From: Allostella sp. ATCC 35155 | GTDB taxonomy: Bacteria > Pseudomonadota > Alphaproteobacteria > ATCC43930 > Allostellaceae | Assembly: GCA_006738865.1 (NCBI GenBank) | Contig: AP019701.1 | Span: 3,406,001 to 3,470,000, forward strand | Length of the DNA stretch: 64,000 bases | Direction of reading: 5' to 3' | In this document: piece by piece, positions 1 through 64,000 of the stretch | Position numbering within the stretch: position 1 is the first letter of the stretch | Layout: each line of letters opens with the position of its first letter | The notes under the pieces: model-generated | The model's input: the letters and a program-made list of their open reading frames with translations, nothing else | What the model was told of the DNA's origin: nothing | Databases searched by the model: none | Translations under genes and position numbers: made by a program

Positions 1-47
1 TCTACCCACGCGAATTCCCATCCATAGCCTCGCAAGGGGGCCACGCC

Positions 48-1031
48 ATGGCCGATGTCTCGTCGCGCCCGAAGGTGCTCTATTTCATCCAGGGCAATGC
101 CGCGCTCTACGACCTCGTGCGCGGGGCGACGCCGGACGACTATGAGCTGGTGACGCTGGAGACGGGCAGCGAGGCCGAGCGGCTGGAGAAGCTGGCCGAT
201 GCGGAAGTCGTGATCGTCGGCGGCCATCGCCTGTCGCGCGAGCACATCGCGGCCGCATCCCGCCTGCGCCTCGTCCACCACCAGGGGGTGGGCTACCACG
301 ACACCTGCGACGTCGACGCGCTGCGCGAGCGGCAGATCGCGCTGGCGCTGGCGCCGGGCGGCACCGCCATCGGTGTCTCCGAGCATGCGGTCATGATGAT
401 GCTGGCGGTGTGCAAGCGCCTCGCCTTCATCGACGCCGAGCTGCGCCGCGGCGTCTGGCACGCCAACGACCTGCGCGCCGAGTCGCGCCAGCTGCACGGC
501 ATGACGGTCGGCATCGTCGGCCTCGGCCGCATCGGCAAGGAGGTGGCCCGCCATCTCCAGGGCTTCGGCGTGACGCTGGTCTATACCGACATCCTCGACA
601 TGCCCGAGGAGATCGAGCGCGAACTGAAGGTGCGCCGGGTGACGTTCGAGGAGCTGCTCGCCGTATCCGACCTGGTGACCCTGCACCTGCCGCTGACCGA
701 GCAGTCCTTCCACATGCTGAACCGCGAGACGATCGGGCGGATGAAGCCGGGCGCGATCCTGATCAACTGCGCGCGCGGGCCGATCGTCGAGGAGGCGGCG
801 CTGGTCGAGGCGCTGGATTCGGGCCACCTCTGCGGCGCCGGGCTCGACACCTTCGAGATCGAGCCGCCGCCGCACCCGACCCCCTTCGCCCGCTTCCACA
901 ACGTCGTGCTGACGCCGCACAACGCACCCGGCACGCAGGACGCCATGCGCATGAAGATGGACGACATCTTCGGCAATATCGGCCGCTTCTACGGCGGGGG
1001 CGCGCTCGTCGACCGGGTGCCGCTGGGCTGA
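48..1031 (+). CDS. D-2-hydroxyacid dehydrogenase, NAD(P)-dependent
   Basis: This 327-residue protein belongs to the D-isomer-specific 2-hydroxyacid dehydrogenases, cytosolic enzymes that interconvert a 2-keto acid and a D-2-hydroxy acid with NAD(P)H. The Rossmann fingerprint GLGRIG lies at residues 158-163. The substrate-binding arginine follows in NCARGP (R243), and the catalytic histidine is in LTPHN (H291). The length matches the family. The start is supported by an AAGGGGG ribosome site about ten bases upstream. It is monocistronic and ends before a palindromic repeat shared with another convergent gene end. The substrate (phosphoglycerate, glyoxylate or hydroxypyruvate-like) cannot be told from sequence alone. 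Confidence 0.9.
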   Translation: MADVSSRPKVLYFIQGNAALYDLVRGATPDDYELVTLETGSEAERLEKLADAEVVIVGGHRLSREHIAAASRLRLVHHQGVGYHDTCDVDALRERQIALALAPGGTAIGVSEHAVMMMLAVCKRLAFIDAELRRGVWHANDLRAESRQLHGMTVGIVGLGRIGKEVARHLQGFGVTLVYTDILDMPEEIERELKVRRVTFEELLAVSDLVTLHLPLTEQSFHMLNRETIGRMKPGAILINCARGPIVEEAALVEALDSGHLCGAGLDTFEIEPPPHPTPFARFHNVVLTPHNAPGTQDAMRMKMDDIFGNIGRFYGGGALVDRVPLG

Positions 1032-1072
1032 CGCGCGGCTGCGACCTCCAACTGCTCCGCTTCGTCCTCATG

Positions 1073-1186
1073 TCGGGAAATGACGGGTTTCCGATGCCGT
1101 TGCGTCCCTCGACTTCGCTCGGGATGAGCAGATTTCTTCTTTTGTTGTAAGGACATACCTCATCCCGAGCGAAGTCGAGGGGCGCA
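1073..1186 (+). repeat. REP-like palindromic element, copy 1
   Basis: Two 28-nt arms at 1101-1128 and 1159-1186 are inverted complements with a single mismatch. They flank a 30-nt AT-rich loop. The similarity to the copy at 3216-3328 extends outward from the left arm to a TCGGGAA block at 1073-1079. The element sits between convergent genes and would fold as a long hairpin in RNA from either strand, so it may act as a bidirectional terminator. It is probably a dispersed repeat family. Confidence 0.85.
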
Positions 1187-1208
1187 CGGTCGCTGCCCGC
1201 CACCAACC

Positions 1209-2045
1209 TCAGTCCCGCATCCCGCCGCGGGTGCGCAGATATTCGCGAAGCTGCCGCTCGCCGACGTCGCAGCCCGCGGCATAGGACACGCGGGCGAATC
1301 TGACCGGGATCGCCCGGACCGGCCGCACACGCCCGGCGATCTCCAGGATCAGCTTGCGCTTCACGGCGGCAGCGAAGCTGGCGAATCCGTCCGCGACCAC
1401 GATGAAGGCGCCGGGCCCGCCGATGACGCAGCCCTCGTAGTAGGCGTCGAGGTCGTCGAGCTGGGGGAAGTTGGCGGCGTTGGGCCGCTCGTTCAGGATC
1501 GGCAGGCCGTTGATGGTGACGCCCTGGGCAAGTGCGGCGTCGCGCGCCGCGTCGATCGCCGGCCCGTCATTGTTCGGCCCGTCGCCCGAGATGTCGATCA
1601 CCCGCCGCTCGCCGCGGAAGCCGGCGGCGCCGAAGAGCGGCAGGGCGAACTGGATGGCGCCGCTGATCGAGGTGCTGACGCCGGTCGCGATCGGCGCCTC
1701 GGCGATCCGCGCGGCCAGCGCCGCCGCCGACAGCGCGTCCTGGACGAGGTGCCATTCGGCGACCAGCCGGCGGTGGCGGTAGCCGGCCCATTCGAGATAG
1801 GTGACGGCAATGCGGCCATGGAGGCCGCCGCGGATGGCGGCCAGCACCTGCGGGTCGGTCAGCGCCGCGACGTAGCCGTCGCGCTGCAGCTTGGCCTCGT
1901 CGCGGTCGATCGAGCCCGAGACGTCGACCGCCAGCACCAGTTCCAGGTCGACCGGCTGGACGGCGGCCGCCGCGGCCGGGATCGCCAGGGCCGCCAGCAT
2001 CAGGAGCGCGCCCCGGAGGCGCGCCGGAACCAAGCGTCGGATCAC
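1209..2045 (-). CDS. DUF1194 (von Willebrand A-like) secreted protein
   Basis: This 278-residue protein starts at a GTG preceded by an AAGG ribosome site. It opens with a short basic stretch and a hydrophobic Ala/Leu signal peptide, so it is probably periplasmic or secreted. The mature part shows a metal-ion-dependent adhesion-like motif DVSGS shortly after the signal and a second acidic block, IDISGDGPN, as in DUF1194 proteins, which resemble von Willebrand factor A domains. Their biochemical role is unknown. Open frame continues upstream to 2456, but that part would overlap the divergent small membrane gene and lacks a signal peptide, so I reject it as coding. Confidence 0.85.
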   Translation of the reverse strand: MIRRLVPARLRGALLMLAALAIPAAAAAVQPVDLELVLAVDVSGSIDRDEAKLQRDGYVAALTDPQVLAAIRGGLHGRIAVTYLEWAGYRHRRLVAEWHLVQDALSAAALAARIAEAPIATGVSTSISGAIQFALPLFGAAGFRGERRVIDISGDGPNNDGPAIDAARDAALAQGVTINGLPILNERPNAANFPQLDDLDAYYEGCVIGGPGAFIVVADGFASFAAAVKRKLILEIAGRVRPVRAIPVRFARVSYAAGCDVGERQLREYLRTRGGMRD

Positions 2046-2171
2046 GGGTATCGACCTTACACCGCAAGCCCGCCGCGGCAACCCCGCGGCATCGCGCGAC
2101 TTGCACCGGAACGGCGCCTCGTCCATCCCTTGGGGACGAACGGGAGCACGACAAAGAAGGGAGCCCCGCCC

Positions 2172-2423
2172 ATGCACCGCCTGCTGCTGCCGGTCATCCT
2201 GCTGGCGCTTCTCGCCATTGCCGGCATGGCCGCCGCGACGATCTGGTCGGGGATGGCCGACATCCGGCTCGGCACCCATGGCTGGATCGCCCTCGGTCTC
2301 GGAGTCTTCTTCACGCTGGCGATCGGCGGCGGCCTGATGGCCCTCGTCTTCTTCTCCAGCCGGCGCGGCTTCGACGACCAGGCCTCGCACACCGAGATCG
2401 AGGACGAGCGCGACCGGCACTGA
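2172..2423 (+). CDS. Small two-helix membrane protein
   Basis: This 83-residue protein has two hydrophobic segments, at about residues 4-26 and 40-62. They are followed by a charged cytoplasmic-looking tail rich in Asp, Glu and Arg. An AAGGGAG ribosome site precedes the ATG. The gene is divergent from the DUF1194 gene and 31 bases upstream of the enoyl-CoA hydratase gene, so it may share a transcript with the latter. I recognise no family motif and make no functional claim beyond an inner-membrane location. Confidence 0.75.
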   Translation: MHRLLLPVILLALLAIAGMAAATIWSGMADIRLGTHGWIALGLGVFFTLAIGGGLMALVFFSSRRGFDDQASHTEIEDERDRH

Positions 2424-2454
2424 CCGGCCGGCCGCATCCATTCCCGGGGGAACC

Positions 2455-3198
2455 ATGACCGATCCGAACGCCGTCCTCTACGAATCGCGCGACCGCGTCG
2501 CCGTCATCACCATCAACCGGCCCGCCAAGGCGAACGCGCTCAATGCCGACGTCGCGGAGGGGCTGGTGGCCGCCTGGCGCCGCTTCAATGCCGGCGAGGA
2601 CCGGGTCGCGGTCGTCACCGGCGCCGGCGAGAAGGCGTTCTCGGGCGGGGCCGACCTCGACGCGCCGCCCGAGCTGCGGCGCTTCATGCCGGGGGTCGGC
2701 ATCGCGGTCGAGAAGCCGGTCATCGCGGCCGTCTCCGGCTGGTGCGTCGGCGGCGCCTGCGTGCTGGTCCAGATGTGCGACCTCTGCATCGCCAGCGAGA
2801 CGGCCCGCTTCTCCTACCCGGAGGCCAAGCTCGGCTTCACCGGTGGCCTCATCACCGCGCTCGCCACCCGCATCCCGCACAAGGTGGCGATGGAGTTCAT
2901 CCTGATGGGCGAGCCGATGACGGCCGAGCGCGCCTACCAGATCGGCTTCGTCAACAAGGTGGTCCCTGCGGGGCAGCATCTGGCGGAGGCCGAGGAGTGG
3001 GCACGGCGGCTGGCCGGCATGTCGCCGCTGGTGCTGGCGACGCTGAAGCGCTTCGTCGGCCGCACCCTGCCCAAGGGCCCGTCCGAGCAGGCCGGCATCG
3101 CCATGGCCGAGATCGAGGCCGTCTGGGGCAGCGAGGACTATCGCGAGGGCCTCGCCGCCTTCAAGGCGAAGCGCACGCCGGACTTCCCGGGGCGGTAG
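2455..3198 (+). CDS. Enoyl-CoA hydratase/isomerase family protein
   Basis: This 247-residue crotonase-fold protein is expected to act on an acyl-CoA thioester. The N-terminal ITINRPAKANALN segment and the oxyanion-hole glycines in SGWCVGGACVL are typical. The PEAKLGFTGG stretch occupies the region that carries a catalytic glutamate in hydratases. A GGGGGAACC sequence precedes the ATG. The length is slightly short but normal for single-domain members. It stands alone, with no beta-oxidation partners nearby, so substrate and reaction (hydratase, isomerase or other crotonase chemistry) remain open. Confidence 0.85.
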   Translation: MTDPNAVLYESRDRVAVITINRPAKANALNADVAEGLVAAWRRFNAGEDRVAVVTGAGEKAFSGGADLDAPPELRRFMPGVGIAVEKPVIAAVSGWCVGGACVLVQMCDLCIASETARFSYPEAKLGFTGGLITALATRIPHKVAMEFILMGEPMTAERAYQIGFVNKVVPAGQHLAEAEEWARRLAGMSPLVLATLKRFVGRTLPKGPSEQAGIAMAEIEAVWGSEDYREGLAAFKAKRTPDFPGR

Positions 3199-3215
3199 GG
3201 GGGATCGTCCGCCGG

Positions 3216-3328
3216 TGCGTCCTTCGACTTCGCTCGGGATGAGACACCTTCTCGATATGATTAAGAAATCTTCCTCATCCCGAGCGAAGTCGAGGGACGC
3301 AACGGCATCAATGACGGGTCGTTCCCGA
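3216..3328 (-). repeat. REP-like palindromic element, copy 2 (inverted)
   Basis: Arms at 3216-3243 and 3274-3301 are near-perfect inverted complements (one mismatch) with a 30-nt AT-rich loop. They are nearly identical to the arms of the copy at 1073-1186. The conserved outer flank lies to the right here (3302-3328), so this copy is in the opposite orientation. It again lies between two convergent genes. Confidence 0.85.
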
Positions 3329-3351
3329 TCCACCGGATTTGGTATCAGCCC

Positions 3352-3987
3352 TCACCCGGCCACCCACTCCAGCGCCTCGGCATCCGAGATCGCCCGCGGC
3401 AGTTCGGCCGTCGCGGACACCGCGCGGGCCAGCAGGCGGCGATACTCGGCCCTGGGAACCTCGATCGTGCCGAAGCCAGCGAGGTGATCGGTCACGAACT
3501 GGGTGTCGAGCAGCCGGAAGCCGCCCTTGCGCAGGCGCGCGACGAGGTGGACCAGCGCCACCTTGCTGGCGTCGGTGACGCGGGTGAACATGCTCTCGCC
3601 GAAGAAGGCGGCGCCGAGATGGACGCCGTAGAGGCCACCGACCAACTGCCCGTCCAGCCGGCACTCGACGCTGTGGGCGTGCCCCATGGCGAATAGCCGG
3701 CCGTAGAGGTCGCGGATCTGGCCGTTGATCCAGGTGCTGGCGCGGCCGGGCACGGGCTCGGCGCAGCCGTCGAGGACGCCGGCGAAGTCGGTGTCGACGG
3801 TAACCGTGAACGGGTTGTGGCGGATGCGCCGGGCGAGCCGGCGCGGCAGGTGGAACCCGTCGAGCGGCAGGACGCCGCGAAAGTCCGGGTCGACCCAGAA
3901 GAGGTCCGGGTCGTCGGCCGCCTCGGCCATCGGGAAGAGGCCGACAGCATAGGCCCGGAGCAGGATCTCGGGCGTCAGCCCGGTCAT
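3352..3987 (-). CDS. aat: Leucyl/phenylalanyl-tRNA-protein transferase
   Basis: This 211-residue cytosolic enzyme adds Leu or Phe from aminoacyl-tRNA to N-terminal Arg or Lys of proteins, which marks them for ClpS/ClpAP degradation (N-end rule). Diagnostic segments are YAVGLFPM near the N terminus, [12 protein letters not shown], the [13 protein letters not shown] core with FFGESMF, and [11 protein letters not shown] near the end. The start at MTGLTPE gives the usual family length; open frame upstream of it overlaps accC and is not coding. It follows accC by four bases and is probably the last gene of the aroQ-accB-accC-aat operon. Confidence 0.95.
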
Positions 3988-3991
3988 CGGC

Positions 3992-5344
<1,353 letters not shown>

Positions 5345-5365
5345 GGGCGGGGGCCGGTCCCGCCG

Positions 5366-5824
5366 TCAGTCGAGGAGGATCAGCGGCTGCCCGAACTCGA
5401 CCGGCCCGCCATCCTCGACCAGCACGGCGCGGACGGTGCCGGGGCGCGGCGCGGTGATCGGATTCATCACCTTCATCGCCTCGACGATCATCAGGGTCTG
5501 GCCGGCGGCCACGCGGTCGCCCGGCTGAACGAAGGGCGGCGCCTTGGGCTGCGGCGCGAGATAGACGGTGCCGACCATGGGCGACTTGACGGCGCCCGGA
5601 TCGTCCGCCGGTGCGACCGTGCCGGCCCCGGCGGCCGCCGGGTCGGAGGTCGCCGCGGCCGCGGCGACCGGGGCCGCCACCACCTGCGTCGCCGGCGCGC
5701 GCGCCACGCGGATGCGCGCGTCGCCCGCCTGCGCCTCGATCTCCGTCAGGCCGGTCTCGTCGAGCAGGCGGGCCAGGGTCCGGACCAGTTCCTCGTCGAC
5801 GGCGAACGGTCGCACGCCCGTCAT
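5366..5824 (-). CDS. accB: Acetyl-CoA carboxylase, biotin carboxyl carrier protein
   Basis: This 152-residue carrier has an N-terminal helical dimerisation region, an Ala/Pro-rich flexible linker at about residues 43-75, and a C-terminal biotinyl domain. The biotinylation site is lysine 118 in EAMKVMN. It shuttles carboxybiotin between AccC and the carboxyltransferase, whose genes are not in this window. The ATG overlaps the aroQ stop by four bases (ATGA), which indicates translational coupling. Confidence 0.96.
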
Positions 5825-6279
5825 GCGTCCTCCTTGGCGGCGTCGAGGATGGCCGCCAGCCCCTCGATCGCCAGAACGTAGCTGTTGGTCCCGAAGCCGC
5901 AGATGACGCCGACCGCCACATCCGAGATGTAGGAATGGTGCCGGAAGGGCTCGCGCTTGAAGACGTTGGAAAGGTGGACCTCGATCACCGGCAGGTCGGC
6001 GCTGCGCAGCGCGTCGTGGATCGCGACCGAGGTATGGGTATAGGCGCCGGCATTGATGACGATGCCGGCCGCGCTGCCGCGCGCCTCCTGGATCCAGTCG
6101 ATGAGCTGGCCCTCGTGATTCGACTGGCGGAAGTCGACGGCGAGGCCCAGCAGTCCGGCCCGCTCGTGGCAGGCTTCCTCGACATCGCCCAGGGTTTCGC
6201 TGCCATAGAGAGCCGGCTCGCGCACGCCGAGCAGGTTGAGGTTGGGGCCGTTGAGGACAAGGATCGTCGGCTCGGTCAC
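5821..6279 (-). CDS. aroQ: Type II 3-dehydroquinate dehydratase
   Basis: This 152-residue enzyme dehydrates 3-dehydroquinate to 3-dehydroshikimate in the shikimate pathway and normally forms dodecamers. The family signature [10 protein letters not shown] is at the N terminus and is followed by a lid region with the catalytic tyrosine (EPALYG). NAGAYTHTS and EVHLSN carry substrate-binding residues. It is the first gene of the aroQ-accB-accC-aat operon; the aroQ-accBC linkage is common in alphaproteobacteria. Its promoter must lie in the 6280-6410 region, divergent from the decarboxylase leader. Confidence 0.96.
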
Positions 6280-6410
6280 GGTCGCTCGCAGTCCTGGCTC
6301 GTTCGGCGGCCCTTATAGCATGCGGACTCGGCCCGGCAACGCGCCGGGCGACAAGCGAAAAAACCGCCGCCGGAATCGCAGAATCCGCTTTTCATTCCCG
6401 TCGCTTGCCT

Positions 6411-6795
6411 TATATAGCGGCCCTGCGCAATCGCACGTGCCCCTGGCTGTTCCAGGACAAGCAACGACGTTAGGCGTACTTCCCCCGTCAGCCCCGTAGG
6501 CGACGGCCAGTTCAAGAGGAGGTAGCAATGTTCGCTGTTTGCCGAGGAGCGGCGTCGCGTTACATCGCGTCGTCCGACATTCTCACCATCTCCACCTTTC
6601 GTCGGGCGACCCGCGTCGTCACGCTGCACGAATATCGCCTCCCGTCGAGTATGACCGCGTCGCGGCTCTGATACCGCGCGCGCTTCGGGCCCGCATCCGG
6701 CGGGCTCTCAAGACCCCATACATCGTCTGAGTTCGTTCGACCGTCCCGCGAGCGCGGGAGGGAAAGACGTCGCATTCGGCTGGGAGGCCGTTTCG
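6411..6795 (+). promoter_or_regulatory. Structured leader of the ornithine/lysine decarboxylase gene
   Basis: A TATATA box at 6411-6416 suggests transcription starting near 6423, giving a leader of about 370 nt. A hairpin at 6485-6506 (CCGTC-A-GCC pairing with GGC-GACGG) stands just before the ribosome site of an upstream ORF (6528-6671). Two more hairpins follow: 6687-6707, with GCCCGC pairing GCGGGC, and 6744-6759, with TCCCGC pairing GCGGGA around a GAGC loop. A conserved RNA motif named speF is known in front of alphaproteobacterial ornithine decarboxylase genes; this leader may be a member, which a covariance-model search would decide. Polyamine- or ornithine-responsive control is inferred. 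Confidence 0.6.
6528..6671 (+). CDS. 47-residue upstream ORF (candidate leader peptide)
   Basis: An ATG at 6528 is preceded by a nearly ideal AGAGGAGG ribosome site (6515-6522) with five bases of spacing. It opens a 47-codon frame ending in TGA at 6669-6671, 124 bases before the decarboxylase start. The peptide begins MFAVCRGAASRY and its second half is Arg-rich (STFRRATRVV). I recognise no homologue. In enterobacteria the SpeFL leader peptide stalls ribosomes in response to ornithine and controls speF. A similar role here is inferred from position and ribosome site, not from sequence similarity. Confidence 0.5.
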   Translation: MFAVCRGAASRYIASSDILTISTFRRATRVVTLHEYRLPSSMTASRL

Positions 6796-7926
6796 ATGAC
6801 CGAGAAGATTCGCCGTTTCCTGCGCGATGAGCAGCCCGCGACCCCGTGCCTTGTCGTCGACCTCGAAGTGGTCGCCGAGAACTACGACCGGCTGCACCGG
6901 CTGCTGCCGCGCGCCGAGATCTACTACGCGGTGAAGGCGAACCCGGCGCTGCCCGTGGTGAAGCTGCTGGCCGAGCGCGGCTCCTGCTTCGACACCGCCA
7001 GCATCCACGAGATCGACCTCTGCCTCACGGCCGGTGCGCCGGCCGAGCGGCTGTCGTTCGGCAACACCATCAAGAAGCAGTCGGACATCGCGGCCGCCTT
7101 CGCCCGCGGCGTCGACCTCTTCGCCTTCGACAGCCAGGCGGAGCTGGAGAAGCTCGCCAAGGCCGCGCCGGGCGCACGCGTCTTCTGTCGCGTCCTGATG
7201 GAGTGCGAGGGCGCCGAGTGGCCGCTGAACCGCAAGTTCGGCTGCGAGCTGGAGATGGCGCGCGACCTCATGCTCCGCGCCCGCGAGCTCGGCCTCGACC
7301 CCTATGGCCTGTCGTTCCATGTCGGCTCGCAGCAGACCGACCTCGCGCAGTGGGACCTTGCCATCGGCCGCACGATGATGGTCTTCACCCAGCTCAACGA
7401 GGCCGGCATCGAACTGCGCATGCTGAACCTGGGCGGCGGCTTCCCGGCGCACTACCGCCGCGACGTGCCGGCGCTGGAGGCCTATGCCGACGCCATCAAC
7501 CGGGCCGTCGAGCGGCATTTCGGCAACCGCATGCCGCGGCTCATCATCGAGCCCGGCCGCGGCATGACCGGCGACGCCGGCATCATCCAGACCGAGGTCG
7601 TCCTGATCTCCGAGAAGGGCTACCAGGACACGCGCCGCTGGGTCTTCCTCGACATCGGCAAGTTCGGCGGCCTCGCCGAGACGATGGACGAGTCGATCCA
7701 GTACCGCATCCGCACGCCGCACGACGGCAGCGAGACCGCGCCCGTGGTCCTTGCCGGCCCGACCTGCGACAGCGCCGACGTGCTCTATGACAAGGCAGGC
7801 TACAAGCTGCCGAAGGCGCTACAGATCGGCGACAAGATCGAGATCCACGCGACCGGCGCCTACACCACCAGCTACTCGGCGGTGAACTTCAACGGCTTCC
7901 CGCCACTGGCCGAGCACTACATCTGA
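6796..7926 (+). CDS. Ornithine/lysine decarboxylase, PLP fold type III
   Basis: This 376-residue enzyme of the alanine-racemase-like decarboxylase family converts ornithine to putrescine (often also lysine to cadaverine), feeding polyamine synthesis. The PLP lysine is K47 in YYAVKANP. The phosphate-binding glycine loop is LGGGFP, and the cross-subunit catalytic cysteine is C324 in GPTCDSAD. The length and the short bacterial form match alphaproteobacterial ornithine decarboxylases. A long structured leader with an upstream ORF precedes it. Use of lysine versus ornithine cannot be settled from sequence. Confidence 0.93.
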   Translation: MTEKIRRFLRDEQPATPCLVVDLEVVAENYDRLHRLLPRAEIYYAVKANPALPVVKLLAERGSCFDTASIHEIDLCLTAGAPAERLSFGNTIKKQSDIAAAFARGVDLFAFDSQAELEKLAKAAPGARVFCRVLMECEGAEWPLNRKFGCELEMARDLMLRARELGLDPYGLSFHVGSQQTDLAQWDLAIGRTMMVFTQLNEAGIELRMLNLGGGFPAHYRRDVPALEAYADAINRAVERHFGNRMPRLIIEPGRGMTGDAGIIQTEVVLISEKGYQDTRRWVFLDIGKFGGLAETMDESIQYRIRTPHDGSETAPVVLAGPTCDSADVLYDKAGYKLPKALQIGDKIEIHATGAYTTSYSAVNFNGFPPLAEHYI

Positions 7927-7936
7927 GCGCGATGCC

Positions 7937-7969
7937 GGCGGCCCTTCCCCTCCCGGCGGAAGGGCCGCC
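7937..7969 (+). terminator. 12-bp hairpin that also covers the next gene's ribosome site
   Basis: The arms at 7937-7948 and 7958-7969 are perfect complements around a nine-base loop, eleven bases after the decarboxylase stop. There is no T tract. The right arm contains GGAAGGG (7958-7964), the only plausible ribosome site for the gene at 7973, so the hairpin may hide it until it is melted. Confidence 0.6.
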
Positions 7970-7972
7970 CGC

Positions 7973-8791
7973 ATGAACCGCCGGCCGCCACGGCCGCCGA
8001 CCGCGGCAGAGATCGCCGCCTACGACCGGGACGGCATCGTCTGCCTGCGCGGCATGTTCGATGCGGCCTGGATCGACTCCATGGGCCGGGCCGTCGACGA
8101 TGCGATGGCCAGCCCCGGCCCCCATGCCGAGGAATACACGGCCAGCGGCGCCGCCGGCCGGTTCTTCGGCGACATCGATCTCTGGCAGCGCCATGCCGCC
8201 TTCCGCCGCTTCGTCTTCGAATCACCGGCGGCCGAGATCGCCGGGCGCATGATGGGTGCCTCCCGGGTCAATTTCTTCTACGACCAGCTGCTGGTGAAGG
8301 AGCCGGGCACGGCCGAGCGCACGCCCTGGCACCAGGACCAGCCCTACTGGGCGGTCGATGGCTGGCAGGTCTGCTCGATCTGGCTACCCTTCGACCCCGT
8401 CCCGGAATCGTCCTGCGTCGAGTACGTCGCCGGCTCGCACCGCTGGAACCGCCGGTTCAACCCGCAGCATTTCTCCGACGGCAGCCCCTATTCCGGCACG
8501 GATCTGCCGCCGCTGCCCGACATCGAGTCGGACCGCGCGCGATACGACATCCGCCGCTTCGCGCTCGCGCCCGGCGACTGCCTCGTCTTCCAGGCGCTCA
8601 TCGTCCATGGCGCGCCCGGCAACCGCCATGCCGGCCGCCGCCGTGCCCTGGCCACCCGCTGGACGGGCGACGATGCCACCTATGCCCGCCGCGAGGGCGA
8701 GGTCGCCATCCCCACCTCCGACCCCGGCCTCGCCCACGGCGCGGCCATGGACTGCGACCAGTTTCCGCGCATCTGGGAGCGCGGGCCCTAA
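7973..8791 (+). CDS. Phytanoyl-CoA dioxygenase (PhyH) family oxygenase
   Basis: This 272-residue protein belongs to the non-haem Fe(II)/2-oxoglutarate oxygenases. The iron triad is visible as H120-x-D122 in PWHQDQPYW and H212 in IVHGAPGN. A downstream RRRALATRW supplies the 2-oxoglutarate-binding arginine. Such enzymes hydroxylate small molecules in catabolism or secondary metabolism; the substrate is unknown. It starts 46 bases after the decarboxylase and its stop overlaps the convergent EamA stop by four bases. Its ribosome site is buried in a hairpin. Confidence 0.88.
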   Translation: MNRRPPRPPTAAEIAAYDRDGIVCLRGMFDAAWIDSMGRAVDDAMASPGPHAEEYTASGAAGRFFGDIDLWQRHAAFRRFVFESPAAEIAGRMMGASRVNFFYDQLLVKEPGTAERTPWHQDQPYWAVDGWQVCSIWLPFDPVPESSCVEYVAGSHRWNRRFNPQHFSDGSPYSGTDLPPLPDIESDRARYDIRRFALAPGDCLVFQALIVHGAPGNRHAGRRRALATRWTGDDATYARREGEVAIPTSDPGLAHGAAMDCDQFPRIWERGP

Positions 8792-9642
8792 CTCCGCCCG
8801 AGATTCATCAGCAGCTGGCCGGCCACGACGACCAGCGCGGCCGCGATCCGCCAGCGGCCCATCGATTCGCCGAGGAGGAAGGTGCCGATGAGGGCGGCGA
8901 ACAGCACCGAGGTCTCGCGCAGGGCCGCGACCATGGCCATCGGCGCGACGCTCATCGCCCAGATGGCGATGCCGTAGCTGCCGAGCGCCACCATGCCGCC
9001 GCCGGCCCCGCGCCTCCAGGCGCCGCTCGCGAGATAGGCGCGGACCGCCGCCCGGCGGGTGATCCAGGCATAGACCGGGATGACCGGAATCTGAGCGGCG
9101 AACAGCCAGGCGATATAGCCGACCGCATCGCCCGAGAGGCGCGCGCCCATCCCGTCCGAGACCGTGTAGCCGGCGATGGTGGCGCCGGTGAAGAGCGCCC
9201 ACAGCGTTCCGCGGCGGCCGACACCGAACGAGCCCGGCTCCAGCGCCAGGCCGAGGATGCCGACCGAGACCAGCAGGAGCCCCGCCGCCTGGACCGGCGA
9301 GAGATGCTCGCCGACGAGCCGCCCGGCAACCAGCGCCACGAGCAGCGGCCCGCAGCCGCGCGCGATCGGATAGACCCGACCGAGTTCGCCATGCGTGTAG
9401 GCGCCGACGAGGCCGGCGACATAGAAGATGTGGATGACGATCGACAGGCCGAGCCAGGGCCAGGCCGCAGCGGCCGGGACCGGCACGAACGGCAAGGCGG
9501 CGAGGCCGGCGAGGCCGCTCGAGAGAAAGACGGCCGCAAGGGCGATCAGGCGGTCGTCGCCCGCCTTGACCATCGCATTCCAGCCGGCATGAAGAAGGGC
9601 GCCCACGAGCACGAGGGCGCCCACCGCGAGATCCAAGGCCAT
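8788..9642 (-). CDS. EamA/DMT-family inner-membrane transporter
   Basis: This 284-residue protein is almost entirely hydrophobic, with about ten predicted membrane helices in two repeated halves. It has the N-terminal ALLHAGWNAMVKAG motif typical of EamA proteins. Members export metabolites or amino acids by secondary transport; the substrate is unknown. It shows strong family resemblance to the second EamA protein at 39564-40400. The gene is convergent with the PhyH gene, with a four-base overlap of stop codons. Confidence 0.88.
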   Translation of the reverse strand: MALDLAVGALVLVGALLHAGWNAMVKAGDDRLIALAAVFLSSGLAGLAALPFVPVPAAAAWPWLGLSIVIHIFYVAGLVGAYTHGELGRVYPIARGCGPLLVALVAGRLVGEHLSPVQAAGLLLVSVGILGLALEPGSFGVGRRGTLWALFTGATIAGYTVSDGMGARLSGDAVGYIAWLFAAQIPVIPVYAWITRRAAVRAYLASGAWRRGAGGGMVALGSYGIAIWAMSVAPMAMVAALRETSVLFAALIGTFLLGESMGRWRIAAALVVVAGQLLMNLGRS

Positions 9643-9730
9643 GCCGCGACGCTATAGGCGCCGCAGCCCGCGCCGTCATGCGGCCGTCACGGACCTGTCA
9701 TGAAATGCGACGACGCGTGACCGCCATCCC

Positions 9731-10471
9731 TCACCCTTTGCGCGCCTTGTCGACCATGGCCTTCAGTGAGCCCGGGTCGATCGCGCCGGGAGCGAGGTCG
9801 TCGCCGACGACGAAGGCCGGCGTCCCGCGGATGCCGATGCGTTCGGCCAGCGCCCGGTTGGCGGCGATCGTCTGCTCGATCGCCGGATCCTGCATGTCCC
9901 GCTTCAACCGCTCGACGTCCAGTCCGGCCTGCTTGGCGATCGTCATGACCGCCTCTTCGCCGAGCTGGCCGCGATGGGCCATGAGGGCGTGATGGAACGG
10001 CAGGTAGCGCCCCTGCTTGTGGGCGGCCAGCGCCGCGCGCGATGCGTAGACGGAGTCGCGGCCGAGGATCGGGAACTCCTTGTAGACGACGCGGACGTTG
10101 CGATCCTGCTTCAGCACCTGCTCGACGATCGGCTTCACCTGCTTGCAGTAGGGACAGCGGTAGTCGAAGAACTCGACGATCGTGACGTCGCCCTTGGGAT
10201 TACCGCCGACCGGATCGGCCGCGCTGCGGGTCAAGGCGTCGCGTTCGGTCACGATCGTATCGCGCGCGCGGGCGAGCTGGCTCGCCTGCTGCTTTTCCTC
10301 CGCCGCTTGCAGCACCTCGATCAGGAACTCCGGGTTGCGCTTCAGATAGTCGCGCAGGACGACCTCGACCTCGCGGCGCTGATCGGTGGACAGCGCCTGC
10401 GCGTGGGCGGCCGGTGCGACCGGAATTGCAGTGAGGGTGGCGAGCGCCAGAGGCGCGGCAAAGCGAAACAT
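9731..10471 (-). CDS. DsbA-family thiol:disulfide oxidoreductase
   Basis: This 246-residue protein has a signal peptide ending near APAAHAQ, followed by a helical N-terminal extension. The thioredoxin-like domain carries the redox motif C106-P-Y-C109. The cis-proline region appears later as GTPAFVVG. It is a periplasmic protein expected to oxidise or isomerise disulfides, like the DsbA/ScsC-type proteins with an N-terminal oligomerisation arm. It is transcribed after the M48 protease gene with a 98-base gap, so the two periplasmic quality-control factors may be co-expressed. Confidence 0.92.
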   Translation of the reverse strand: MFRFAAPLALATLTAIPVAPAAHAQALSTDQRREVEVVLRDYLKRNPEFLIEVLQAAEEKQQASQLARARDTIVTERDALTRSAADPVGGNPKGDVTIVEFFDYRCPYCKQVKPIVEQVLKQDRNVRVVYKEFPILGRDSVYASRAALAAHKQGRYLPFHHALMAHRGQLGEEAVMTIAKQAGLDVERLKRDMQDPAIEQTIAANRALAERIGIRGTPAFVVGDDLAPGAIDPGSLKAMVDKARKG

Positions 10472-10569
10472 CCAAGAACTCCCGGATCGGGGGCAGGTGC
10501 CGCACCATAGCGGCGGCCCGGGCGGCTGCGGATTGAATTCGTCGTGAACGACGGCGACCGCAGGACGGG

Positions 10570-11958
10570 TCAGTCGTCGTCGCGGCGGTCGCGCCCTTCG
10601 TCGCGATCCTTCTTCACGCCGCGCCGGGCCTCGTCGCGCAGATCCTCGGCCCGCAGCCAGCCGGGCGATCCGCGCGGCAGGATGCCGAGCGCGCGGGTCG
10701 CCTGTTGCAGCGCCGTGCGATGCCGCCCGGCGGCGGCGGCCTGTTCGGACAGCGCCAGGGCGGCCATGCCGATATTGCCTTCCCGCCCGTAGGCGACGGC
10801 GAGCAGGCGCCAGTAGGACGGGTTGCGCGTCTCGTGCCGGATCGCCTCGTTGAGGAGGGCGCGAGCCTCGGTGGCGCCGGAGTCGGGGTGGCGCTCCAGC
10901 AGCACCTGGGCCAGCCCGTAGCGCAGCAGCGGCTCGCCCGGCGCCAGCCGCAGCGCCTCCCGATAGGGCGGCTCGGCCTCGGCGACGCGGCCATGCTCGA
11001 ACAGGACCTGGCCCTTCAGCTCGTGGAACCAGGGGTCGGCCGGATCGTCGGCGATCAGCGACTCGATCTCCGGCAGGGCGCGGGCGAGATCCGGCATCCG
11101 ATAGTAGGCGATGGCGCGGGCATAGCGCGCGGGCAGGCTGCGGTCCGTCGCCGGATACTGGCGCAGCGTCTGCGACGGCGCCTGCAGGAAGCCGCGCAGC
11201 TTCGCGATCATGCGCTGATGCCGCGCCATCAGCGCGGGCGGGTCGACCGCGTCGCTGTGCCGCGAGCGGGCGACATGGGCACGCACCGCCTCCACGCGCT
11301 CGCGCGTCAGCGGATGGCTGCGCAGATAGGGATCCTGCCGCACCGCGGCCATCAGTTCCTGCTGCTCCAGGAGCTCGAAGAACGCGAGCATGCCGCGGGA
11401 CGACTGGCCGGTGCGGTCGAGATAGGACATCCCGGCCTGGTCGGCAGCCGACTCCTGGCCGCGGTTGTAGTAGAGGAGGTTGCGCTGGGCGAGCGAGGTG
11501 CCGCCGACGATCGCGGCACCGGCCGCCTTGCCGTCCCCGGCCAGCGCCGCCGCCGCGATCCCGAGCAGCATCGAGACGATCGCCGCCGTCGTCGCGGTGC
11601 TGAGGGCGTCCTGCAGCCGCGCCAGATGGCCCCCGGCGATGTGGCCCGTCTCGTGCGCGATGACGCCGGACAGCTGGTTCGGGCTGCGCGCCCGCATGAT
11701 CAGGCCGGTATTGAGGAAGAGACGCTGCCCGCCGGCGACGAACGCGTTGATACGCGCATCGTTGACGAGGTAGACCTGGACGGCCTCGGGATCGAGGCCG
11801 GCGACTGCGAACAGCGGGGCGGCGTAGGCGCGGATGGTGGCCTCGATCTCCGCATCGCGGATGAGCGAGACACGGCTCTGCGCCGCCACCGGCTCTACCG
11901 CCAGCAGGAATGCGATCAACCCGGCCAGCAGACGGCGGACGAACGAGCGCGATATCAA
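10570..11958 (-). CDS. M48-family metalloprotease with C-terminal TPR repeats (BepA-like)
   Basis: This 462-residue periplasmic protein starts with a signal peptide (LLAVEPVAAQ). The zinc motif HETGH is at residues 102-106, and the third ligand glutamate is in GQESAADQAG. The second half consists of tetratricopeptide-like helices. This domain order matches BepA/YfgC proteases, which degrade or help assemble outer-membrane proteins such as LptD. It is divergent from the lipoprotein gene at 12079. Confidence 0.93.
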   Translation of the reverse strand: MISRSFVRRLLAGLIAFLLAVEPVAAQSRVSLIRDAEIEATIRAYAAPLFAVAGLDPEAVQVYLVNDARINAFVAGGQRLFLNTGLIMRARSPNQLSGVIAHETGHIAGGHLARLQDALSTATTAAIVSMLLGIAAAALAGDGKAAGAAIVGGTSLAQRNLLYYNRGQESAADQAGMSYLDRTGQSSRGMLAFFELLEQQELMAAVRQDPYLRSHPLTRERVEAVRAHVARSRHSDAVDPPALMARHQRMIAKLRGFLQAPSQTLRQYPATDRSLPARYARAIAYYRMPDLARALPEIESLIADDPADPWFHELKGQVLFEHGRVAEAEPPYREALRLAPGEPLLRYGLAQVLLERHPDSGATEARALLNEAIRHETRNPSYWRLLAVAYGREGNIGMAALALSEQAAAAGRHRTALQQATRALGILPRGSPGWLRAEDLRDEARRGVKKDRDEGRDRRDDD

Positions 11959-12078
11959 GCAGAGGACTCCGGCACCATGAATCTAGCTAAGGCCGGCAAC
12001 CCCGAGCGTCAATGCGGGGCTCCGCCCCTCACTCCGTCCCCGGCGCCGACCGGCCGCGACGCGCGGCGGAGATCCGCC

Positions 12079-13401
12079 ATGCTGGCCCTGCTTTGCGGCG
12101 GCATCTGGGCGCTGTCGGGCTGCGGCGGGAAGAGCAACGAGCCGATCGGGACGGCAGCACCGGTCACCGGCTATTTCGGATCGATCGCCGCCGACGAGCC
12201 GCGGGCGACGCTGGCCGGGCGCGACGTCCTCGCCAACAACGGCAGCGCGGTCGACGCGGCCGTCGCGACCGCATTCACCCTCGCCGTCACCCTCCCGTCG
12301 CGCGCCGGCCTCGGCGGCGGCGGCGCCTGCCTCGTCCACGACCAGCGCGCCAAGAAAACCGAGGCGATCCTCTTCCCGACCCCCGCTACGACCCTGGACG
12401 GCCGCCTGCCGGCCGGAGTGCCGGCGATGGCGCGCGGCCTCTACGCCATGCACGCCCGCTATGGACGCCTGCGCTGGGAGCAGACGCTGGCCGCGGCCGA
12501 GGGCTTCGCCCGCTTCGGCCACCCCGTCAGCCGGGCGCTGGCGCGCGACCTCGCGCGGGACGGCGAACGCCTGGCCGGCGACCCGGAAATCTCCGCCGTC
12601 CTGCTCGGCCCCGGTCGGGCGCCGCTCGCCGAGGGCACCAGTCTTTCGCAGGTGGCGTTGGCCGCGGTGCTGACCAACATCCGCACGGCCGGCCCCGGCG
12701 AGTTCTATGTCGGGCGCGCCGCGCGCGAGTTCGCCGCTGCCGCGCGCGCCGCCGGCGCGGCGATCACCGCCGACGACATGCGCGAGACGATCCCCGTCTG
12801 GACCGCGCCGGCGGAGGCCCGCTTCGCCGACGAGCGTCTCTACATGCTGCCCGAGCCGATTTCCGGCGGTGCCGCCACCGCGGCGCTCTGGCGCCGGCTC
12901 GCCGACGGCGGCGACTGGCGGCGCAGCGGTGCGGCGGCGATCCCGGCTCCGCCGATCGCGGGCGAGCTGGAGCGCGGTTCGACGGGCTTCGTCGTCACCG
13001 ACCGGGAAGGCTCGGCCGTCGCCTGCGTCCTCTCGATGGGCCGCCCCTTCGGCCTCGGCCGCTCGGCACGCGGCACCGGCCTGCTGCTGGCGCCGGCGGC
13101 CGATCCCGCCAGCACCGGCACCCTGGCGGCGGCGCTGCTCGCCAACACCAACGTCAACGAGTTCTTCCTCGCCGCGGCCGGCGCCGGCGGCACCGATGCG
13201 CCCGCCGCCCTGGCAGCGACGATGGCGGCGGTCCTGATCGGTCAGCAGCCCCTCGACCGCGCCTTCTCCGCCCTCGATGCGGCGCGCCCGGCGCGGGTCA
13301 ACATGGTCTATTGCCTGGCCGGCGCGCCGCGAAAGCCGGAGAGCTGCGCCACCCGCACCGACCCGCGCGGGCACGGCCTCGCCGCGTTTCCCGGGCAATA
13401 G
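12079..13401 (+). CDS. Gamma-glutamyltransferase-like lipoprotein, probably inactive
   Basis: This 440-residue protein starts with a lipoprotein signal (lipobox LSGC) when the ATG at 12079 is used; that start also has a GGCGGAG ribosome site. An in-frame ATG at 11977 would add 34 residues that hide the signal. NGSAVDAAVATAF and GLGGGGACLV match the N-terminal half of gamma-glutamyltransferases. The substrate-binding RETAP-type motif reads FPTPAT, without the arginine. The usual T-T-H nucleophile site reads S-T-G in RGSTGFVVTD. The protein is also shorter than typical enzymes (about 560 residues). I infer a degenerate or altered enzyme anchored to a membrane. Confidence 0.75.
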   Translation: MLALLCGGIWALSGCGGKSNEPIGTAAPVTGYFGSIAADEPRATLAGRDVLANNGSAVDAAVATAFTLAVTLPSRAGLGGGGACLVHDQRAKKTEAILFPTPATTLDGRLPAGVPAMARGLYAMHARYGRLRWEQTLAAAEGFARFGHPVSRALARDLARDGERLAGDPEISAVLLGPGRAPLAEGTSLSQVALAAVLTNIRTAGPGEFYVGRAAREFAAAARAAGAAITADDMRETIPVWTAPAEARFADERLYMLPEPISGGAATAALWRRLADGGDWRRSGAAAIPAPPIAGELERGSTGFVVTDREGSAVACVLSMGRPFGLGRSARGTGLLLAPAADPASTGTLAAALLANTNVNEFFLAAAGAGGTDAPAALAATMAAVLIGQQPLDRAFSALDAARPARVNMVYCLAGAPRKPESCATRTDPRGHGLAAFPGQ

Positions 13402-13403
13402 CG

Positions 13404-14549
13404 ATGGCATTGAAGGTCGCAGGGCGGGGCCGCATTCCGCCCTTCATCGTCATGGACGTCGTGCGCGCCGCCGAGGCCCGCGCCGCGGCCGGCCACGACG
13501 TCCTGCACATGGAGATCGGCCAGCCCAGCACGCCCGCCCCGAAGGGGGTGCTGGCCGCCGCGCAGGCCGCGCTCGCGGGCGATGTCCTCGGCTACACGGG
13601 CGCGTTCGGTCTGGAGGCGCTGCGCGCCCGCCTCGCCGACTGGTACCGGCTGCGCTACGGCGTCGAAGTTCCGGTGGAGCGGATCGCGCTGACGCCCGGA
13701 TCGTCGGGCGCCTTCGTGCTCGGCTTCCTTGCCGCCTTCGAGCCGGGCGACCGGGTGGCGCTCGCCACCCCGTGCTATCCCGCCTACCGCAACATCCTGA
13801 CCGCCCTCGGCATCGAGACGGTGCTGGTGCCGGCCGAGGCGGAGCACGGTTTCCAGCCGACGCCGGAACTGCTGGAACGCGCCGGCCCGCTGGACGGGGT
13901 GGTCGTCGCCAGCCCCGCCAACCCGACCGGAACGATGCTCGGTGCGGATGCGCTGGAGCGGCTCTACGGCTGGTGCCACACGGCCGGCGTCCGCCTCGTC
14001 TCGGACGAGATCTATCACGGCATCGTCTACGGCCCGGCCGCGACCACCGCGCTTGCGATGGGCGACGACGCCATCGTCGTCAACAGTTTCTCGAAGTACT
14101 TCTCGATGACCGGCTGGCGCCTCGGCTGGATGATCGTGCCGCCGGACATGGTCCGCGCGGTCGAATGCCTCGCCCAGAACCTGTTCATCTCACCGCCCAC
14201 CCTGTCGCAGCATGCCGCCATGGCGGCCTTCGACTGCGTGCCGGAACTGGAGGAGAACGTCGCGCGCTATGCCCGCAACCGGGCGCTGCTGCTGGCGGAA
14301 CTGCCCAAGGCGGGCTTCGACCGGCTGGCGCCGGCCGACGGCGCCTTCTACCTCTATGCCGACGTCGCCCACCTCACCAACGACAGCACCGCCTTCTGCC
14401 GACGGATGCTGGAGGAGGTCGGCGTGGCCGCCACGCCCGGCGTCGACTTCGATCCGGAGCGCGGCAGCCGCAGCCTGCGCTTCTCCTTCGCCGGCTCGAC
14501 CGAGGCGATGGCCGAGGCGGCGCGTCGCCTCGCGGCCTGGAAGCGATAG
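13404..14549 (+). CDS. Class I/II pyridoxal-phosphate aminotransferase
   Basis: This 381-residue fold-type I aminotransferase resembles aspartate/aromatic aminotransferases. HMEIGQPS near residue 37 is the family N-terminal motif, SPANPTGT binds the cofactor, and the Schiff-base lysine is in NSFSKYFSMTGWRLGW. The C-terminal RFSFAGS contains the carboxylate-binding arginine. The gene begins two bases after the lipoprotein stop, so the two are co-transcribed. The amino-acid substrate is not predictable here. A perfect 10-bp hairpin follows the stop. Confidence 0.92.
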   Translation: MALKVAGRGRIPPFIVMDVVRAAEARAAAGHDVLHMEIGQPSTPAPKGVLAAAQAALAGDVLGYTGAFGLEALRARLADWYRLRYGVEVPVERIALTPGSSGAFVLGFLAAFEPGDRVALATPCYPAYRNILTALGIETVLVPAEAEHGFQPTPELLERAGPLDGVVVASPANPTGTMLGADALERLYGWCHTAGVRLVSDEIYHGIVYGPAATTALAMGDDAIVVNSFSKYFSMTGWRLGWMIVPPDMVRAVECLAQNLFISPPTLSQHAAMAAFDCVPELEENVARYARNRALLLAELPKAGFDRLAPADGAFYLYADVAHLTNDSTAFCRRMLEEVGVAATPGVDFDPERGSRSLRFSFAGSTEAMAEAARRLAAWKR

Positions 14550-14571
14550 GGATCCGCCCCTGGCGGATCCC
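14549..14571. terminator. Bidirectional hairpin between convergent genes
   Basis: GGGATCCGCC (14549-14558) pairs perfectly with GGCGGATCCC (14562-14571) around a three-base loop. It lies directly at the aminotransferase stop and before the GPP34 stop. There is no long T tract, but the symmetric hairpin can serve both strands. Confidence 0.65.
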
Positions 14572-14585
14572 CACCCCTCAGGGCA

Positions 14586-15236
14586 TCACCACGCCATCGT
14601 CGAGGCGACGGCGATGCTCTCCTGGATGTCGCGCACGACCTGGGTCATGGCTTGGCCGACCAGATCCATCTTGCGCAGCTGGGCGATGCGGTCGGCCGCC
14701 TTCTCCTGCTCGGACTCGGTCAGCACCAGATCCCACAGCCCCGCTGCCTCGACGAGGCAGACGAGAACGACGTCGCGGGGATCGGGGATCTCGTTGCTCA
14801 GCACCAGTTCGCGCAGGCGCGCCTTGACCTCGCGCTGCTCCCGGTCGTCGATGATCGGGTAGCGGCGCGTGTGGAACACCCACAGGAACCGCCCCTCCTC
14901 CTTGCGCAGGACGCCACGGGTGACGAGACGGGCCAGCGCCTTCTCGCGCAGATCGTCGGCGTCGCGCGCCAGATCCTCGACCCACGCGCTGCTGTTCCGA
15001 CCGTCCTTGGCGGTCGACAGGCTGGCGAGCGGGCCGTCGAGCAGCGGGTCGCCGGTCGGCGTCTTGTCGACGACGCGGAGTTCCTGCAGATCGCTCTCGA
15101 TGCGGTCGTGCATGGCGAGGTCCATGAGAACCGCGCCGGCGATCACCCCGTTCATGGCCGAACGCGGCAGGTCCACCAGACGCCCGTCCTGGTCGTCCAG
15201 CATCAGCAGCAGGATTTCTTCAACGAAGGTCAGCAT
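14586..15236 (-). CDS. GPP34 (GOLPH3-like) family protein
   Basis: This 216-residue protein begins with LTFVEEILLLMLDDQDG, the hallmark of the GPP34 family related to eukaryotic Golgi phosphoprotein 3, which binds phosphatidylinositol-4-phosphate. The rest is predominantly helical and charged, with no signal peptide or membrane helix. Bacterial members have no firmly established function; membrane association is plausible from the family. It is 21 bases downstream of a STAS anti-sigma antagonist gene, suggesting that it belongs to that regulatory switch. Confidence 0.82.
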   Translation of the reverse strand: MLTFVEEILLLMLDDQDGRLVDLPRSAMNGVIAGAVLMDLAMHDRIESDLQELRVVDKTPTGDPLLDGPLASLSTAKDGRNSSAWVEDLARDADDLREKALARLVTRGVLRKEEGRFLWVFHTRRYPIIDDREQREVKARLRELVLSNEIPDPRDVVLVCLVEAAGLWDLVLTESEQEKAADRIAQLRKMDLVGQAMTQVVRDIQESIAVASTMAW

Positions 15237-15257
15237 CGTCGTGCTCCTCGGCCGCGA

Positions 15258-15596
15258 TCAGACGGCCGCTTGGGCTGCCGCGCGGTCCGGATGGATCGCG
15301 AAGATCCGATCGAACCCGCCAACCTCCAGCACCTCACGCACGTTCGGCTTGAGAGCGGCGAGCGCGATCTTGCCCTTGGCGGCCTCGACGCGCTTGGCGA
15401 CGACGAGGAGCGTCCGCAGGCCGGCGCTACTGATATAGTCGAGTTGTGACAGATCGAGAACGAGCCGGGTGTGCCCCCGGTCGATGATCCCGATCAGCGA
15501 ATCCTCGACCAGTTTGGCCGAGCTGATATCGAGGCGCCCGTTCGGCGTGACGATCACGACGCCGTTTTGGCTTTCCTGCTGCAGGTTCATTGGCAA
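15258..15596 (-). CDS. STAS-domain anti-sigma factor antagonist
   Basis: This 112-residue single-domain STAS protein is of the SpoIIAA/RsbV type. The region LDYISSAGLRTLL contains the conserved serine that is phosphorylated by the partner anti-sigma kinase. In the family, the unphosphorylated form binds the kinase and frees a sigma factor or other target. It is divergent from an RsbW-like kinase gene 130 bases away and upstream of a GPP34 gene. No PP2C/RsbU phosphatase was found nearby. Confidence 0.92.
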   Translation of the reverse strand: MPMNLQQESQNGVVIVTPNGRLDISSAKLVEDSLIGIIDRGHTRLVLDLSQLDYISSAGLRTLLVVAKRVEAAKGKIALAALKPNVREVLEVGGFDRIFAIHPDRAAAQAAV

Positions 15597-15726
15597 TGAT
15601 CCCCCTGTCGCGGCGGCTTCGGCCCCGCAACCCCCTAGAAGCGAGCCGCCCCACTATACTGGCTGCGGGCGGCCCGCGGAAGCGGATGCGCCGGTGATCC
15701 CGGCACATCCGAAAGATGAGGCACGC

Positions 15727-16134
15727 ATGCCCGCACGCACGATCCCGATTGGTCCGACGCTCGACGATCTCCAGCCCGTGGCGGAGTTCGTCGAAACCTT
15801 CTGCGCGGAGGAGGGAGTGCCGGACGGCGCCGCCTTCCACCTCTCGCTGGTCGTGGAGGAGGCGGCGAGCAACGTCATCCGGCACGGCTATGCCGCCGGC
15901 GGCCGGGAAGGCTCCCTCTCGATGGAGCGCGACGGCGACTCGGTGACGGTCGAGATCGTCGACGACGGCCCGCCCTTCGACCCATTCTCGATTGCCGTTC
16001 CGGATTTCGACACCCCGCTGATGGACCGCGAGGTCGGCGGCCTCGGCGTCGAGATGATGCGCCGGATGACCGACCGGCAATCCTATCGGCGCGACGGTGA
16101 CCGCAACCGACTGACGCTGATCAAGCACATCTGA
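15727..16134 (+). CDS. RsbW-like anti-sigma regulatory kinase (HATPase_c_2)
   Basis: This 135-residue protein has the GHKL ATPase fold of serine-kinase anti-sigma factors. The N-box is LVVEEAASNVIRHGY, the G1-type segment is DDGPPFDP, and the glycine loop is REVGGLGVEMMRRM. It probably phosphorylates the STAS protein encoded divergently. The ATG at 15727 is chosen because upstream open frame is antisense to the STAS gene. The sigma factor or other output is not in this window. Confidence 0.9.
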   Translation: MPARTIPIGPTLDDLQPVAEFVETFCAEEGVPDGAAFHLSLVVEEAASNVIRHGYAAGGREGSLSMERDGDSVTVEIVDDGPPFDPFSIAVPDFDTPLMDREVGGLGVEMMRRMTDRQSYRRDGDRNRLTLIKHI

Positions 16135-16161
16135 CGCGCGGCGCAGCGCCCGCAGGCCGCG

Positions 16162-16191
16162 AGGCGCCCCGCCACTGCGGGCGGGGCGCCT
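16162..16191. terminator. Strong hairpin between convergent RsbW-like and rne genes
   Basis: A perfect 12-bp stem pairs 16162-16173 with 16180-16191 around a six-base loop. It lies between the kinase stop (16134) and the rne stop (16197) and could end transcripts from both sides. There is no pronounced T tract. Confidence 0.7.
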
Positions 16192-16196
16192 GCCGG

Positions 16197-19100
16197 TCAA
16201 CGGGTTTCCACCAGCCGCTGCCACCAGCCCTTGCGCGCCGGCCGTGCCGGCTCGGCGGGGGTGGTGACGACGGGTTCCGATGTCGCAGCCGCCGGAGCCG
16301 GCTCGGGCGTCTGCTGCGAAGCCGGATCGCGCGCCTCCGCGGCGGCGTCCACCGACGGCTCGGTCGGGGCAGTCGGGGCCGAGGCGGTCGGGGCCGCGAA
16401 GACCAGGGGCAGCGCGACCGGTCCTGCGTCCCTCGCGGCCGTATCGGCCGGCGCCGTATCCGTCACCGCCGGTTCTGCGGCCGTCGATTCGGCCGGTTCC
16501 GGGGCCGTCGCTTCGACCGGTTCGGCCGCCGGGATGGTCTGGGTTGCCGCGTCGTCTCCGGATGCGGCCGGAACCGCTGCGTCGCCGGCCACGGACGAAC
16601 CCTCGTCGCCGGCATCCGGTGCGACGGTCCGGGCATCCTCCGCCACCGCCGGTTCCGCATCCGGCTGCGGCACGGCCTCGGGCTCTGCCGGAGGCGTCCC
16701 GGCGTCGGACGGCGCGGTCGCGGCGCGCCAGGGATCCTCGGCCGCTGCTTCGTGCGACGGCTGGGCCGGCGTGCTCCGCTCGTCGGTCGGCGCCCCTGCG
16801 GCCTCCCGGTCGACGGCGTCGGCCTTGGGAGCCTGCCGTCGCGCCTCGTGCTGCGCCTCGAGCGCCTCGAACAGGGCTTCCACTGCCGCGCGCGGATCGA
16901 GCGGCATCGCTACGGCGGGCATGGCGACGGGAGGCATGGCGACGGGAGGCGCGGCGACGGCCGCGACCGGCTCGTCCGCCTCCGCTTCGGCGGCTGCCTC
17001 GCCCTGCCCCTCGTCCTCGCGGCGCGTGCGCCGGCGGCCGCCCCGGCGGCCACGGCGCCGGCGGCGGCGCGCCTGCTGGTCCTCGTCGTCGCCCGCAGCC
17101 TCGCTGGCGCCTTCGCCGTCCTCGTCTTCCTCGCCGTCGTCGGCCTCGGAGGTGGCTTCGCCCGTGGCCGGTGCGGTTGCATCGGCCTCCGGCGCAGGCT
17201 CGCCCTCCGCCGCGACGGCCGGCTGGTCTTGCGCCTCGCCCGCGTCTTCGGCCGGGCTGTGCTCTTCATTCCGGCCGCGTTCCTCGGACGGCCCCCGCTC
17301 GTCACGCCGCCGACGGCGGCGACGACGGCGCCGACCGCCATCCTCCTCGTCGCCGGCATCCCCGGCCGGGGCCTCGCCGCCCTCCGCCGCGTCGGCCGCA
17401 GCTTCCTCGGCCTCGTCCTCGGCGGCCTCGTCCTCGATGTCGAGATCGTCGTCCTCGGGTTCGATCGGCAGCGGTGCCGGCAGCGGCGGCGCATCGCTGG
17501 CGGCCCGCACCCGCAGTCGCTCCAGCCGGTAGTCGGGCGGAATCAGTTCGTCGTCGCGATCGATGACGACGTCGAAGGCATAGCGCCGCTCGATGTCGGA
17601 CAGTGCGGCACGCTTCTGGTTCAGCACATAGAGCGCGACCGCCGTCGGCACGGTCACGCGGATCTCCGCGCTGCGCCGCCGCAGCCCCTCTTCCTCGATG
17701 GCGCGCAGGACATGCAGCGCCGTCGACTCCGTCGAGCGGATGTGGCCGGTGCCACCGCAATGCGGGCAGGGCTGGGTCGAGGTCTCGAAGATGCTGGGAC
17801 GCAGGCGCTGGCGCGACAGTTCGAGCAGCCCGAACGGGCTGATGCGCCCGATCTGGATACGGGCCCGGTCGACCTTCATCGCCTCCTTCAGCCGCCGCTC
17901 GACGGCGTGCTGGTTGCGCCCCTCCTCCATGTCGATGAAGTCGATGACGATGAGGCCCGCCAGGTCGCGCAGGCGCAGCTGGCGCGCGATCTCGTCGGCT
18001 GCCTCGAGGTTGGTGCGGTAGGCCGTCTCCTCGATGTTGCGCTCGCGGGTCGAGCGGCCGGAGTTGACGTCGATCGCGACCAGCGCCTCGGTCGGGTTGA
18101 TGACGATGTAGCCGCCCGACTTGAGCTGCACCACCGGGCTGTGGATCGCGTCGATCTGCTGGTCGATCTGGAAGCGGTTGAACAGCGGGATGCCGGGATC
18201 GCGATACGGCTGCACGCGCTTGGCGTGGCTCGGCATCAGCATCCGCATGAAGTCCTTGGCCTCGCGATAGGCGTCCTCGCCTTCGACCAGGATCTCCTCG
18301 ATGTCGCGGGAATAGAGGTCGCGGATGGCCCGCTTGATGAGCTTGCCTTCCTCGTAGACCAGGGCCGGCGCGGTCGACTGCATGGTCAGCTCGCGGATCT
18401 CGTCCCACAGCCGCAGCAGGTATTCGAGATCGCGCTTGATCTCCGCCCGGCTGCGTTCGCTGCCGGCGGTGCGGACGATGACCGACATGCCCTCCGGCAG
18501 CTGCATCTCCTCGATCAGCGACTTCAGGCGGCGGCGGTCGACGGGATTGACGATCTTGCGGGAGACGCCGCCACCGGACCGCCCGGCATTCGGCATCAGC
18601 ACGCAGTAGCGGCCGGCGAGCGAGAGGAAGGTCGTCAGCGCCGCACCCTTGTTGCCGCGCTCCTCCTTGGTCACCTGCACCAGCATGATCTGCCGGCGCT
18701 TGATCACTTCCTGGATCTTGTACTGGCGGGTGCTGCGCTGGCGCCGGCGGCGCACATCCTCGAGTTCGTCCCCGCCCAGCGTCTCGATCGCGGCAGCGGC
18801 CTCGGAACGCTCGGCCTCCTCCTCGGCGGTCGGCGGCGGCCCCTCGCCGTTGTCGTCGGAGCCCGGCGCTCCGTGCGGGGCGCCCTCGTCCTGGTCCTCG
18901 TGGTCCCGGCCTTCGTCGTCCCGGCCGTCTTCCGGAAGGCCCTCGGCGCCGTCCGCCTCGACGCGCCCGGCCGCATCCGCTTCCCAGGCCGGCTCGATGT
19001 CGGCTTCCGTGGCCGCGGGTTCGGCCGCTGGCTCCGCCACCACAGCTTCGGCGGGTTGCCAGATGGCCGCGGCCGAATCCGCCGGCTGTTCGGCTGCAGC

Positions 19101-19832
19101 CTCCCCGGTCGCGCCCTGCGCGACCGCAGGATCGCCGCTCTCGGCCGGCACGGCCTGTTCGTCGCCGGTCGCCGCGTGCGGTTCCATCCGGTCGGAGCGC
19201 AGGCTCGGTACGCGCAGACCATCGGCGGCCGCCATCGCCGGCGGCGGACGACCGCTGCCTTCACTCTCCGTGCCCTGCCCTTCGACGGTATCGGCGCCAT
19301 CGACGGTTTCGGCGCTTTCGTCCTCTTCCGGATGGTCGCCTTCCGAATGGTCGGGGGCATCGTCGCCCTCGCGGTCCGCCGCCGGGCGGCGGTCCCATCC
19401 GGCATCGTCGGCAGCCATCGTTTCGGTGCCGCCGTCGCCCTCGCCGTCGGCCTGCGCCGCGCGCCCGCCGTCCCGCCGCTCGCCGCGACGCGGTCGCCGC
19501 TGGCGGCGTCGGGGCTCGGACTCGAATTCCTCCTCGTCATCGTCGTCGGCGGCCTGCTCGGCCAGCAATGCCTCGCGATCGGCGACGGGGATGCGGTAAT
19601 AGTCGGGATGGATCTCGCTGAAGGCGAGGAAGCCGTGCCGGTTGCCGCCGTACTCGACGAAGGCAGCCTGAAGCGACGGCTCTACCCGGGTGACCTTCGC
19701 AAGATAGATGTTCCCCTTGACCTGCTTCTTGGTGGACGTCTCGAAATCGAACTCTTCCAGACGACTACCGGAAAGGATGACCACCCGTGTTTCTTCGGGA
19801 TGGGTGGCATCGATCAGCATGCGCTTGGCCAT
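16197..19832 (-). CDS. rne: Ribonuclease E/G family endoribonuclease
   Basis: This 1211-residue single-strand endonuclease is central to mRNA decay and rRNA/tRNA processing. The S1 domain begins at VKGNIYLAKV. It is interrupted by a roughly 250-residue acidic, Ala/Glu-rich insertion (about residues 93-350) before resuming at YKIQEVIKRRQ. Catalytic aspartates are about D588 in AIDVNSG and D631 in VIDFIDM. The zinc-link CPHCGGTG is near residue 687. The C-terminal ~400 residues are disordered, acidic and Arg-rich with RRRRRRRRR tracts, as expected for an RNA-degradosome scaffold. An insertion within S1 is a known feature of alphaproteobacterial RNase E. Its stop is convergent with the anti-sigma gene. 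Confidence 0.97.
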   Translation of the reverse strand: MAKRMLIDATHPEETRVVILSGSRLEEFDFETSTKKQVKGNIYLAKVTRVEPSLQAAFVEYGGNRHGFLAFSEIHPDYYRIPVADREALLAEQAADDDDEEEFESEPRRRQRRPRRGERRDGGRAAQADGEGDGGTETMAADDAGWDRRPAADREGDDAPDHSEGDHPEEDESAETVDGADTVEGQGTESEGSGRPPPAMAAADGLRVPSLRSDRMEPHAATGDEQAVPAESGDPAVAQGATGEAAAEQPADSAAAIWQPAEAVVAEPAAEPAATEADIEPAWEADAAGRVEADGAEGLPEDGRDDEGRDHEDQDEGAPHGAPGSDDNGEGPPPTAEEEAERSEAAAAIETLGGDELEDVRRRRQRSTRQYKIQEVIKRRQIMLVQVTKEERGNKGAALTTFLSLAGRYCVLMPNAGRSGGGVSRKIVNPVDRRRLKSLIEEMQLPEGMSVIVRTAGSERSRAEIKRDLEYLLRLWDEIRELTMQSTAPALVYEEGKLIKRAIRDLYSRDIEEILVEGEDAYREAKDFMRMLMPSHAKRVQPYRDPGIPLFNRFQIDQQIDAIHSPVVQLKSGGYIVINPTEALVAIDVNSGRSTRERNIEETAYRTNLEAADEIARQLRLRDLAGLIVIDFIDMEEGRNQHAVERRLKEAMKVDRARIQIGRISPFGLLELSRQRLRPSIFETSTQPCPHCGGTGHIRSTESTALHVLRAIEEEGLRRRSAEIRVTVPTAVALYVLNQKRAALSDIERRYAFDVVIDRDDELIPPDYRLERLRVRAASDAPPLPAPLPIEPEDDDLDIEDEAAEDEAEEAAADAAEGGEAPAGDAGDEEDGGRRRRRRRRRRDERGPSEERGRNEEHSPAEDAGEAQDQPAVAAEGEPAPEADATAPATGEATSEADDGEEDEDGEGASEAAGDDEDQQARRRRRRGRRGGRRRTRREDEGQGEAAAEAEADEPVAAVAAPPVAMPPVAMPAVAMPLDPRAAVEALFEALEAQHEARRQAPKADAVDREAAGAPTDERSTPAQPSHEAAAEDPWRAATAPSDAGTPPAEPEAVPQPDAEPAVAEDARTVAPDAGDEGSSVAGDAAVPAASGDDAATQTIPAAEPVEATAPEPAESTAAEPAVTDTAPADTAARDAGPVALPLVFAAPTASAPTAPTEPSVDAAAEARDPASQQTPEPAPAAATSEPVVTTPAEPARPARKGWWQRLVETR

Positions 19833-20299
19833 ACGGCGTGAACTCCGCGCAGCGCCTCCGGCGGTCCGCGCGAATGACGGACCGGGGTGCGCCGTGATTG
19901 TCGAAGCTGGGGCTGCCGGAGGCCGCGACGCCCGACGACGCGCAGATGCAGGTCATGGCGGGGCTTCCTTTCTGGCAGGCCGTCCGGACGGGCCGGACGG
20001 CGGCTTCAGGGTTTCGAACGGTCATCGCAGCGAACCTCGGTTCCATCGCCGGTCGCCGTCCGGCCTGGGCCAGGAGCGGAACGCCGTCGACGGAACGCCG
20101 CGCCGGAATCGGTTCTGGCGTGCGGCGGACTGCGACTTTTTCGCCACAACAAGATACAGGGACGCAGTATGATTCACAACCGGTCATTCCGAGGCGGTAT
20201 AGAGCCCCGCGCGCCGGAACCGGCGCATGCCCTGCCGCATTGTCGCCGCAGAATTTTGAACCATTGTTCCTATTCGACCGACGAGCAGCGACGTACGCC
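19833..20299. other. Divergent intergenic region between rne and the PBP1A gene
   Basis: These 467 bases separate the two divergent start codons. They should hold both promoters and the rne 5' leader, which in enteric bacteria mediates autoregulation. Open frames on both strands here lack ribosome sites and recognisable motifs, so I do not call them genes. I see no convincing structured element. Confidence 0.5.
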
Positions 20300-22807
20300 A
20301 TGTTCCGCATTGCCCGCCTCCTGATCTTCACCCTGCTCGCGCTCGGCGTGGTCGCCGCCGGCGCCGGCTATGCCGTATTCCTGCATCTGACGCGGGATCT
20401 TCCGGACTACCAGCAGCTCGCCGCCTACGAGCCGGCCATGGTGACGCGGGTGCAGGCCGGCGACGGACGGCTGCTGGCCGAGTTCGCGGTGGAGAACCGC
20501 GTCTTCGTGCCGATCACCGCGATCCCCAAGCGGGTGATCCACGCCTTCCTGTCGGCCGAGGACAAGAATTTCTACAGCCATCCGGGGATCGACCTGCAGG
20601 GCATCGTCCGGGCGACGATCCAGAACGCGATGGCGATCGGCAGCAACCGGCGCCCGGCCGGGGCTTCGACCATCACGCAGCAGGTCGCCAAGAACTTCCT
20701 GCTCAGCAACGAGGTCTCGATCGAGCGCAAGGTCAAGGAAGCGGTCCTGGCCTATCGCATCGAGCAGGCCTTCTCCAAGGACCGCATCCTCGAACTCTAC
20801 CTCAACGAGATCTATCTCGGCTTCAACTCGTACGGCGTCGCCGCGGCTGCGCTGAACTATTTCAACCGGCCGCTCAACGAGCTGACGGTCGCCGAGGCGG
20901 CGTTCCTCGCCGGCCTGCCGAAGGCGCCGAACAACTATCACCCGCTGCGCCGGCCCGAGGCCGCCAAGGCGCGGCGCGACTATGTCGTCGACCGTATGGC
21001 CGAGGACGGCGTGATCACCCGCGAGGAGGCCCAGGCCGCGCTCGCCAGCCCGATCGAGTTGCGCAGCCGCACCGCGGCGGAAGCCGTCCGGGCCGACGTG
21101 TTCGCCGAGGAGGTTCGCCGCGAACTGATGCGCCAGTACGGCGAGAAGGCCGTCTACCGCGGCGGTCTCAGCGTCCGCGCGACGCTCGACCCCGTCCTGC
21201 AGGACCAGGCGGAGCGCGCGTTCCGCTCCGGCCTCGTCGCCTACGACCGGCGGCACGGCTGGCGCGGTCCCGTGGCGCGCATCGCCGTCGACGGGAACGG
21301 ACGCGGCGATGCGTGGCGGGCGGCCCTCGCCGCCGTGCCGGCGCCGCCGGGGCTGGCGCCATGGTCGCTGGCCGCAGTCCTGGCCGTATCCGCGAACGAG
21401 GCGCTGATCGGGCTCGCCGACGGCAGCCGGGGCCGCATTCCGCTGGAGGAGGCGCGCTGGGCGCGGCCGACCAAGGAGGACCAGCGCATCGGACCGTCGG
21501 TCCGCCGGATGCAGGACGTACTCGCCGTGGGCGACGTGGTCGCAGTCGAAAAGGACGAGCCGGCACCGTCGCGGGCGCAGCGCGGCCGCCCGGCGCAGGA
21601 CGCCGGTGACGGCGACCGCTATACGCTGCGCCAGATTCCCGACGTGTCCGGCGGGCTGATCGCGCTCGATCCGCACACCGGCCGCGTCCTCGCGATGGTC
21701 GGCGGCTTCAGCTTCGAAGGGTCGCAGTTCAATCGTGCCACCCAGGCGCAGCGCCAGCCCGGCTCGGCCTTCAAGCCCTTCGTCTACATGGCCGCCCTCG
21801 AAGCCGGTCTCCCGCCCAACCAGATCATCAACGATACGCCGTTCATATTCGACCCCGGCCCGGGGCAGGATCGCTGGCGCCCGGCGAACGCCGACGGCCG
21901 GTTCCTCGGTCCGGTGCCGATGCGCGTCGGCATCGAGCGGTCGCGCAACCTGATGACGGTCCGTCTCGCCGAGCAGGTCGGCATGGACAAGGTCGTCGAC
22001 GTCGCCGAGCGGTTCGGCGTCTTCGACGAGATGAAGCCGGCCCTCGCCATGGCGCTCGGCGCCGGCGAGACGACGCTGCTGCGCATGGCCACGGCCTACG
22101 CGATGATCGTCAACGGCGGCAAGAAGATCACGCCGTCGATGATCGACCGCGTCCAGGACCGCGAGGGGCGGACGATCTTCCGCCACGACACCCGCAGCTG
22201 CGACCCCTGCCGGGCCGAGCAATGGACCGGTCAGGCGCCCCCGCGGCTGGACGACCCGCGCGCCCAGGTGATCGATCCGCAGACCGCCTACCAGATGGTC
22301 TCCATGCTCGAAGGCGTGGTCCTGCGCGGCACCGCCGGCCGGCTTGCGGCGCTGCGCCGGCCGGTTGCGGGAAAGACGGGGACGACCAACGACGCGCTGG
22401 ACGCCTGGTTCGTCGGCTTCTCGCCCGACCTCGTGGTGGCGACCTATGTCGGGTTCGACCGCCCGCGGACGCTGGGCCCGCGCGAGCAGGGCGGCACGGT
22501 CGCCGCCCCGATCTTCCAGGACTTCATGGAACAGGCGCTGAAGGGCAAGCCCGCGGTGCCGTTCCGCATGCCGCCCGGCCTGCGGCTCGTGCGCGTCGAC
22601 CGCACGACTGGCGCGCTCGCCACCGCCGGCGACGGGAACACCGTCATGGAGGTCTTCAAGCCCGGCACCGAGCCCACGGCGGAGGATCCGGGCGGTACAC
22701 TGTCCGCCTTCCCCGCACTGCCGCCGGCGGCCGGAGCCTATGATCCGACGCAGCCGGCGCCACCGCGTCCGATCGCGCCGGTGTCGGCTCCGTCGGGCAT
22801 CTATTGA
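20300..22807 (+). CDS. Penicillin-binding protein 1A, bifunctional transglycosylase/transpeptidase
   Basis: This 835-residue class A PBP polymerises and cross-links peptidoglycan in the periplasm. A single N-terminal membrane helix spans residues 5-27. The GT51 domain shows AEDKNFYSHPG with the catalytic glutamate and GASTITQQVAKNFLL. The transpeptidase motifs are SxxK in GSAFKPF (serine about 488), SRN in ERSRNL, and KTG at about 691. The start is chosen just before the membrane helix; upstream open frame adds no recognisable sequence. rne-PBP1A-prfB order is common in alphaproteobacteria. Confidence 0.95.
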   Translation: MFRIARLLIFTLLALGVVAAGAGYAVFLHLTRDLPDYQQLAAYEPAMVTRVQAGDGRLLAEFAVENRVFVPITAIPKRVIHAFLSAEDKNFYSHPGIDLQGIVRATIQNAMAIGSNRRPAGASTITQQVAKNFLLSNEVSIERKVKEAVLAYRIEQAFSKDRILELYLNEIYLGFNSYGVAAAALNYFNRPLNELTVAEAAFLAGLPKAPNNYHPLRRPEAAKARRDYVVDRMAEDGVITREEAQAALASPIELRSRTAAEAVRADVFAEEVRRELMRQYGEKAVYRGGLSVRATLDPVLQDQAERAFRSGLVAYDRRHGWRGPVARIAVDGNGRGDAWRAALAAVPAPPGLAPWSLAAVLAVSANEALIGLADGSRGRIPLEEARWARPTKEDQRIGPSVRRMQDVLAVGDVVAVEKDEPAPSRAQRGRPAQDAGDGDRYTLRQIPDVSGGLIALDPHTGRVLAMVGGFSFEGSQFNRATQAQRQPGSAFKPFVYMAALEAGLPPNQIINDTPFIFDPGPGQDRWRPANADGRFLGPVPMRVGIERSRNLMTVRLAEQVGMDKVVDVAERFGVFDEMKPALAMALGAGETTLLRMATAYAMIVNGGKKITPSMIDRVQDREGRTIFRHDTRSCDPCRAEQWTGQAPPRLDDPRAQVIDPQTAYQMVSMLEGVVLRGTAGRLAALRRPVAGKTGTTNDALDAWFVGFSPDLVVATYVGFDRPRTLGPREQGGTVAAPIFQDFMEQALKGKPAVPFRMPPGLRLVRVDRTTGALATAGDGNTVMEVFKPGTEPTAEDPGGTLSAFPALPPAAGAYDPTQPAPPRPIAPVSAPSGIY

Positions 22808-22888
22808 GGGCTGGGCATCGGGCGCGGACCGCCGGTATATAGGCGGCCGACCGCCGGCCCGGCCGGCCATTGACGAGGAAACTTGCGC

Positions 22889-24005
22889 ATGCGCGCCGAA
22901 GTGCAAGCAGACGTCGAGGCGATCCGTGGATCGCTCGACCTGCTGAGGAGGCATCTTTGACTGGGATCAGGCTCTCCGACGACTGGCCGAGCTCGATTCC
23001 CTCGTAGAGAACCCCGACCTCTGGAACGATTCCGGCCGCGCGCAGGAGCTGATGCGCGAGCGCACGGCGCTTTCGTCGGCGATCGCCGAATGCCGGGAGC
23101 TCGAGCGCGGACTGGATGACGCGGTCACCCTGATCGAACTCGGCGAGGCCGAGGACGACCAGGATACCGTCAAGGAGGGCGAGAGCGCGCTCGCCGCCCT
23201 GCGGCAGCGGGCGGCCAAGGCGGAGCTCGGCACGCTGCTGAGCGGCGAGGCCGACCCGTCGGATGCGTTCCTCGAAGTCCATGCCGGTGCCGGCGGCACC
23301 GAGTCGCAGGACTGGGCCGAGATGCTCCTGCGCATGTATGTGCGCTGGGCGGAGCAGCACGGCTACAAGGTGGAGTGGATGGAGGAGAGCGCCGGCGAGC
23401 AGGCCGGCATCAAGTCCGCCACCGTCCGGATCCAGGGACCGAACGCCTATGGCTGGCTCAAGACCGAGAGCGGCGTCCACCGCCTGGTGCGCATCTCGCC
23501 GTTCGACAGTGCGGCGCGCCGGCACACCAGCTTCGCTTCCGCCTGGGTCTATCCGGTGGTCGATGATCGGATCGACATCCAGATCGACGACAAGGACCTG
23601 AAGATCGACACCTACCGCGCCTCGGGGGCCGGCGGCCAGCACGTCAACAAGACGGAAAGCGCCATCCGGATCACGCACGTCCCGAGCGGCATCATCGTCG
23701 CCTGCCAGGTCGACCGGTCGCAGCATCGCAACCGGGCGATGGCGATGGACATGCTCCGCGCCCGTCTCTACGAGGCCGAGCTGCAGAAGCGCGAGGAGCA
23801 GGCCAACGCCGAGAACGCGCTGAAGTCGGACATCGGCTGGGGCCACCAGATCCGGTCCTACGTCCTGCAGCCCTACCAGATGGTGAAGGATCTGCGCACG
23901 GGCGTGGAGACGAGCGGCGTCGACGCCGTGCTGAACGGCGACATCGATCCGTTCCTCGAAGCGTCGCTCGCCGCGCGCGTCGGCGTCCCGCGCGACGCCG
24001 CCTGA
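22889..24005 (+). CDS. prfB: Peptide chain release factor 2 (programmed +1 frameshift)
   Basis: RF2 recognises UAA and UGA stop codons and triggers peptide release. The gene begins at ATG 22889; after 23 codons an in-frame TGA (22958-22960) is bypassed by a +1 shift at CTT-TGA-C, and reading resumes at 22959 to give 371 residues. The tripeptide-anticodon SPF appears in [10 protein letters not shown], and the GGQ motif is in GAGGQHVNK. Conceptual join: 22889-22957 and 22959-24005. The shift is the well-known autoregulation of RF2, since low RF2 favours frameshifting. A caller unaware of it would start at 23052 and lose the N-terminal domain. Confidence 0.96.
22946..22960 (+). promoter_or_regulatory. 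RF2 recoding signal
   Basis: An internal Shine-Dalgarno AGGAGG (22946-22951) stands three bases before the slippery codon CTT (22955-22957), followed by the stop TGA and a C. This is the canonical spacing and sequence for +1 frameshifting in prfB. Confidence 0.95.
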
Positions 24006-24047
24006 CGGCCAAGGCGCTCGACGATCAACGGAGGCGCGGCGGCCGCC

Positions 24048-27000
24048 TCAGGGCGGCGGCCGCGGTCCGTCCTGCCGGAAGGTCGGCGCCGCGGCCCCCT
24101 CCGCGCGCGGATCGCCCGCCCCCAGGAACGGCACGATCTTGCGCAGGATGCCGGGCGCCAGGGCGCTCAGCGGATTGACGGAGACGCCGGGATCATCCAG
24201 CGGCCCCGCGACGCGGTAGTTGGCGGCGAAGACGCCTTCGTCCCGGCCGCCGGCGAGCAGGGTGCCGAGGATCGGGATGTTTCCCAGCAGGTTGTTCAGC
24301 GTATAGGCCGGCACGAGCGTGCCGGCGATGTCGATCGTCGAGCGGTCGGTGTCGACCACGCCCTCGAACGTCCCGCCGATCGTGCCGCCATAGCTATGGC
24401 CCTGGCGCATCTCCAGGCGTCCGTTCACCCAGGTGAAGTCGAAGCGCATCTCGGCGAAGGGCATGCCCTCGCCCTGCAGCAGGCTGAGCATCGAGGTCAG
24501 CGACAGCACGCTGAAGAGCTTGGCCGCCGCCGGAGCCCCTGCGAGCCGGAAGTCGGTTGCCGCCACCGCCCCCGTCAACGTGTCCCGGGCGTCGCCAACC
24601 CCGAAGACACCGTCGATGCGCAGGGCGCCGCCGCGGATCGAATTGCGCCCGGTGAACAGCGCGAGGATCGCCCCGAAATCGTCGGTCGAGGCGACCAGCC
24701 GGTCCCGCCCGTCGGCGCCGGGCGTGATGGCGGCCGAGACCGCCCCGCCGCGCGCCAGCCGGCCGTCGATGCGTCCACGGCGACCGCCGCGACCGTCCAG
24801 GTCCAGCCGCGCCGCAACCCCGGACAGTTCGCGGCCCCCGCCGATCAGCACGCGGTCGAAGCGCGCGTCGAGGCGGATTGCGGGTATTGCGCCCTGCCCC
24901 GATCCTCCGCCATCGAATGTTCCGGCATCGATCAGACCGGCCAGATCGAGGGTCGGGCCGTCGAGTTCGGCCGTGAAGCCGGCGCCGAGCCGCCGAACCC
25001 GCCCGGACAGCCGGGTCTCGCCGAGCCGCGCGGCGGCGACGTCGAGTGTCCAGCCGCCCTCCGAGAAGGCGACCCCGCCATCGAATGCGAGGCCGGGCGC
25101 GGCCAGCTCGAGGCCGCGGATCCGTGTCACCCGCTCACCATCGAGATCGATCGCGAGCCTGGCCGAGGCACGCTGTCCGGCGGGCTTCGACCATCCGGCC
25201 GGCGCCAGCGCGAGCGTGGACGGCGTCAGGTCGGCGCGGACGACGAGTTCGCTGCGGCGCTGGCGGAGGCTGCGATAGGTCAGGTCGACCTCGGCCGGGC
25301 CGCGGACCCAAGGGGCGTAATCGTAACCGAGCCGTCGTCGCTGGCTCTCGTCGATCCGCCCCTTCACCGTGTACTCGCTCGGCACCGGCTCCGACGCGCC
25401 GAACCGCTCCCGCCCCGTCAGGGTCACCGGGACGCCTTCGAGGAGGCCGGTTCCCGACGCCTCCAGCTTTTCCTTGTCGACCTCGAAGGCGAGGTCGGCA
25501 TCGGTCAGACGCCAGTCGCGAACCCCCGCGGGCAACGCGCCGCGCTTGACGGCCGCCGTCACCTTGAGGCGCACATCGTCCATCCGCAGCGATTCGATCG
25601 CCGGAAAGGAGAAGGCCATGCGAACCGCGGAGTCGCCGGAGACGTCCGCCGGACGGATGCCGAACCGGGAGAGGAATCCGAGCCGCGGCCGGTCGATGAC
25701 CTCCAACGCCTCCCGCACCGGACCCGTCGTGCCGGTTTCGATCACGATCTGCTGGTCGCGCTTCTGGAAGTCGAGAATGCGGACGGTCGAACGCTCCACC
25801 CGGGTCTGCCGCCCGAGGCTTCCGCCGGCGATGTCGAGTACCATCTGCTGGTCGTCGAAGCGCGCGGTGCCATGGGCCTGCCGCGCCGGTGGGAGCCCGG
25901 CGAGATAGGTCACCGTCAATCCCTCGTAGGCGAAGACGCCGTCGAGCCGCTCGACGCGCGGCTCGCCACCTTCCGGTGGTATTGCCGCGGCCACCTTGAT
26001 CTGGGCATCGCGCACGCGGCCATCCGCGATGTTGGCCGTGACCCAGCGCCGCCCGCCGGGGACCATGCCCTCCGGCCACAGCCGCCACAGCATGGCGGTC
26101 GGCATGTCCACGATGGCCGTCTCGGCGGAAAAGCGGATGCCCGAGGGCCCCTGGCGCAACCGTCCCAGGATGTCCGGCCCGACCCCTTCGGCACGACCGG
26201 TGACGGCGATCGTCGGACCGCCGAGGTCGAGGAAGAAATCCTGCAGCTCGGCCGTTCCCGCCGCCGCATTCCAGTCGATCCGCGCCGTTGCGGCCGCCAG
26301 ATCGAGCCCCCCGCCCGGCAGGGCGGCATGGGCGACCCGGCCGCCTCCGGCGCGGATTTCGAGGGTCGCGCTCTCGACCGCGGTCAGCCTGCGCAGCGCC
26401 AGCGTCCCCTCCAGCCGGAGCGGCAACCGCAGGCCTTCGAGCGGCGCCAATTCCGGCAGCAGTCCCGCGAGTGCAGGCGGCTCGGGCACGTCGGCGCGCA
26501 GCGTCATGCGCGTGACGTCGTCCTCGCGCAGGTGCCGGAAGGTGCCGTCCAGTCGCTGCCGGTGCGGACCGAGATCGAGATCGATCGCGAGCGAGCCCTC
26601 GAGGCCGCGCTCGCCCCTGCGGAAGACGAGATCGCCGTCGGGCAGGGTCCAGACCCGTCCCAGCCGACGATCGTCGATGATGATCGTCGCATCGCGAACC
26701 GCAAGACGGCGAAGCTGCCCCAGCGGCCCCCGCCGGTGCGGTGGCCCCATCAGGTCGGCCAGCACGGCCTCGACGACGGCGGGATCGCCCGACCCGTCCT
26801 GCGCCCCGCCGACATCGGCGCGGATGCGGCCGTCGGCCTCCCGCACGAGATGCAGCCGCGGCTCGACGAGTTCGACCCGGGCCGGTGCCAGCGTGCCACG
26901 CAGCAGCCCTTCGAGGCTGGCCGAAACCGCCAGCGCGGGAACGGTGGCGACCACCCGGCCGTCCGGTGCGCGGGCGACGACGGTCTCGGCCCGCAGTTCC

Positions 27001-27218
27001 GGATTGGCCTCCCACCCCTGCCAGACGACGACGGTCCGCCCGATCTCGATACGGCGGCCGTCCGGCTCGGACAGCGCGTCCTCCAGATAGGGGGTGAGGA
27101 ACTCCAGCGCGATCGGCCCCGACGACAGTCGCCAGGCCACCAGCGCGACGGCGATGGCCGCGCCCGCCAGGAGCGCCCCAAGGATCTCGAAGAGAATGCG
27201 TGCCGAACGGCGAACCAA
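24048..27218 (-). CDS. AsmA/YhdP-like large membrane-anchored protein (DUF3971)
   Basis: This 1056-residue protein has one N-terminal membrane helix (about residues 8-30) followed by a very long beta-rich periplasmic region. It ends with an AsmA-like C-terminal domain (SLTSMLSLLQGEGMPF, LVPAYTLNNLLGNIPILG) and a proline-rich tail. Proteins of this AsmA/TamB/YhdP superfamily form grooves that carry phospholipids between inner and outer membranes; such a role here is inferred from the family. It is divergent from glnE and convergent with prfB. Confidence 0.88.
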   Translation of the reverse strand: MVRRSARILFEILGALLAGAAIAVALVAWRLSSGPIALEFLTPYLEDALSEPDGRRIEIGRTVVVWQGWEANPELRAETVVARAPDGRVVATVPALAVSASLEGLLRGTLAPARVELVEPRLHLVREADGRIRADVGGAQDGSGDPAVVEAVLADLMGPPHRRGPLGQLRRLAVRDATIIIDDRRLGRVWTLPDGDLVFRRGERGLEGSLAIDLDLGPHRQRLDGTFRHLREDDVTRMTLRADVPEPPALAGLLPELAPLEGLRLPLRLEGTLALRRLTAVESATLEIRAGGGRVAHAALPGGGLDLAAATARIDWNAAAGTAELQDFFLDLGGPTIAVTGRAEGVGPDILGRLRQGPSGIRFSAETAIVDMPTAMLWRLWPEGMVPGGRRWVTANIADGRVRDAQIKVAAAIPPEGGEPRVERLDGVFAYEGLTVTYLAGLPPARQAHGTARFDDQQMVLDIAGGSLGRQTRVERSTVRILDFQKRDQQIVIETGTTGPVREALEVIDRPRLGFLSRFGIRPADVSGDSAVRMAFSFPAIESLRMDDVRLKVTAAVKRGALPAGVRDWRLTDADLAFEVDKEKLEASGTGLLEGVPVTLTGRERFGASEPVPSEYTVKGRIDESQRRRLGYDYAPWVRGPAEVDLTYRSLRQRRSELVVRADLTPSTLALAPAGWSKPAGQRASARLAIDLDGERVTRIRGLELAAPGLAFDGGVAFSEGGWTLDVAAARLGETRLSGRVRRLGAGFTAELDGPTLDLAGLIDAGTFDGGGSGQGAIPAIRLDARFDRVLIGGGRELSGVAARLDLDGRGGRRGRIDGRLARGGAVSAAITPGADGRDRLVASTDDFGAILALFTGRNSIRGGALRIDGVFGVGDARDTLTGAVAATDFRLAGAPAAAKLFSVLSLTSMLSLLQGEGMPFAEMRFDFTWVNGRLEMRQGHSYGGTIGGTFEGVVDTDRSTIDIAGTLVPAYTLNNLLGNIPILGTLLAGGRDEGVFAANYRVAGPLDDPGVSVNPLSALAPGILRKIVPFLGAGDPRAEGAAAPTFRQDGPRPPP

Positions 27219-27338
27219 CCCGAACCACCTTCCATGCCGCGTCCGTCAGCACGAGGCACCCGGCGCCGCGACTTGACCCGACCGGCCGGCGCTGCGCAGT
27301 GTCCGCGGGCCACTGACCGGTCATCGACAGAATCGCAG

Positions 27339-30326
27339 ATGCCGCTCCATCCCTCGCTCGCCGACCCGGCCCGCCAGCTCCTGCCCGGCAACCCAGATCA
27401 GGCCGAGATCGGCCTGCAACACTGGATGGAACGCGCCACCGACGCCGACGATCCGGCGCTGCACGAATTTGCGCGCGCGGTCGCCGACGATAGCATGGGG
27501 CGCGCGCTGCTCGCGGCGCTTTTCGGCGGCAGTCCCTTCCTCGGCCAGTGCCTCCTTGCGGAAATGGGGTTCGCCCGGCTCGTCCTGGAAGAGGGACCGA
27601 TGGCCGCACTCGGGCGGGTGGAAGCGGAGGTGGCCGCGCTGGATGCCGTCACCGAGGAGGAGCCGCTGCGCCGCGGGCTGCGGATCGCGCGCCGCCGGAC
27701 CGCGCTGACCGTCGCCGTCGCCGACATCCTCGGCCTCTGGCCGCTGGACCAGGTGACGGGCGCGATCACCGCCTTCGCCGAGCGCGCGGTCGCGCTCGCC
27801 GTCCGCCATCTCCTGCGCGAGGCCGCGGCGGCCGGACACCTCGAGCTGGCCCACCCCGACGCGCCGGACCGCGACAGCGGCTATTTCGTGCTGGGGATGG
27901 GCAAGCTCGGTGCCGGCGAACTCAACTATTCCAGCGACATCGACCTCGTCGTCCTATTCGACGAGGCGCGCACCCGCTATGTCGGGCGCGAGGATGCGAC
28001 GCGCTGCTTCGTGCGCATCACCCGCAAGCTCGTGCGCCTGCTGGAGGAGCGGACGCCCGATGGCTATGTCGCGCGCACCGACCTTCGCCTGCGACCGGAC
28101 CCGTCCTCGACGCCGATGGCGGTCTCGGTCCGGGCCGCGGAGGCCTATTACGAGAGCATGGGCCAGAACTGGGAGCGCGCCGCGATGATCAAGGCGCGGC
28201 CGATCGCGGGCGACATCGCGGCCGGGACGCAGTTCCTGCGCTTCCTGGTGCCCTTCGTATGGCGGCGCCATCTCGACTTCGCGGCCGTCCAGGACATCCA
28301 CTCGATCAAGCGCCAGATCAACGCCCATCGCGGCGGCGCCACCATCGCGGTCGCCGGCCACAACGTGAAGCTCGGCCGGGGCGGCATCCGCGAGATCGAG
28401 TTCTTCGCCCAGACCCAGCAGCTGATCTGGGGCGGCCGCGACCCGTCGCTGCGCTCGCCCCGCACCCTCGACGCCCTCGATGCGCTGGAGCGCTCGGGCC
28501 GATTGCAGCCGGAGGCGAACCGCGAGCTGCAGGCGGCCTACGTCTACCTGCGCGGCGTCGAGCACCGGCTGCAAATGGTGGCCGACCGGCAGACCCACAG
28601 CCTGCCGACCGACGACCGCGAGATGGAGACCTTCGTCCGCTTCCTGGGCCATGCGACCCGGGCGGAATTCGAGGCGGAGCTGATCGGCCATCTGGGGGGC
28701 GTCGAGCGCCACTATGCCGCCCTCTTCGAGAGTGCGCCGTCGCTCGCCGCCGGGCCGGGCAGCCTCGTCTTCACCGGGCCAGAGCCCGATCCCGACACGC
28801 TGGCGACGCTGCGGGGCATGGGCTTCCGCGATCCGGCGAGCCTCTGGCCGGTCGTCAGCAACTGGCATCGCGGACGCTATCGCTCGCTGCGCAGCCAGCG
28901 CGCGCGCGAGCTTCTGACGGAGCTGATGCCGCGCCTGCTCGAGGCGCTCGCCAAGGCGAGCGAGCCGGACGCCGCCTTCATGCGGTTCGACGCCTTCCTC
29001 GCCGCGCTGCCCGCCGGCGTCCAGATCTTCTCGCTGTTTCAGGCCAATCCGTGGCTGCTCGACTTCGTGGCCCAGGTCATGGGCGGCGCGCCGCGCCTCG
29101 CCGAGCACCTCAACCGGCACCCGGTGCGGCTGGACGCGATGCTGGCGGGCGACTTCATGGCCCCGCTGCCCGATCGCGATGCGCTCGCCCAGGACCTCGC
29201 CCGCACCCTCGCCGAGGCGCGCGACTTCGGCGACGCGCTCGACCTCGTGCGGCGCTGGTCCCACGACCAGCAGTTCCGGCTGGGCGTCCGGATGCTGCGG
29301 CACGCGACCGACGGCGATCGCGCCGGCGCCGGCTTCTCCGACGTCGCGGAGGTCGCGGTCGCCGGCCTGCTGCCGCTGGTCGAGGCCGAGTTCGCGCAGA
29401 CGCACGGGCGGATCGCCGGCGGCGGCATGGTCGTCCTGGCGCTCGGCAAGCTCGGCGGCCGCGAGATGACCGTCGGCTCCGACCTCGACCTCGTCACCCT
29501 CTACGAGACCTCGCCCGACGCCGAGGGCTCGGATGGGGCCAAGCCGCTGCCGATCTCGACCTTCTACATCCGGCTCAACGCCCGTCTCGTCAACGCCATC
29601 ACCGCGCCGACCGGCGAGGGCAAGCTCTACGACGTCGACATGCGGCTGCGCCCATCCGGCAACAAGGGACCGATCGCGGCCTCGCTCGACGGCTTCGCCC
29701 ACTATCACCGCACGGATGCCTGGACCTGGGAGCACATGGCGCTGACCCGGGCGCGGCCGATCGCGGGCGACCCCGCGCTGGCCGAGCGAACCATGGCGGT
29801 CGTGCGATCGATCCTGGTGCGCGCGCGCGACCCCGACCGCCTGGTGGCCGACGTCGCCAGCATGCGGGCCCGGATGCTGAAGGAGAAGCGGCCGGCCGAC
29901 GCCTGGGACGTCAAGCAGCGGCGCGGCGGGCTGGTCGACTGCGAGTTCATCGCCCAGTACCTGCAACTCCGCCATGCCCACGACCATCCCGAGGTGCTGA
30001 GCGCCAACACGACCGACGCCCTGGCCCGGCTCGCCGCCGCCGGTTGCCTCGATCCTGAGGCCGCCGCCGACCTCGACGCGGCGATGCGCCTGTGGCGCCG
30101 GGTGCAGGGCTTCCAGCGCCTGACCCTGGGCGAGGCGACGGACATGACGGGCACGGCGGCGAGCCATTGCGCCGCCCTGGCGCGGTCGGCGGGCGCGGTT
30201 GACTTCGCCGAACTCGAAACGAACATGACGCGTCTGGCCGCGCTGGCCCACGGGCACTTCCAGCGACTCGTCGAAGCGCCGGCCGCGCGCCTCTCGCTAT
30301 CCACACCCGCGGAGCAGGTTCCATGA
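27339..30326 (+). CDS. glnE: Bifunctional glutamine synthetase adenylyltransferase/adenylyl-removase
   Basis: This 995-residue enzyme adenylylates (inactivates) and deadenylylates glutamine synthetase in response to PII. Two nucleotidyltransferase domains are visible. The N-terminal removase domain has SSDIDLVVLFD at about residues 195-205, and the C-terminal transferase domain has GSDLDLVTLYE at about 713-723. Helical linkers and C-terminal repeats complete the full length. The start at 27339 lies after the divergent AsmA-like promoter region; longer upstream frame is antisense to that gene. Its stop overlaps bcp by four bases. Confidence 0.96.
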   Translation: MPLHPSLADPARQLLPGNPDQAEIGLQHWMERATDADDPALHEFARAVADDSMGRALLAALFGGSPFLGQCLLAEMGFARLVLEEGPMAALGRVEAEVAALDAVTEEEPLRRGLRIARRRTALTVAVADILGLWPLDQVTGAITAFAERAVALAVRHLLREAAAAGHLELAHPDAPDRDSGYFVLGMGKLGAGELNYSSDIDLVVLFDEARTRYVGREDATRCFVRITRKLVRLLEERTPDGYVARTDLRLRPDPSSTPMAVSVRAAEAYYESMGQNWERAAMIKARPIAGDIAAGTQFLRFLVPFVWRRHLDFAAVQDIHSIKRQINAHRGGATIAVAGHNVKLGRGGIREIEFFAQTQQLIWGGRDPSLRSPRTLDALDALERSGRLQPEANRELQAAYVYLRGVEHRLQMVADRQTHSLPTDDREMETFVRFLGHATRAEFEAELIGHLGGVERHYAALFESAPSLAAGPGSLVFTGPEPDPDTLATLRGMGFRDPASLWPVVSNWHRGRYRSLRSQRARELLTELMPRLLEALAKASEPDAAFMRFDAFLAALPAGVQIFSLFQANPWLLDFVAQVMGGAPRLAEHLNRHPVRLDAMLAGDFMAPLPDRDALAQDLARTLAEARDFGDALDLVRRWSHDQQFRLGVRMLRHATDGDRAGAGFSDVAEVAVAGLLPLVEAEFAQTHGRIAGGGMVVLALGKLGGREMTVGSDLDLVTLYETSPDAEGSDGAKPLPISTFYIRLNARLVNAITAPTGEGKLYDVDMRLRPSGNKGPIAASLDGFAHYHRTDAWTWEHMALTRARPIAGDPALAERTMAVVRSILVRARDPDRLVADVASMRARMLKEKRPADAWDVKQRRGGLVDCEFIAQYLQLRHAHDHPEVLSANTTDALARLAAAGCLDPEAAADLDAAMRLWRRVQGFQRLTLGEATDMTGTAASHCAALARSAGAVDFAELETNMTRLAALAHGHFQRLVEAPAARLSLSTPAEQVP

Positions 30327-30787
30327 GCGTCGAAATCGGCAAGCCGGCCCCGGCCTTCACCATGCCCACGGACGGCGGCGGCAAGGTCAGCCTCGCCGCC
30401 CTCAAGGGCAAGCCGGTCATCCTCTATTTCTATCCCAAGGACGACACGTCGGGCTGCACCAAGGAGGCCTGCGGCTTCCGCGACGCGATGCCCGACTTCG
30501 CCCGCATCCACGCCACCATCGTCGGCGTCTCCAAGGACAGCGTCGCCAGCCACGACCGCTTCAAGGCCAAGTACCAGCTGCCCTTCATCCTCGCATCCGA
30601 CGCCGACAACGACGTCACCGAACGCTATGGCGCCTGGGTCGAGAAGAGCATGTACGGCCGGAAATACATGGGCATCGAGCGCTCGACCTTCGTCATCGAC
30701 GGCAAGGGCATCGTCCGCGCAGTCTGGCGCAAGGTGAAGGTGCCCGGCCATGTCGAGGAAGTGCTGAAGGCGGTGACGGCCCTGTAG
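30323..30787 (+). CDS. bcp: Thioredoxin-dependent peroxiredoxin, Bcp/PrxQ type
   Basis: This 154-residue cytosolic thiol peroxidase reduces hydrogen and organic peroxides. The peroxidatic cysteine is C45 and the resolving cysteine is C50 in SGCTKEACGF, the five-residue spacing of PrxQ enzymes. The ATG overlaps the glnE stop (ATGA), so it is translationally coupled. A 7-bp GC hairpin follows the stop. Confidence 0.94.
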   Translation: MSVEIGKPAPAFTMPTDGGGKVSLAALKGKPVILYFYPKDDTSGCTKEACGFRDAMPDFARIHATIVGVSKDSVASHDRFKAKYQLPFILASDADNDVTERYGAWVEKSMYGRKYMGIERSTFVIDGKGIVRAVWRKVKVPGHVEEVLKAVTAL

Positions 30788-30804
30788 CGGCCGGCGTCCG
30801 GTCG

Positions 30805-30826
30805 CGGCCCCGCCGCATCGGGGCCG
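30805..30826 (+). terminator. GC-rich hairpin after glnE-bcp
   Basis: CGGCCCC (30805-30811) pairs with GGGGCCG (30820-30826) around an eight-base loop, 18 bases after the bcp stop. There is no T tract, so termination efficiency is uncertain. Confidence 0.45.
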
Positions 30827-30832
30827 ATCAGC

Positions 30833-30871
30833 TTGACGCGCCATTGGTGACGATTTACGTATTTCGTCACC
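30833..30871 (+). promoter_or_regulatory. Promoter and palindromic operator of the TetR gene
   Basis: TTGACG (30833-30838) is a good -35 box, and with a 17-base spacer it points to TACGTA (30856-30861) as the -10 box. A 26-nt palindrome, GGTGACGA (30846-30853) mirrored by TCGTCACC (30864-30871) with TACGTA at its centre, covers the -10 box and abuts the ATG. This is the expected position for an autoregulatory TetR operator. A single half-site TCGTCACC recurs at 31514-31521 before the efflux genes. Confidence 0.7.
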
Positions 30872-31480
30872 ATGCAGCGCACAACACACCGCACATCACC
30901 ACGTCCATCCCGCGAAGAGATCCGATCGCGGATCGTCGTCCAAGCCGACGAGATGTTCCGCGCCCAGGGCTATGCGCGGACGACGATCGCGGCCATTGCC
31001 GAGGCGCTCGGCATGTCGACCGCCTACATCTACAAGTTCTTCCCGTCGAAGAACGCGGTGATCGAGGCCGCGGTCGAGCACAATATCGAACAGTTGCGGA
31101 GCCTCGTCCTGATGGCCGCGCGCGAGCGTGGGCGGGCGATCGACCGCATCGGCAACGTCGTCCTGGCGATCCTCGCCGACCATCGCCAACGCTTTGAAAA
31201 TGAAGCGAACCTCCATGAGCTGATCCTGCTCGCCAATGCCGAGAAGTGGGGCTGCATCCGGCGCTGGAAGAGCGAACTGCGGGAGATCTTCGCGAGCCTC
31301 GTCGAGGACGGGATGCGAGCCGGCGATTTCGCGGCCGGCGACCCGGCGGCCGCCGCGGACTTCGTCATGGATTCGGTGATGGTGTTCCTGCACCCGCTTT
31401 TCCAGAACGAGCGCAGTGCCGACGAGGCCGTCCGGCGGGCGCACGATCACATTCGCTTTATCGCGCGTGCGCTGCGGTAG
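30872..31480 (+). CDS. TetR/AcrR-family transcriptional repressor
   Basis: This 202-residue regulator has the TetR N-terminal helix-turn-helix: TTIAAIAEALGMSTAYIYKFF, at about residues 38-58, includes the usual recognition-helix end. The rest is a helical ligand-binding domain. It precedes an RND efflux operon on the same strand and most likely represses both. No Shine-Dalgarno exists before the ATG because the operator abuts it; the promoter spacing implies a leaderless or nearly leaderless message. Confidence 0.92.
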   Translation: MQRTTHRTSPRPSREEIRSRIVVQADEMFRAQGYARTTIAAIAEALGMSTAYIYKFFPSKNAVIEAAVEHNIEQLRSLVLMAARERGRAIDRIGNVVLAILADHRQRFENEANLHELILLANAEKWGCIRRWKSELREIFASLVEDGMRAGDFAAGDPAAAADFVMDSVMVFLHPLFQNERSADEAVRRAHDHIRFIARALR

Positions 31481-31602
31481 ACGCCCGGCCATTCAGTAAT
31501 CATTCTCATCGAATCGTCACCAGCCGTCTCGCGCTGAGGACATTTGCCAACGCCGACGGACCGATCGTTCGCCGCTTCATTCGTCCCGGGGGACACCCGA
31601 CC

Positions 31603-32784
31603 ATGCCCATGCGCGCCGTCCCGATGCTGGCCGCCGCCCTGCTGGCGCTCGCCGCCTGCGACCAGGCCCAGACGCAGCAGCCGGCCAAGGCGCCGCCGCC
31701 CCCGCCCGAGGTTGCGGTGGTGACCCTGGCGCCGCAGAAGATCGAGATCGACACCGAGCTGCCAGGGCGCATCGCCGCATTCCGGGTCGCCGAGGTGCGG
31801 CCGCAGGTCAGCGGTATCGTCCAGAAGCGGCTCTTCGAGGAGGGCAGCCAGGTCGAGGCCGGCCAGCAGCTCTACCAGATCGATCCGGCGAGCTACGAGG
31901 CGGCGCACCAGAGCGCCCAGGCGGGGCTGGCCCGCGCCGGCGCCCAGCTCACGGCCGCCCGCCTCCTCGCCAACCGCTACAAACCGCTGGCCGAGGCCAA
32001 GGCCGTCAGCCGCCAGGACTATGACAACGCGGTCGCCGCCGCCCAGCAGGCGGCCGCCGACGTCGCGTCGGCCCGCGCCCAGATCGAGACCGCGCGCATC
32101 CAGCTCGAATACACCAAGGTCCTGTCGCCGATCACCGGCCGCGTCGGCCGGTCCGCCATCACCGAGGGCGCCCTGGTGACGGCCAACCAGGCGGCCGCGC
32201 TGGCGACGGTGCAGCAGCTCGACCCGGTCTATGTCGACGTCACCCAGTCGACCGCCGAGATGCTGCGCCTGCGCCGGCGCATCGAGCGCGGCGAGCTGGA
32301 GGTCGACGAGACCGGCAAGGCCGGCGCGCGCCTCGTGCTCGAGGACGGCTCGATCTACGGCGAGACGGGCAAGCTCCTGTTCTCGGAAGTCACGGTCAGC
32401 CCCGGCACGGGCTCCGTCACGCTGCGCGCCGAGTTCCCCAACCCGAAGGGCCTGCTGCTGCCCGGCATGTTCGTCCATGCCCGGATCGAGGCGGGCGCGG
32501 TTCCGGACGCCCTGCTGGTGCCCCAGCAGGGGGTGACGCGGGACCAGCGCGGACAGGCGGTCGCGCTGGTCGTCGGCGAGGGCAGCCGCATCGAGCAGCG
32601 CGTCCTCACCGTCGACCGGGCCATCGGCGACCAGTGGCTGGTGACCGGCGGCGTCGCGGCAGGCGACCGCATCGTCGTCGAGGGCGTGCAGAAGGTGCGG
32701 CCCGGCGCCGAGGTCCGCGTCGTCGAGGCAGCGTCGCCGGGGGCGCCGCGCCGACAGCAGGGCGCCCTGCCCGCCGCGCGCTGA
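31603..32784 (+). CDS. RND efflux periplasmic adaptor (membrane fusion) lipoprotein
   Basis: This 393-residue protein has a lipoprotein signal with cysteine 19 (lipobox LAAC) and a Pro-rich linker. The barrel-sandwich hybrid and long alpha-hairpin follow. Typical adaptor stretches are TELPGRIAAFRVAEVRPQ and VLSPITGRVGRSAITEGALV. It would bridge the inner-membrane pump and the outer-membrane channel, in the AcrA/MexA style. The upstream extension of the frame overlaps tetR and is not coding. It is the first gene of a three-gene efflux operon. Confidence 0.94.
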   Translation: MPMRAVPMLAAALLALAACDQAQTQQPAKAPPPPPEVAVVTLAPQKIEIDTELPGRIAAFRVAEVRPQVSGIVQKRLFEEGSQVEAGQQLYQIDPASYEAAHQSAQAGLARAGAQLTAARLLANRYKPLAEAKAVSRQDYDNAVAAAQQAAADVASARAQIETARIQLEYTKVLSPITGRVGRSAITEGALVTANQAAALATVQQLDPVYVDVTQSTAEMLRLRRRIERGELEVDETGKAGARLVLEDGSIYGETGKLLFSEVTVSPGTGSVTLRAEFPNPKGLLLPGMFVHARIEAGAVPDALLVPQQGVTRDQRGQAVALVVGEGSRIEQRVLTVDRAIGDQWLVTGGVAAGDRIVVEGVQKVRPGAEVRVVEAASPGAPRRQQGALPAAR

Positions 32785-32821
32785 CGATCCGGCCCAGCCC
32801 TAGCCCGCAGGAGGCCCTCGG

Positions 32822-35800
32822 ATGGCCCGCTTCTTCATCGACCGCCCGGTCTTCGCCTGGGTGATCGCGATCACCATGATGCTGGCCGGCGTGCTGGCGA
32901 TCCTGACGCTGCCGGTCGCGCAGTATCCCAACATCGCCGCACCGCAGATCAGCATCGCCGTGACCTATCCCGGCGCCTCCGCGCGAACGGTGCAGGACAC
33001 CGTCGTGCAGGTCATCGAACAGCGCATGAACGGCATCGACGGGCTGCAGTACATGGCCTCGTCCTCGAGTTCGGACGGCAGCGTCGAGGTCACCCTGACA
33101 TTCGCCCAGGGCACCAATCCGGACATCGCCCAGGTGCAGGTGCAGAACAAGCTGCAGCTCGCCACCCCCCTGCTGCCGCAGGAAGTGCAGCAGCAGGGCA
33201 TCCGCGTCACCAAGGCCACCCGCAACTTCCTGCTGATCGTCGGTTTCGTCTCCGAGGACGGCAGCCTCACCAATTTCGACATTGCCAACTTCCTGGCCTC
33301 CACCGTCCAGGATCCGATCAGCCGCACCGCCGGCGTCGGCGACTTCCAGCTCTTCGGCGCGCAGTACGCCATGCGCATCTGGCTAGACCCGGCCAAGCTG
33401 AACAATTACGGCCTGACCGCGCTCGACGTGCTGACCGCGGTGCGGGCGCAGAACGTCCAGGTCTCGTCCGGCCAGCTCGGCGGCGCGCCGGCCACGTCGG
33501 GCCAGCAGCTCAACGCCACCATCATCGGCTCGACCCGCCTGCAGACGCCCGGGCAGTTCGACGCGATCGTGCTGCGGGTCAATCCCGACGGTTCGCAGGT
33601 GCGCCTGCAGGACGTGGCGCGCACCGAGCTCGGCGCCGAGAGCTACGGCCTCGACACCCGCTACAACGGCAAGCCCGCGGCCGGCCTCGGCATCAAGCTG
33701 GCGACCGGCGCCAATGCCCTCGACACGGTGCAGAACATCCGGGCGACGATCGAGGAACTGCGGCCGTTCTTCCCCGCCGGCCTGTCGGTCATCTACCCCG
33801 TCGACCAGACGCCCTTCATCAGGCTGTCCATCGAGGAGGTCGTGAAGACGCTGGCCGAGGCGGTGCTGCTCGTCTTCCTCGTCATGTTCCTCTTCCTGCA
33901 GAACTTCCGCGCCACCCTGATCCCGACGATCGCGGTGCCCGTCGTCCTGCTCGGCACCTTCGGGGTGCTGGCCGCCTTCGGCTTCTCGATCAACACGCTG
34001 ACCATGTTCGCGGTCGTGCTGGCGATCGGCCTGCTCGTCGACGACGCCATCGTGGTGGTCGAGAACGTCGAGCGCGTCATGTCCGAGGAGGGGCTCGGCC
34101 CGCGCGAGGCGACGCGCAAGTCGATGGGGCAGATCCAGGGCGCCCTGGTCGGCATCGCCCTGGTGCTGTCCGCCGTCTTCGTGCCGATGGCCTTCTTCGG
34201 CGGGTCGACCGGGGTCATCTACCGCCAGTTCTCGGTCACCATCATCTCGGCCATGGCCCTGTCGGTCCTGGTCGCGATGGTGCTGACGCCGGCCTTGTGC
34301 GCGACCATGCTGAAGCCGGTGCCGAAGGGGCACCAGATCGCCAAGCGCGGCTTCTTCGGCTGGTTCAACCGCAGCTTCGACCGCGGCAACCGCGCCTATC
34401 AGTCGACCGTGCGCTACATCGTCGGCCGGGCGATCCGCTTCTTCCTCATCTTCGGGCTGATGATCGGCGGCATCGTCGTCCTCTATGGCCGCATCCCCAC
34501 CTCGTTCCTGCCGAACGAGGACATCGGGCAGATGTTCGTGCAGATCCAGACGCCGCCCGGCGCCACCATGGAGCGCACCCAGGCGGTGGTCGACCAGGTC
34601 GTCGACTATCTGCGCAACGAGGAGAAGGAGAGCGTCCTCGGCACCTTCTCGATCGTCGGCTTCAGCTTCGCCGGACGCGGCCAGAACGGCGCCATCGTCT
34701 TCACCCGCCTGCGCGACTGGAGCGAGCGAACGGCGCCGAACCTCAAGGTCCAGGCACTGGCCCAGCGCACCATGGCCCGCATGGCGCAGATCAAGGATGC
34801 GATGATCTTCGCCATCGCGCCGCCGCCCGTGCCCGAGCTCGGCAATGCGACCGGCTTCGACTTCCAGCTCCAGGATCGCGCCGGCGTCGGCTACGAGCGC
34901 CTGCTCGCGGCCCGCAACCAGCTGCTCGGCATGGCCGCGCAGCGGCCGGAGCTGGTCGGCGTGCGGCCCAACGGCATGGCCGACGCGCCGCAGTTCCAGC
35001 TCGTCGTCGACCGGGAGCGGGCGAGCGCGCTCGGCCTCTCCATCGCCGACGTCAACAACACCATGTCGGCGGTCTGGGGCTCGGCCTACGTCAACGACTT
35101 CATCGACCGCGGCCGGGTGAAGCGGGTCTATCTGCAGGGCGACGCGCCGGCGCGGATGATGCCGGACGACCTCGACAAGTGGTACGTCCGCAACGCCTCC
35201 GGCCAGATGGTGCCCTTCTCGGCCTTCGGCTCGGCTGAATGGACCTTCGGACCGCAGAAGCTGGAGCGCTACAACGGCGTCCAGTCCTTCAACATCCAGG
35301 GCAACGCCGCGCCGGGGCGCAGTTCGGGCGAGGCGATGGCGGTCATGGAGGAACTGGCGCAGCAGCTGCCGCCCGGCATCGGCTTCGAGTGGACGGGCCT
35401 GTCGTTCGAGGAGAAGGCGTCCGGCGCGCAGGCGCCCGCCCTCTTCGCGATCTCGCTGCTCGTCGTCTTCCTGTCCCTGGCCGCCCTCTACGAGAGCTGG
35501 TCGGTGCCCTTCGCGGTGATGCTCGGCGTGCCGCTCGGCGTCCTCGGCGCCGTCGGCGCGGCCGTCCTGGCGAGCCTCTCGAACGACGTCTATTTCCAGG
35601 TCGGCCTGCTGACCACCATCGGGCTGTCGGCCAAGAACGCCATCCTCATCGTCGAATTCGCCAAGGAGGCGTTCGACCGCGGCACGTCCGTCGTCGAAGC
35701 CGCCCTCCAGGCGGCCGGGCAGCGGCTGCGACCGATCCTCATGACGTCGCTCGCCTTCATCCTCGGCGTGACGCCGCTCGCGATCTCGAACGGCGCCGGG

Positions 35801-35992
35801 TCGGGGGCGCAGAACGCCATCGGCATCGGCGTGATCGGCGGCATGCTGACGGCAACCTTCATCGCCATCTTCTTCATTCCGCTGTTCTTCGTCGCGATGA
35901 CGAAGCTCTTCCGGGTGAAGCCGGCGATCCATCGCAACCGGCCGGAGCCGACGTCCGGCGCTACGCCCGAGCCGGCGCTCGGCGGGGACTGA
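32822..35992 (+). CDS. RND multidrug efflux pump, HAE1 (AcrB/MexB) family
   Basis: This 1056-residue inner-membrane proton antiporter has twelve expected membrane helices and two large periplasmic loops. The proton-relay aspartates are in [16 protein letters not shown] (helix 4), and the relay lysine is in [32 protein letters not shown] near the N terminus is diagnostic of the hydrophobe/amphiphile exporters. It should export drugs, dyes, detergents or solvents as a trimer with its adaptor and outer-membrane partner encoded on either side. Confidence 0.97.
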
Positions 35993-35995
35993 TCC

Positions 35996-37489
35996 ATGAT
36001 GCGACCCATCCTTGCCGCCGGCCTCGCCGCGGCGCTCGCCGGCTGCTCGCTCGCGCCCGCCTATGATCGGCCGGCCGCGCCCGTCGCTTCGCTCTGGCCG
36101 GCCGGCACGGGCGACGAAGCCTCGCCCGCCGCGGCCGCACCGGCGGCCGACATCGGCTGGCGCGAGTTCTTCCAGGATCCCCGGCTGCAGACGCTGATCG
36201 CGGCCGCCCTCGCGAACAACCGCAACCTGCAGGTCGCCGCGCTCAACGTCGAGGCGGCGCGCGCCCAGTACCAGATCGAGGGGGCCGACCTGCTGCCCCG
36301 GCTGGACGCAAGCGGCGGTGCCACGCTGCAGCGCACGCCGGCCGCCCTGTCGCAGCGCGGCCGGGCCACGACCAGCCAGAGCTACGATGTCGGGCTGGCG
36401 CTGACGGCATGGGAGATCGACCTCTTCGGCCGGGTCCGCAGCCTGCAGGACGCGGCCCTGCAATCCTACTTCGCCCTCGATGCGACACGGACCGCCACCC
36501 GGATCGCGCTGGTCGCCCAGGTCGCCGACGCCTACCTGACCCTGCTCGCCGACGCCCAGCTCCTGCGGCTGACGCGCGAGACGCTGGCGAGCCAGCGCGA
36601 ATCCTTCGAGATCACCCGCGCCCGCTTCGAGCGCGGCGTCGCGACGGAACTCGACCTGCGCCAGGTCGAAACCTCGATGCGTACGGCAGAGACCAACATC
36701 TCCGTCTATACTCGCCGGCTCGGCGTATCGCGCAATGCGCTGGAGCTGCTGACGGGGCGGCCGCTGCCCGACGGCTTCATGCGCGAGATCGCGGACGGGG
36801 CGGACCTCGACCACCAGAACCTGCTGGCCGACATCCCGGCCGGCCTGCCCTCCGACCTCCTGACCCGGCGGCCGGACATCCGTGCCGCCGAGCACGACCT
36901 GCGCGCCACCAACGCCAATATCGGGGCCGCGCGCGCCGCCTTCTTCCCGCGGATCACGCTGACCGCCGGCCTCGGCACCGCCAGCACCAGCCTCGACGGC
37001 CTCTTCGACGGCGGCGCCCGGACCTGGAGCTTCCTGCCCTCGATCTCGATCCCGATCTTCGACGCCGGCGCCAACCAGGCGAACCTCGACCTCGCCCAGG
37101 TGCGCAAGCGCATCCAGATCGCCAACTACGAGCAGGCGATCCAGACCGCCTTCGCGGAAGTCGCGGACGCGCTGGTTCAGCGCACGACCTACGACACGCA
37201 GCTCCGGTCGCAGGAAGCGCTGGTGCGGGCCAGCGCCGAGAGCTTCCGCCTGTCCGACCTGCGCTACCGCAACGGCGTCGACAGCTACCTCAACACGCTG
37301 GTCAATCAGCGGTCGCTCTACCAGGCGCAGCAGGAGCTGATCCAGACCCGCCTCGCCCGCCTCTCCAACCTCGTCACCCTCTACAAGGTGCTGGGCGGCG
37401 GCTGGAGCGAACGCGCGACCGACGGCCCGGCGCCGGACCCCGCGATTCCGCCGGGGCCGCTCGCCGCCGCCGGCCTGGCGGCGCGCTGA
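35996..37489 (+). CDS. Outer-membrane efflux lipoprotein, NodT/OprM family
   Basis: This 497-residue outer-membrane factor has a lipoprotein signal with cysteine 17 (lipobox LAGC). It has two repeated helical halves typical of TolC-like channels, with LTAWEIDLFGRVR and DLLTRRPDIRAAEHDLRA as family signatures. It starts three bases after the pump gene stop, so the tripartite system is complete in one operon. Its stop lies inside a palindrome shared with the convergent SRPBCC gene. Confidence 0.95.
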   Translation: MMRPILAAGLAAALAGCSLAPAYDRPAAPVASLWPAGTGDEASPAAAAPAADIGWREFFQDPRLQTLIAAALANNRNLQVAALNVEAARAQYQIEGADLLPRLDASGGATLQRTPAALSQRGRATTSQSYDVGLALTAWEIDLFGRVRSLQDAALQSYFALDATRTATRIALVAQVADAYLTLLADAQLLRLTRETLASQRESFEITRARFERGVATELDLRQVETSMRTAETNISVYTRRLGVSRNALELLTGRPLPDGFMREIADGADLDHQNLLADIPAGLPSDLLTRRPDIRAAEHDLRATNANIGAARAAFFPRITLTAGLGTASTSLDGLFDGGARTWSFLPSISIPIFDAGANQANLDLAQVRKRIQIANYEQAIQTAFAEVADALVQRTTYDTQLRSQEALVRASAESFRLSDLRYRNGVDSYLNTLVNQRSLYQAQQELIQTRLARLSNLVTLYKVLGGGWSERATDGPAPDPAIPPGPLAAAGLAAR

Positions 37490-37502
37490 GCCGGAGGGCT
37501 CA
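37487..37502. terminator. Palindrome containing both stop codons of a convergent pair
   Basis: TGAGCC (37487-37492) pairs with GGCTCA (37497-37502) around GGAG. The left arm begins with the TGA of the outer-membrane factor and the right arm ends with the complement of the TGA of the SRPBCC gene. It could be a short bidirectional terminator. Confidence 0.45.
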
Positions 37503-37967
37503 CTCGACGAGGCGGGCCAACTGCTCGGTCACCGTGCCCCAGCCGTCCTGGAACCCCAGGTCCTCGTGCATGGCGCGGTCGTCCGGGTTCTTGTGCATGA
37601 CGTGCGCGGCGTAGGCCGTGCCCTCCGGGTGCTCCCCGAAGGTGATATGGGCGGTGATGAAGGGCTGCTCGGCCGGCCGCCAGCCCCCCGTCAGGGCGGT
37701 CGTGAAGACGATCCGGCGCTCCGGCTCCACCGCGAGCAGGCAGCCGTCGATATGCGGCCGGAACGGCCCGCCATCCTCGCGAATGCTGGTGCGGAAGGCG
37801 CCGCCGGGCTCCAGTTCCATGGCGTCGATACGTGCCTCGGCCGGATGCGGCACCCACCAGCGGGCGAAGCTGTCCGGGTCGGTCCAGGCCTTCCAGACGA
37901 GGCGTCGCGGTGCCCGGATGAGGCGGGTCAGGGAAAGATCGCGGGTAGGGTCGAAGGCGGGGGTCAT
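37500..37967 (-). CDS. SRPBCC/AHSA1-like ligand-binding domain protein
   Basis: This 155-residue protein has the START-like fold of the activator-of-Hsp90 homology family (RLIRAPRRLVWKAWTDPDSFARWW). Such proteins bind hydrophobic ligands; no enzymatic residues are recognisable. The start is the MTPAFDPTRD codon, whose ATG overlaps the upstream ArsR-type regulator stop by four bases. ArsR-SRPBCC pairs are a common operon type in proteobacteria, but their ligands are unknown. Confidence 0.9.
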   Translation of the reverse strand: MTPAFDPTRDLSLTRLIRAPRRLVWKAWTDPDSFARWWVPHPAEARIDAMELEPGGAFRTSIREDGGPFRPHIDGCLLAVEPERRIVFTTALTGGWRPAEQPFITAHITFGEHPEGTAYAAHVMHKNPDDRAMHEDLGFQDGWGTVTEQLARLVE

Positions 37968-38308
37968 TCGCGCTCTTCCTTCTCCTGGAGTTCGGCGACG
38001 AGGCGTTCGAGACGATCGGTGCGGGCCTCCCACACCGCGCGCTGACGACCGAGCCAGGCATCGGCCGCAGCCAGCGAGCGGCGCTGGATGGTGCAGGTGC
38101 GGACGCGGCCCTGCTTGCGGGTGGCGATCCAGCCGCTCTCCTCCAGCATCCGGATGTGCTTCATGAAGGATGGCAGGGCCATCGCGAACGGCCGGGCGAG
38201 TTCGCCCACGCTCGCGGGGCCTTCGGCGAGACGGTCCAGCACGGCACGCCGGGTGGGATCGGCGAGCGCCAGGAACACGGTATCCAGACCCGCTTCATGA
38301 TGAGCCAT
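37964..38308 (-). CDS. ArsR-family winged-helix regulator
   Basis: This 114-residue protein has the ArsR-type helix-turn-helix (ADPTRRAVLDRLAEGPASV, then MALPSFMKHIRMLEESGWI). It lacks the metal-binding cysteines of arsenic sensors, so it is probably of the SRPBCC-linked subgroup. The ATG at 38308 is preferred; an in-frame ATG at 38323 would add five residues. It is the first gene of the pair, and an inverted repeat overlapping its start is a candidate operator. Confidence 0.88.
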   Translation of the reverse strand: MAHHEAGLDTVFLALADPTRRAVLDRLAEGPASVGELARPFAMALPSFMKHIRMLEESGWIATRKQGRVRTCTIQRRSLAAADAWLGRQRAVWEARTDRLERLVAELQEKEERE

Positions 38309-38388
38309 TAGGCTAAATATCACGGCATATCACTTAGCGTCCAGGCTAATGGATTGACTCCAGGATACTGGACAGATATTCTTGAATA
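38305..38388. promoter_or_regulatory. Divergent promoter region with inverted repeat (ArsR / XRE genes)
   Basis: CCATTAGGCT (38305-38314) is mirrored by AGGCTAATGG (38343-38352) with one mismatch, 28 bases apart. TTAGGCTAA (38308-38316) is itself a palindrome. On the plus strand, TTGACT (38354-38359), a 17-base spacer and TATTCT (38377-38382) form a promoter whose transcription start would fall at or next to the ATG at 38389. Confidence 0.55.
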
Positions 38389-38970
38389 ATGGATCGATCA
38401 TCGAGCGACGCCGAAGCCCGCCTCGCCCAGCGCCTGCGCGCATTGCGCACCGAGCGCGCGCTCACGCTCGACGGGCTGGCGGAGCGATCCGGCGTCAGCC
38501 GCTCGATGATCTCGCTGATCGAGCGCGGCGAAAGCAGCCCGACGGCGGCCATCCTCGACCGGCTGGCGACCGGGCTCGGCATGTCGCTGGCCGCGCTCTT
38601 CGCCGATGCCGAGCGCCCCGACGCCGATCCGGTGGCGCGGCGGGCAGCCCAGCCCGTCTGGCGCGATCCCGAGACGGGCTACCGCCGCCGCCACCTCTCC
38701 CCGCTCGGCTACCCGACGCCGATCGAACTGATCGAGGTCGAGTTTCCTGCCGGCGCGCGCGTCGCCTACGAAAGCGCGCCGCTCGGCCTCGGCATCAGCC
38801 AGCAGATCTGGGTCATCGACGGGACGATGGAACTGACGGTCGGCGACCGCATCCATCGCCTCGAGGAAGGCGACTGCCTCGCGATGGCGGTCGACCGCCC
38901 GATCGCCTTCCGCAATCCGGGTTCGCGCCCGGCCCGCTACATCGTCGCGCTGACCATCACCCGCCCCTGA
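38389..38970 (+). CDS. XRE-family regulator with C-terminal cupin domain
   Basis: This 193-residue regulator has a helix-turn-helix of the lambda-Cro type at about residues 10-65 (SGVSRSMISLIERGESSP). A cupin sensor domain follows at about 110-190. Such proteins often sense a small metabolite and control amino-acid or polyamine uptake. The promoter spacing indicates a leaderless transcript, since no ribosome site precedes the ATG. It may control the GNAT and EamA genes that follow on the same strand. Confidence 0.9.
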   Translation: MDRSSSDAEARLAQRLRALRTERALTLDGLAERSGVSRSMISLIERGESSPTAAILDRLATGLGMSLAALFADAERPDADPVARRAAQPVWRDPETGYRRRHLSPLGYPTPIELIEVEFPAGARVAYESAPLGLGISQQIWVIDGTMELTVGDRIHRLEEGDCLAMAVDRPIAFRNPGSRPARYIVALTITRP

Positions 38971-38995
38971 CGCCTGCCTTGCCATCGAGGCCCCG

Positions 38996-39553
38996 ATGCC
39001 CGTGCCCTTCACCGTACGCCAGCTGACGCCGCAGGAGGCGGAGGCCGCCGTCCCCGCCCTTGCGCGCATCCTCGTCGACTGCGTCGAGGGCGGCGCGTCG
39101 GTCGGCTTCATGCTGCCCCTGACGCTGGAGCGGGCCGAAGGCTTCTGGGCCGGGGTTGCAGCCGGGGTCGCGGCCGGCCAGCGCCTGCTGCTGATGGCGG
39201 AGGGCGACAGCGGCGAAGCGCTCGGCACCGTCCAGGTCGTACTGGCCCAGCCGGAGAACCAGCCGCACCGCGGCGACATCTCCAAGATGCTGGTCCGCCG
39301 CTCGGCCCGTGGGCGCGGCGTGGGACAAGCGCTGATGCGGGCCGCCGAGCGGGCCGCCATCGCGCATGGCAAGTCGCTGCTGGTGCTGGACACGGCGAGC
39401 GACGCGGCCGAGCGGCTCTATGCCCGCGAAGGCTGGGTCCGCGTCGGGGTCGTGCCGGACTTCGCGCTGCTGCCGGAGGGACCGCCCTGCGACACCGTCT
39501 TCTTCTACAAGCGCCTCGCCGCGACGCCGGCCTGGCCCGGCCGGCCGGCCTGA
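38996..39553 (+). CDS. GNAT-family N-acetyltransferase
   Basis: This 185-residue protein has the acetyl-CoA binding motif A in RSARGRGVGQALMRAAE, preceded by beta strands with GTVQVVLAQPENQPHRGDI. It should transfer an acetyl group to an amine, the substrate being unknown. It follows the XRE-cupin gene by 25 bases and precedes the EamA gene by ten, so the three are probably co-transcribed. Confidence 0.9.
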   Translation: MPVPFTVRQLTPQEAEAAVPALARILVDCVEGGASVGFMLPLTLERAEGFWAGVAAGVAAGQRLLLMAEGDSGEALGTVQVVLAQPENQPHRGDISKMLVRRSARGRGVGQALMRAAERAAIAHGKSLLVLDTASDAAERLYAREGWVRVGVVPDFALLPEGPPCDTVFFYKRLAATPAWPGRPA

Positions 39554-39563
39554 GGCGCCGCGC

Positions 39564-40400
39564 TTGGACGGGATCGTCGTCGCCGCGGCGCTGCTCAGCG
39601 CCGCGCTGCATGCCGCCTGGAACGCGGCGGTCAAGGCCGCCCCCGATCCCCAGGCCGCGATGGCGGCCCAGGTGGTCGCCTCCGGCATCATCTCGGTGCC
39701 CGTGCTGCTGTTCCTGCCGCCACCTTCGGCAGAAGCGCTGCCCTGGCTGGCCGCGTCGACCAGCTTCAACCTCCTCGCCATGCTGGCGATGGTCCGCGGC
39801 TACACTGCGGGTGGCGGCTTCGGCCTCGTCTACCCGATCACCCGGGCGACCTCGCCGCTGCTGGTCACCCTGATGGCGGCGATCCTGTTCGACGAGCATC
39901 TGGGGCCGGCCGGCCTTGCGGGGGTTGCCCTCGTCTCCGCCGGTGTCGCCATGTTCGCCGCCGGCGATGCCCGCAGCCACCCGGCCGCCCTGCTGGCCGC
40001 GCTGGCGGCCGGGGCCTTCTCGGCCGCCTATGCGGTGTGCGACGCCCAGGGTGCGCGCCTCTCCCCCTCGACGCTCGGCTACGGCTTCGCCATGTCCGCG
40101 ATCAACGCCGCCATGTTCGGCACCGTCCATCGGCTGCGCGGCGGCATACCGCTGCTGCGCGCGCTGCGCCGGCATGTCGTGCTGGCCTCGCTCGGCTCCA
40201 GCGGCGCCATGGTGTCCTACCTGCTCATCCTCTGGGTCTGGTCGCAGGCGCCGGTCGCGGTGGGCGCGGCGCTGCGCGACACCAGCGTCGTCTTCGGCGC
40301 GGTCATCGCTGCCGTCGTGCTCAAGGAACGGGTGACACCGCGACGGGCCTTCGCCATCGGCCTCGTCGCCATCGGGGCGGCCGCGCTGCGCTTCGCCTGA
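39564..40400 (+). CDS. EamA/DMT-family inner-membrane transporter (second copy)
   Basis: This 278-residue protein has about ten membrane helices and the ALHAAWNAAVKAAPDP motif near its N terminus, like the transporter at 8788-9642. The likely start is TTG at 39564, since the next ATG would remove the first helix. It is probably co-transcribed with the XRE-cupin and GNAT genes, which hints at export of an acetylated or amino-acid-like compound; this is inference. Its stop is seven bases from the convergent racemase stop. Confidence 0.85.
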   Translation: MDGIVVAAALLSAALHAAWNAAVKAAPDPQAAMAAQVVASGIISVPVLLFLPPPSAEALPWLAASTSFNLLAMLAMVRGYTAGGGFGLVYPITRATSPLLVTLMAAILFDEHLGPAGLAGVALVSAGVAMFAAGDARSHPAALLAALAAGAFSAAYAVCDAQGARLSPSTLGYGFAMSAINAAMFGTVHRLRGGIPLLRALRRHVVLASLGSSGAMVSYLLILWVWSQAPVAVGAALRDTSVVFGAVIAAVVLKERVTPRRAFAIGLVAIGAAALRFA

Positions 40401-40407
40401 TCCGCCG

Positions 40408-41136
40408 CTACCCGGCCGCCAGCGCGCGCGTGATCGCGGCCCGCGCCAGCAGGCGCGTCGAGTCCAGCGTCGGCAGCGGCGCGTTGCAATCATTCATGAT
40501 CAAGGGGATCTCGGTGCAGCCCAGGATCACCCCGTCGCAGCCATCCTCGGCCATGCGGCGGAAGACGGCCTGGAAATCGGCTACCGCCTCCGGACGGAAG
40601 ATGCCCAGCACCAGCTCGTCCATGATCCGGCGGGCCATGCGGTCGCGTTCCTCGGGAGTCGGGCGGATGCAGGCGATGCCGTGGCGGCCCAGCGCCTCGG
40701 GATAGACGTCGCTGTCGACCAGCCAGCGCGTCCCCGACAGGCCGACCCGGCGCCAGCCGCGCCCGGCGGCGGCCTCGGCCACGACCTCCGCGATGTGCAG
40801 CCACGGCAGGGGCGAGCGCGGGCGCACGAGCGGCATCGCATCGTGGATCGTATTGTCCGGGCAGACCAGGAAGTCGGCGCCGGCGGCCGCCAGGCGGCGC
40901 GCCGAATCGAGCATCAGCTCGGCGACGCCCTGCCGGTCGCCGCGCTCGAGGCAGGCGACATAGTCCGCCAGGGAATGGCCATGCAGCGACACCGGCGGGT
41001 GCGCATGCGGCCCGAGCCGGTCGGCCGCCTCCACGCACAAGGTGCGATAGCAGAGGGCTGCCCCCTCGGACGAGCAGGCGACGATTCCGACATGCCGAGG
41101 CCGGTCGCGGAGGGCATCGGGATCGTGCGTCTTCAT
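40408..41136 (-). CDS. Aspartate/glutamate racemase family protein
   Basis: This 242-residue protein has the two-cysteine architecture of cofactor-independent amino-acid racemases. One candidate cysteine is in FLVCPDNTIHDAM and the other in ILGCTEIPLIM. An additional cysteine sits at residue 21 (VACSSEG). The family includes aspartate, glutamate and hydantoin racemases; the substrate is unknown. The ATG overlaps the stop of the upstream hybrid histidine kinase by four bases, an unusual coupling of a racemase to a sensor. Confidence 0.88.
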   Translation of the reverse strand: MKTHDPDALRDRPRHVGIVACSSEGAALCYRTLCVEAADRLGPHAHPPVSLHGHSLADYVACLERGDRQGVAELMLDSARRLAAAGADFLVCPDNTIHDAMPLVRPRSPLPWLHIAEVVAEAAAGRGWRRVGLSGTRWLVDSDVYPEALGRHGIACIRPTPEERDRMARRIMDELVLGIFRPEAVADFQAVFRRMAEDGCDGVILGCTEIPLIMNDCNAPLPTLDSTRLLARAAITRALAAG

Positions 41137-44100
41137 CGGACCTCGCCCCGGACGTCCGCCAGGGCGATGCGCACCATCTGCGCCAGGTCGGCATGCCGGA
41201 ACGGCTTGCGCAGCAGGCGCACGCCGGGATCGAGGCGGCCGTGATGCACGATCGCATTCTCCGTATAGCCCGACGTGTAGAGCACGGCCAATCCGGGCTG
41301 CCGCCGACCGGCTTCGTCGGCCAGTTGCCGGCCGTTCATTCCGTGGGGCAGCATCACGTCCGTCAGCAGCAGATCGAAGCGCGCGGCGGCGAACCGCTCC
41401 AGCGCCTCGACGCCCGATGCGACGGCCGTCACGCCGTAGCCCAGCACCTGCAGCGAGTTGCCGATGAGGCGCCGGATCTCGGCATCGTCCTCGACGACCA
41501 GGATCGTCTCGTCGTCGCCCGGCGGCAGTTCCGACACTTCGTTGCCGATGCCGGGCCCGGCGATCGGCGCCAGACGCTCGACCGCCCGCGGCAGGTAGAG
41601 CTTGACCGTCGTGCCCTCGCCCGGCTCGGTGTAGATCTTGACGTGTCCGCCCGACTGCTTGACGAACCCGTACACCATGCTGAGCCCGAGGCCCGAGCCC
41701 TTGCCGACCGGCTTGGTCGTGAAGAAGGGCTCGAACGCCCGCTCGGACACCTCCGGCGACATCCCGGTTCCGGTGTCGCTGACCGCGACCATGACATACT
41801 GCCCCGCCACGACCTCGGCATTGGCGCGCGCATAGGCTTCGTCGAGCCGGGCGTTGGCGGCCTCGATGGTGAGCCGCCCGCCGTCCGGCATGGCGTCGCG
41901 TCCGTTGATGGCGAGATTGAGGATGGCGAGTTCGAGCTGCGCCGCGTCGACCATGGCGCGCCACAAGCTGCCGGAGGTGACGACCTCGATCTCGACCCCC
42001 TCCCCCAACGCGCGCGACAGCAGCCCCTCCGATCGCGCGATGAGCTGGCTGATGTCGGTCGGTCGGGGGTCCATCGGATGCCGGCGCGAGAAGGCGAGGA
42101 GGCTGCTCGTCAGCTGGGCCGCGCGCTCGCCGGCGGCGACGATGCTGGAGACCTTCTCGCGTACCGCTGCCGGGTCGGCCGGGTCGCCCAGGATCGCGTC
42201 GCCCATGCCGAGGATGACCGTCAGGAGATTGTTGAAATCATGGGCGATGCCGCCGGTCAATTGCCCGACGGCCTCCATCTTCTGCGCCTGGACAAGCTTC
42301 GCCTCGGTCTCCATCTCCTCCGTGACGTCGCGGAAATAGACCGAGAGCCCGTCCTCGAACGGGTAGGCGCGGACATCGAACCATGCGTGGAGCGCGGCAA
42401 AATAGAAGGTGAAGGCAACGGCCTGCCCGCCGGCAAGAGCAGCCTCGTAGCTCGGCTTCAGGACTGTATCCACCGCCTCGGGGAACGCTTCCCAGACGTT
42501 GCGACCGACAAGTTCACCGCGACCCAGAATCGCCGTCGCACGCGCGTTGAGATAGCGAAACCGGAAATCCCGATCGAGCACATAGAACGCGTCCGAGATG
42601 CTGTCGAGGATGGCGGCATTGCGGCCGCGAAGCACTTCCGCCTCCGACCGGGCCTCCCGTTCGGCGGCCAGGGCCGCCGCGAGCGCCTCGTCGGCGCGGA
42701 GGTTCTCGATCAGGGCCGACACCATCAGGGCGAGTTGCTGGCAGATCGCCTCGTCCGCCTCGTCGAACTCGCCCTCCTCCCGGTCGGACAGCTGGATGAT
42801 GCCGATATTGCGGCCGTCCTGGCCGACCAGCGGCACCCCCAGCCAGCCGCGCATCGGCGGGTGCCGATGCCCGGCGTCCCCGAACCCCCGCCACGCCGGA
42901 TGCGCCTCCAGCTCCGCCTGGGTCATCCGCATCGGCCGGTTCGTTTCCGCGATCAGCCGGTAGATGCCGGCGCCGGTCGGCTCCTCGTGGTAGCCGCGCC
43001 ATTCCGCATAGCGGTCGCTGAGGGAGACGGCGTGGATGATGGCGCCGGCACCGTCGGCCGGCGTCTCGGTGACCACGGCCTGATGGGCCCGCACCAGCTG
43101 GCGCGCAAGCGATGCGGCGGAGCCCAGCATGGTGTCGGCCGACCGGGTCCGGGCCAGCCCGATCGAAGCGCCCGCCAGCAGGTGGAGGCGCCGCGTCTGC
43201 TCGGCCGCCGCGGCGACGCGTTGCAATCCCATGCGGCGCACATAGAAGACGAGAATGGCGACGAGGAGCGCGAGCACGCCGAGCGAGATCATGGTCCGCA
43301 GGCTGCGGGTCCACCACGGCGCGAGAACCCAGGCCTCCTCCAGGCCGATCGCCACGACCGCCGGAAAGCCCGCAAGCGACCGGTAGGTGACCATCCGGCG
43401 GACGCCGTCGATGGGATGATCGCCCACGAACCGCCCCGTCGGCGCGCGCGCCAGATGCTCGTCGAAGAGCGGCAGACGGCCCCGGCTGTTGCCGAGCGCC
43501 TCCTCCCGGAACGGATGGGTGTTGAGCACGATGCCGTCCTTCCGGAACAGCGTCGCCCGGCCCGCCCGGCCGAGGTCCAGGGTCGCATAGAGCTGCGCCA
43601 TCTGGTCGATCGAGACCGCCGCAACGAAGAGGGCCGAAGCGCGGCCCGTCGCATCCAGGACCGCCCGGGACATCGGGATCACCCAGGCCCGCTGCCCTTC
43701 CTCGATCTGCAGCAGCACCGGCCGCCCGATCGCAGCGGCGGTGCCGGGGCGCGCCGAAGCCTGCGTGAACCAGGGCGCGGCGGAGAAATCGATCGGTCGC
43801 GGCTGCCGCCCGCGGGAGCTGTGGACCAGCCGGCCGTTGCGGTCGAGGATCAGGAACGCGTGGATGGCATGGCTTGCCTTCTGCCGATCGGAGAGCTGCT
43901 CGAAAATCGCCTCGTTCCAGGCGGGATCGCCGATATCGCGCCTGGGTATCGCCGCCGCCAGGGCGGCCAGCCCGTTCTCGGCCGTCGCCAGGATCTGTTC
44001 GGTCTGGTTCGCGATCGCATCGGTGAGATTGCCGGCGTCACGATATGCGGCGGCCTCCGTCTCCTGGCGATCGCGCAGGACATCGAAGGCGGCCCACGCC

Positions 44101-44153
44101 AGCAGAAGGGCCACCAGCGCCACGATTGCGACAGTCGGCGCCGGACGGCGCAT
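41133..44153 (-). CDS. Hybrid sensor histidine kinase/response regulator
   Basis: This protein has 1006 residues from the ATG at 44153, which has an AGGGGAG ribosome site; the longer start at 44225 lacks one. It contains a membrane helix, a periplasmic Cache-like sensor of about 250 residues, a second helix near 290-310, a GAF-like domain, a PAS domain, and HisKA with H638 in GGIAHDFNNLL. The ATPase domain follows (DTGTGMSPEV, FFTTKPVGKGSGLGL), then a C-terminal receiver with aspartate about 932 in LLLTDVMLP. It probably senses a small extracellular ligand. It is divergent from a stand-alone receiver gene and coupled to a racemase. Confidence 0.93.
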   Translation of the reverse strand: MRRPAPTVAIVALVALLLAWAAFDVLRDRQETEAAAYRDAGNLTDAIANQTEQILATAENGLAALAAAIPRRDIGDPAWNEAIFEQLSDRQKASHAIHAFLILDRNGRLVHSSRGRQPRPIDFSAAPWFTQASARPGTAAAIGRPVLLQIEEGQRAWVIPMSRAVLDATGRASALFVAAVSIDQMAQLYATLDLGRAGRATLFRKDGIVLNTHPFREEALGNSRGRLPLFDEHLARAPTGRFVGDHPIDGVRRMVTYRSLAGFPAVVAIGLEEAWVLAPWWTRSLRTMISLGVLALLVAILVFYVRRMGLQRVAAAAEQTRRLHLLAGASIGLARTRSADTMLGSAASLARQLVRAHQAVVTETPADGAGAIIHAVSLSDRYAEWRGYHEEPTGAGIYRLIAETNRPMRMTQAELEAHPAWRGFGDAGHRHPPMRGWLGVPLVGQDGRNIGIIQLSDREEGEFDEADEAICQQLALMVSALIENLRADEALAAALAAEREARSEAEVLRGRNAAILDSISDAFYVLDRDFRFRYLNARATAILGRGELVGRNVWEAFPEAVDTVLKPSYEAALAGGQAVAFTFYFAALHAWFDVRAYPFEDGLSVYFRDVTEEMETEAKLVQAQKMEAVGQLTGGIAHDFNNLLTVILGMGDAILGDPADPAAVREKVSSIVAAGERAAQLTSSLLAFSRRHPMDPRPTDISQLIARSEGLLSRALGEGVEIEVVTSGSLWRAMVDAAQLELAILNLAINGRDAMPDGGRLTIEAANARLDEAYARANAEVVAGQYVMVAVSDTGTGMSPEVSERAFEPFFTTKPVGKGSGLGLSMVYGFVKQSGGHVKIYTEPGEGTTVKLYLPRAVERLAPIAGPGIGNEVSELPPGDDETILVVEDDAEIRRLIGNSLQVLGYGVTAVASGVEALERFAAARFDLLLTDVMLPHGMNGRQLADEAGRRQPGLAVLYTSGYTENAIVHHGRLDPGVRLLRKPFRHADLAQMVRIALADVRGEVR

Positions 44154-44330
44154 CACCCCACACTCCCCTGCCGCGCGCCCCTTGAGACACGGCGTCCGGC
44201 GCTCGCCGGACGCCCGGATCGCCACCCCGCTTATTTATGGTAGCTCAGCCGCCGGCCAAACTCCGTATTGCGATAGATGACGACCCCGCCCTATGTTGAC
44301 CTGATCCGTCGCGCTGCGGAAGATGTTCGA

Positions 44331-44741
44331 GTGGCACATATACTGGTCATAGACGACGACGAGCTCGTGGCGAAGACCATCGTCGCCCTGCTGGAATCGG
44401 CGGCGCACACGGTCGACGTGGCGACAGACGGGCGCAACGCGCTCAAGGCATACCGGCCCGGCGCATACGACCTCGTCGTGACGGACATCTTCATGCCCGA
44501 GGTCGAGGGCCTGGAGACCATCCGGGAAATCCGCAAGGTCGACCGCAAGGTGCCCATCATCGCCATGTCGGGCGGGCCGCGTGCCACGATCATGAGCGGC
44601 GCCATGTCGACCATGGACCATCTCGAGGTGGCGCAGCTCCTGGGGGCGACCCGCTCCGTCAGCAAGCCGATCACCCGCACCAAGATCCTTCCCGTGGTCG
44701 ACGAGTGCCTCGCGGCCGCGACCACGATGTCGGCCTGTTAG
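44331..44741 (+). CDS. Stand-alone response regulator receiver protein
   Basis: This 136-residue single-domain receiver starts at GTG 44331, with a GGAAG ribosome site eight bases upstream. An ATG at 44277 is also in frame but lacks a ribosome site. The acidic pocket HILVIDDDE, the phospho-acceptor in VVTDIFMPEVEG, the switch residue in IIAMSGG and the conserved lysine in SVSKPIT are all present. It lacks an output domain. It is probably phosphorylated by the divergent hybrid kinase or acts as a phosphate shuttle. Its stop overlaps the convergent ABC exporter stop by four bases. Confidence 0.88.
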   Translation: MAHILVIDDDELVAKTIVALLESAAHTVDVATDGRNALKAYRPGAYDLVVTDIFMPEVEGLETIREIRKVDRKVPIIAMSGGPRATIMSGAMSTMDHLEVAQLLGATRSVSKPITRTKILPVVDECLAAATTMSAC

Positions 44742-46522
44742 GTCGATCCGGGTTCCTCGGCCGATCCCACGGCCGCCGCCCCGTACTGCGTGCGGACCAG
44801 TCGCGCGAAGGTTCCGTCGGCTGCGATGAGTTCGCGATAGGGCCCCTGCTCGATGACCCGTCCGTCCTCGAAGACGAGAATACGGTCGGCGTCGCGGATG
44901 GTCGACAGGCGGTGCGCGATGATGAAGGTCGTACGGCCGCGCGTCACGGCGGCCAGCGCCTGCTGCACCAGCCGTTCGGTCACCGAGTCGAGCGCGCTGG
45001 TGGCCTCGTCCAGCACCAGGATCGGTGGATCCTTGAGGATCGCCCGGGCGATCGCCAGGCGCTGGCGCTCGCCGCCGCTCAAGGTCACGCCGCGCTCGCC
45101 GATCGGGGTCTCGTAGCCGGCCGGCTGCCGCATGATGAAGGCGTGGGCCTGGGCGGCCCGGGCTGCGGCTTCCATCTCTTCCTGCGTCGCGTCCGGCCGC
45201 CCGACCCGCAGGTTCTCGGCAATCGAGCGGTAGAAGAGCGCGCTCTCCTGGAAGACCACGCCGATGTTCCGGCGCAGCGATTCCAGCGTCAGGTCGCGGA
45301 TATCGTGCCCGTCGATGGTGATGCGGCCGGACTGCGGATCCCACAGGCGGAAGAGCAGACCCAGGGTCGAGCTTTTTCCGGCCCCGGTCGGTCCGACCAG
45401 CGCGACCGTCTCGCCCGGCGCGACGGAGAAGGATATGTCCCGCAGCGCCGGCCGCCCGGGATCGTAGGCGAAGGTCACGTCCTCGAACGTGACCGTGCCC
45501 TCCGCGCGTGCCAGTTCGATCGCATCCGCCTTCTCGGTGACGCCCGGCCGCGCGTCGAGAACCGAGAAGAAGTCGGCGATCGCGGCCATCTGGAAGAACA
45601 GACGGCTGACGAACGACATCGCGTGCTCGAGACGGCCGATCAGCAGCGTCGCGAAGCCCATGAACATAACGATCTCGCCGACCGACGCCTTGCCCTCGAG
45701 GTGCAGCGCCGTGCCGAGCAGGAAGATCGCGATGACCGTGACCGTGCTGGTGGACTGGGCCAGGATCGTCGCCAGCGCCCACCAGTTGAGGACCGGGAAC
45801 TGGGCCGCCAGCAGCCGCTGCATGACGTCGCCCAGTTGCCGGACCTCGGCCGCGAGCCGGACGAAGCTCTGGATCAGGAGGACGTTGGCCAGCGCGTCGC
45901 CGGTGCGCTCCGCCAGCTCCGAATGCTGCGATTCCACCTCCGTCTGCGCGGCCTCGGCGCGCCGGACCACGAATACCGTCAGACTGCAGAAGACGACGAT
46001 CAGCCCGACCAGGAGCAGCCCGAGCCGCCAGTTCAGCCACAGAGCCAGGGGCAGCAGCACGATCAGCGACACGAAGGTCGCGAGATGCTCGCGGAAGAAG
46101 GCGAGCCACAGGCCGAAGAGGTGATCGCTGCCCTGCAGCATGATCTTGAGCAACCGGCCGGAATGGGTGCGGGTGTGGAAGGCGACCGAGAGCTGCAGGA
46201 CATGCTCGAAGAAATTGCGCATCGCCGCCAGGCGGTTGCGGTGCGCCAGCCGGTCGGCGTGCAGCGCCACCAGCATGTTGGCGACGATACCGCCGACGCC
46301 GACGAGCCCCCAGATGCCGAGCAGTACGATCGCATCGGCCCAGACGTCCGCCGGAGCGCGGCCGCCGCTCGCCGCCAGCGTGTCGACGACCTTGCCGAAC
46401 AGCAGCGGCTCCAGGAACGGAAGGGTCGCGAGCACGAGGTTGGCGGCCGCGAGCCACAGCACGATACGCCGCTCGGGCGCGAGCAGCCCGAGAACCCGGC
46501 GATAGACGGTGAAGAATGTCAT
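44738..46522 (-). CDS. ABC exporter, fused permease-ATPase (ChvA/NdvA-like)
   Basis: This 594-residue half-transporter has an N-terminal six-helix membrane domain and a C-terminal ATPase with Walker A GPTGAGKS, signature LSGGERQR and Walker B ILVLDEATSALD. The overall sequence, including HTRTHSGRLLKIMLQG after the second helix, resembles the cyclic beta-1,2-glucan exporters ChvA/NdvA. No glucan synthase lies in the window, so the exported substrate is uncertain. The ATG overlaps the stop of the upstream TPR/oxygenase gene by four bases. Confidence 0.9.
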   Translation of the reverse strand: MTFFTVYRRVLGLLAPERRIVLWLAAANLVLATLPFLEPLLFGKVVDTLAASGGRAPADVWADAIVLLGIWGLVGVGGIVANMLVALHADRLAHRNRLAAMRNFFEHVLQLSVAFHTRTHSGRLLKIMLQGSDHLFGLWLAFFREHLATFVSLIVLLPLALWLNWRLGLLLVGLIVVFCSLTVFVVRRAEAAQTEVESQHSELAERTGDALANVLLIQSFVRLAAEVRQLGDVMQRLLAAQFPVLNWWALATILAQSTSTVTVIAIFLLGTALHLEGKASVGEIVMFMGFATLLIGRLEHAMSFVSRLFFQMAAIADFFSVLDARPGVTEKADAIELARAEGTVTFEDVTFAYDPGRPALRDISFSVAPGETVALVGPTGAGKSSTLGLLFRLWDPQSGRITIDGHDIRDLTLESLRRNIGVVFQESALFYRSIAENLRVGRPDATQEEMEAAARAAQAHAFIMRQPAGYETPIGERGVTLSGGERQRLAIARAILKDPPILVLDEATSALDSVTERLVQQALAAVTRGRTTFIIAHRLSTIRDADRILVFEDGRVIEQGPYRELIAADGTFARLVRTQYGAAAVGSAEEPGST

Positions 46523-48039
46523 GGACGGCCCGCCCGCGCCTCTCGGCCTTCGGCACGGTCGCCGAAGAGCATGGTGACGTTGAGGCGTCGGTCTTGGTAA
46601 CGGTCGCGGAAGGTGAACCGGTCCGTCGCGTGGAAAAGATCGGAATCGAAGATCACCGCGCGATTGCAGCGGTACGGCACGACCACCGGCTCGCCGCCGT
46701 GGCGGGCAAGATGCTCGGTGATCGCCGCCTCGTCCTCGTTGAAACGGCGGAAGGACCAGTCGAGCGGCGCCTCGCAGCGATGGACGATCAATCCCCCGCC
46801 GCCGGACCCGTCCGACGGGCCGAGATTCGCCTCGTCCGGGGTCAGCCAGAAATTGACGTTCACCGCCGCGGCGTCGGCATGCAGCCCGATCCCCTCCATC
46901 CGGCTGTCGTACTTGTAGATCCACATCTGCCGCAGCCGATGGCCGCCGAACACCTGCGGCATACGCCGCGGCAGTTCGTCGGCGATCTGGGCGAGGAGCC
47001 CGCAGGCGACCTCGGGCAGGTAGGCGCCGACATAGCCGCCATGCTTGACGTGGTGGAAGATGGTCGAGCCGAGGCAGAACCGGCGCAGGCCGGCGAGCGC
47101 CTCCGGCCCGAGGAACCCGTCGATCCAGGTCAGGCCGGGCGCCAGCGCGCGATAGTCGGCCTCCACCTGGCCCCAGTCCCGGTCGCGCAGCGGGCTGGCG
47201 GTCATGGCCGGCGCATCGAGCCGCTGGATCGCCCGGTTGTAGCTGCCATCCAGGGTCCGCAAGGCGTCGTCGGTCAGCGCGACCGGCCGCCGGGCGTCGG
47301 TGCCGTCCGGCATCGCCGCCAGCAGCGCCTCGTAGCGCGGCAGCAACCGGGCGATCCGTCGCCGGTCGATCGCCGGATCGTCCTGCGCCAGCAGCCAGCG
47401 CAGTTGCTCGACATCGTGGCGGATGCGGCTACGATTGGCGATCCGGTCGCCATCCCGCCACGGCACCGACGGCTCCAGCCGCCGTGCCAGCGCCGCCTGC
47501 TCGCGCCAGGTGGCGACGGCCGCGGCCGGCTGCCCCGCCGCTAGCTGCAGCAGCGCCAGCGCCGCCCGCGGCGATGCGAGCCCCGTGTCGATGGCCAGGG
47601 CGGTGCGAAAGCGTGCGGCCGCCTCCTCGGGCACCCCTGCGCGCTCGAGCGCGAGGCCCCAGGCATACTGGAAGCGCGCTTCCCGCGGCGCCAGTTCTGC
47701 CGCGCGGGCCTGCGCGGCAGCGGCTTCGGCCGGGCGGCGCAGTGCCAGCAGCACATTGCCGCGATTGTGCTGGATGCCGGGGTGGCCGGGCGCCAGCGCA
47801 GCCGCCCGATCCAGGACGGGCAGCGCCTCGGCGAGCCGGTCGCAGGCCATCAGCGCCGTCCCGAGATTGGCGAGGAGGGCGGGATTGTCGGGGCTCGACT
47901 GCAGCGCGGCCGCGAAATGGGCCGCAGCATCGGCCGGTCGGGCGGCGCGCATGGCTTCCAGCCCGGCCGCATGGCGGCGTTGGGCATCCGTCGCCGTCCC
48001 CCTTTGCGCGGACGACCCGTCCGCGACGGCTTCCACCAT
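46519..48039 (-). CDS. TPR-repeat protein with 2OG-Fe(II) oxygenase domain
   Basis: This 506-residue protein has tetratricopeptide repeats at about residues 20-165 and a linker. A C-terminal 2-oxoglutarate/iron oxygenase domain follows, with the motif H387-A-D389 in GLHADAAAVNVNFWL, a distal histidine about 470 in DLFHATD, and an arginine in DRRLNVTM. The family suggests hydroxylation of a protein or small molecule; the TPR part suggests a protein partner. It is upstream of and translationally coupled to the ABC exporter, so the product may be modified before export (inference). The start at 48039 precedes the first repeat. Confidence 0.87.
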   Translation of the reverse strand: MVEAVADGSSAQRGTATDAQRRHAAGLEAMRAARPADAAAHFAAALQSSPDNPALLANLGTALMACDRLAEALPVLDRAAALAPGHPGIQHNRGNVLLALRRPAEAAAAQARAAELAPREARFQYAWGLALERAGVPEEAAARFRTALAIDTGLASPRAALALLQLAAGQPAAAVATWREQAALARRLEPSVPWRDGDRIANRSRIRHDVEQLRWLLAQDDPAIDRRRIARLLPRYEALLAAMPDGTDARRPVALTDDALRTLDGSYNRAIQRLDAPAMTASPLRDRDWGQVEADYRALAPGLTWIDGFLGPEALAGLRRFCLGSTIFHHVKHGGYVGAYLPEVACGLLAQIADELPRRMPQVFGGHRLRQMWIYKYDSRMEGIGLHADAAAVNVNFWLTPDEANLGPSDGSGGGGLIVHRCEAPLDWSFRRFNEDEAAITEHLARHGGEPVVVPYRCNRAVIFDSDLFHATDRFTFRDRYQDRRLNVTMLFGDRAEGREARAGRP

Positions 48040-48296
48040 CGCCACCCTCGCTCGCTCGCCGCTGCCGGCGGCGGTCAATCTAGGCGCATTGCGCCGACAG
48101 CGGCAAATCCGGCGGCCACAACCTACGCGACGGAACGTCGCAGTGTTGCAGCGCACAACGCCGTTTTCGCCGATTCCGGCTGCCGTATTGCACGCAGAAA
48201 ACCCGCCAAACCTATGGTACAAATTGATATATTACCGATCGACGGCGGGCTGAAACTTCGACCGCACACTTTCAGTGAGCAGGTGCAAAAAAGTTC
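48040..48296. other. Intergenic region upstream of the sRNA promoter
   Basis: These 257 bases lie between the TPR/oxygenase start and the sRNA promoter. They are locally AT-rich around 48215-48240 (TTGATATATTACC), as expected for the minus-strand gene's promoter. Open frames crossing it lack ribosome sites and family motifs, so I call no gene. Confidence 0.5.
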
Positions 48297-48325
48297 TTGA
48301 AAGCCGCCGAGGGGCGGCGCATATT
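48297..48325 (+). promoter_or_regulatory. Sigma-70-type promoter of the candidate sRNA
   Basis: TTGAAA (48297-48302) and CATATT (48320-48325) are separated by exactly 17 bases. The spacer consists of a perfect inverted repeat, GCCGCC-GAGG-GGCGGC (48303-48318), plus one base; it may be an operator or a supercoiling-sensitive element. The predicted start is near 48332. Confidence 0.65.
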
Positions 48326-48331
48326 CGGTTT

Positions 48332-48431
48332 CGCAGCATGGCCCACACCGCGTTGCGGTGCATGTTGTGTCTTCTTGGGCGTTTCCTCCCTAAACTTGGG
48401 CCGCATCGCAAGGTGCGGCCCCTTCTTTTTT
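48332..48431 (+). ncRNA. Candidate ~100-nt small RNA with anti-Shine-Dalgarno loop
   Basis: Downstream of a good promoter, the sequence folds in three parts. A stem GCCCA/TGGGC (48341-48345 with 48376-48380) encloses a hairpin CACCGC-GTT-GCGGTG (48346-48360). A short hairpin GTTT/AAAC (48381-48384 with 48392-48395) exposes CCTCCCT in its loop, complementary to Shine-Dalgarno sequences. The third part is an intrinsic terminator. C/U-rich anti-SD loops are known in alphaproteobacterial trans-acting sRNAs such as the alpha-r14 and cuckoo families; membership here is inferred. No open frame fits, and 6S, SRP and tmRNA signatures are absent. Confidence 0.7.
48398..48431 (+). terminator. Intrinsic terminator of the candidate sRNA
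   Basis: GGGCCGCA (48398-48405) pairs perfectly with TGCGGCCC (48414-48421) around an eight-base loop and is followed by a T tract (48423-48431, one C). It is the only textbook rho-independent terminator with a full T tract that I noted in the window. Confidence 0.9.
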
Positions 48432-48509
48432 CCGGGCGTCTTTTGCCGTCCGCCGGGCCCTTGGCCGTCGACCGCCAGTGGCACGCTTGTTGCGACGCCG
48501 GACGGCATC

Positions 48510-48737
48510 ATGCCGGTCCATCACCGCCCTCCCGTTTCCGCCGCCCTGATCGCGATGCAGGGCCGCGAGTTGCACGGCATCGAGATCGCCGACGGCCGCG
48601 CCGTCGAGCTTGCCGCCGAACTCGATCGCATCAACCGGCAGGCCGAAGCGGCGATCCCGGAATTCTGGTTCTTCGACGAGCCGATCCAGTTCCTGGCGGA
48701 GCTGGACGCGCTGGCGCGGCCGGAGGACGGGGAATGA
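48510..48737 (+). CDS. Small AtzG/GatC-like amidase accessory protein
   Basis: This 75-residue protein has a mostly helical central part and an acidic C-terminal segment FDEPIQFLAELD. It overlaps the amidase start by four bases (ATGA). By size, position and pattern it resembles AtzG/DUF4089 and GatC-type small subunits, which bind amidase-signature enzymes. The match is by pattern only. Another small protein in the same position precedes the second amidase at 54035. Confidence 0.65.
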   Translation: MPVHHRPPVSAALIAMQGRELHGIEIADGRAVELAAELDRINRQAEAAIPEFWFFDEPIQFLAELDALARPEDGE

Positions 48738-50164
48738 ACGACGCCGCCGCCCTCGACGTCTGGGAGACCGCAGCGGCAATCCGCAGCGGCCGCCTGACGG
48801 CGGAGGCCGCCGTCGCGGCATCGCTCGCCCGCATCGCCGACTGGCAGCCCGTCGTCAATGCCCTCATCCGCATCGAGGCGGAGGCCGCCCTGGCGCGGGC
48901 GCGGGCACTCGACCGGGCGGCAGCGGCAGGCGACTGGGCCGGCCCCCTGCACGGGGTTCCGCTCGCCCACAAGGACATGTTCGCACGGCCCGGCGGCGAG
49001 ATGACGGGCGGTTCGACGATCCTGCCCGGCCACGAGCAGCCCGCCCCCGCGCCGGCCGTGGCGCGGCTCGAAGCGGCCGGCGCAATCACGGTCGGCTGGC
49101 TGAACATGTCGGAATTCGCCGCCGGCCCGACCGGCCACAACGTCCATTTCGGCCACAACCGGAATCCCTGGAACCCCCGCCATGTCACGGGCGGCTCGTC
49201 GGCCGGCTCGGGCGCGGCGGTCGCCGCGCGTATGGTCGCCGGCGCCCTCGGCTCCGATACCGGTGGCTCGATCCGGCTGCCCGCGGCCATGAACGGGCTC
49301 GTCGGCCTGAAGCCGACCTACGGGCGTGTCAGCCGGGCCGGCTCGATGCCGCGCGCATGGTCGCTCGATACCATCGGGCCCCTGACCCGAACCGCCCGCG
49401 ATGCGGCCCTGATGACCGCCGCCATCGCCGGGCACGACCCGCGCGACCCCAGCACCAGCCGCCGACCTTTCCCGGACAGCCTCGACTTCCTCGAGCGTCC
49501 GGCGAGCGGGCTGGTCCTCGGCCGGCCGCCGGCGGCATGGATGGCGGACGCCACGGCCGAGGTGGCCGATGCCGTCGCCGCGGCGCTCCACGTCTTCTCC
49601 CGGCTCGGCATGACGGCGCAGGCCGTGGACGCACCGCCGCTCGAGCCGCTCTTCGCGCTGGGCGACGCCATCTCGAAGTCGGAAGCGGCGGCGGTCCACG
49701 GCACCTGGATGCGGACGCGCGCCGGCGACTATTCGGTCCATGTCCACAGCCGAACCGAGGCGGGGTTTCATGTTCCCGCCACCCGGTACCTCGAGGCGAC
49801 GGCGCTGCGCGGCCGGCTGCTGGGGGCCTTCGTGGCCGGCACCTTTGCCGGCATCGACGTGCTGGCCGCGCCGATCCTGACCTTCCCCGTGCCGACCATC
49901 GCCGAGACCGACGAGGGCGCGACCTCGGCCATTCCCGCGATGGTCGCCCGCCTCACCCGCTACACCCGGCCGTTCAACTATCTCGGCCTGCCGGCCCTGG
50001 CCCTGCCGATCGGCTTCGACGCGCAAGGGCTGCCGATGGCCATGCAGCTGGTCGGACGCCCCTTCTCCGAGCCGCTGCTGCTGCGCCTGGCGCACCAGTA
50101 CCAGCAGGCGACCGGCTGGCATCTGCTGGAACCGACGATCGAGCGGGCGGCGGAGCCGGCATGA
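48734..50164 (+). CDS. Amidase-signature family hydrolase (first copy)
   Basis: This 476-residue amidase cleaves an amide bond with the Ser-cisSer-Lys triad: K80 in LAHKDMF, S155 in GGSSAGSG and nucleophile S179 in GSDTGGSIR. The spacing is canonical for the family, which includes GatA, AtzE and allophanate hydrolases. It is preceded by a translationally coupled AtzG/GatC-like protein and followed by a peptide-type ABC transporter, which suggests hydrolysis of an imported amide. The exact substrate is unknown. Confidence 0.93.
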   Translation: MNDAAALDVWETAAAIRSGRLTAEAAVAASLARIADWQPVVNALIRIEAEAALARARALDRAAAAGDWAGPLHGVPLAHKDMFARPGGEMTGGSTILPGHEQPAPAPAVARLEAAGAITVGWLNMSEFAAGPTGHNVHFGHNRNPWNPRHVTGGSSAGSGAAVAARMVAGALGSDTGGSIRLPAAMNGLVGLKPTYGRVSRAGSMPRAWSLDTIGPLTRTARDAALMTAAIAGHDPRDPSTSRRPFPDSLDFLERPASGLVLGRPPAAWMADATAEVADAVAAALHVFSRLGMTAQAVDAPPLEPLFALGDAISKSEAAAVHGTWMRTRAGDYSVHVHSRTEAGFHVPATRYLEATALRGRLLGAFVAGTFAGIDVLAAPILTFPVPTIAETDEGATSAIPAMVARLTRYTRPFNYLGLPALALPIGFDAQGLPMAMQLVGRPFSEPLLLRLAHQYQQATGWHLLEPTIERAAEPA

Positions 50165-50220
50165 CACCCGCAAGCGAACTTCCGACCAGGGGCCCCCAAC
50201 CCGACGGACAGGAGAGGCTG

Positions 50221-51846
50221 ATGACGAGAACCGGCACGAGACGGGAAGCCAGGGCGGCCCTGGGAGGGATACTGGCCGCAGCGGTGATGGCGATCGCGGG
50301 AACCGCCGTCGCGCAGGAGAAGGTGCTGCGCGTCGGCATGACGGCGGCGGACATTCCCTATCCCGCGGGCCAGCCGGACCAGGGGTTCGAAGGCTTCCGC
50401 TTCATGGGCTACATGCTCTACGACCCGCTGGTTCTGTGGGATCTGTCGAGCGCCGACAAGCCGGCCGCCCTGATCCCCGGCCTCGCCGAATCCTGGTCGG
50501 TCGACGCCACCGACAAGACCAAGTGGACGTTCAAGCTGCGCCAGGGCGTGAAATATCATGACGGCGGCGAGTTCACCGCCGACGACGTCCTGTGGAACTT
50601 CGAGGTCGCACGCGACACCAAGGCCAAGCACTACGACCCCAAGCAGGCCGCGCAGATCGCCACGCGCATCCCCGACCTCAAGGAGATCCGCAAGGTCGAC
50701 AAGTACACGATCGAGATCATCACCCACACGCCGACGGCCTACGTCCCCTACCAGGTCAGCTTCTGGTTCATGCCCTCGAAGGCGCACTGGGAGAAGGTCG
50801 GAAGCTGGGAGGCCTTCGCCAAGCAGCCGGTCGGCACCGGCCCCTGGAAGCTCCAGCGCCTCGTCCCGCGCGAGCGGGCGGAGATGGTCGGCCACAAGGA
50901 ATACTGGAACCCCAAGCGCGTACCGAAGGTCGACCGCATCATCCTGCTGCCGATCCCCGAGGCGTCGGCCCGCACCGCCGCCCTGCTGTCGCGCCAGGTC
51001 GACTGGATCGAGGCACCCTCGCCCGACACCATCCCGCGCCTGAAGCAGGCCGGGATGCAGATCGTCACCAACGGCTATCCGCACAACTGGGCGATCGCGC
51101 CCTCGCGCGCCGCGGGCTCGCCCTGGAACGATGTGCGGGTGCGCAAGGCCGCCAACCTCTGCATCGACCGCGAAGGCATCAACCAGCTGCTCGGCGGCCT
51201 GTCTCTGCCGGCGAAGGGACACATGCCGCCGGGCGACACATGGTTCGGCAAGCCCAAGTTCGAGCTCGGCTACCGGCCAGACGAAGCGCGCAAGATGATG
51301 GCCGAGGCCGGGTTCTCGGGCTCGAAGAAGCTGACGGTCAAGATCGCCATCTCGACCTCGGGTTCGGGCCAGATGCAGCCCCTGCCGATGTTCGAGGCGA
51401 TCCAGGCGAACCTCAACGAGTGCTTCTTCAACGTCACGGCCGAAGTGATGGAGTGGAACGCGCTGACCGCCTTTGCCCGCAATCCGGCCAACCATCCGGA
51501 CATCGTCAAGGCGGGCGTCGACTCGGTCATCATCAGCCGGGCGATCCAGGATCCGTTCAGCGCCTTCGACCGCTTCTACCTGCCGAACCGCATCCCGCCG
51601 GGCGGCTCCAACTGGGGCATGGTCGACGATCCCGAATACACGGCCCTGCTCAAGAAGGCGTCCCAGTCGTTCGACCTCGAGACGCAGAACCTCGTGCTGG
51701 GAGAGATGCACGCGGCCCTCGTCGACAAGGCCGAGTGGATCTGGGTCACCCATGACGTCAATCCCCGCGCCCTCGCGCGCAACGTCAAGGGCTTCGTCCA
51801 GGCCAAGAGCTGGTTCCAGGACCTGACGCCGGTCACCAAGGACTGA
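50221..51846 (+). CDS. ABC transporter substrate-binding protein, family 5 (peptide type)
   Basis: This 541-residue periplasmic protein has a signal peptide ending near GTAVAQ. Its solute-binding family 5 features include the PLVLWDLSS and LAESWSVDATDKTKW regions and DDVLWNFE. Family 5 proteins bind di- or oligopeptides, nickel, opines and other amides. The start at 50221 has an AGGAGAGG ribosome site and begins the signal peptide; the ATG at 50161 overlapping the amidase stop would add a non-signal stretch. Two permease genes follow. Confidence 0.93.
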   Translation: MTRTGTRREARAALGGILAAAVMAIAGTAVAQEKVLRVGMTAADIPYPAGQPDQGFEGFRFMGYMLYDPLVLWDLSSADKPAALIPGLAESWSVDATDKTKWTFKLRQGVKYHDGGEFTADDVLWNFEVARDTKAKHYDPKQAAQIATRIPDLKEIRKVDKYTIEIITHTPTAYVPYQVSFWFMPSKAHWEKVGSWEAFAKQPVGTGPWKLQRLVPRERAEMVGHKEYWNPKRVPKVDRIILLPIPEASARTAALLSRQVDWIEAPSPDTIPRLKQAGMQIVTNGYPHNWAIAPSRAAGSPWNDVRVRKAANLCIDREGINQLLGGLSLPAKGHMPPGDTWFGKPKFELGYRPDEARKMMAEAGFSGSKKLTVKIAISTSGSGQMQPLPMFEAIQANLNECFFNVTAEVMEWNALTAFARNPANHPDIVKAGVDSVIISRAIQDPFSAFDRFYLPNRIPPGGSNWGMVDDPEYTALLKKASQSFDLETQNLVLGEMHAALVDKAEWIWVTHDVNPRALARNVKGFVQAKSWFQDLTPVTKD

Positions 51847-51880
51847 CCGGCCGGAACCGCCCGCGCACACGGAGGGGTCG

Positions 51881-52831
51881 ATGCTCGGATACATCCTGCG
51901 GCGCACGCTCTACACGGTGCCGATCGTGCTCGGCGTGACGATGCTGTGTTTCGCGCTCGTCTATCTCGGCCCCTCCGATCCCTTGAGCGCGATCCTCCCC
52001 GAGGACGCGCCCAAGGAGTTGATCGACCGCATCAAGAAGGAGTACGGGCTCGACAAGCCGCTGCCCGTCCAGTACGCGGTCTGGCTCGGCAAGGCGGTCA
52101 CGGGCGATCTCGGCACCTCGATCGCGACCCGCCGGCTGGTCGCCGAGGAAATCCCGCCCGCCCTCTTCAATTCGCTGCTGCTGGCGGTGCTGGCCTCGGC
52201 GCTGGCGTTCGCGGTCGGCACGTTGCTCGGCGCCATCGCCGGCTATTTCCACGGGCGGCCGATCGACCGGGTGGTGACGGCGATCGCGGTCACCGGGGTC
52301 AGCGTGCCGCACTACTGGCTGGCGATCGTGCTGGTCATCATCTTCTCGGTCGAGTGGGACATCCTGCCCTCCATGGGGATGGGGCCGGACGGATCGACCG
52401 ACTTCCGCCTGACGGGCGAGAACCTGCGCCACCTGATCCTGCCGACCGTCGCCCTGTCCGTCATTCCCATGGCCATCGTCGCCCGGACCGTGCGCGAAGC
52501 CGTGCGCGAGACCATGAGCCAGGAATTCGTTCAGGCGCTGTGGGCCAAGGGGCTGACCGGGCGCCGGGTGCTGGGGCATGTCGCCAAGAACGCGGCGCCG
52601 ACCATCCTGGCGGTCATGGGCCTGCAGCTGGGCTACCTCCTCGGCGGCTCGATCCTGATCGAGACGGTGTTCGCCTGGCCGGGAACGGGGCTGCTGCTCA
52701 ACAACTCCATCTTCTCCCGCGACATTCCGATGCTGCAGGGGGTCATCCTGGTGCTGGCCCTGTTCTTCGTCGCGCTCAACCTGCTGGTCGACATCATGCA
52801 GGCGGCGCTCGATCCGCGCATCAAGCGCTGA
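51881..52831 (+). CDS. ABC transporter permease, DppB-type
   Basis: This 316-residue inner-membrane protein has six expected helices. The N-terminal YILRRTLYTVPIVLGVTML and the EAA-loop region EFVQALWAKGLTGRRVLGHV are typical of dipeptide/oligopeptide permease subunit B. It is the first permease after the substrate-binding protein. Its ATPases are probably those encoded at 58324-60350 on the opposite strand. Confidence 0.94.
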   Translation: MLGYILRRTLYTVPIVLGVTMLCFALVYLGPSDPLSAILPEDAPKELIDRIKKEYGLDKPLPVQYAVWLGKAVTGDLGTSIATRRLVAEEIPPALFNSLLLAVLASALAFAVGTLLGAIAGYFHGRPIDRVVTAIAVTGVSVPHYWLAIVLVIIFSVEWDILPSMGMGPDGSTDFRLTGENLRHLILPTVALSVIPMAIVARTVREAVRETMSQEFVQALWAKGLTGRRVLGHVAKNAAPTILAVMGLQLGYLLGGSILIETVFAWPGTGLLLNNSIFSRDIPMLQGVILVLALFFVALNLLVDIMQAALDPRIKR

Positions 52832-52843
52832 CCGGAGGGTGCG

Positions 52844-53743
52844 ATGACCGATACGACGCTCGCGACCCCCCTTCCCACCCGTCCGCCGGTCGCCGTCGAG
52901 GCTCCGCCGGGATACTGGACGACCGTGCTGCGCCGCCTGCGCCGGGATCCGGTCACGCTCTTCTGCCTCACCGTCCTGACACTGATCGTGCTGGCTGCGA
53001 TCTTCGCGCCGCTGGTCGCCCCGCATGACCCTTACAAGACCAGCATGCTGCGGCGGCTGGCACCGATGGGCACGCCGGGCCACCTGCTCGGCACGGACGA
53101 ACTCGGCCGCGACCTCCTGACGCGCCTCATCTATGGCGGTCGCATCTCCCTCTTCATGTCCTTCACGCCGGTCGCGCTCGCCTTCCTGATCGGCGGCGGG
53201 CTCGGCATGACCGCAGGCTTCGTCGGCGGCTGGGTCAACATGGCGATCATGCGGACGACGGACGTCTTCTACGCCTTCCCCTCGATCCTGCTGGCCATCG
53301 CCATCTCCGGCGCCATGGGCGCCGGGCTGGTCAACGGCCTCATCTCGCTGACCCTGATCTTCATCCCGCCGCTGACCCGGATTGCCGAGAGCGTCACCAC
53401 CCAGGTCCGCGCCCTGCCCTTCGTCGAGGCGGCCCGGGCGAGCGGCGCCTCCACCTTCTCGATCATCCGCGTCCATGTCATGTCCAACGTGATCGGCCCC
53501 GTCCTCGTCTACGCCTCGAGCCTCCTGTCGGTGGCGATCGTCGTCGCCTCGGGCCTCAGCTTCCTCGGCCTCGGCGTCAGCCCGCCCGAGGCGGACTGGG
53601 GCCTGATGCTGAACACGCTGCGCCAGTCGATCTACGTCGCGCCCTGGAATGCGGCCCTGCCGGGCGCCGTCATCTTCGTCACCTGCATGTGCTTCAACCT
53701 GTTGAGCGACGGCCTGCGCCAGGCGCTCGACATCCAGCGCTGA
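52844..53743 (+). CDS. ABC transporter permease, DppC-type
   Basis: This 299-residue inner-membrane protein pairs with the preceding permease. Hallmarks of subunit C are LLGTDELGRDLLTRLIYGGRIS near residue 80 and the EAA loop VEAARASGASTFSIIRVHV. The short N-terminal cytoplasmic tail is Pro-rich. A hairpin terminator follows, separating it from the second amidase unit. Confidence 0.94.
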   Translation: MTDTTLATPLPTRPPVAVEAPPGYWTTVLRRLRRDPVTLFCLTVLTLIVLAAIFAPLVAPHDPYKTSMLRRLAPMGTPGHLLGTDELGRDLLTRLIYGGRISLFMSFTPVALAFLIGGGLGMTAGFVGGWVNMAIMRTTDVFYAFPSILLAIAISGAMGAGLVNGLISLTLIFIPPLTRIAESVTTQVRALPFVEAARASGASTFSIIRVHVMSNVIGPVLVYASSLLSVAIVVASGLSFLGLGVSPPEADWGLMLNTLRQSIYVAPWNAALPGAVIFVTCMCFNLLSDGLRQALDIQR

Positions 53744-53749
53744 ACTCGC

Positions 53750-53790
53750 GCCGGGCGCGCCGCAACCTGTATTCCGCGGGCGCGCCCGGC
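53750..53790 (+). terminator. Long GC hairpin ending the transporter operon
   Basis: A 12-bp perfect stem pairs 53750-53761 with 53779-53790 around a 17-base loop, seven bases after the permease stop. There is no T tract. It separates the ABC genes from the second amidase unit, which may have its own promoter in 53791-53837. Confidence 0.55.
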
Positions 53791-53837
53791 CTACACTCGC
53801 CATTCCCGCCCATCGGCAATCGCCGGAGATCACGACC

Positions 53838-54038
53838 ATGACCGACCGCTCGCTCGAGGAATTCCTCGCGCAGGCCCGCCATGCGGGCATCGCCTTCACC
53901 GAGGAGGAGATTCCGCGGATGCACGATGCCTGGCAGCGGATGCATGCGGTCCTGCTCTCCCGCCTGCCGGCCGATCCCGACCTCGCGGACGAACCGGCGC
54001 TAATCTTCCACCCCGCCGGCACGAGGAGCGCGCGATGA
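53838..54038 (+). CDS. Small AtzG-like (DUF4089-type) amidase accessory protein
   Basis: This 66-residue protein is helical with the acidic C-terminal EPALIFHPAG segment typical of AtzG/DUF4089 proteins. Its stop overlaps the amidase ATG by four bases (ATGA). AtzG is known to complex with the amidase AtzE, and GatC with GatA; a similar complex with the second amidase is expected. It is more clearly AtzG-like than the first small protein at 48510. Confidence 0.75.
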   Translation: MTDRSLEEFLAQARHAGIAFTEEEIPRMHDAWQRMHAVLLSRLPADPDLADEPALIFHPAGTRSAR

Positions 54039-55417
54039 GCCGCCTCACCGACCTCTCCATCGCGCAGCAGGCGCGGGCGCTGAAGGCGGGCGAGCTGTCG
54101 CCGGTCGAGCTGGTCGAGGCCCATCTGGCGCGCATCGAGGCCGTGGACGACCGCCTCCACGCCTTCATCCTCGTCACCGCGGAGGAGGCGCGGGCCGCGG
54201 CCCGTACGGCCGAGACGGAGATCCGGAGCGGCGAGTGGCGCGGGCCGCTGCACGGCATCGCGATCGGCCTCAAGGACATCTATGCGACCCGCGGCATTCC
54301 CACGACCGGCCATTCGCGCCTGCTCAAGGACCATGTGCCGACCGAGGACGCGGAGACGGTCGCGCGGCTCTCTGCCGCCGGCGCGATCAGCCTCGGCAAG
54401 CTCTCGACCCACGAATTCGCCTTCGGCGGCCCGTCGCCCGACCTCTTCAGCCCGCCCGCGCGCAACCCCTGGAACACCGACCTGCAGCCGGGGGGTTCCT
54501 CGAGCGGCTCCGGCGCGGCGGTGGCGGCGGGCCTCTGCGCGGCCGCCATGGGCTCCGACACCGGCGGGTCGATCCGCAGCCCGTCCGGCTTCTGCGGCCT
54601 CGTCGGCCTCAAGCCGACCTACGGCCTCGTCTCCCGCCGCGGCGTCCTGCCGCTGAGCTGGACGCTCGATCATGCCGGGCCGATGACCTGGACCGCCGAG
54701 GACTGCGCCCTGATGATGGAGGCCCTGGCCGGCCACGACCCGGCCGACCCCGCCTCGGTCGACGGCCCCGTGCCCGACTTCCGCGCCGCCATCGGCCGCC
54801 CGGTCGCGGGCCTGCGCATCGGCATCGCCCGGGCATGGCACGCCTCGGCCGATCCCGAACTCGTCGCCGCCATCGAACGCGCGGCGGCCGTGCTGGCCGA
54901 TCAGGGCGCCATCGTCGAAGAGGTGACGCTGCCGGACATCATGGATTTCCACGCCGTCGGCCGCATCATCATCCTCGCCGAGGGCTTCGCCATCCATCAG
55001 CGCCATCTCCGCCGCCAGCCGGAGATCTACGGCGCGCATTTCCGCGACCGCATGCGCCTCGGCGCCTTCGTCTCGGCCGACGAGTACATCCGCACCATCC
55101 GGTTCCGCCGGACCCTGGTCGGGCAGATGAACGAGGCGATGGCGCCCTTCGACGCCGTCCTCACCGCCAGCCACTACGGCCCGCCGGACCGGATGGCGGA
55201 CGCGCCGACCTTCCCCTTCTTCGGCAAGCCCTATCTCACCATGCCGTTCAACGTGACCGGCCAGCCGGCGGCGGCGGTGCCCTGCGGGTTCTATTCGAAC
55301 GGGATGCCGATGAGCCTGCAGTTCGCCGCCAAGCCGTTCGCCGACGACATCGTGCTCGCGATCGCCCATGCCTACGAGCAGGCGGCGGGCGACCGCGCCA
55401 CCCGGCCAGCCCTGTAG
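54035..55417 (+). CDS. Amidase-signature family hydrolase (second copy)
   Basis: This 460-residue amidase has the same catalytic numbering as the first copy: K80 in GLKDIYA, S155 in GGSSSGSG and nucleophile S179 in GSDTGGSIR. Its sequence resembles the AtzE/GatA subgroup. It is coupled to the AtzG-like protein before it and followed by an asparaginase gene twelve bases later. It probably acts in amide nitrogen release; misassignment to tRNA-dependent GatA is unlikely because no gatB is present. Confidence 0.93.
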   Translation: MSRLTDLSIAQQARALKAGELSPVELVEAHLARIEAVDDRLHAFILVTAEEARAAARTAETEIRSGEWRGPLHGIAIGLKDIYATRGIPTTGHSRLLKDHVPTEDAETVARLSAAGAISLGKLSTHEFAFGGPSPDLFSPPARNPWNTDLQPGGSSSGSGAAVAAGLCAAAMGSDTGGSIRSPSGFCGLVGLKPTYGLVSRRGVLPLSWTLDHAGPMTWTAEDCALMMEALAGHDPADPASVDGPVPDFRAAIGRPVAGLRIGIARAWHASADPELVAAIERAAAVLADQGAIVEEVTLPDIMDFHAVGRIIILAEGFAIHQRHLRRQPEIYGAHFRDRMRLGAFVSADEYIRTIRFRRTLVGQMNEAMAPFDAVLTASHYGPPDRMADAPTFPFFGKPYLTMPFNVTGQPAAAVPCGFYSNGMPMSLQFAAKPFADDIVLAIAHAYEQAAGDRATRPAL

Positions 55418-55429
55418 AGAGCCACGCCC

Positions 55430-56419
55430 ATGAAGGTCTGCATCGTCGGCAGCGGCGGCACCATCTCCTCGCTCGGCCACGGGCCGCTCGACTATGTCGA
55501 CTATGGCGACACCGGCCGGAAGCTCGATCCCGCCGGCCTCCTCGCACATTTCCCCGAGGTCGCCGCCGAGGGCGAGGTCATCCCGGTGGCCTGGCGCGCC
55601 GTCGGCAGCCCGGACATGGACGTGCCCGACTGGCTGGAACTCGTGACGCTGCTGCACGCCCTGCCCGAGCGCCATCCCGGCCTGGACGGCATCGTACTGA
55701 CCCATGGCACCTCGACCCTGGAGGAAACCGCCTACTTCCTCCACCTCGCGCTCAAGCTGGACATACCGGTGGTCCTGGTCGGCGCGCAGCGTCCTGCCTC
55801 CGCCTTCGGCAGCGACGCCGGCGCCAACCTGCGCAATGCGGTGCGGGTCGCCGGCAGTCCGGAGGCGCGCGGCATGGGCGTGCTGGTCGTCCTGAACGAC
55901 GAGATCCAGTCGGCGCGCGACGTCACCAAGACCTCGATCATGCGGGTCCAGACCTTTCGGACGCCGGATTTCGGACTGCTCGGCTATGCCGACCCCGACC
56001 GGGTCCTCTTCTATCGCCGCCCGACGCGCCGGCACGCGCCCGCCACCGAGTTCGCCGTCGCCGGCATGGAAAGCCTGCCGCGGGTGGATATCATCGCCAG
56101 CTATGCCGGCGCCGACGCGGTCGCGATCGAGGCCCACCTGGCAGCGGGCGCCGAGGGGCTGGTGATGGCCGGCCTCGCCCCCGGCATGGTGCCGCCGCGC
56201 CAGCGGGACGCCCTGGATCGCTCCGCCGCCGCGGGCATTCCGGTGGTGATCTCGACGCGCTCGCCGTCCGGCCGCGTCATCCCGCGCGATGGGCTGCGCC
56301 GCCGCGGCTGGCTCGCCGCCGACACGCTGTCGCCGCAGAAGGCGCGCATCCTGCTGATGCTGGCCCTCACCGTCACGCGCGAGCCCGAACGGCTGCAGGC
56401 GACGTTCGAAACCTACTGA
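55430..56419 (+). CDS. Asparaginase/glutaminase family amidohydrolase
   Basis: This 329-residue protein has the two threonine motifs of L-asparaginases: GSGGTISS with T11, and THGTSTLEE at about residues 91-99. There is no signal peptide, so it is cytosolic. It would release ammonia from asparagine, glutamine or a related amide. It lies at the end of the second amidase unit, consistent with nitrogen scavenging, and its stop is 15 bases from a convergent flavoprotein gene. Confidence 0.92.
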   Translation: MKVCIVGSGGTISSLGHGPLDYVDYGDTGRKLDPAGLLAHFPEVAAEGEVIPVAWRAVGSPDMDVPDWLELVTLLHALPERHPGLDGIVLTHGTSTLEETAYFLHLALKLDIPVVLVGAQRPASAFGSDAGANLRNAVRVAGSPEARGMGVLVVLNDEIQSARDVTKTSIMRVQTFRTPDFGLLGYADPDRVLFYRRPTRRHAPATEFAVAGMESLPRVDIIASYAGADAVAIEAHLAAGAEGLVMAGLAPGMVPPRQRDALDRSAAAGIPVVISTRSPSGRVIPRDGLRRRGWLAADTLSPQKARILLMLALTVTREPERLQATFETY

Positions 56420-56434
56420 GCGGGCGGTCCGATC

Positions 56435-57799
56435 TCAGTGGAAGTGGAAGTCTTCCCAGATCAGCCGCTCGCGCGGTACGCCGGCGGCCAGGAACTGGCG
56501 CACCAGATCGCCGACGAACTCCGGGCGGCCACAAAGCATGATGCCGAAGTCGTCGAACGGCGCGGCCGCTGCCATGATGTCGGCCGCGGTCGGTCGTCCC
56601 CGCTGCGCGGTCATCCACAATTCGTAGTCGACCCAGGAATCCGCGCGCAGCACGAGGTCGCGGATCTCGGCATCGTAGGGCGCGTTGTCGCCATCGCGGA
56701 CGATGTACCAGAGCCAGATGCGGCGAAAGTCGTCGTTCGTCATCTCGAACCGCAGCATGCCGAGGAACGGCGTGATGCCGATGCCGGCGCCGATGCAGAT
56801 CAGCCGGCGATGGTGCGCATAGCGATGCGGCGTGAAGCTGCCGAAGGGACCGAAGACCTCGACCGGCTCACCCGTCTGCGCATTCGCAAGCGCGCGGGTG
56901 AAATCTCCCACCAGCCGCACCGACACCCGCAGATTGCGCTCGGCCGGTGATGACGAGATCGAGAAGGGGTGATATTCCGCCTTGCCGCCGGGACGGCGAA
57001 CGAAGACGAAGGTTCCCGGCTCGTAGATCATCCGACGGTCCTGCGGGCGCATGACCAGGTCGATCGTGTCATGCGAGCGGCGGTCCACCGCCTCCACCCG
57101 ATAGCGGTAGCGCGGCGCCGCCCAGCGATAGAGAAGCACGCGGTAGGCCCAGGCGGCGGTGCCGACGAAGAGCAGGAACCACATCCAGAAGCGCAGCGGC
57201 TCGAATGCGGCCAGGGTGCTGCCGACGAACAGCGAATGCGCGCCGGCACCGAGGAAGATCGGCCCGAGCAGGCCGTGGAGCGACAGCCAACCCTCGTAGG
57301 GCAGGCCACGGACATAGGCGAACCCGGTCCATATCAGGAGCGCCCACAGCACCGACGAATCGAAGGTGAGAGCCTGCGGTGACCAGAACGGGACGAGGAT
57401 GTCGCCGAGCGACATCCCATCCGCCAGCATCGGCGGCAGGTACATGAGCACATGCAGGACGACCAGCGTGATCGCGGCTGGCCCCAGCCGGCGATGAAGC
57501 CGGACCGCCCGGTCGAGCCCGCCGAACATCGGCTCGATCATGCGCGAACGCGCCGTGGCCAGCAAGGTCACCGCCATGAGGGTGATCGCCCAGATCGAGA
57601 GCAGCATGCCTGGCCCCAGCCACGGCGAGAAGCGCGGCTCGTCCATGCCGATGCGGCCGACGATCCAGAGGACGGTGGATATCGTCAGCGCGCCCGCGGT
57701 CACCCACCAACCTGGCGACACTGCGCCGAGACGGCTCGGTCGCCCGTCACCGTCACGTGTTCGGCGGGCTGCCGCATGCGCGCCATGGAGCTGTTTCAT
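56435..57799 (-). CDS. Ferric-reductase-like transmembrane flavoprotein
   Basis: This 454-residue protein has six or so N-terminal membrane helices with haem-ligand histidines (RLHRRLG, LVVLHVLMYL, LSLHGLLG). An FAD-binding domain (HPFSISSSP) and an NAD-binding domain (GAGIGITPFLGMLRF) follow. This is the domain order of ferric reductase/NADPH-oxidase-like electron carriers in the inner membrane. The electron acceptor is unknown. It is downstream of the AhpD-like gene on the same strand, with a 57-base gap that contains a tandem duplication. Confidence 0.88.
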   Translation of the reverse strand: MKQLHGAHAAARRTRDGDGRPSRLGAVSPGWWVTAGALTISTVLWIVGRIGMDEPRFSPWLGPGMLLSIWAITLMAVTLLATARSRMIEPMFGGLDRAVRLHRRLGPAAITLVVLHVLMYLPPMLADGMSLGDILVPFWSPQALTFDSSVLWALLIWTGFAYVRGLPYEGWLSLHGLLGPIFLGAGAHSLFVGSTLAAFEPLRFWMWFLLFVGTAAWAYRVLLYRWAAPRYRYRVEAVDRRSHDTIDLVMRPQDRRMIYEPGTFVFVRRPGGKAEYHPFSISSSPAERNLRVSVRLVGDFTRALANAQTGEPVEVFGPFGSFTPHRYAHHRRLICIGAGIGITPFLGMLRFEMTNDDFRRIWLWYIVRDGDNAPYDAEIRDLVLRADSWVDYELWMTAQRGRPTAADIMAAAAPFDDFGIMLCGRPEFVGDLVRQFLAAGVPRERLIWEDFHFH

Positions 57800-57800
57800 T

Positions 57801-57826
57801 CAGATGGACCTGGCAGATGGACCTGG
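57801..57826 (+). repeat. Tandem duplication of a 13-base unit in the 5' leader
   Basis: CAGATGGACCTGG occurs twice in direct succession (57801-57813 and 57814-57826), directly before the flavoprotein start codon on the other strand. Each unit brings an AGG that could serve as a weak ribosome site. Confidence 0.9.
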
Positions 57827-57856
57827 AGGATGGCTGGCGAGGGGAAGACCCATACC

Positions 57857-58246
57857 CTATTGGTCGCGCAGGGCCACATCCACCTCCACCTGGTAGCCGT
57901 TGGCGAGGCGGTTGGTTTCGTTCGCCATCCCGACCACCGCCAGGAGTTCGCCGTGCTGCGCGTCGGTCATTCCCGCCTTGCGCGCCGCCGCCTCGTGCGA
58001 GCGGATGCAGTAGGTGCAGCCGTTGGTGATGCTGACGGCGAGGAAGATCATCTCCTTCGTCGCCGGATCGAGCGTGCCCGGCGCCATCACCTCCTTCAGG
58101 CTCTCCCAGGTGCGGCGCAGGGTCGCCGGGTGGTGCGCCGCCATCTTCCAGAAATTGTTCACGTCCGGCACACCGCGTGTGCGCTTGATGTCGTCGTAGA
58201 CGGCCTGCACTTCCGGCGGCGCGTCGGCATATTCGATCGGCTTCAT
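57857..58246 (-). CDS. Carboxymuconolactone decarboxylase/AhpD-like protein
   Basis: This 129-residue helical protein has the redox motif C77-T-Y-C80-x3-H84 in NGCTYCIRSHEA, characteristic of AhpD-like alkylhydroperoxidases rather than of true carboxymuconolactone decarboxylases. It is cytosolic. It may reduce peroxides or protect a partner; its neighbour downstream is a redox flavoprotein. Confidence 0.92.
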   Translation of the reverse strand: MKPIEYADAPPEVQAVYDDIKRTRGVPDVNNFWKMAAHHPATLRRTWESLKEVMAPGTLDPATKEMIFLAVSITNGCTYCIRSHEAAARKAGMTDAQHGELLAVVGMANETNRLANGYQVEVDVALRDQ

Positions 58247-58323
58247 CGGCGAGTTTCCTGCGGTCTGCGAGGGCCGTTTCCTACCCCGTCCGGCAGGTCG
58301 CGCGGAAGCCCCGCCCGCCTGCC

Positions 58324-59298
58324 TCAGGCCGCCGCCCGCTCCGTCGCCAGGACGCAGCGCGCCATCCGCCCCTCGCCGAAGCGATGCTCGGGCGGGGTCG
58401 CGTCGCAGGCCGCATGGGCGTGCCGGCAGCGCGGCGCGAAGCTGCAGCCGACCGGCGCCGCGGCCAGGGACGGCGGCGCGCCGGGAATCGCGTCGAGCCG
58501 GCGCCCGCGCATGGAGCCGTGCACCGTCGAGGCGAGCAGCCCCTGGGTGTAGGGATGGACCGGGCGCCGCACCACGTCGGCCAACGGACCCGTCTCGACC
58601 ACCCGGCCGGCATACATGACGGCGACGCGCGACGACACCTCGACCGCGACGCCGACGTCGTGGGTGACGAAGATCACCCCGAGTCCGAGATCCTTCTGCA
58701 ACTGCGCCAGCAGCAGGAGCACCTGGATCTGGACGGTCGCGTCGAGCGCGGTGGTCGGCTCGTCGGCCAGCAGCAGCTTCGGGCGGCAGGCGAGCGCCAG
58801 CGCGATCATCGCCCGCTGCCGCATGCCACCCGACATCTCGTGGGGATAGGCCTTGAGCCGCTCGGCGGCGGACGGAATCCGGACCAGTTCCAGCAGTTCC
58901 TTCGCGCGCGCCTGGGCCGCCGCCTCGCCGACGCCCTCGTGGCGGACGATCGTCTCGGTGATCTGGCGGCCGATCGTGTAGACGGGATCGAAGCTGGTGG
59001 CGGGCTCCTGGAAGATCATCGCGATGCTCTTGCCGCGCAGGCGCGAGAACGCCCGGCCCGGCAGCCCGAGCAGTTCCTGGCCCTCGAATGCGATGGAGCC
59101 AGCATAGCGGGTGCGCCGCGGCGGCAGCAGGCCGAGGATCGCGCGCAGGGTGACGCTCTTGCCCGAGCCGGACTCCCCGAGAATCCCCAGCACCTCGCCC
59201 GGCGCCAGGTCGAAGCTGACGCCGTTGACGGCATGGACCGTCCGCTCGCGTCCGACGAAGCGGACCTGGAGATCGCGGATCGAAAGCAGGGCTGCCAT
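58324..59298 (-). CDS. ABC transporter ATPase, DppD/OppD-type
   Basis: This 324-residue nucleotide-binding protein has Walker A GESGSGKS, signature MSGGMRQR, Walker B LLLADEPTTALD, and the C-terminal CSFAPRCRHAHAAC cysteine-rich motif of oligopeptide transporters. The second of two tandem ATGs (59298) has the better ribosome-site spacing to GGGAGGGG. It is transcribed just after the DppF-type gene, and together they probably power the permeases encoded at 51881-53743. Confidence 0.94.
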   Translation of the reverse strand: MAALLSIRDLQVRFVGRERTVHAVNGVSFDLAPGEVLGILGESGSGKSVTLRAILGLLPPRRTRYAGSIAFEGQELLGLPGRAFSRLRGKSIAMIFQEPATSFDPVYTIGRQITETIVRHEGVGEAAAQARAKELLELVRIPSAAERLKAYPHEMSGGMRQRAMIALALACRPKLLLADEPTTALDATVQIQVLLLLAQLQKDLGLGVIFVTHDVGVAVEVSSRVAVMYAGRVVETGPLADVVRRPVHPYTQGLLASTVHGSMRGRRLDAIPGAPPSLAAAPVGCSFAPRCRHAHAACDATPPEHRFGEGRMARCVLATERAAA

Positions 59299-59312
59299 CA
59301 TCCCCTCCCGTT

Positions 59313-60350
59313 TCAGGCCGCGAGCCGCGCCCGGCCGTGGCCGGATGCGGGATCGTTCATGTGGCAGGCGACGAGATGGCCCTCGGCCGCCCCGGTGGCG
59401 AGGCGGGGTTCGGCCCCAGCGCAGACCGCTTCGGCGAAGGCACAGCGGGTGCGGAAGCGGCAGCCCGACGGCGGATCGATCGGATTGGGCGGGTCGCCCT
59501 GGATCGGCGCCTCGTTGGTCCGGCGGTCGGGGTCCATCGACGGCCGAGAGGCGAGCAGCGCCCGGGTATAGGGGTGCCGGGCGTCGCCGTAGATGGTCTC
59601 GACCGGACCGATCTCCACGACCTTGCCGAGATACATCACCATGACCTCGTCGCTGATGTAGTGGACGACGTTGAGGTCGTGGCTGATGAAGAGATAGGTG
59701 AGGTCGAACTGCTCCTTGAGTTCGGCCAGCAGGTTCAGGACCTGGGCCTCGACCGACTTGTCGAGCGCCGATACCGCCTCGTCGAGGATGAGGAGCCGCG
59801 GCCCCAGCGCGAGCGCGCGGGCGATGTTCACCCGCTGGCGCTGCCCGCCGGACAGCTCGTGCGGATAGCGGCGTTGGAACTGCACCGGATCGAGCCCGAC
59901 GCGCGCCAGCAGGTCGGCCGCTGCGGCCCGCGCCTGCCGAAGCGGCGTGCCGTGTGCGACCGGTCCGAAGGCGATCGTCTCCAGGATGGTGAGCCGCGGA
60001 TTGAGCGAGGCGTAGCTGTCCTGGAAGACCATCTGCATCTGGCGGCGCATCTGGCGCACGCTCAACCCGTCGTGGCGGCCGACCGCCTCGCCGTCGAAGA
60101 TGACGTCGCCAGCGTCCGGCTCGACCAGGTGCATGAGGAGGCGTGCCGTCGTCGACTTGCCGCAGCCGCTCTCGCCGACGACGCCCAGCGTGCCGCCCTT
60201 GGGCAGGCTGAACGACACCTCGTCGACCGCGCGCACGACCGGCCGGGGCCCGGCGTCCAGCATCGGCCGCTTCAGCGGAAAGTGCTTGCGCAAGCCGTTG
60301 ACGATCAACAGCGGCTGCGCCGGTCCACCCCGGTCGTCGAGCTTGCGCAT
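59313..60350 (-). CDS. ABC transporter ATPase, DppF/OppF-type
   Basis: This 345-residue nucleotide-binding protein has Walker A GESGCGKS, signature LSGGQRQR, Walker B LLILDEAVSALD, and a C-terminal oligopeptide-transporter domain with CRFRTRCAFAEAVC. The start MRKLDD gives normal length; upstream frame overlaps the spacer before the polysaccharide gene. It lies 14 bases upstream of the DppD-type gene. Confidence 0.94.
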   Translation of the reverse strand: MRKLDDRGGPAQPLLIVNGLRKHFPLKRPMLDAGPRPVVRAVDEVSFSLPKGGTLGVVGESGCGKSTTARLLMHLVEPDAGDVIFDGEAVGRHDGLSVRQMRRQMQMVFQDSYASLNPRLTILETIAFGPVAHGTPLRQARAAAADLLARVGLDPVQFQRRYPHELSGGQRQRVNIARALALGPRLLILDEAVSALDKSVEAQVLNLLAELKEQFDLTYLFISHDLNVVHYISDEVMVMYLGKVVEIGPVETIYGDARHPYTRALLASRPSMDPDRRTNEAPIQGDPPNPIDPPSGCRFRTRCAFAEAVCAGAEPRLATGAAEGHLVACHMNDPASGHGRARLAA

Positions 60351-60420
60351 CCGGCCCCGTCTCCCTCGGCGATGAGGGGGCACGAGGCAAAGCCCGTGCC
60401 AGGGCCGAGAGGCGCCCCGC

Positions 60421-62355
60421 CTACTCCCCGGCCGCGACGGCCGGCTCGGGCACCGCCGGCCGGTAGTCGGGCACGAGATGACGCAGCAGCAGCAGCGTCG
60501 CCTCCGAGCGCCCGGCCCGCGCCGCCTCGACGATCTCGTCGAGACCGCGGGCGAGGAAGGCGGCATCGACCGTCCGCGGCGCGGCGCGGCGGATGGCCGG
60601 ATGGGCCGTCGGCATCAGCGCCTCGGCGACGTGGAACAGCTCCTCGGTCAGCTTCTCGCCGGGGCGCAGGCCGACGAATTCGATCCGCACATCGACGTCC
60701 GGGCGGCGGCCGGCGAGCCGGATCATCTGCCGTGCGAGATCGACGATGCGCACGGGCTCGCCCATGTCGAGGACGAAGATCTCGCCTGCCGGTTCCTCCC
60801 CCGCAACGCCGAGGACGGAGGCCTGCAGCACCAGCTCGACAGCCTCCCGCACCGTCATGAAATAGCGGGTCATGTCGGGATGGGTCACCGTCAGCGGCCC
60901 GCCGGCCGCCAGCTGGCGCTGGAAGAGCGGCACCACCGAGCCGGTCGAGCCGAGGACGTTGCCGAAGCGCACCGTCACGAAGCGGGTGCCGCCCGGGCGC
61001 CGCCGCTCGACGAGGTCGAGCGCCTGGCAATAGCTCTCGGCCAGCCGCTTGGTCGCGCCCATGACGTTGACGGGGTTGACCGCCTTGTCGGTCGAGATCT
61101 GCACCATCGCGCATACCCCGGCCGCGCGGCAGGCATCGGCGACGTTGCGGGTGCCGACCGCGTTGGTCATCACCCCTTCGAGCGGGTTGAGCTCGACCAT
61201 CGGCACATGCTTCAGCGCGCCGGCGTGGAAGACCAGCTCCGGCGCCGCGGCCTCGAACGCGGCCTCGACGCGCAGGCGGTCGCGCACGTCGGCGAGGATC
61301 GCCGTGCGCGGCAGCCCGGGGTGGCGCTCGGCGATCTCCATGTCGATGGTGTAGAGGTTGAACTCGCTGGCATCGAGCAGGGCGAGGTGGCCGGGCCCGA
61401 AAGCGGCGATCTGCCGTGCCAGCTCGCCGCCGATGGTGCCGCCGGCCCCCGTCACGAGAACCCGTCGCCCGGCGACGAGGGCGCGCATCCGGTCGCGCTC
61501 CAGCACCGCCTGCGGCCGGCCGAGCAGATCCTCGATCGCGACCGGCCGCACCGCGACCGGGTCGTCGACCCCGTCCCGCAGGTCTGTCAGCCGCGGCAGG
61601 CGCGCGACCGTCAGCCCCTCGGCGGCGGCCTCCTCGACGAGGCGGCGCAGACGGGGGGGATCGATATCGTCCTTTGTCAGGATCACCCGCTGCGGCCGCT
61701 GGCCGGCATCGGTCAGGCGCTTCAGCACCGCCTGGAAGCCGTCGACCGTGCCGAGGACATGGACCTTGCGGATCTGGCGCCCGACCCGCCCGGCCCGCTC
61801 GGCCAGGATTCCGACCACCGCGAAGGGGGCCTCGCGGCGGCTGTCCATCTCGCGGATGAAGGCCTCCGCCGGATCGCCCGCGCCGACCAGCACCACCGGA
61901 ATCCGCCGCACCTGGTCCGCCCGGCCGTCGCGCCGCAGCACCGTGTCGAGGCGGCCGTCCTTGAGCACCCTGTAGAGCGCCCGCGGGCCGGCCAGCAGCG
62001 CGCACAGGACGAACCAGTTGATGACGAGGCTCGACCGCGGCAGCAGCTCGAGCCGGGTCGCGATGAAGACCAGGATGAGGAAGACGACCAGTCCGACGGT
62101 GACGGCGCGGCCGATCGCCAGCATGTCGTCGAGCGAGGCATAGCGCCAGATGCCGCGATAGAGCCCGGCCATCCAGAACACCACGCCGCAGATCGCGGCC
62201 AGCGTGACCGTATGCCCGACCAGCCAGTCGTTCGGGTACTGCGCGAAGCCGTCCGTCCCGACCCGCAGCCAGAGCGCGATCGGGAAGGACAGGGCCGCCA
62301 TGCCGATGTCGTGGCAATAGGCGACGAATGCCCGCAGGTTCAGCCGAGTCATCAT
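60421..62355 (-). CDS. Polysaccharide nucleotide-sugar dehydratase, WbpM/CapD type
   Basis: This 644-residue inner-membrane protein has four N-terminal helices, a CoA-binding-like Rossmann domain, and a C-terminal short-chain dehydrogenase domain with GAGGTIGGEL and an S/T-Y/K triad region (STDKAVNPVNVMGATK). It belongs to the UDP-GlcNAc 4,6-dehydratase/5-epimerase group used in capsule, O-antigen or exopolysaccharide sugar synthesis. Its neighbours on the same strand are an NAD-dependent epimerase and a WecA-like transferase, so it is part of a surface-polysaccharide cluster continuing past the window. The start is one of two tandem ATGs. Confidence 0.92.
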   Translation of the reverse strand: MMTRLNLRAFVAYCHDIGMAALSFPIALWLRVGTDGFAQYPNDWLVGHTVTLAAICGVVFWMAGLYRGIWRYASLDDMLAIGRAVTVGLVVFLILVFIATRLELLPRSSLVINWFVLCALLAGPRALYRVLKDGRLDTVLRRDGRADQVRRIPVVLVGAGDPAEAFIREMDSRREAPFAVVGILAERAGRVGRQIRKVHVLGTVDGFQAVLKRLTDAGQRPQRVILTKDDIDPPRLRRLVEEAAAEGLTVARLPRLTDLRDGVDDPVAVRPVAIEDLLGRPQAVLERDRMRALVAGRRVLVTGAGGTIGGELARQIAAFGPGHLALLDASEFNLYTIDMEIAERHPGLPRTAILADVRDRLRVEAAFEAAAPELVFHAGALKHVPMVELNPLEGVMTNAVGTRNVADACRAAGVCAMVQISTDKAVNPVNVMGATKRLAESYCQALDLVERRRPGGTRFVTVRFGNVLGSTGSVVPLFQRQLAAGGPLTVTHPDMTRYFMTVREAVELVLQASVLGVAGEEPAGEIFVLDMGEPVRIVDLARQMIRLAGRRPDVDVRIEFVGLRPGEKLTEELFHVAEALMPTAHPAIRRAAPRTVDAAFLARGLDEIVEAARAGRSEATLLLLRHLVPDYRPAVPEPAVAAGE

Positions 62356-62393
62356 GTTGGGCGGCGATCCTAGCACGGCGGATCGCCCAAGGC

Positions 62394-63317
62394 TCACCCC
62401 AGTGCCCGAACGAGGGCCGCCAGCTCGCGCTCGGGCACGTGCTCGGGGGCCCAGCCGAGACCGCGGAGCCCCGCCGGGTCGACCTCGAGCGGGCGCGTCA
62501 GGCGGGCGACGGCTGCCCCGGCGCCGATCGCCGCCGCGGCCCGGAACCAGGCGGGCGGCACCGGCAGGAGCCAGGGCCGCCGCCCCACCGCGACCGCCAG
62601 GGCCCGGACCAGCTCGGCCGTGGTCGGATGCCAGTCGGCGGCCAGCAGGCGGCGGCCCGGGGCGTCCGGATGGACCAGCGCCAGCGCGACCGCGGCGGTC
62701 AGGTTGGTGACGCCGACCAGGCTGCGCCGGTTGTCGAGCCGGCCGAAGGGCAGCGGCAGCGGCAGCCGCGCGAGGCGGGCGAGCGCGCGCAGGTTGGCGC
62801 GCACGCCGGGGCCGTAGACCAGCGGCGGCCGCAACACGACCGGCTCCAATCCGGGAATGCCGGCCAGCGCCTCCTCCGCCGCCAGCTTCGAGCGGCCATA
62901 CGCGTCCTCGGGTGCCGGCGGCGAAGCGTCGCGGAACGGGCGCCCCGGGGCCGTCGCCTCGCCCAGAACCTTGACGCTGCTCATGAAGACGAAACGGCGC
63001 GCGCCGGCCGCAGCGGCAGCGCGCGCCAGCGCCCGCGTCGCATCGACATTGGCGGCCGCGAAGGCGGCTTCGGGATCGGCGGCGGTGTCGCGCATGACGT
63101 GGACGCGGGCGGCGAGATGGACGACGGCGTCGCAGCCCTGCACCGCCGCGGGCCAGTCGACCGGGCCGGTCATGTCGCCGATCGGGCAAACGGTCGCGCC
63201 CGGCGGGGCCGTCGCCGGGTCGCGCACCGCGGCGACGACGGTGTCTCCACCCGCCACCAGCCGACGGACCAGCGCGCCGCCGACGAAGCCCGAGGCGCCG
63301 GTGACGAGCACCCTCAT
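62394..63317 (-). CDS. NAD-dependent epimerase/dehydratase (sugar-nucleotide type)
   Basis: This 307-residue SDR protein starts with the fingerprint VTGASGFVGGALVRRL (GxxGxxG). Its active site reads FMSSVKVLG and YGRSK, with the Tyr-x3-Lys pair. It probably acts on a UDP- or dTDP-sugar for polysaccharide synthesis. Its ATG overlaps the stop of the WecA-like gene by four bases, so the two are translationally coupled. Confidence 0.92.
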   Translation of the reverse strand: MRVLVTGASGFVGGALVRRLVAGGDTVVAAVRDPATAPPGATVCPIGDMTGPVDWPAAVQGCDAVVHLAARVHVMRDTAADPEAAFAAANVDATRALARAAAAAGARRFVFMSSVKVLGEATAPGRPFRDASPPAPEDAYGRSKLAAEEALAGIPGLEPVVLRPPLVYGPGVRANLRALARLARLPLPLPFGRLDNRRSLVGVTNLTAAVALALVHPDAPGRRLLAADWHPTTAELVRALAVAVGRRPWLLPVPPAWFRAAAAIGAGAAVARLTRPLEVDPAGLRGLGWAPEHVPERELAALVRALG

Positions 63318-64000
63318 CGGCGGCGCCCCAGTTCCCACAGCAGGGCCGCGACCAGCGCCGCCGCCCCCGCCAGCGCCAGCCCGGGCGTCGTCAGCGAAGC
63401 CAGCGCCAGCGCCACCAGCGCCGCGCCCGCGACCGCCACCCGCAGCGCGATCGCGGCATGCCCGAGCCCCTGGCGCGTCGCCTCCTGGTAGAAGTGCTCG
63501 CGATGCGCCCGCCAGACGGCCTCGCCACGGAGAAGACGGCGGACGAGCGTGATCGTGGCGTCGGCCAGATAGTAGAGCGGCAGGACGAGCGCCGGCGCCC
63601 AATGGCCGCCGGCCGCCAACACGAGCAGCAACCCGCCGGTCAGGAAGCCGAGCGGGACGCTGCCGACATCGCCGAGGAAGACCCGGGCCGGATGCCAGTT
63701 CCAGGCAAGGAAGCCCATGGCCGCGGCCGCGAGCAGCAGGCCGAAGCCGCCGGCATCGGCCGGCCCGACGACGGCCGCGACCAGGAAGAGGCCGAGACCG
63801 ATTGCCATGGTCTCGACACCGCTGATGCCGTCGATGCCGTCCATGAAGTTGTAGAGGTTGACGAACCAGACCCAGCACAGAACCGCCAGCGCCGTGTCGA
63901 CCGGTCCCGGCAGCCATCCCTGCGCGATCGGCCCGGGCAGGAGCGCCGCGGCCGGAACGACGGCCGCGCATTGCGCCAGGAGCCGGATGCCGGCGGACAG
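63314..64000 (-). CDS. WecA/MraY-like undecaprenyl-phosphate glycosyltransferase (5' end missing)
   Basis: This gene is cut by the right edge; 228 residues of its C-terminal part are visible. The family motif NLYNFMDGIDGISG, with catalytic Asp residues, and HPARVFLGDVGSVPLGF identify the glycosyltransferase family 4 that transfers a sugar-1-phosphate to undecaprenyl phosphate. The visible part is highly hydrophobic with several helices. It initiates lipid-linked polysaccharide synthesis in the inner membrane. The codon at 63842-63844 encodes the Met of the conserved motif and is not a start. Confidence 0.9.
   Translation of the reverse strand: MSAGIRLLAQCAAVVPAAALLPGPIAQGWLPGPVDTALAVLCWVWFVNLYNFMDGIDGISGVETMAIGLGLFLVAAVVGPADAGGFGLLLAAAAMGFLAWNWHPARVFLGDVGSVPLGFLTGGLLLVLAAGGHWAPALVLPLYYLADATITLVRRLLRGEAVWRAHREHFYQEATRQGLGHAAIALRVAVAGAALVALALASLTTPGLALAGAAALVAALLWELGRRR

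Follow-up and report, generated by a model that had tools for sequence, protein, structure and literature searches.

The window, a stretch of 64,000 nucleotides from the genome of a bacterium of the genus Stella, now Allostella (G000 in the comparisons below), carries a compact series of promoter, hairpin and terminator elements between protein-coding neighbours. A first-pass annotation had proposed a candidate sRNA gene with an anti-Shine-Dalgarno (aSD) seed at this position, and the proposal is supported by a match to the Rfam model RF00519 and by the conservation of promoter, stems and seed. The features of the locus are the following:

46519 to about 48051, reverse strand: TPR protein, on one flank of the sRNA gene
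48297–48302, forward strand: -35 element TTGAAA, with CTTG kept in all six aligned copies
48320–48325, forward strand: -10 element CATATT, identical in all six aligned copies
48332–48369, forward strand: predicted 5' hairpin (SL1) with an internal bulge GCCCA at 48341–48345, outside the Rfam model except for its 3' end
48369–48380, forward strand: predicted weak middle hairpin (SL2, GUCU-UCUU-GGGC), competing with the pairing of GGG 48377–48379 to the seed
48382–48391, forward strand: seed UUUCCUCCCU, the 10-mer of alpha-r8, with complementarity to Shine-Dalgarno sites
48398–48431, forward strand: intrinsic terminator with a 10-pair stem (48398–48421) and a tail ending in TTTTTT (48426–48431)
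48512–50164, forward strand: small ORF without a Pfam match and amidase, on the other flank

When the entire window was compared with 4227 Rfam models using cmscan, one match exceeded its cut-off, namely RF00519 (suhB, described as mmgR), which covers 48362–48436 on the forward strand with model positions 1–77 of 77 and scores 57.5 bits against a cut-off of 41. A looser scan of 48000–48800 (E up to 1) returned RF00519 together with BjrC68, freshwater-1 and SorY, the latter three below their cut-offs. MmgR is the alpha-r8 sRNA of Sinorhizobium meliloti (PMC8401924, PMC7143759 and PMC12559287). The assignment to alpha-r8 is made because RF00519 is matched over its full length above the cut-off. 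Two features of the family are also present, the rho-independent terminator at 48398–48431 and the internal UUUCCUCCCU located 3' of a weak hairpin (48382–48391, after SL2; trait according to PMC12559287). Judged from its sequence, the window element is a genuine and conserved sRNA gene of the alpha-r8 (MmgR/Sis) family, which is already known and widespread; the suggestion of a new family member therefore holds for the member and not for the family. Likewise, the proposed search of Rfam covariance models did yield a significant match, to RF00519. The literature search found no paper treating small RNAs of the alphaproteobacterium Stella; two alpha-r8 copies are now placed in this little-studied, star-shaped genus, and the promoter and the 5' hairpin described here are both omitted from the Rfam model.

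The promoter and the terminator of the first-pass annotation were both recovered. TTGAAA and CATATT with their 17-base spacer (48297–48325) form the sole promoter-like site that a consensus scan detected in 48000–48800 (0.1 expected from shuffles), a site that is kept in relatives, and transcription would start at about 48331–48335. Three terminator-like sites were found in the same stretch against 1.0 expected: the strong stem at 48398–48421, which is followed by CTTCTTTTTT with its T tail, a second one nested within it, and a third at 48346–48360.

The RNA 48332–48433 is predicted to fold with -44.1 kcal/mol in comparison to a shuffle mean of -30.55 (z = -4.17), and none of 200 shuffles is as stable. 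SL2 is built from two Watson-Crick and two G-U pairs. The 10-mer is unpaired in the family fold; in the minimum-energy fold, part of it is base-paired, the CCC of CCUCCCU pairing with GGG 48377–48379 (unpaired probabilities of 0.10, 0.03 and 0.03 at 48388–48390); a fold with the hairpin 48369–48380 and the entire 10-mer free lies 2.3 kcal/mol higher. Averaged over the 10-mer, the unpaired probability is about 0.63 in the window copy; for 159 family copies among the matches listed, the median is 0.81. Of the three-part fold with CCTCCCT exposed in a small loop that had been suggested earlier, the hairpins are borne out, whereas the simple display is not, since CCC is paired in the best fold. 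The SL1 bulge GCCCA (48341–48345) is complementary to UGGGC (48376–48380) beside the seed, and both elements are invariant in six of six copies. A GCCCA:UGGGC pseudoknot that frees the seed is conceivable and would fit by sequence; as both arms are invariant, covariation cannot test it.

Conservation was searched in 61 genomes, the own genome (G000) and 60 relatives. DNA 48250–48480 was matched in 50 of the 61, and RF00519 in 53, 51 of them above the cut-off. The segment 48318–48396, comprising the -10 box, the 5' hairpin, SL2 and the seed, was recovered at E up to 1e-9 in six of the 43 genomes of the order: all four Stella genomes and both genomes of genus g8 (G016 and G011), which belongs to a neighbouring family. 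The copies of G003 and of Stella vacuolata ATCC 43931 (L110; Allostella vacuolata in NCBI's present naming) each match the window locus with 95.3% over 169 bases. Invariant in the six copies are CATATT, most of the 5' hairpin, the 3' arm of SL2, the seed and the foot of the terminator. The six-copy structure pairs in 99.4% of 165 cells, and double-sided changes occur in four pairs, one in SL1 and three in the terminator. Among 500 shuffles, the observed value was reached once for the percentage paired, once for the double-change cells, once for the covariation score and eight times for the double-change pairs; the number of further pair types was reached by 462 of the 500, and this measure gives no support. 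Slid controls were at most 56% paired; six related sequences are a small sample, and controls of this kind are biased in favour of a structure that was derived from a member of the alignment. A stem of at least four pairs is present at SL2 in five of the six aligned copies and was not found in that of G011. The alignment with relatives thus shows that stems and aSD loop sequence are kept, and the lack of conservation that would have spoken against the gene was not encountered.

The surroundings of the gene bear on the question of whether the RNA acts in cis. The terminator is located 80 bases upstream of the small ORF, the amidase adjoins the sRNA in G001 and G003 (79% identical), with a 45% match over 280 residues in G002, and parts of a peptide-type ABC transporter come after the amidase; the hairpin could accordingly belong to a leader or attenuator that terminates transcription of the small ORF and the amidase (48512–50164) early. 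The TPR protein is found near the sRNA in G001 and G002, and not in the stretch of G003 taken. However, the RNA is also present in different genomic contexts: neither TPR protein, small ORF nor amidase was found in 8 kb (G016) and 7 kb (G011) around the sRNA copies, which points to an independent gene, and the members of the alpha-r8 family are known as free-standing, trans-acting sRNAs (PMC8401924, PMC7143759, PMC12559287). A cis-acting leader is very unlikely on this evidence. Even less credence is given to an RNA that encodes a short protein or has a dual function, for which frames that remain open across the locus in the four Stella genomes could be invoked. The changes among the four copies track stems and loops: the terminator stem-loop holds nine of the 13 variable columns, the loop of SL1 two and the T tract one, the remaining column being located immediately before the RNA, and their distribution over the codon positions (6/4/3) displays no codon rhythm. 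In addition, indels of one and of four bases occur in the copies of G016 and G011, and the RNA family match extends over the full length. The description of these 135 bases as containing no gene is upheld insofar as no sign of a protein was detected (no codon rhythm, indels), and fails in the simple sense of an absent ORF, because several frames are open.

The kinship that had originally been suggested, with alpha-r14 (NfeR1) or cuckoo-type RNAs that consist of several hairpins, each with an aSD motif in its loop, likewise appears improbable in the extreme. Rfam probably holds an alpha-r14 model, and the scan returned RF00519 as the sole family over its cut-off and no alpha-r14 or cuckoo family. 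The likeness consists of a short RNA with several hairpins, an aSD stretch and an action thought to go through this motif. In contrast, alpha-r14 presents CCUCCUCCC in each of three hairpin loops (PMC10746234, PMC3927594), a defining feature that was looked for and is absent here, with one CCUCCC in 48332–48431 that is located outside the stable hairpins.

The window RNA can be compared with studied relatives. Shared with MmgR of S. meliloti are the full-length model match, the seed, the weak hairpin and the terminator, as well as phasins and PhaR in Stella; MmgR differs in its reported length of 77 nt (PMC8401924), compared with about 100 nt predicted for Stella, and the Stella promoter is without a PhaR-operator-like motif. 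SisA-SisD of Caulobacter crescentus (alpha-R8) contain the same 10-mer UUUCCUCCCU 3' of a weak hairpin and are present in several copies per genome (PMC12559287). The Stella genome G000 has two copies, the second with the seed AUUCCUCCCU, and unlike sisA neither is near an FGase gene; the five FGase places in G000 include none beside either copy, the nearest being 321 kb and 471 kb away, and an FGase neighbour is usual for alpha-r8 without defining it. AbcR1/AbcR2 (alpha-r15) have a reported partial homology to RF00519 and a CU-rich aSD motif (PMC7143759), but they carry two aSD motifs in unpaired regions and form a tandem gene pair (PMC7143759), whereas one motif is present here and cmscan found no second RF00519 copy within the 64-kb window. 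The second G000 copy, at C1:2587527-2587607 on the reverse strand (L181, about 3028-3108), scores 31.2 bits with RF00519, which is under the cut-off, and shows strong hairpins and a promoter-like TTG-(17)-CATCCT layout that is also found in G003. Per genome, RF00519 is matched twice in G000, G002 and G003 and once in G001.

For a wider view of the family, 159 distinct copies among the matches listed were chosen from fetched loci for TTTCCTCCCT plus a T run; the seed is fixed by this selection and its presence there is no evidence of conservation. L061-L180 originate from a pattern scan that found at least 120 stretches and also fixed GGGCG before the seed, a biased set rich in Bradyrhizobium. 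Because SL2 appeared in two registers in a 43-sequence alignment, this alignment was not counted, and hairpins were searched per sequence instead. Among the matches listed, a stem of at least four pairs lies directly 5' of the seed in 157 of the 159 copies of this biased sample (base shuffles: mean 37.2, maximum 54 in 100 rounds), and a terminator stem of at least five pairs is found in 156 of 159. The 43 bases 5' of SL2 reach a median z of -2.98 against base shuffles, with values below -1 in 87% and above 0 in 4% of the copies among the matches listed; this better-than-shuffle folding implies that a 5' hairpin is common in the family, with differing sequence. On the folding model, SL1 of Stella is the lineage form of a common part that is mostly missing from the Rfam model. 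Tandem alpha-r8 copies, two or three within about 0.3–1.3 kb, were observed in L062, L090, L094, L141 and L161, and the literature mentions adjacent copies. One record titled Mesoflavibacter sp., a flavobacterial name (L089, CP051228.1), holds the alphaproteobacterial sRNA and is perhaps a misnamed assembly. Plasmid records provided partial matches in six records, covering at most 44% of the query.

Taken as an alpha-r8 sRNA, the Stella (Allostella) gene very probably specifies an RNA of about 100 nt from its own promoter, the seed of which covers the Shine-Dalgarno sites of several mRNAs in trans. In the proposed mechanism, a promoter of the sigma-70 type would drive the RNA 48332–48431, laid out as 5' hairpin, weak middle hairpin, 10-nt seed UUUCCUCCCU and terminator with U tail; the seed would pair with G/A-rich Shine-Dalgarno sites and block translation start, probably with the help of Hfq. 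A trans-acting sRNA whose seed covers such sites as in SisA is the most likely mode of action. In Caulobacter, SisA pairs through its 10-mer with the mRNA of a TonB-dependent receptor, 5' of the start codon; repression is lost when either partner carries a point mutation and returns when the two mutations match, and the siblings are titrated by the sponge CrfA (PMC12559287). In S. meliloti, PHB and phasins rise upon loss of the MmgR core (PMC8401924), and no direct target of MmgR is known according to PMC7143759. From SisA and MmgR we infer that the Stella RNA is expressed, depends on Hfq, pairs with mRNAs in the cell, represses them and plays a part in the uptake or storage of carbon.

Candidate targets were sought as perfect complements of the seed, AGGGAGGAAA. 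Four occur in G000, one being the sRNA gene and three lying 3–6 bases before the ATG of a long frame; these encode an SDR oxidoreductase, a protein without a Pfam match and a Peripla_BP_6 solute-binding protein (first 120 residues). The four Stella genomes together contain 17 perfect complements, four of which are the sRNA gene itself; nine of the other 13 sites are 1–6 bases before the ATG of a frame of more than 140 codons, and four do not precede a fitting start codon. Reversed, the pattern is found a single time across the four genomes. As an aSD seed finds Shine-Dalgarno sites by design, these sites support the mechanism in kind and prove no target. One complement without a start codon (L213, G001:C1:4484164-4484173) lies in a stretch that we take to resemble RNase P RNA. 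Hfq is encoded in G000, G002 and G003; it was not found in G001 with PF17209, though the sRNA is present there, and a real loss, a frameshift or a search miss may be responsible. Direct targeting of the phasin mRNA was also considered. In G000, G001 and G003 the start of phasin 1 is preceded by AGGGAG, a hexamer complementary to the seed; the corresponding strand of the G002 phasin-1 locus lacks it. This case is weak, since AGGGAG also precedes 13 of 277 sampled G000 starts.

A further aspect is the control of transcription. In Bradyrhizobium, PhaR (AniA) binds TGCRNYGCASMA (PMC6201568), and in S. meliloti it binds the mmgR promoter (PMC12542648). The motif TGC[AG]N[CT]GC[AG] was counted 30–110 bases 5' of the seed in those L001-L180 copies with enough upstream DNA, and among the matches listed it is present in 104 of 155 alpha-r8 copies, which are related to each other and form a biased sample rich in Bradyrhizobium (dinucleotide shuffles: mean 11.2, maximum 19 in 40 rounds). 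Its start falls 36–75 bases 5' of the seed, around the promoter, at 138 of 149 sites among the matches listed. The copies of G016 and G011 carry the motif in the 30–110 stretch; none was found there in the four Stella copies (L001-L004), nor in 200 bases at the second G000 copy. One match near the window copy (48354–48362) is inside SL1 and is lost in G003 and G001 through a T to C change; the motif background in G000 is 0.29 per kb. PhaR is encoded in all six genomes (four Stella, G016 and G011), and the motif is located upstream of phasin 1 in four of four Stella genomes and of phasin 2 in the three with a located start (not G000). With the motif broken and PhaR and the phasin motifs persisting, it is possible, if rather doubtful, that the PHB sensor PhaR no longer controls the alpha-r8 sRNA in Stella. 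If so, the sRNA would be uncoupled from the storage polymer and would respond to another signal, perhaps through a TGCAAAAAA block before the -35 box that is common to the four Stella copies. The eroded motif would offer a straightforward example in which to test whether an sRNA that is conserved, seed included, may have come under a different transcriptional input. The Stella sequence TTTCGCAGCATGG resembles the right half of the phasin site TTGCAGTGCAGCATGG, and PhaR may bind this remaining half-site at the sRNA promoter.
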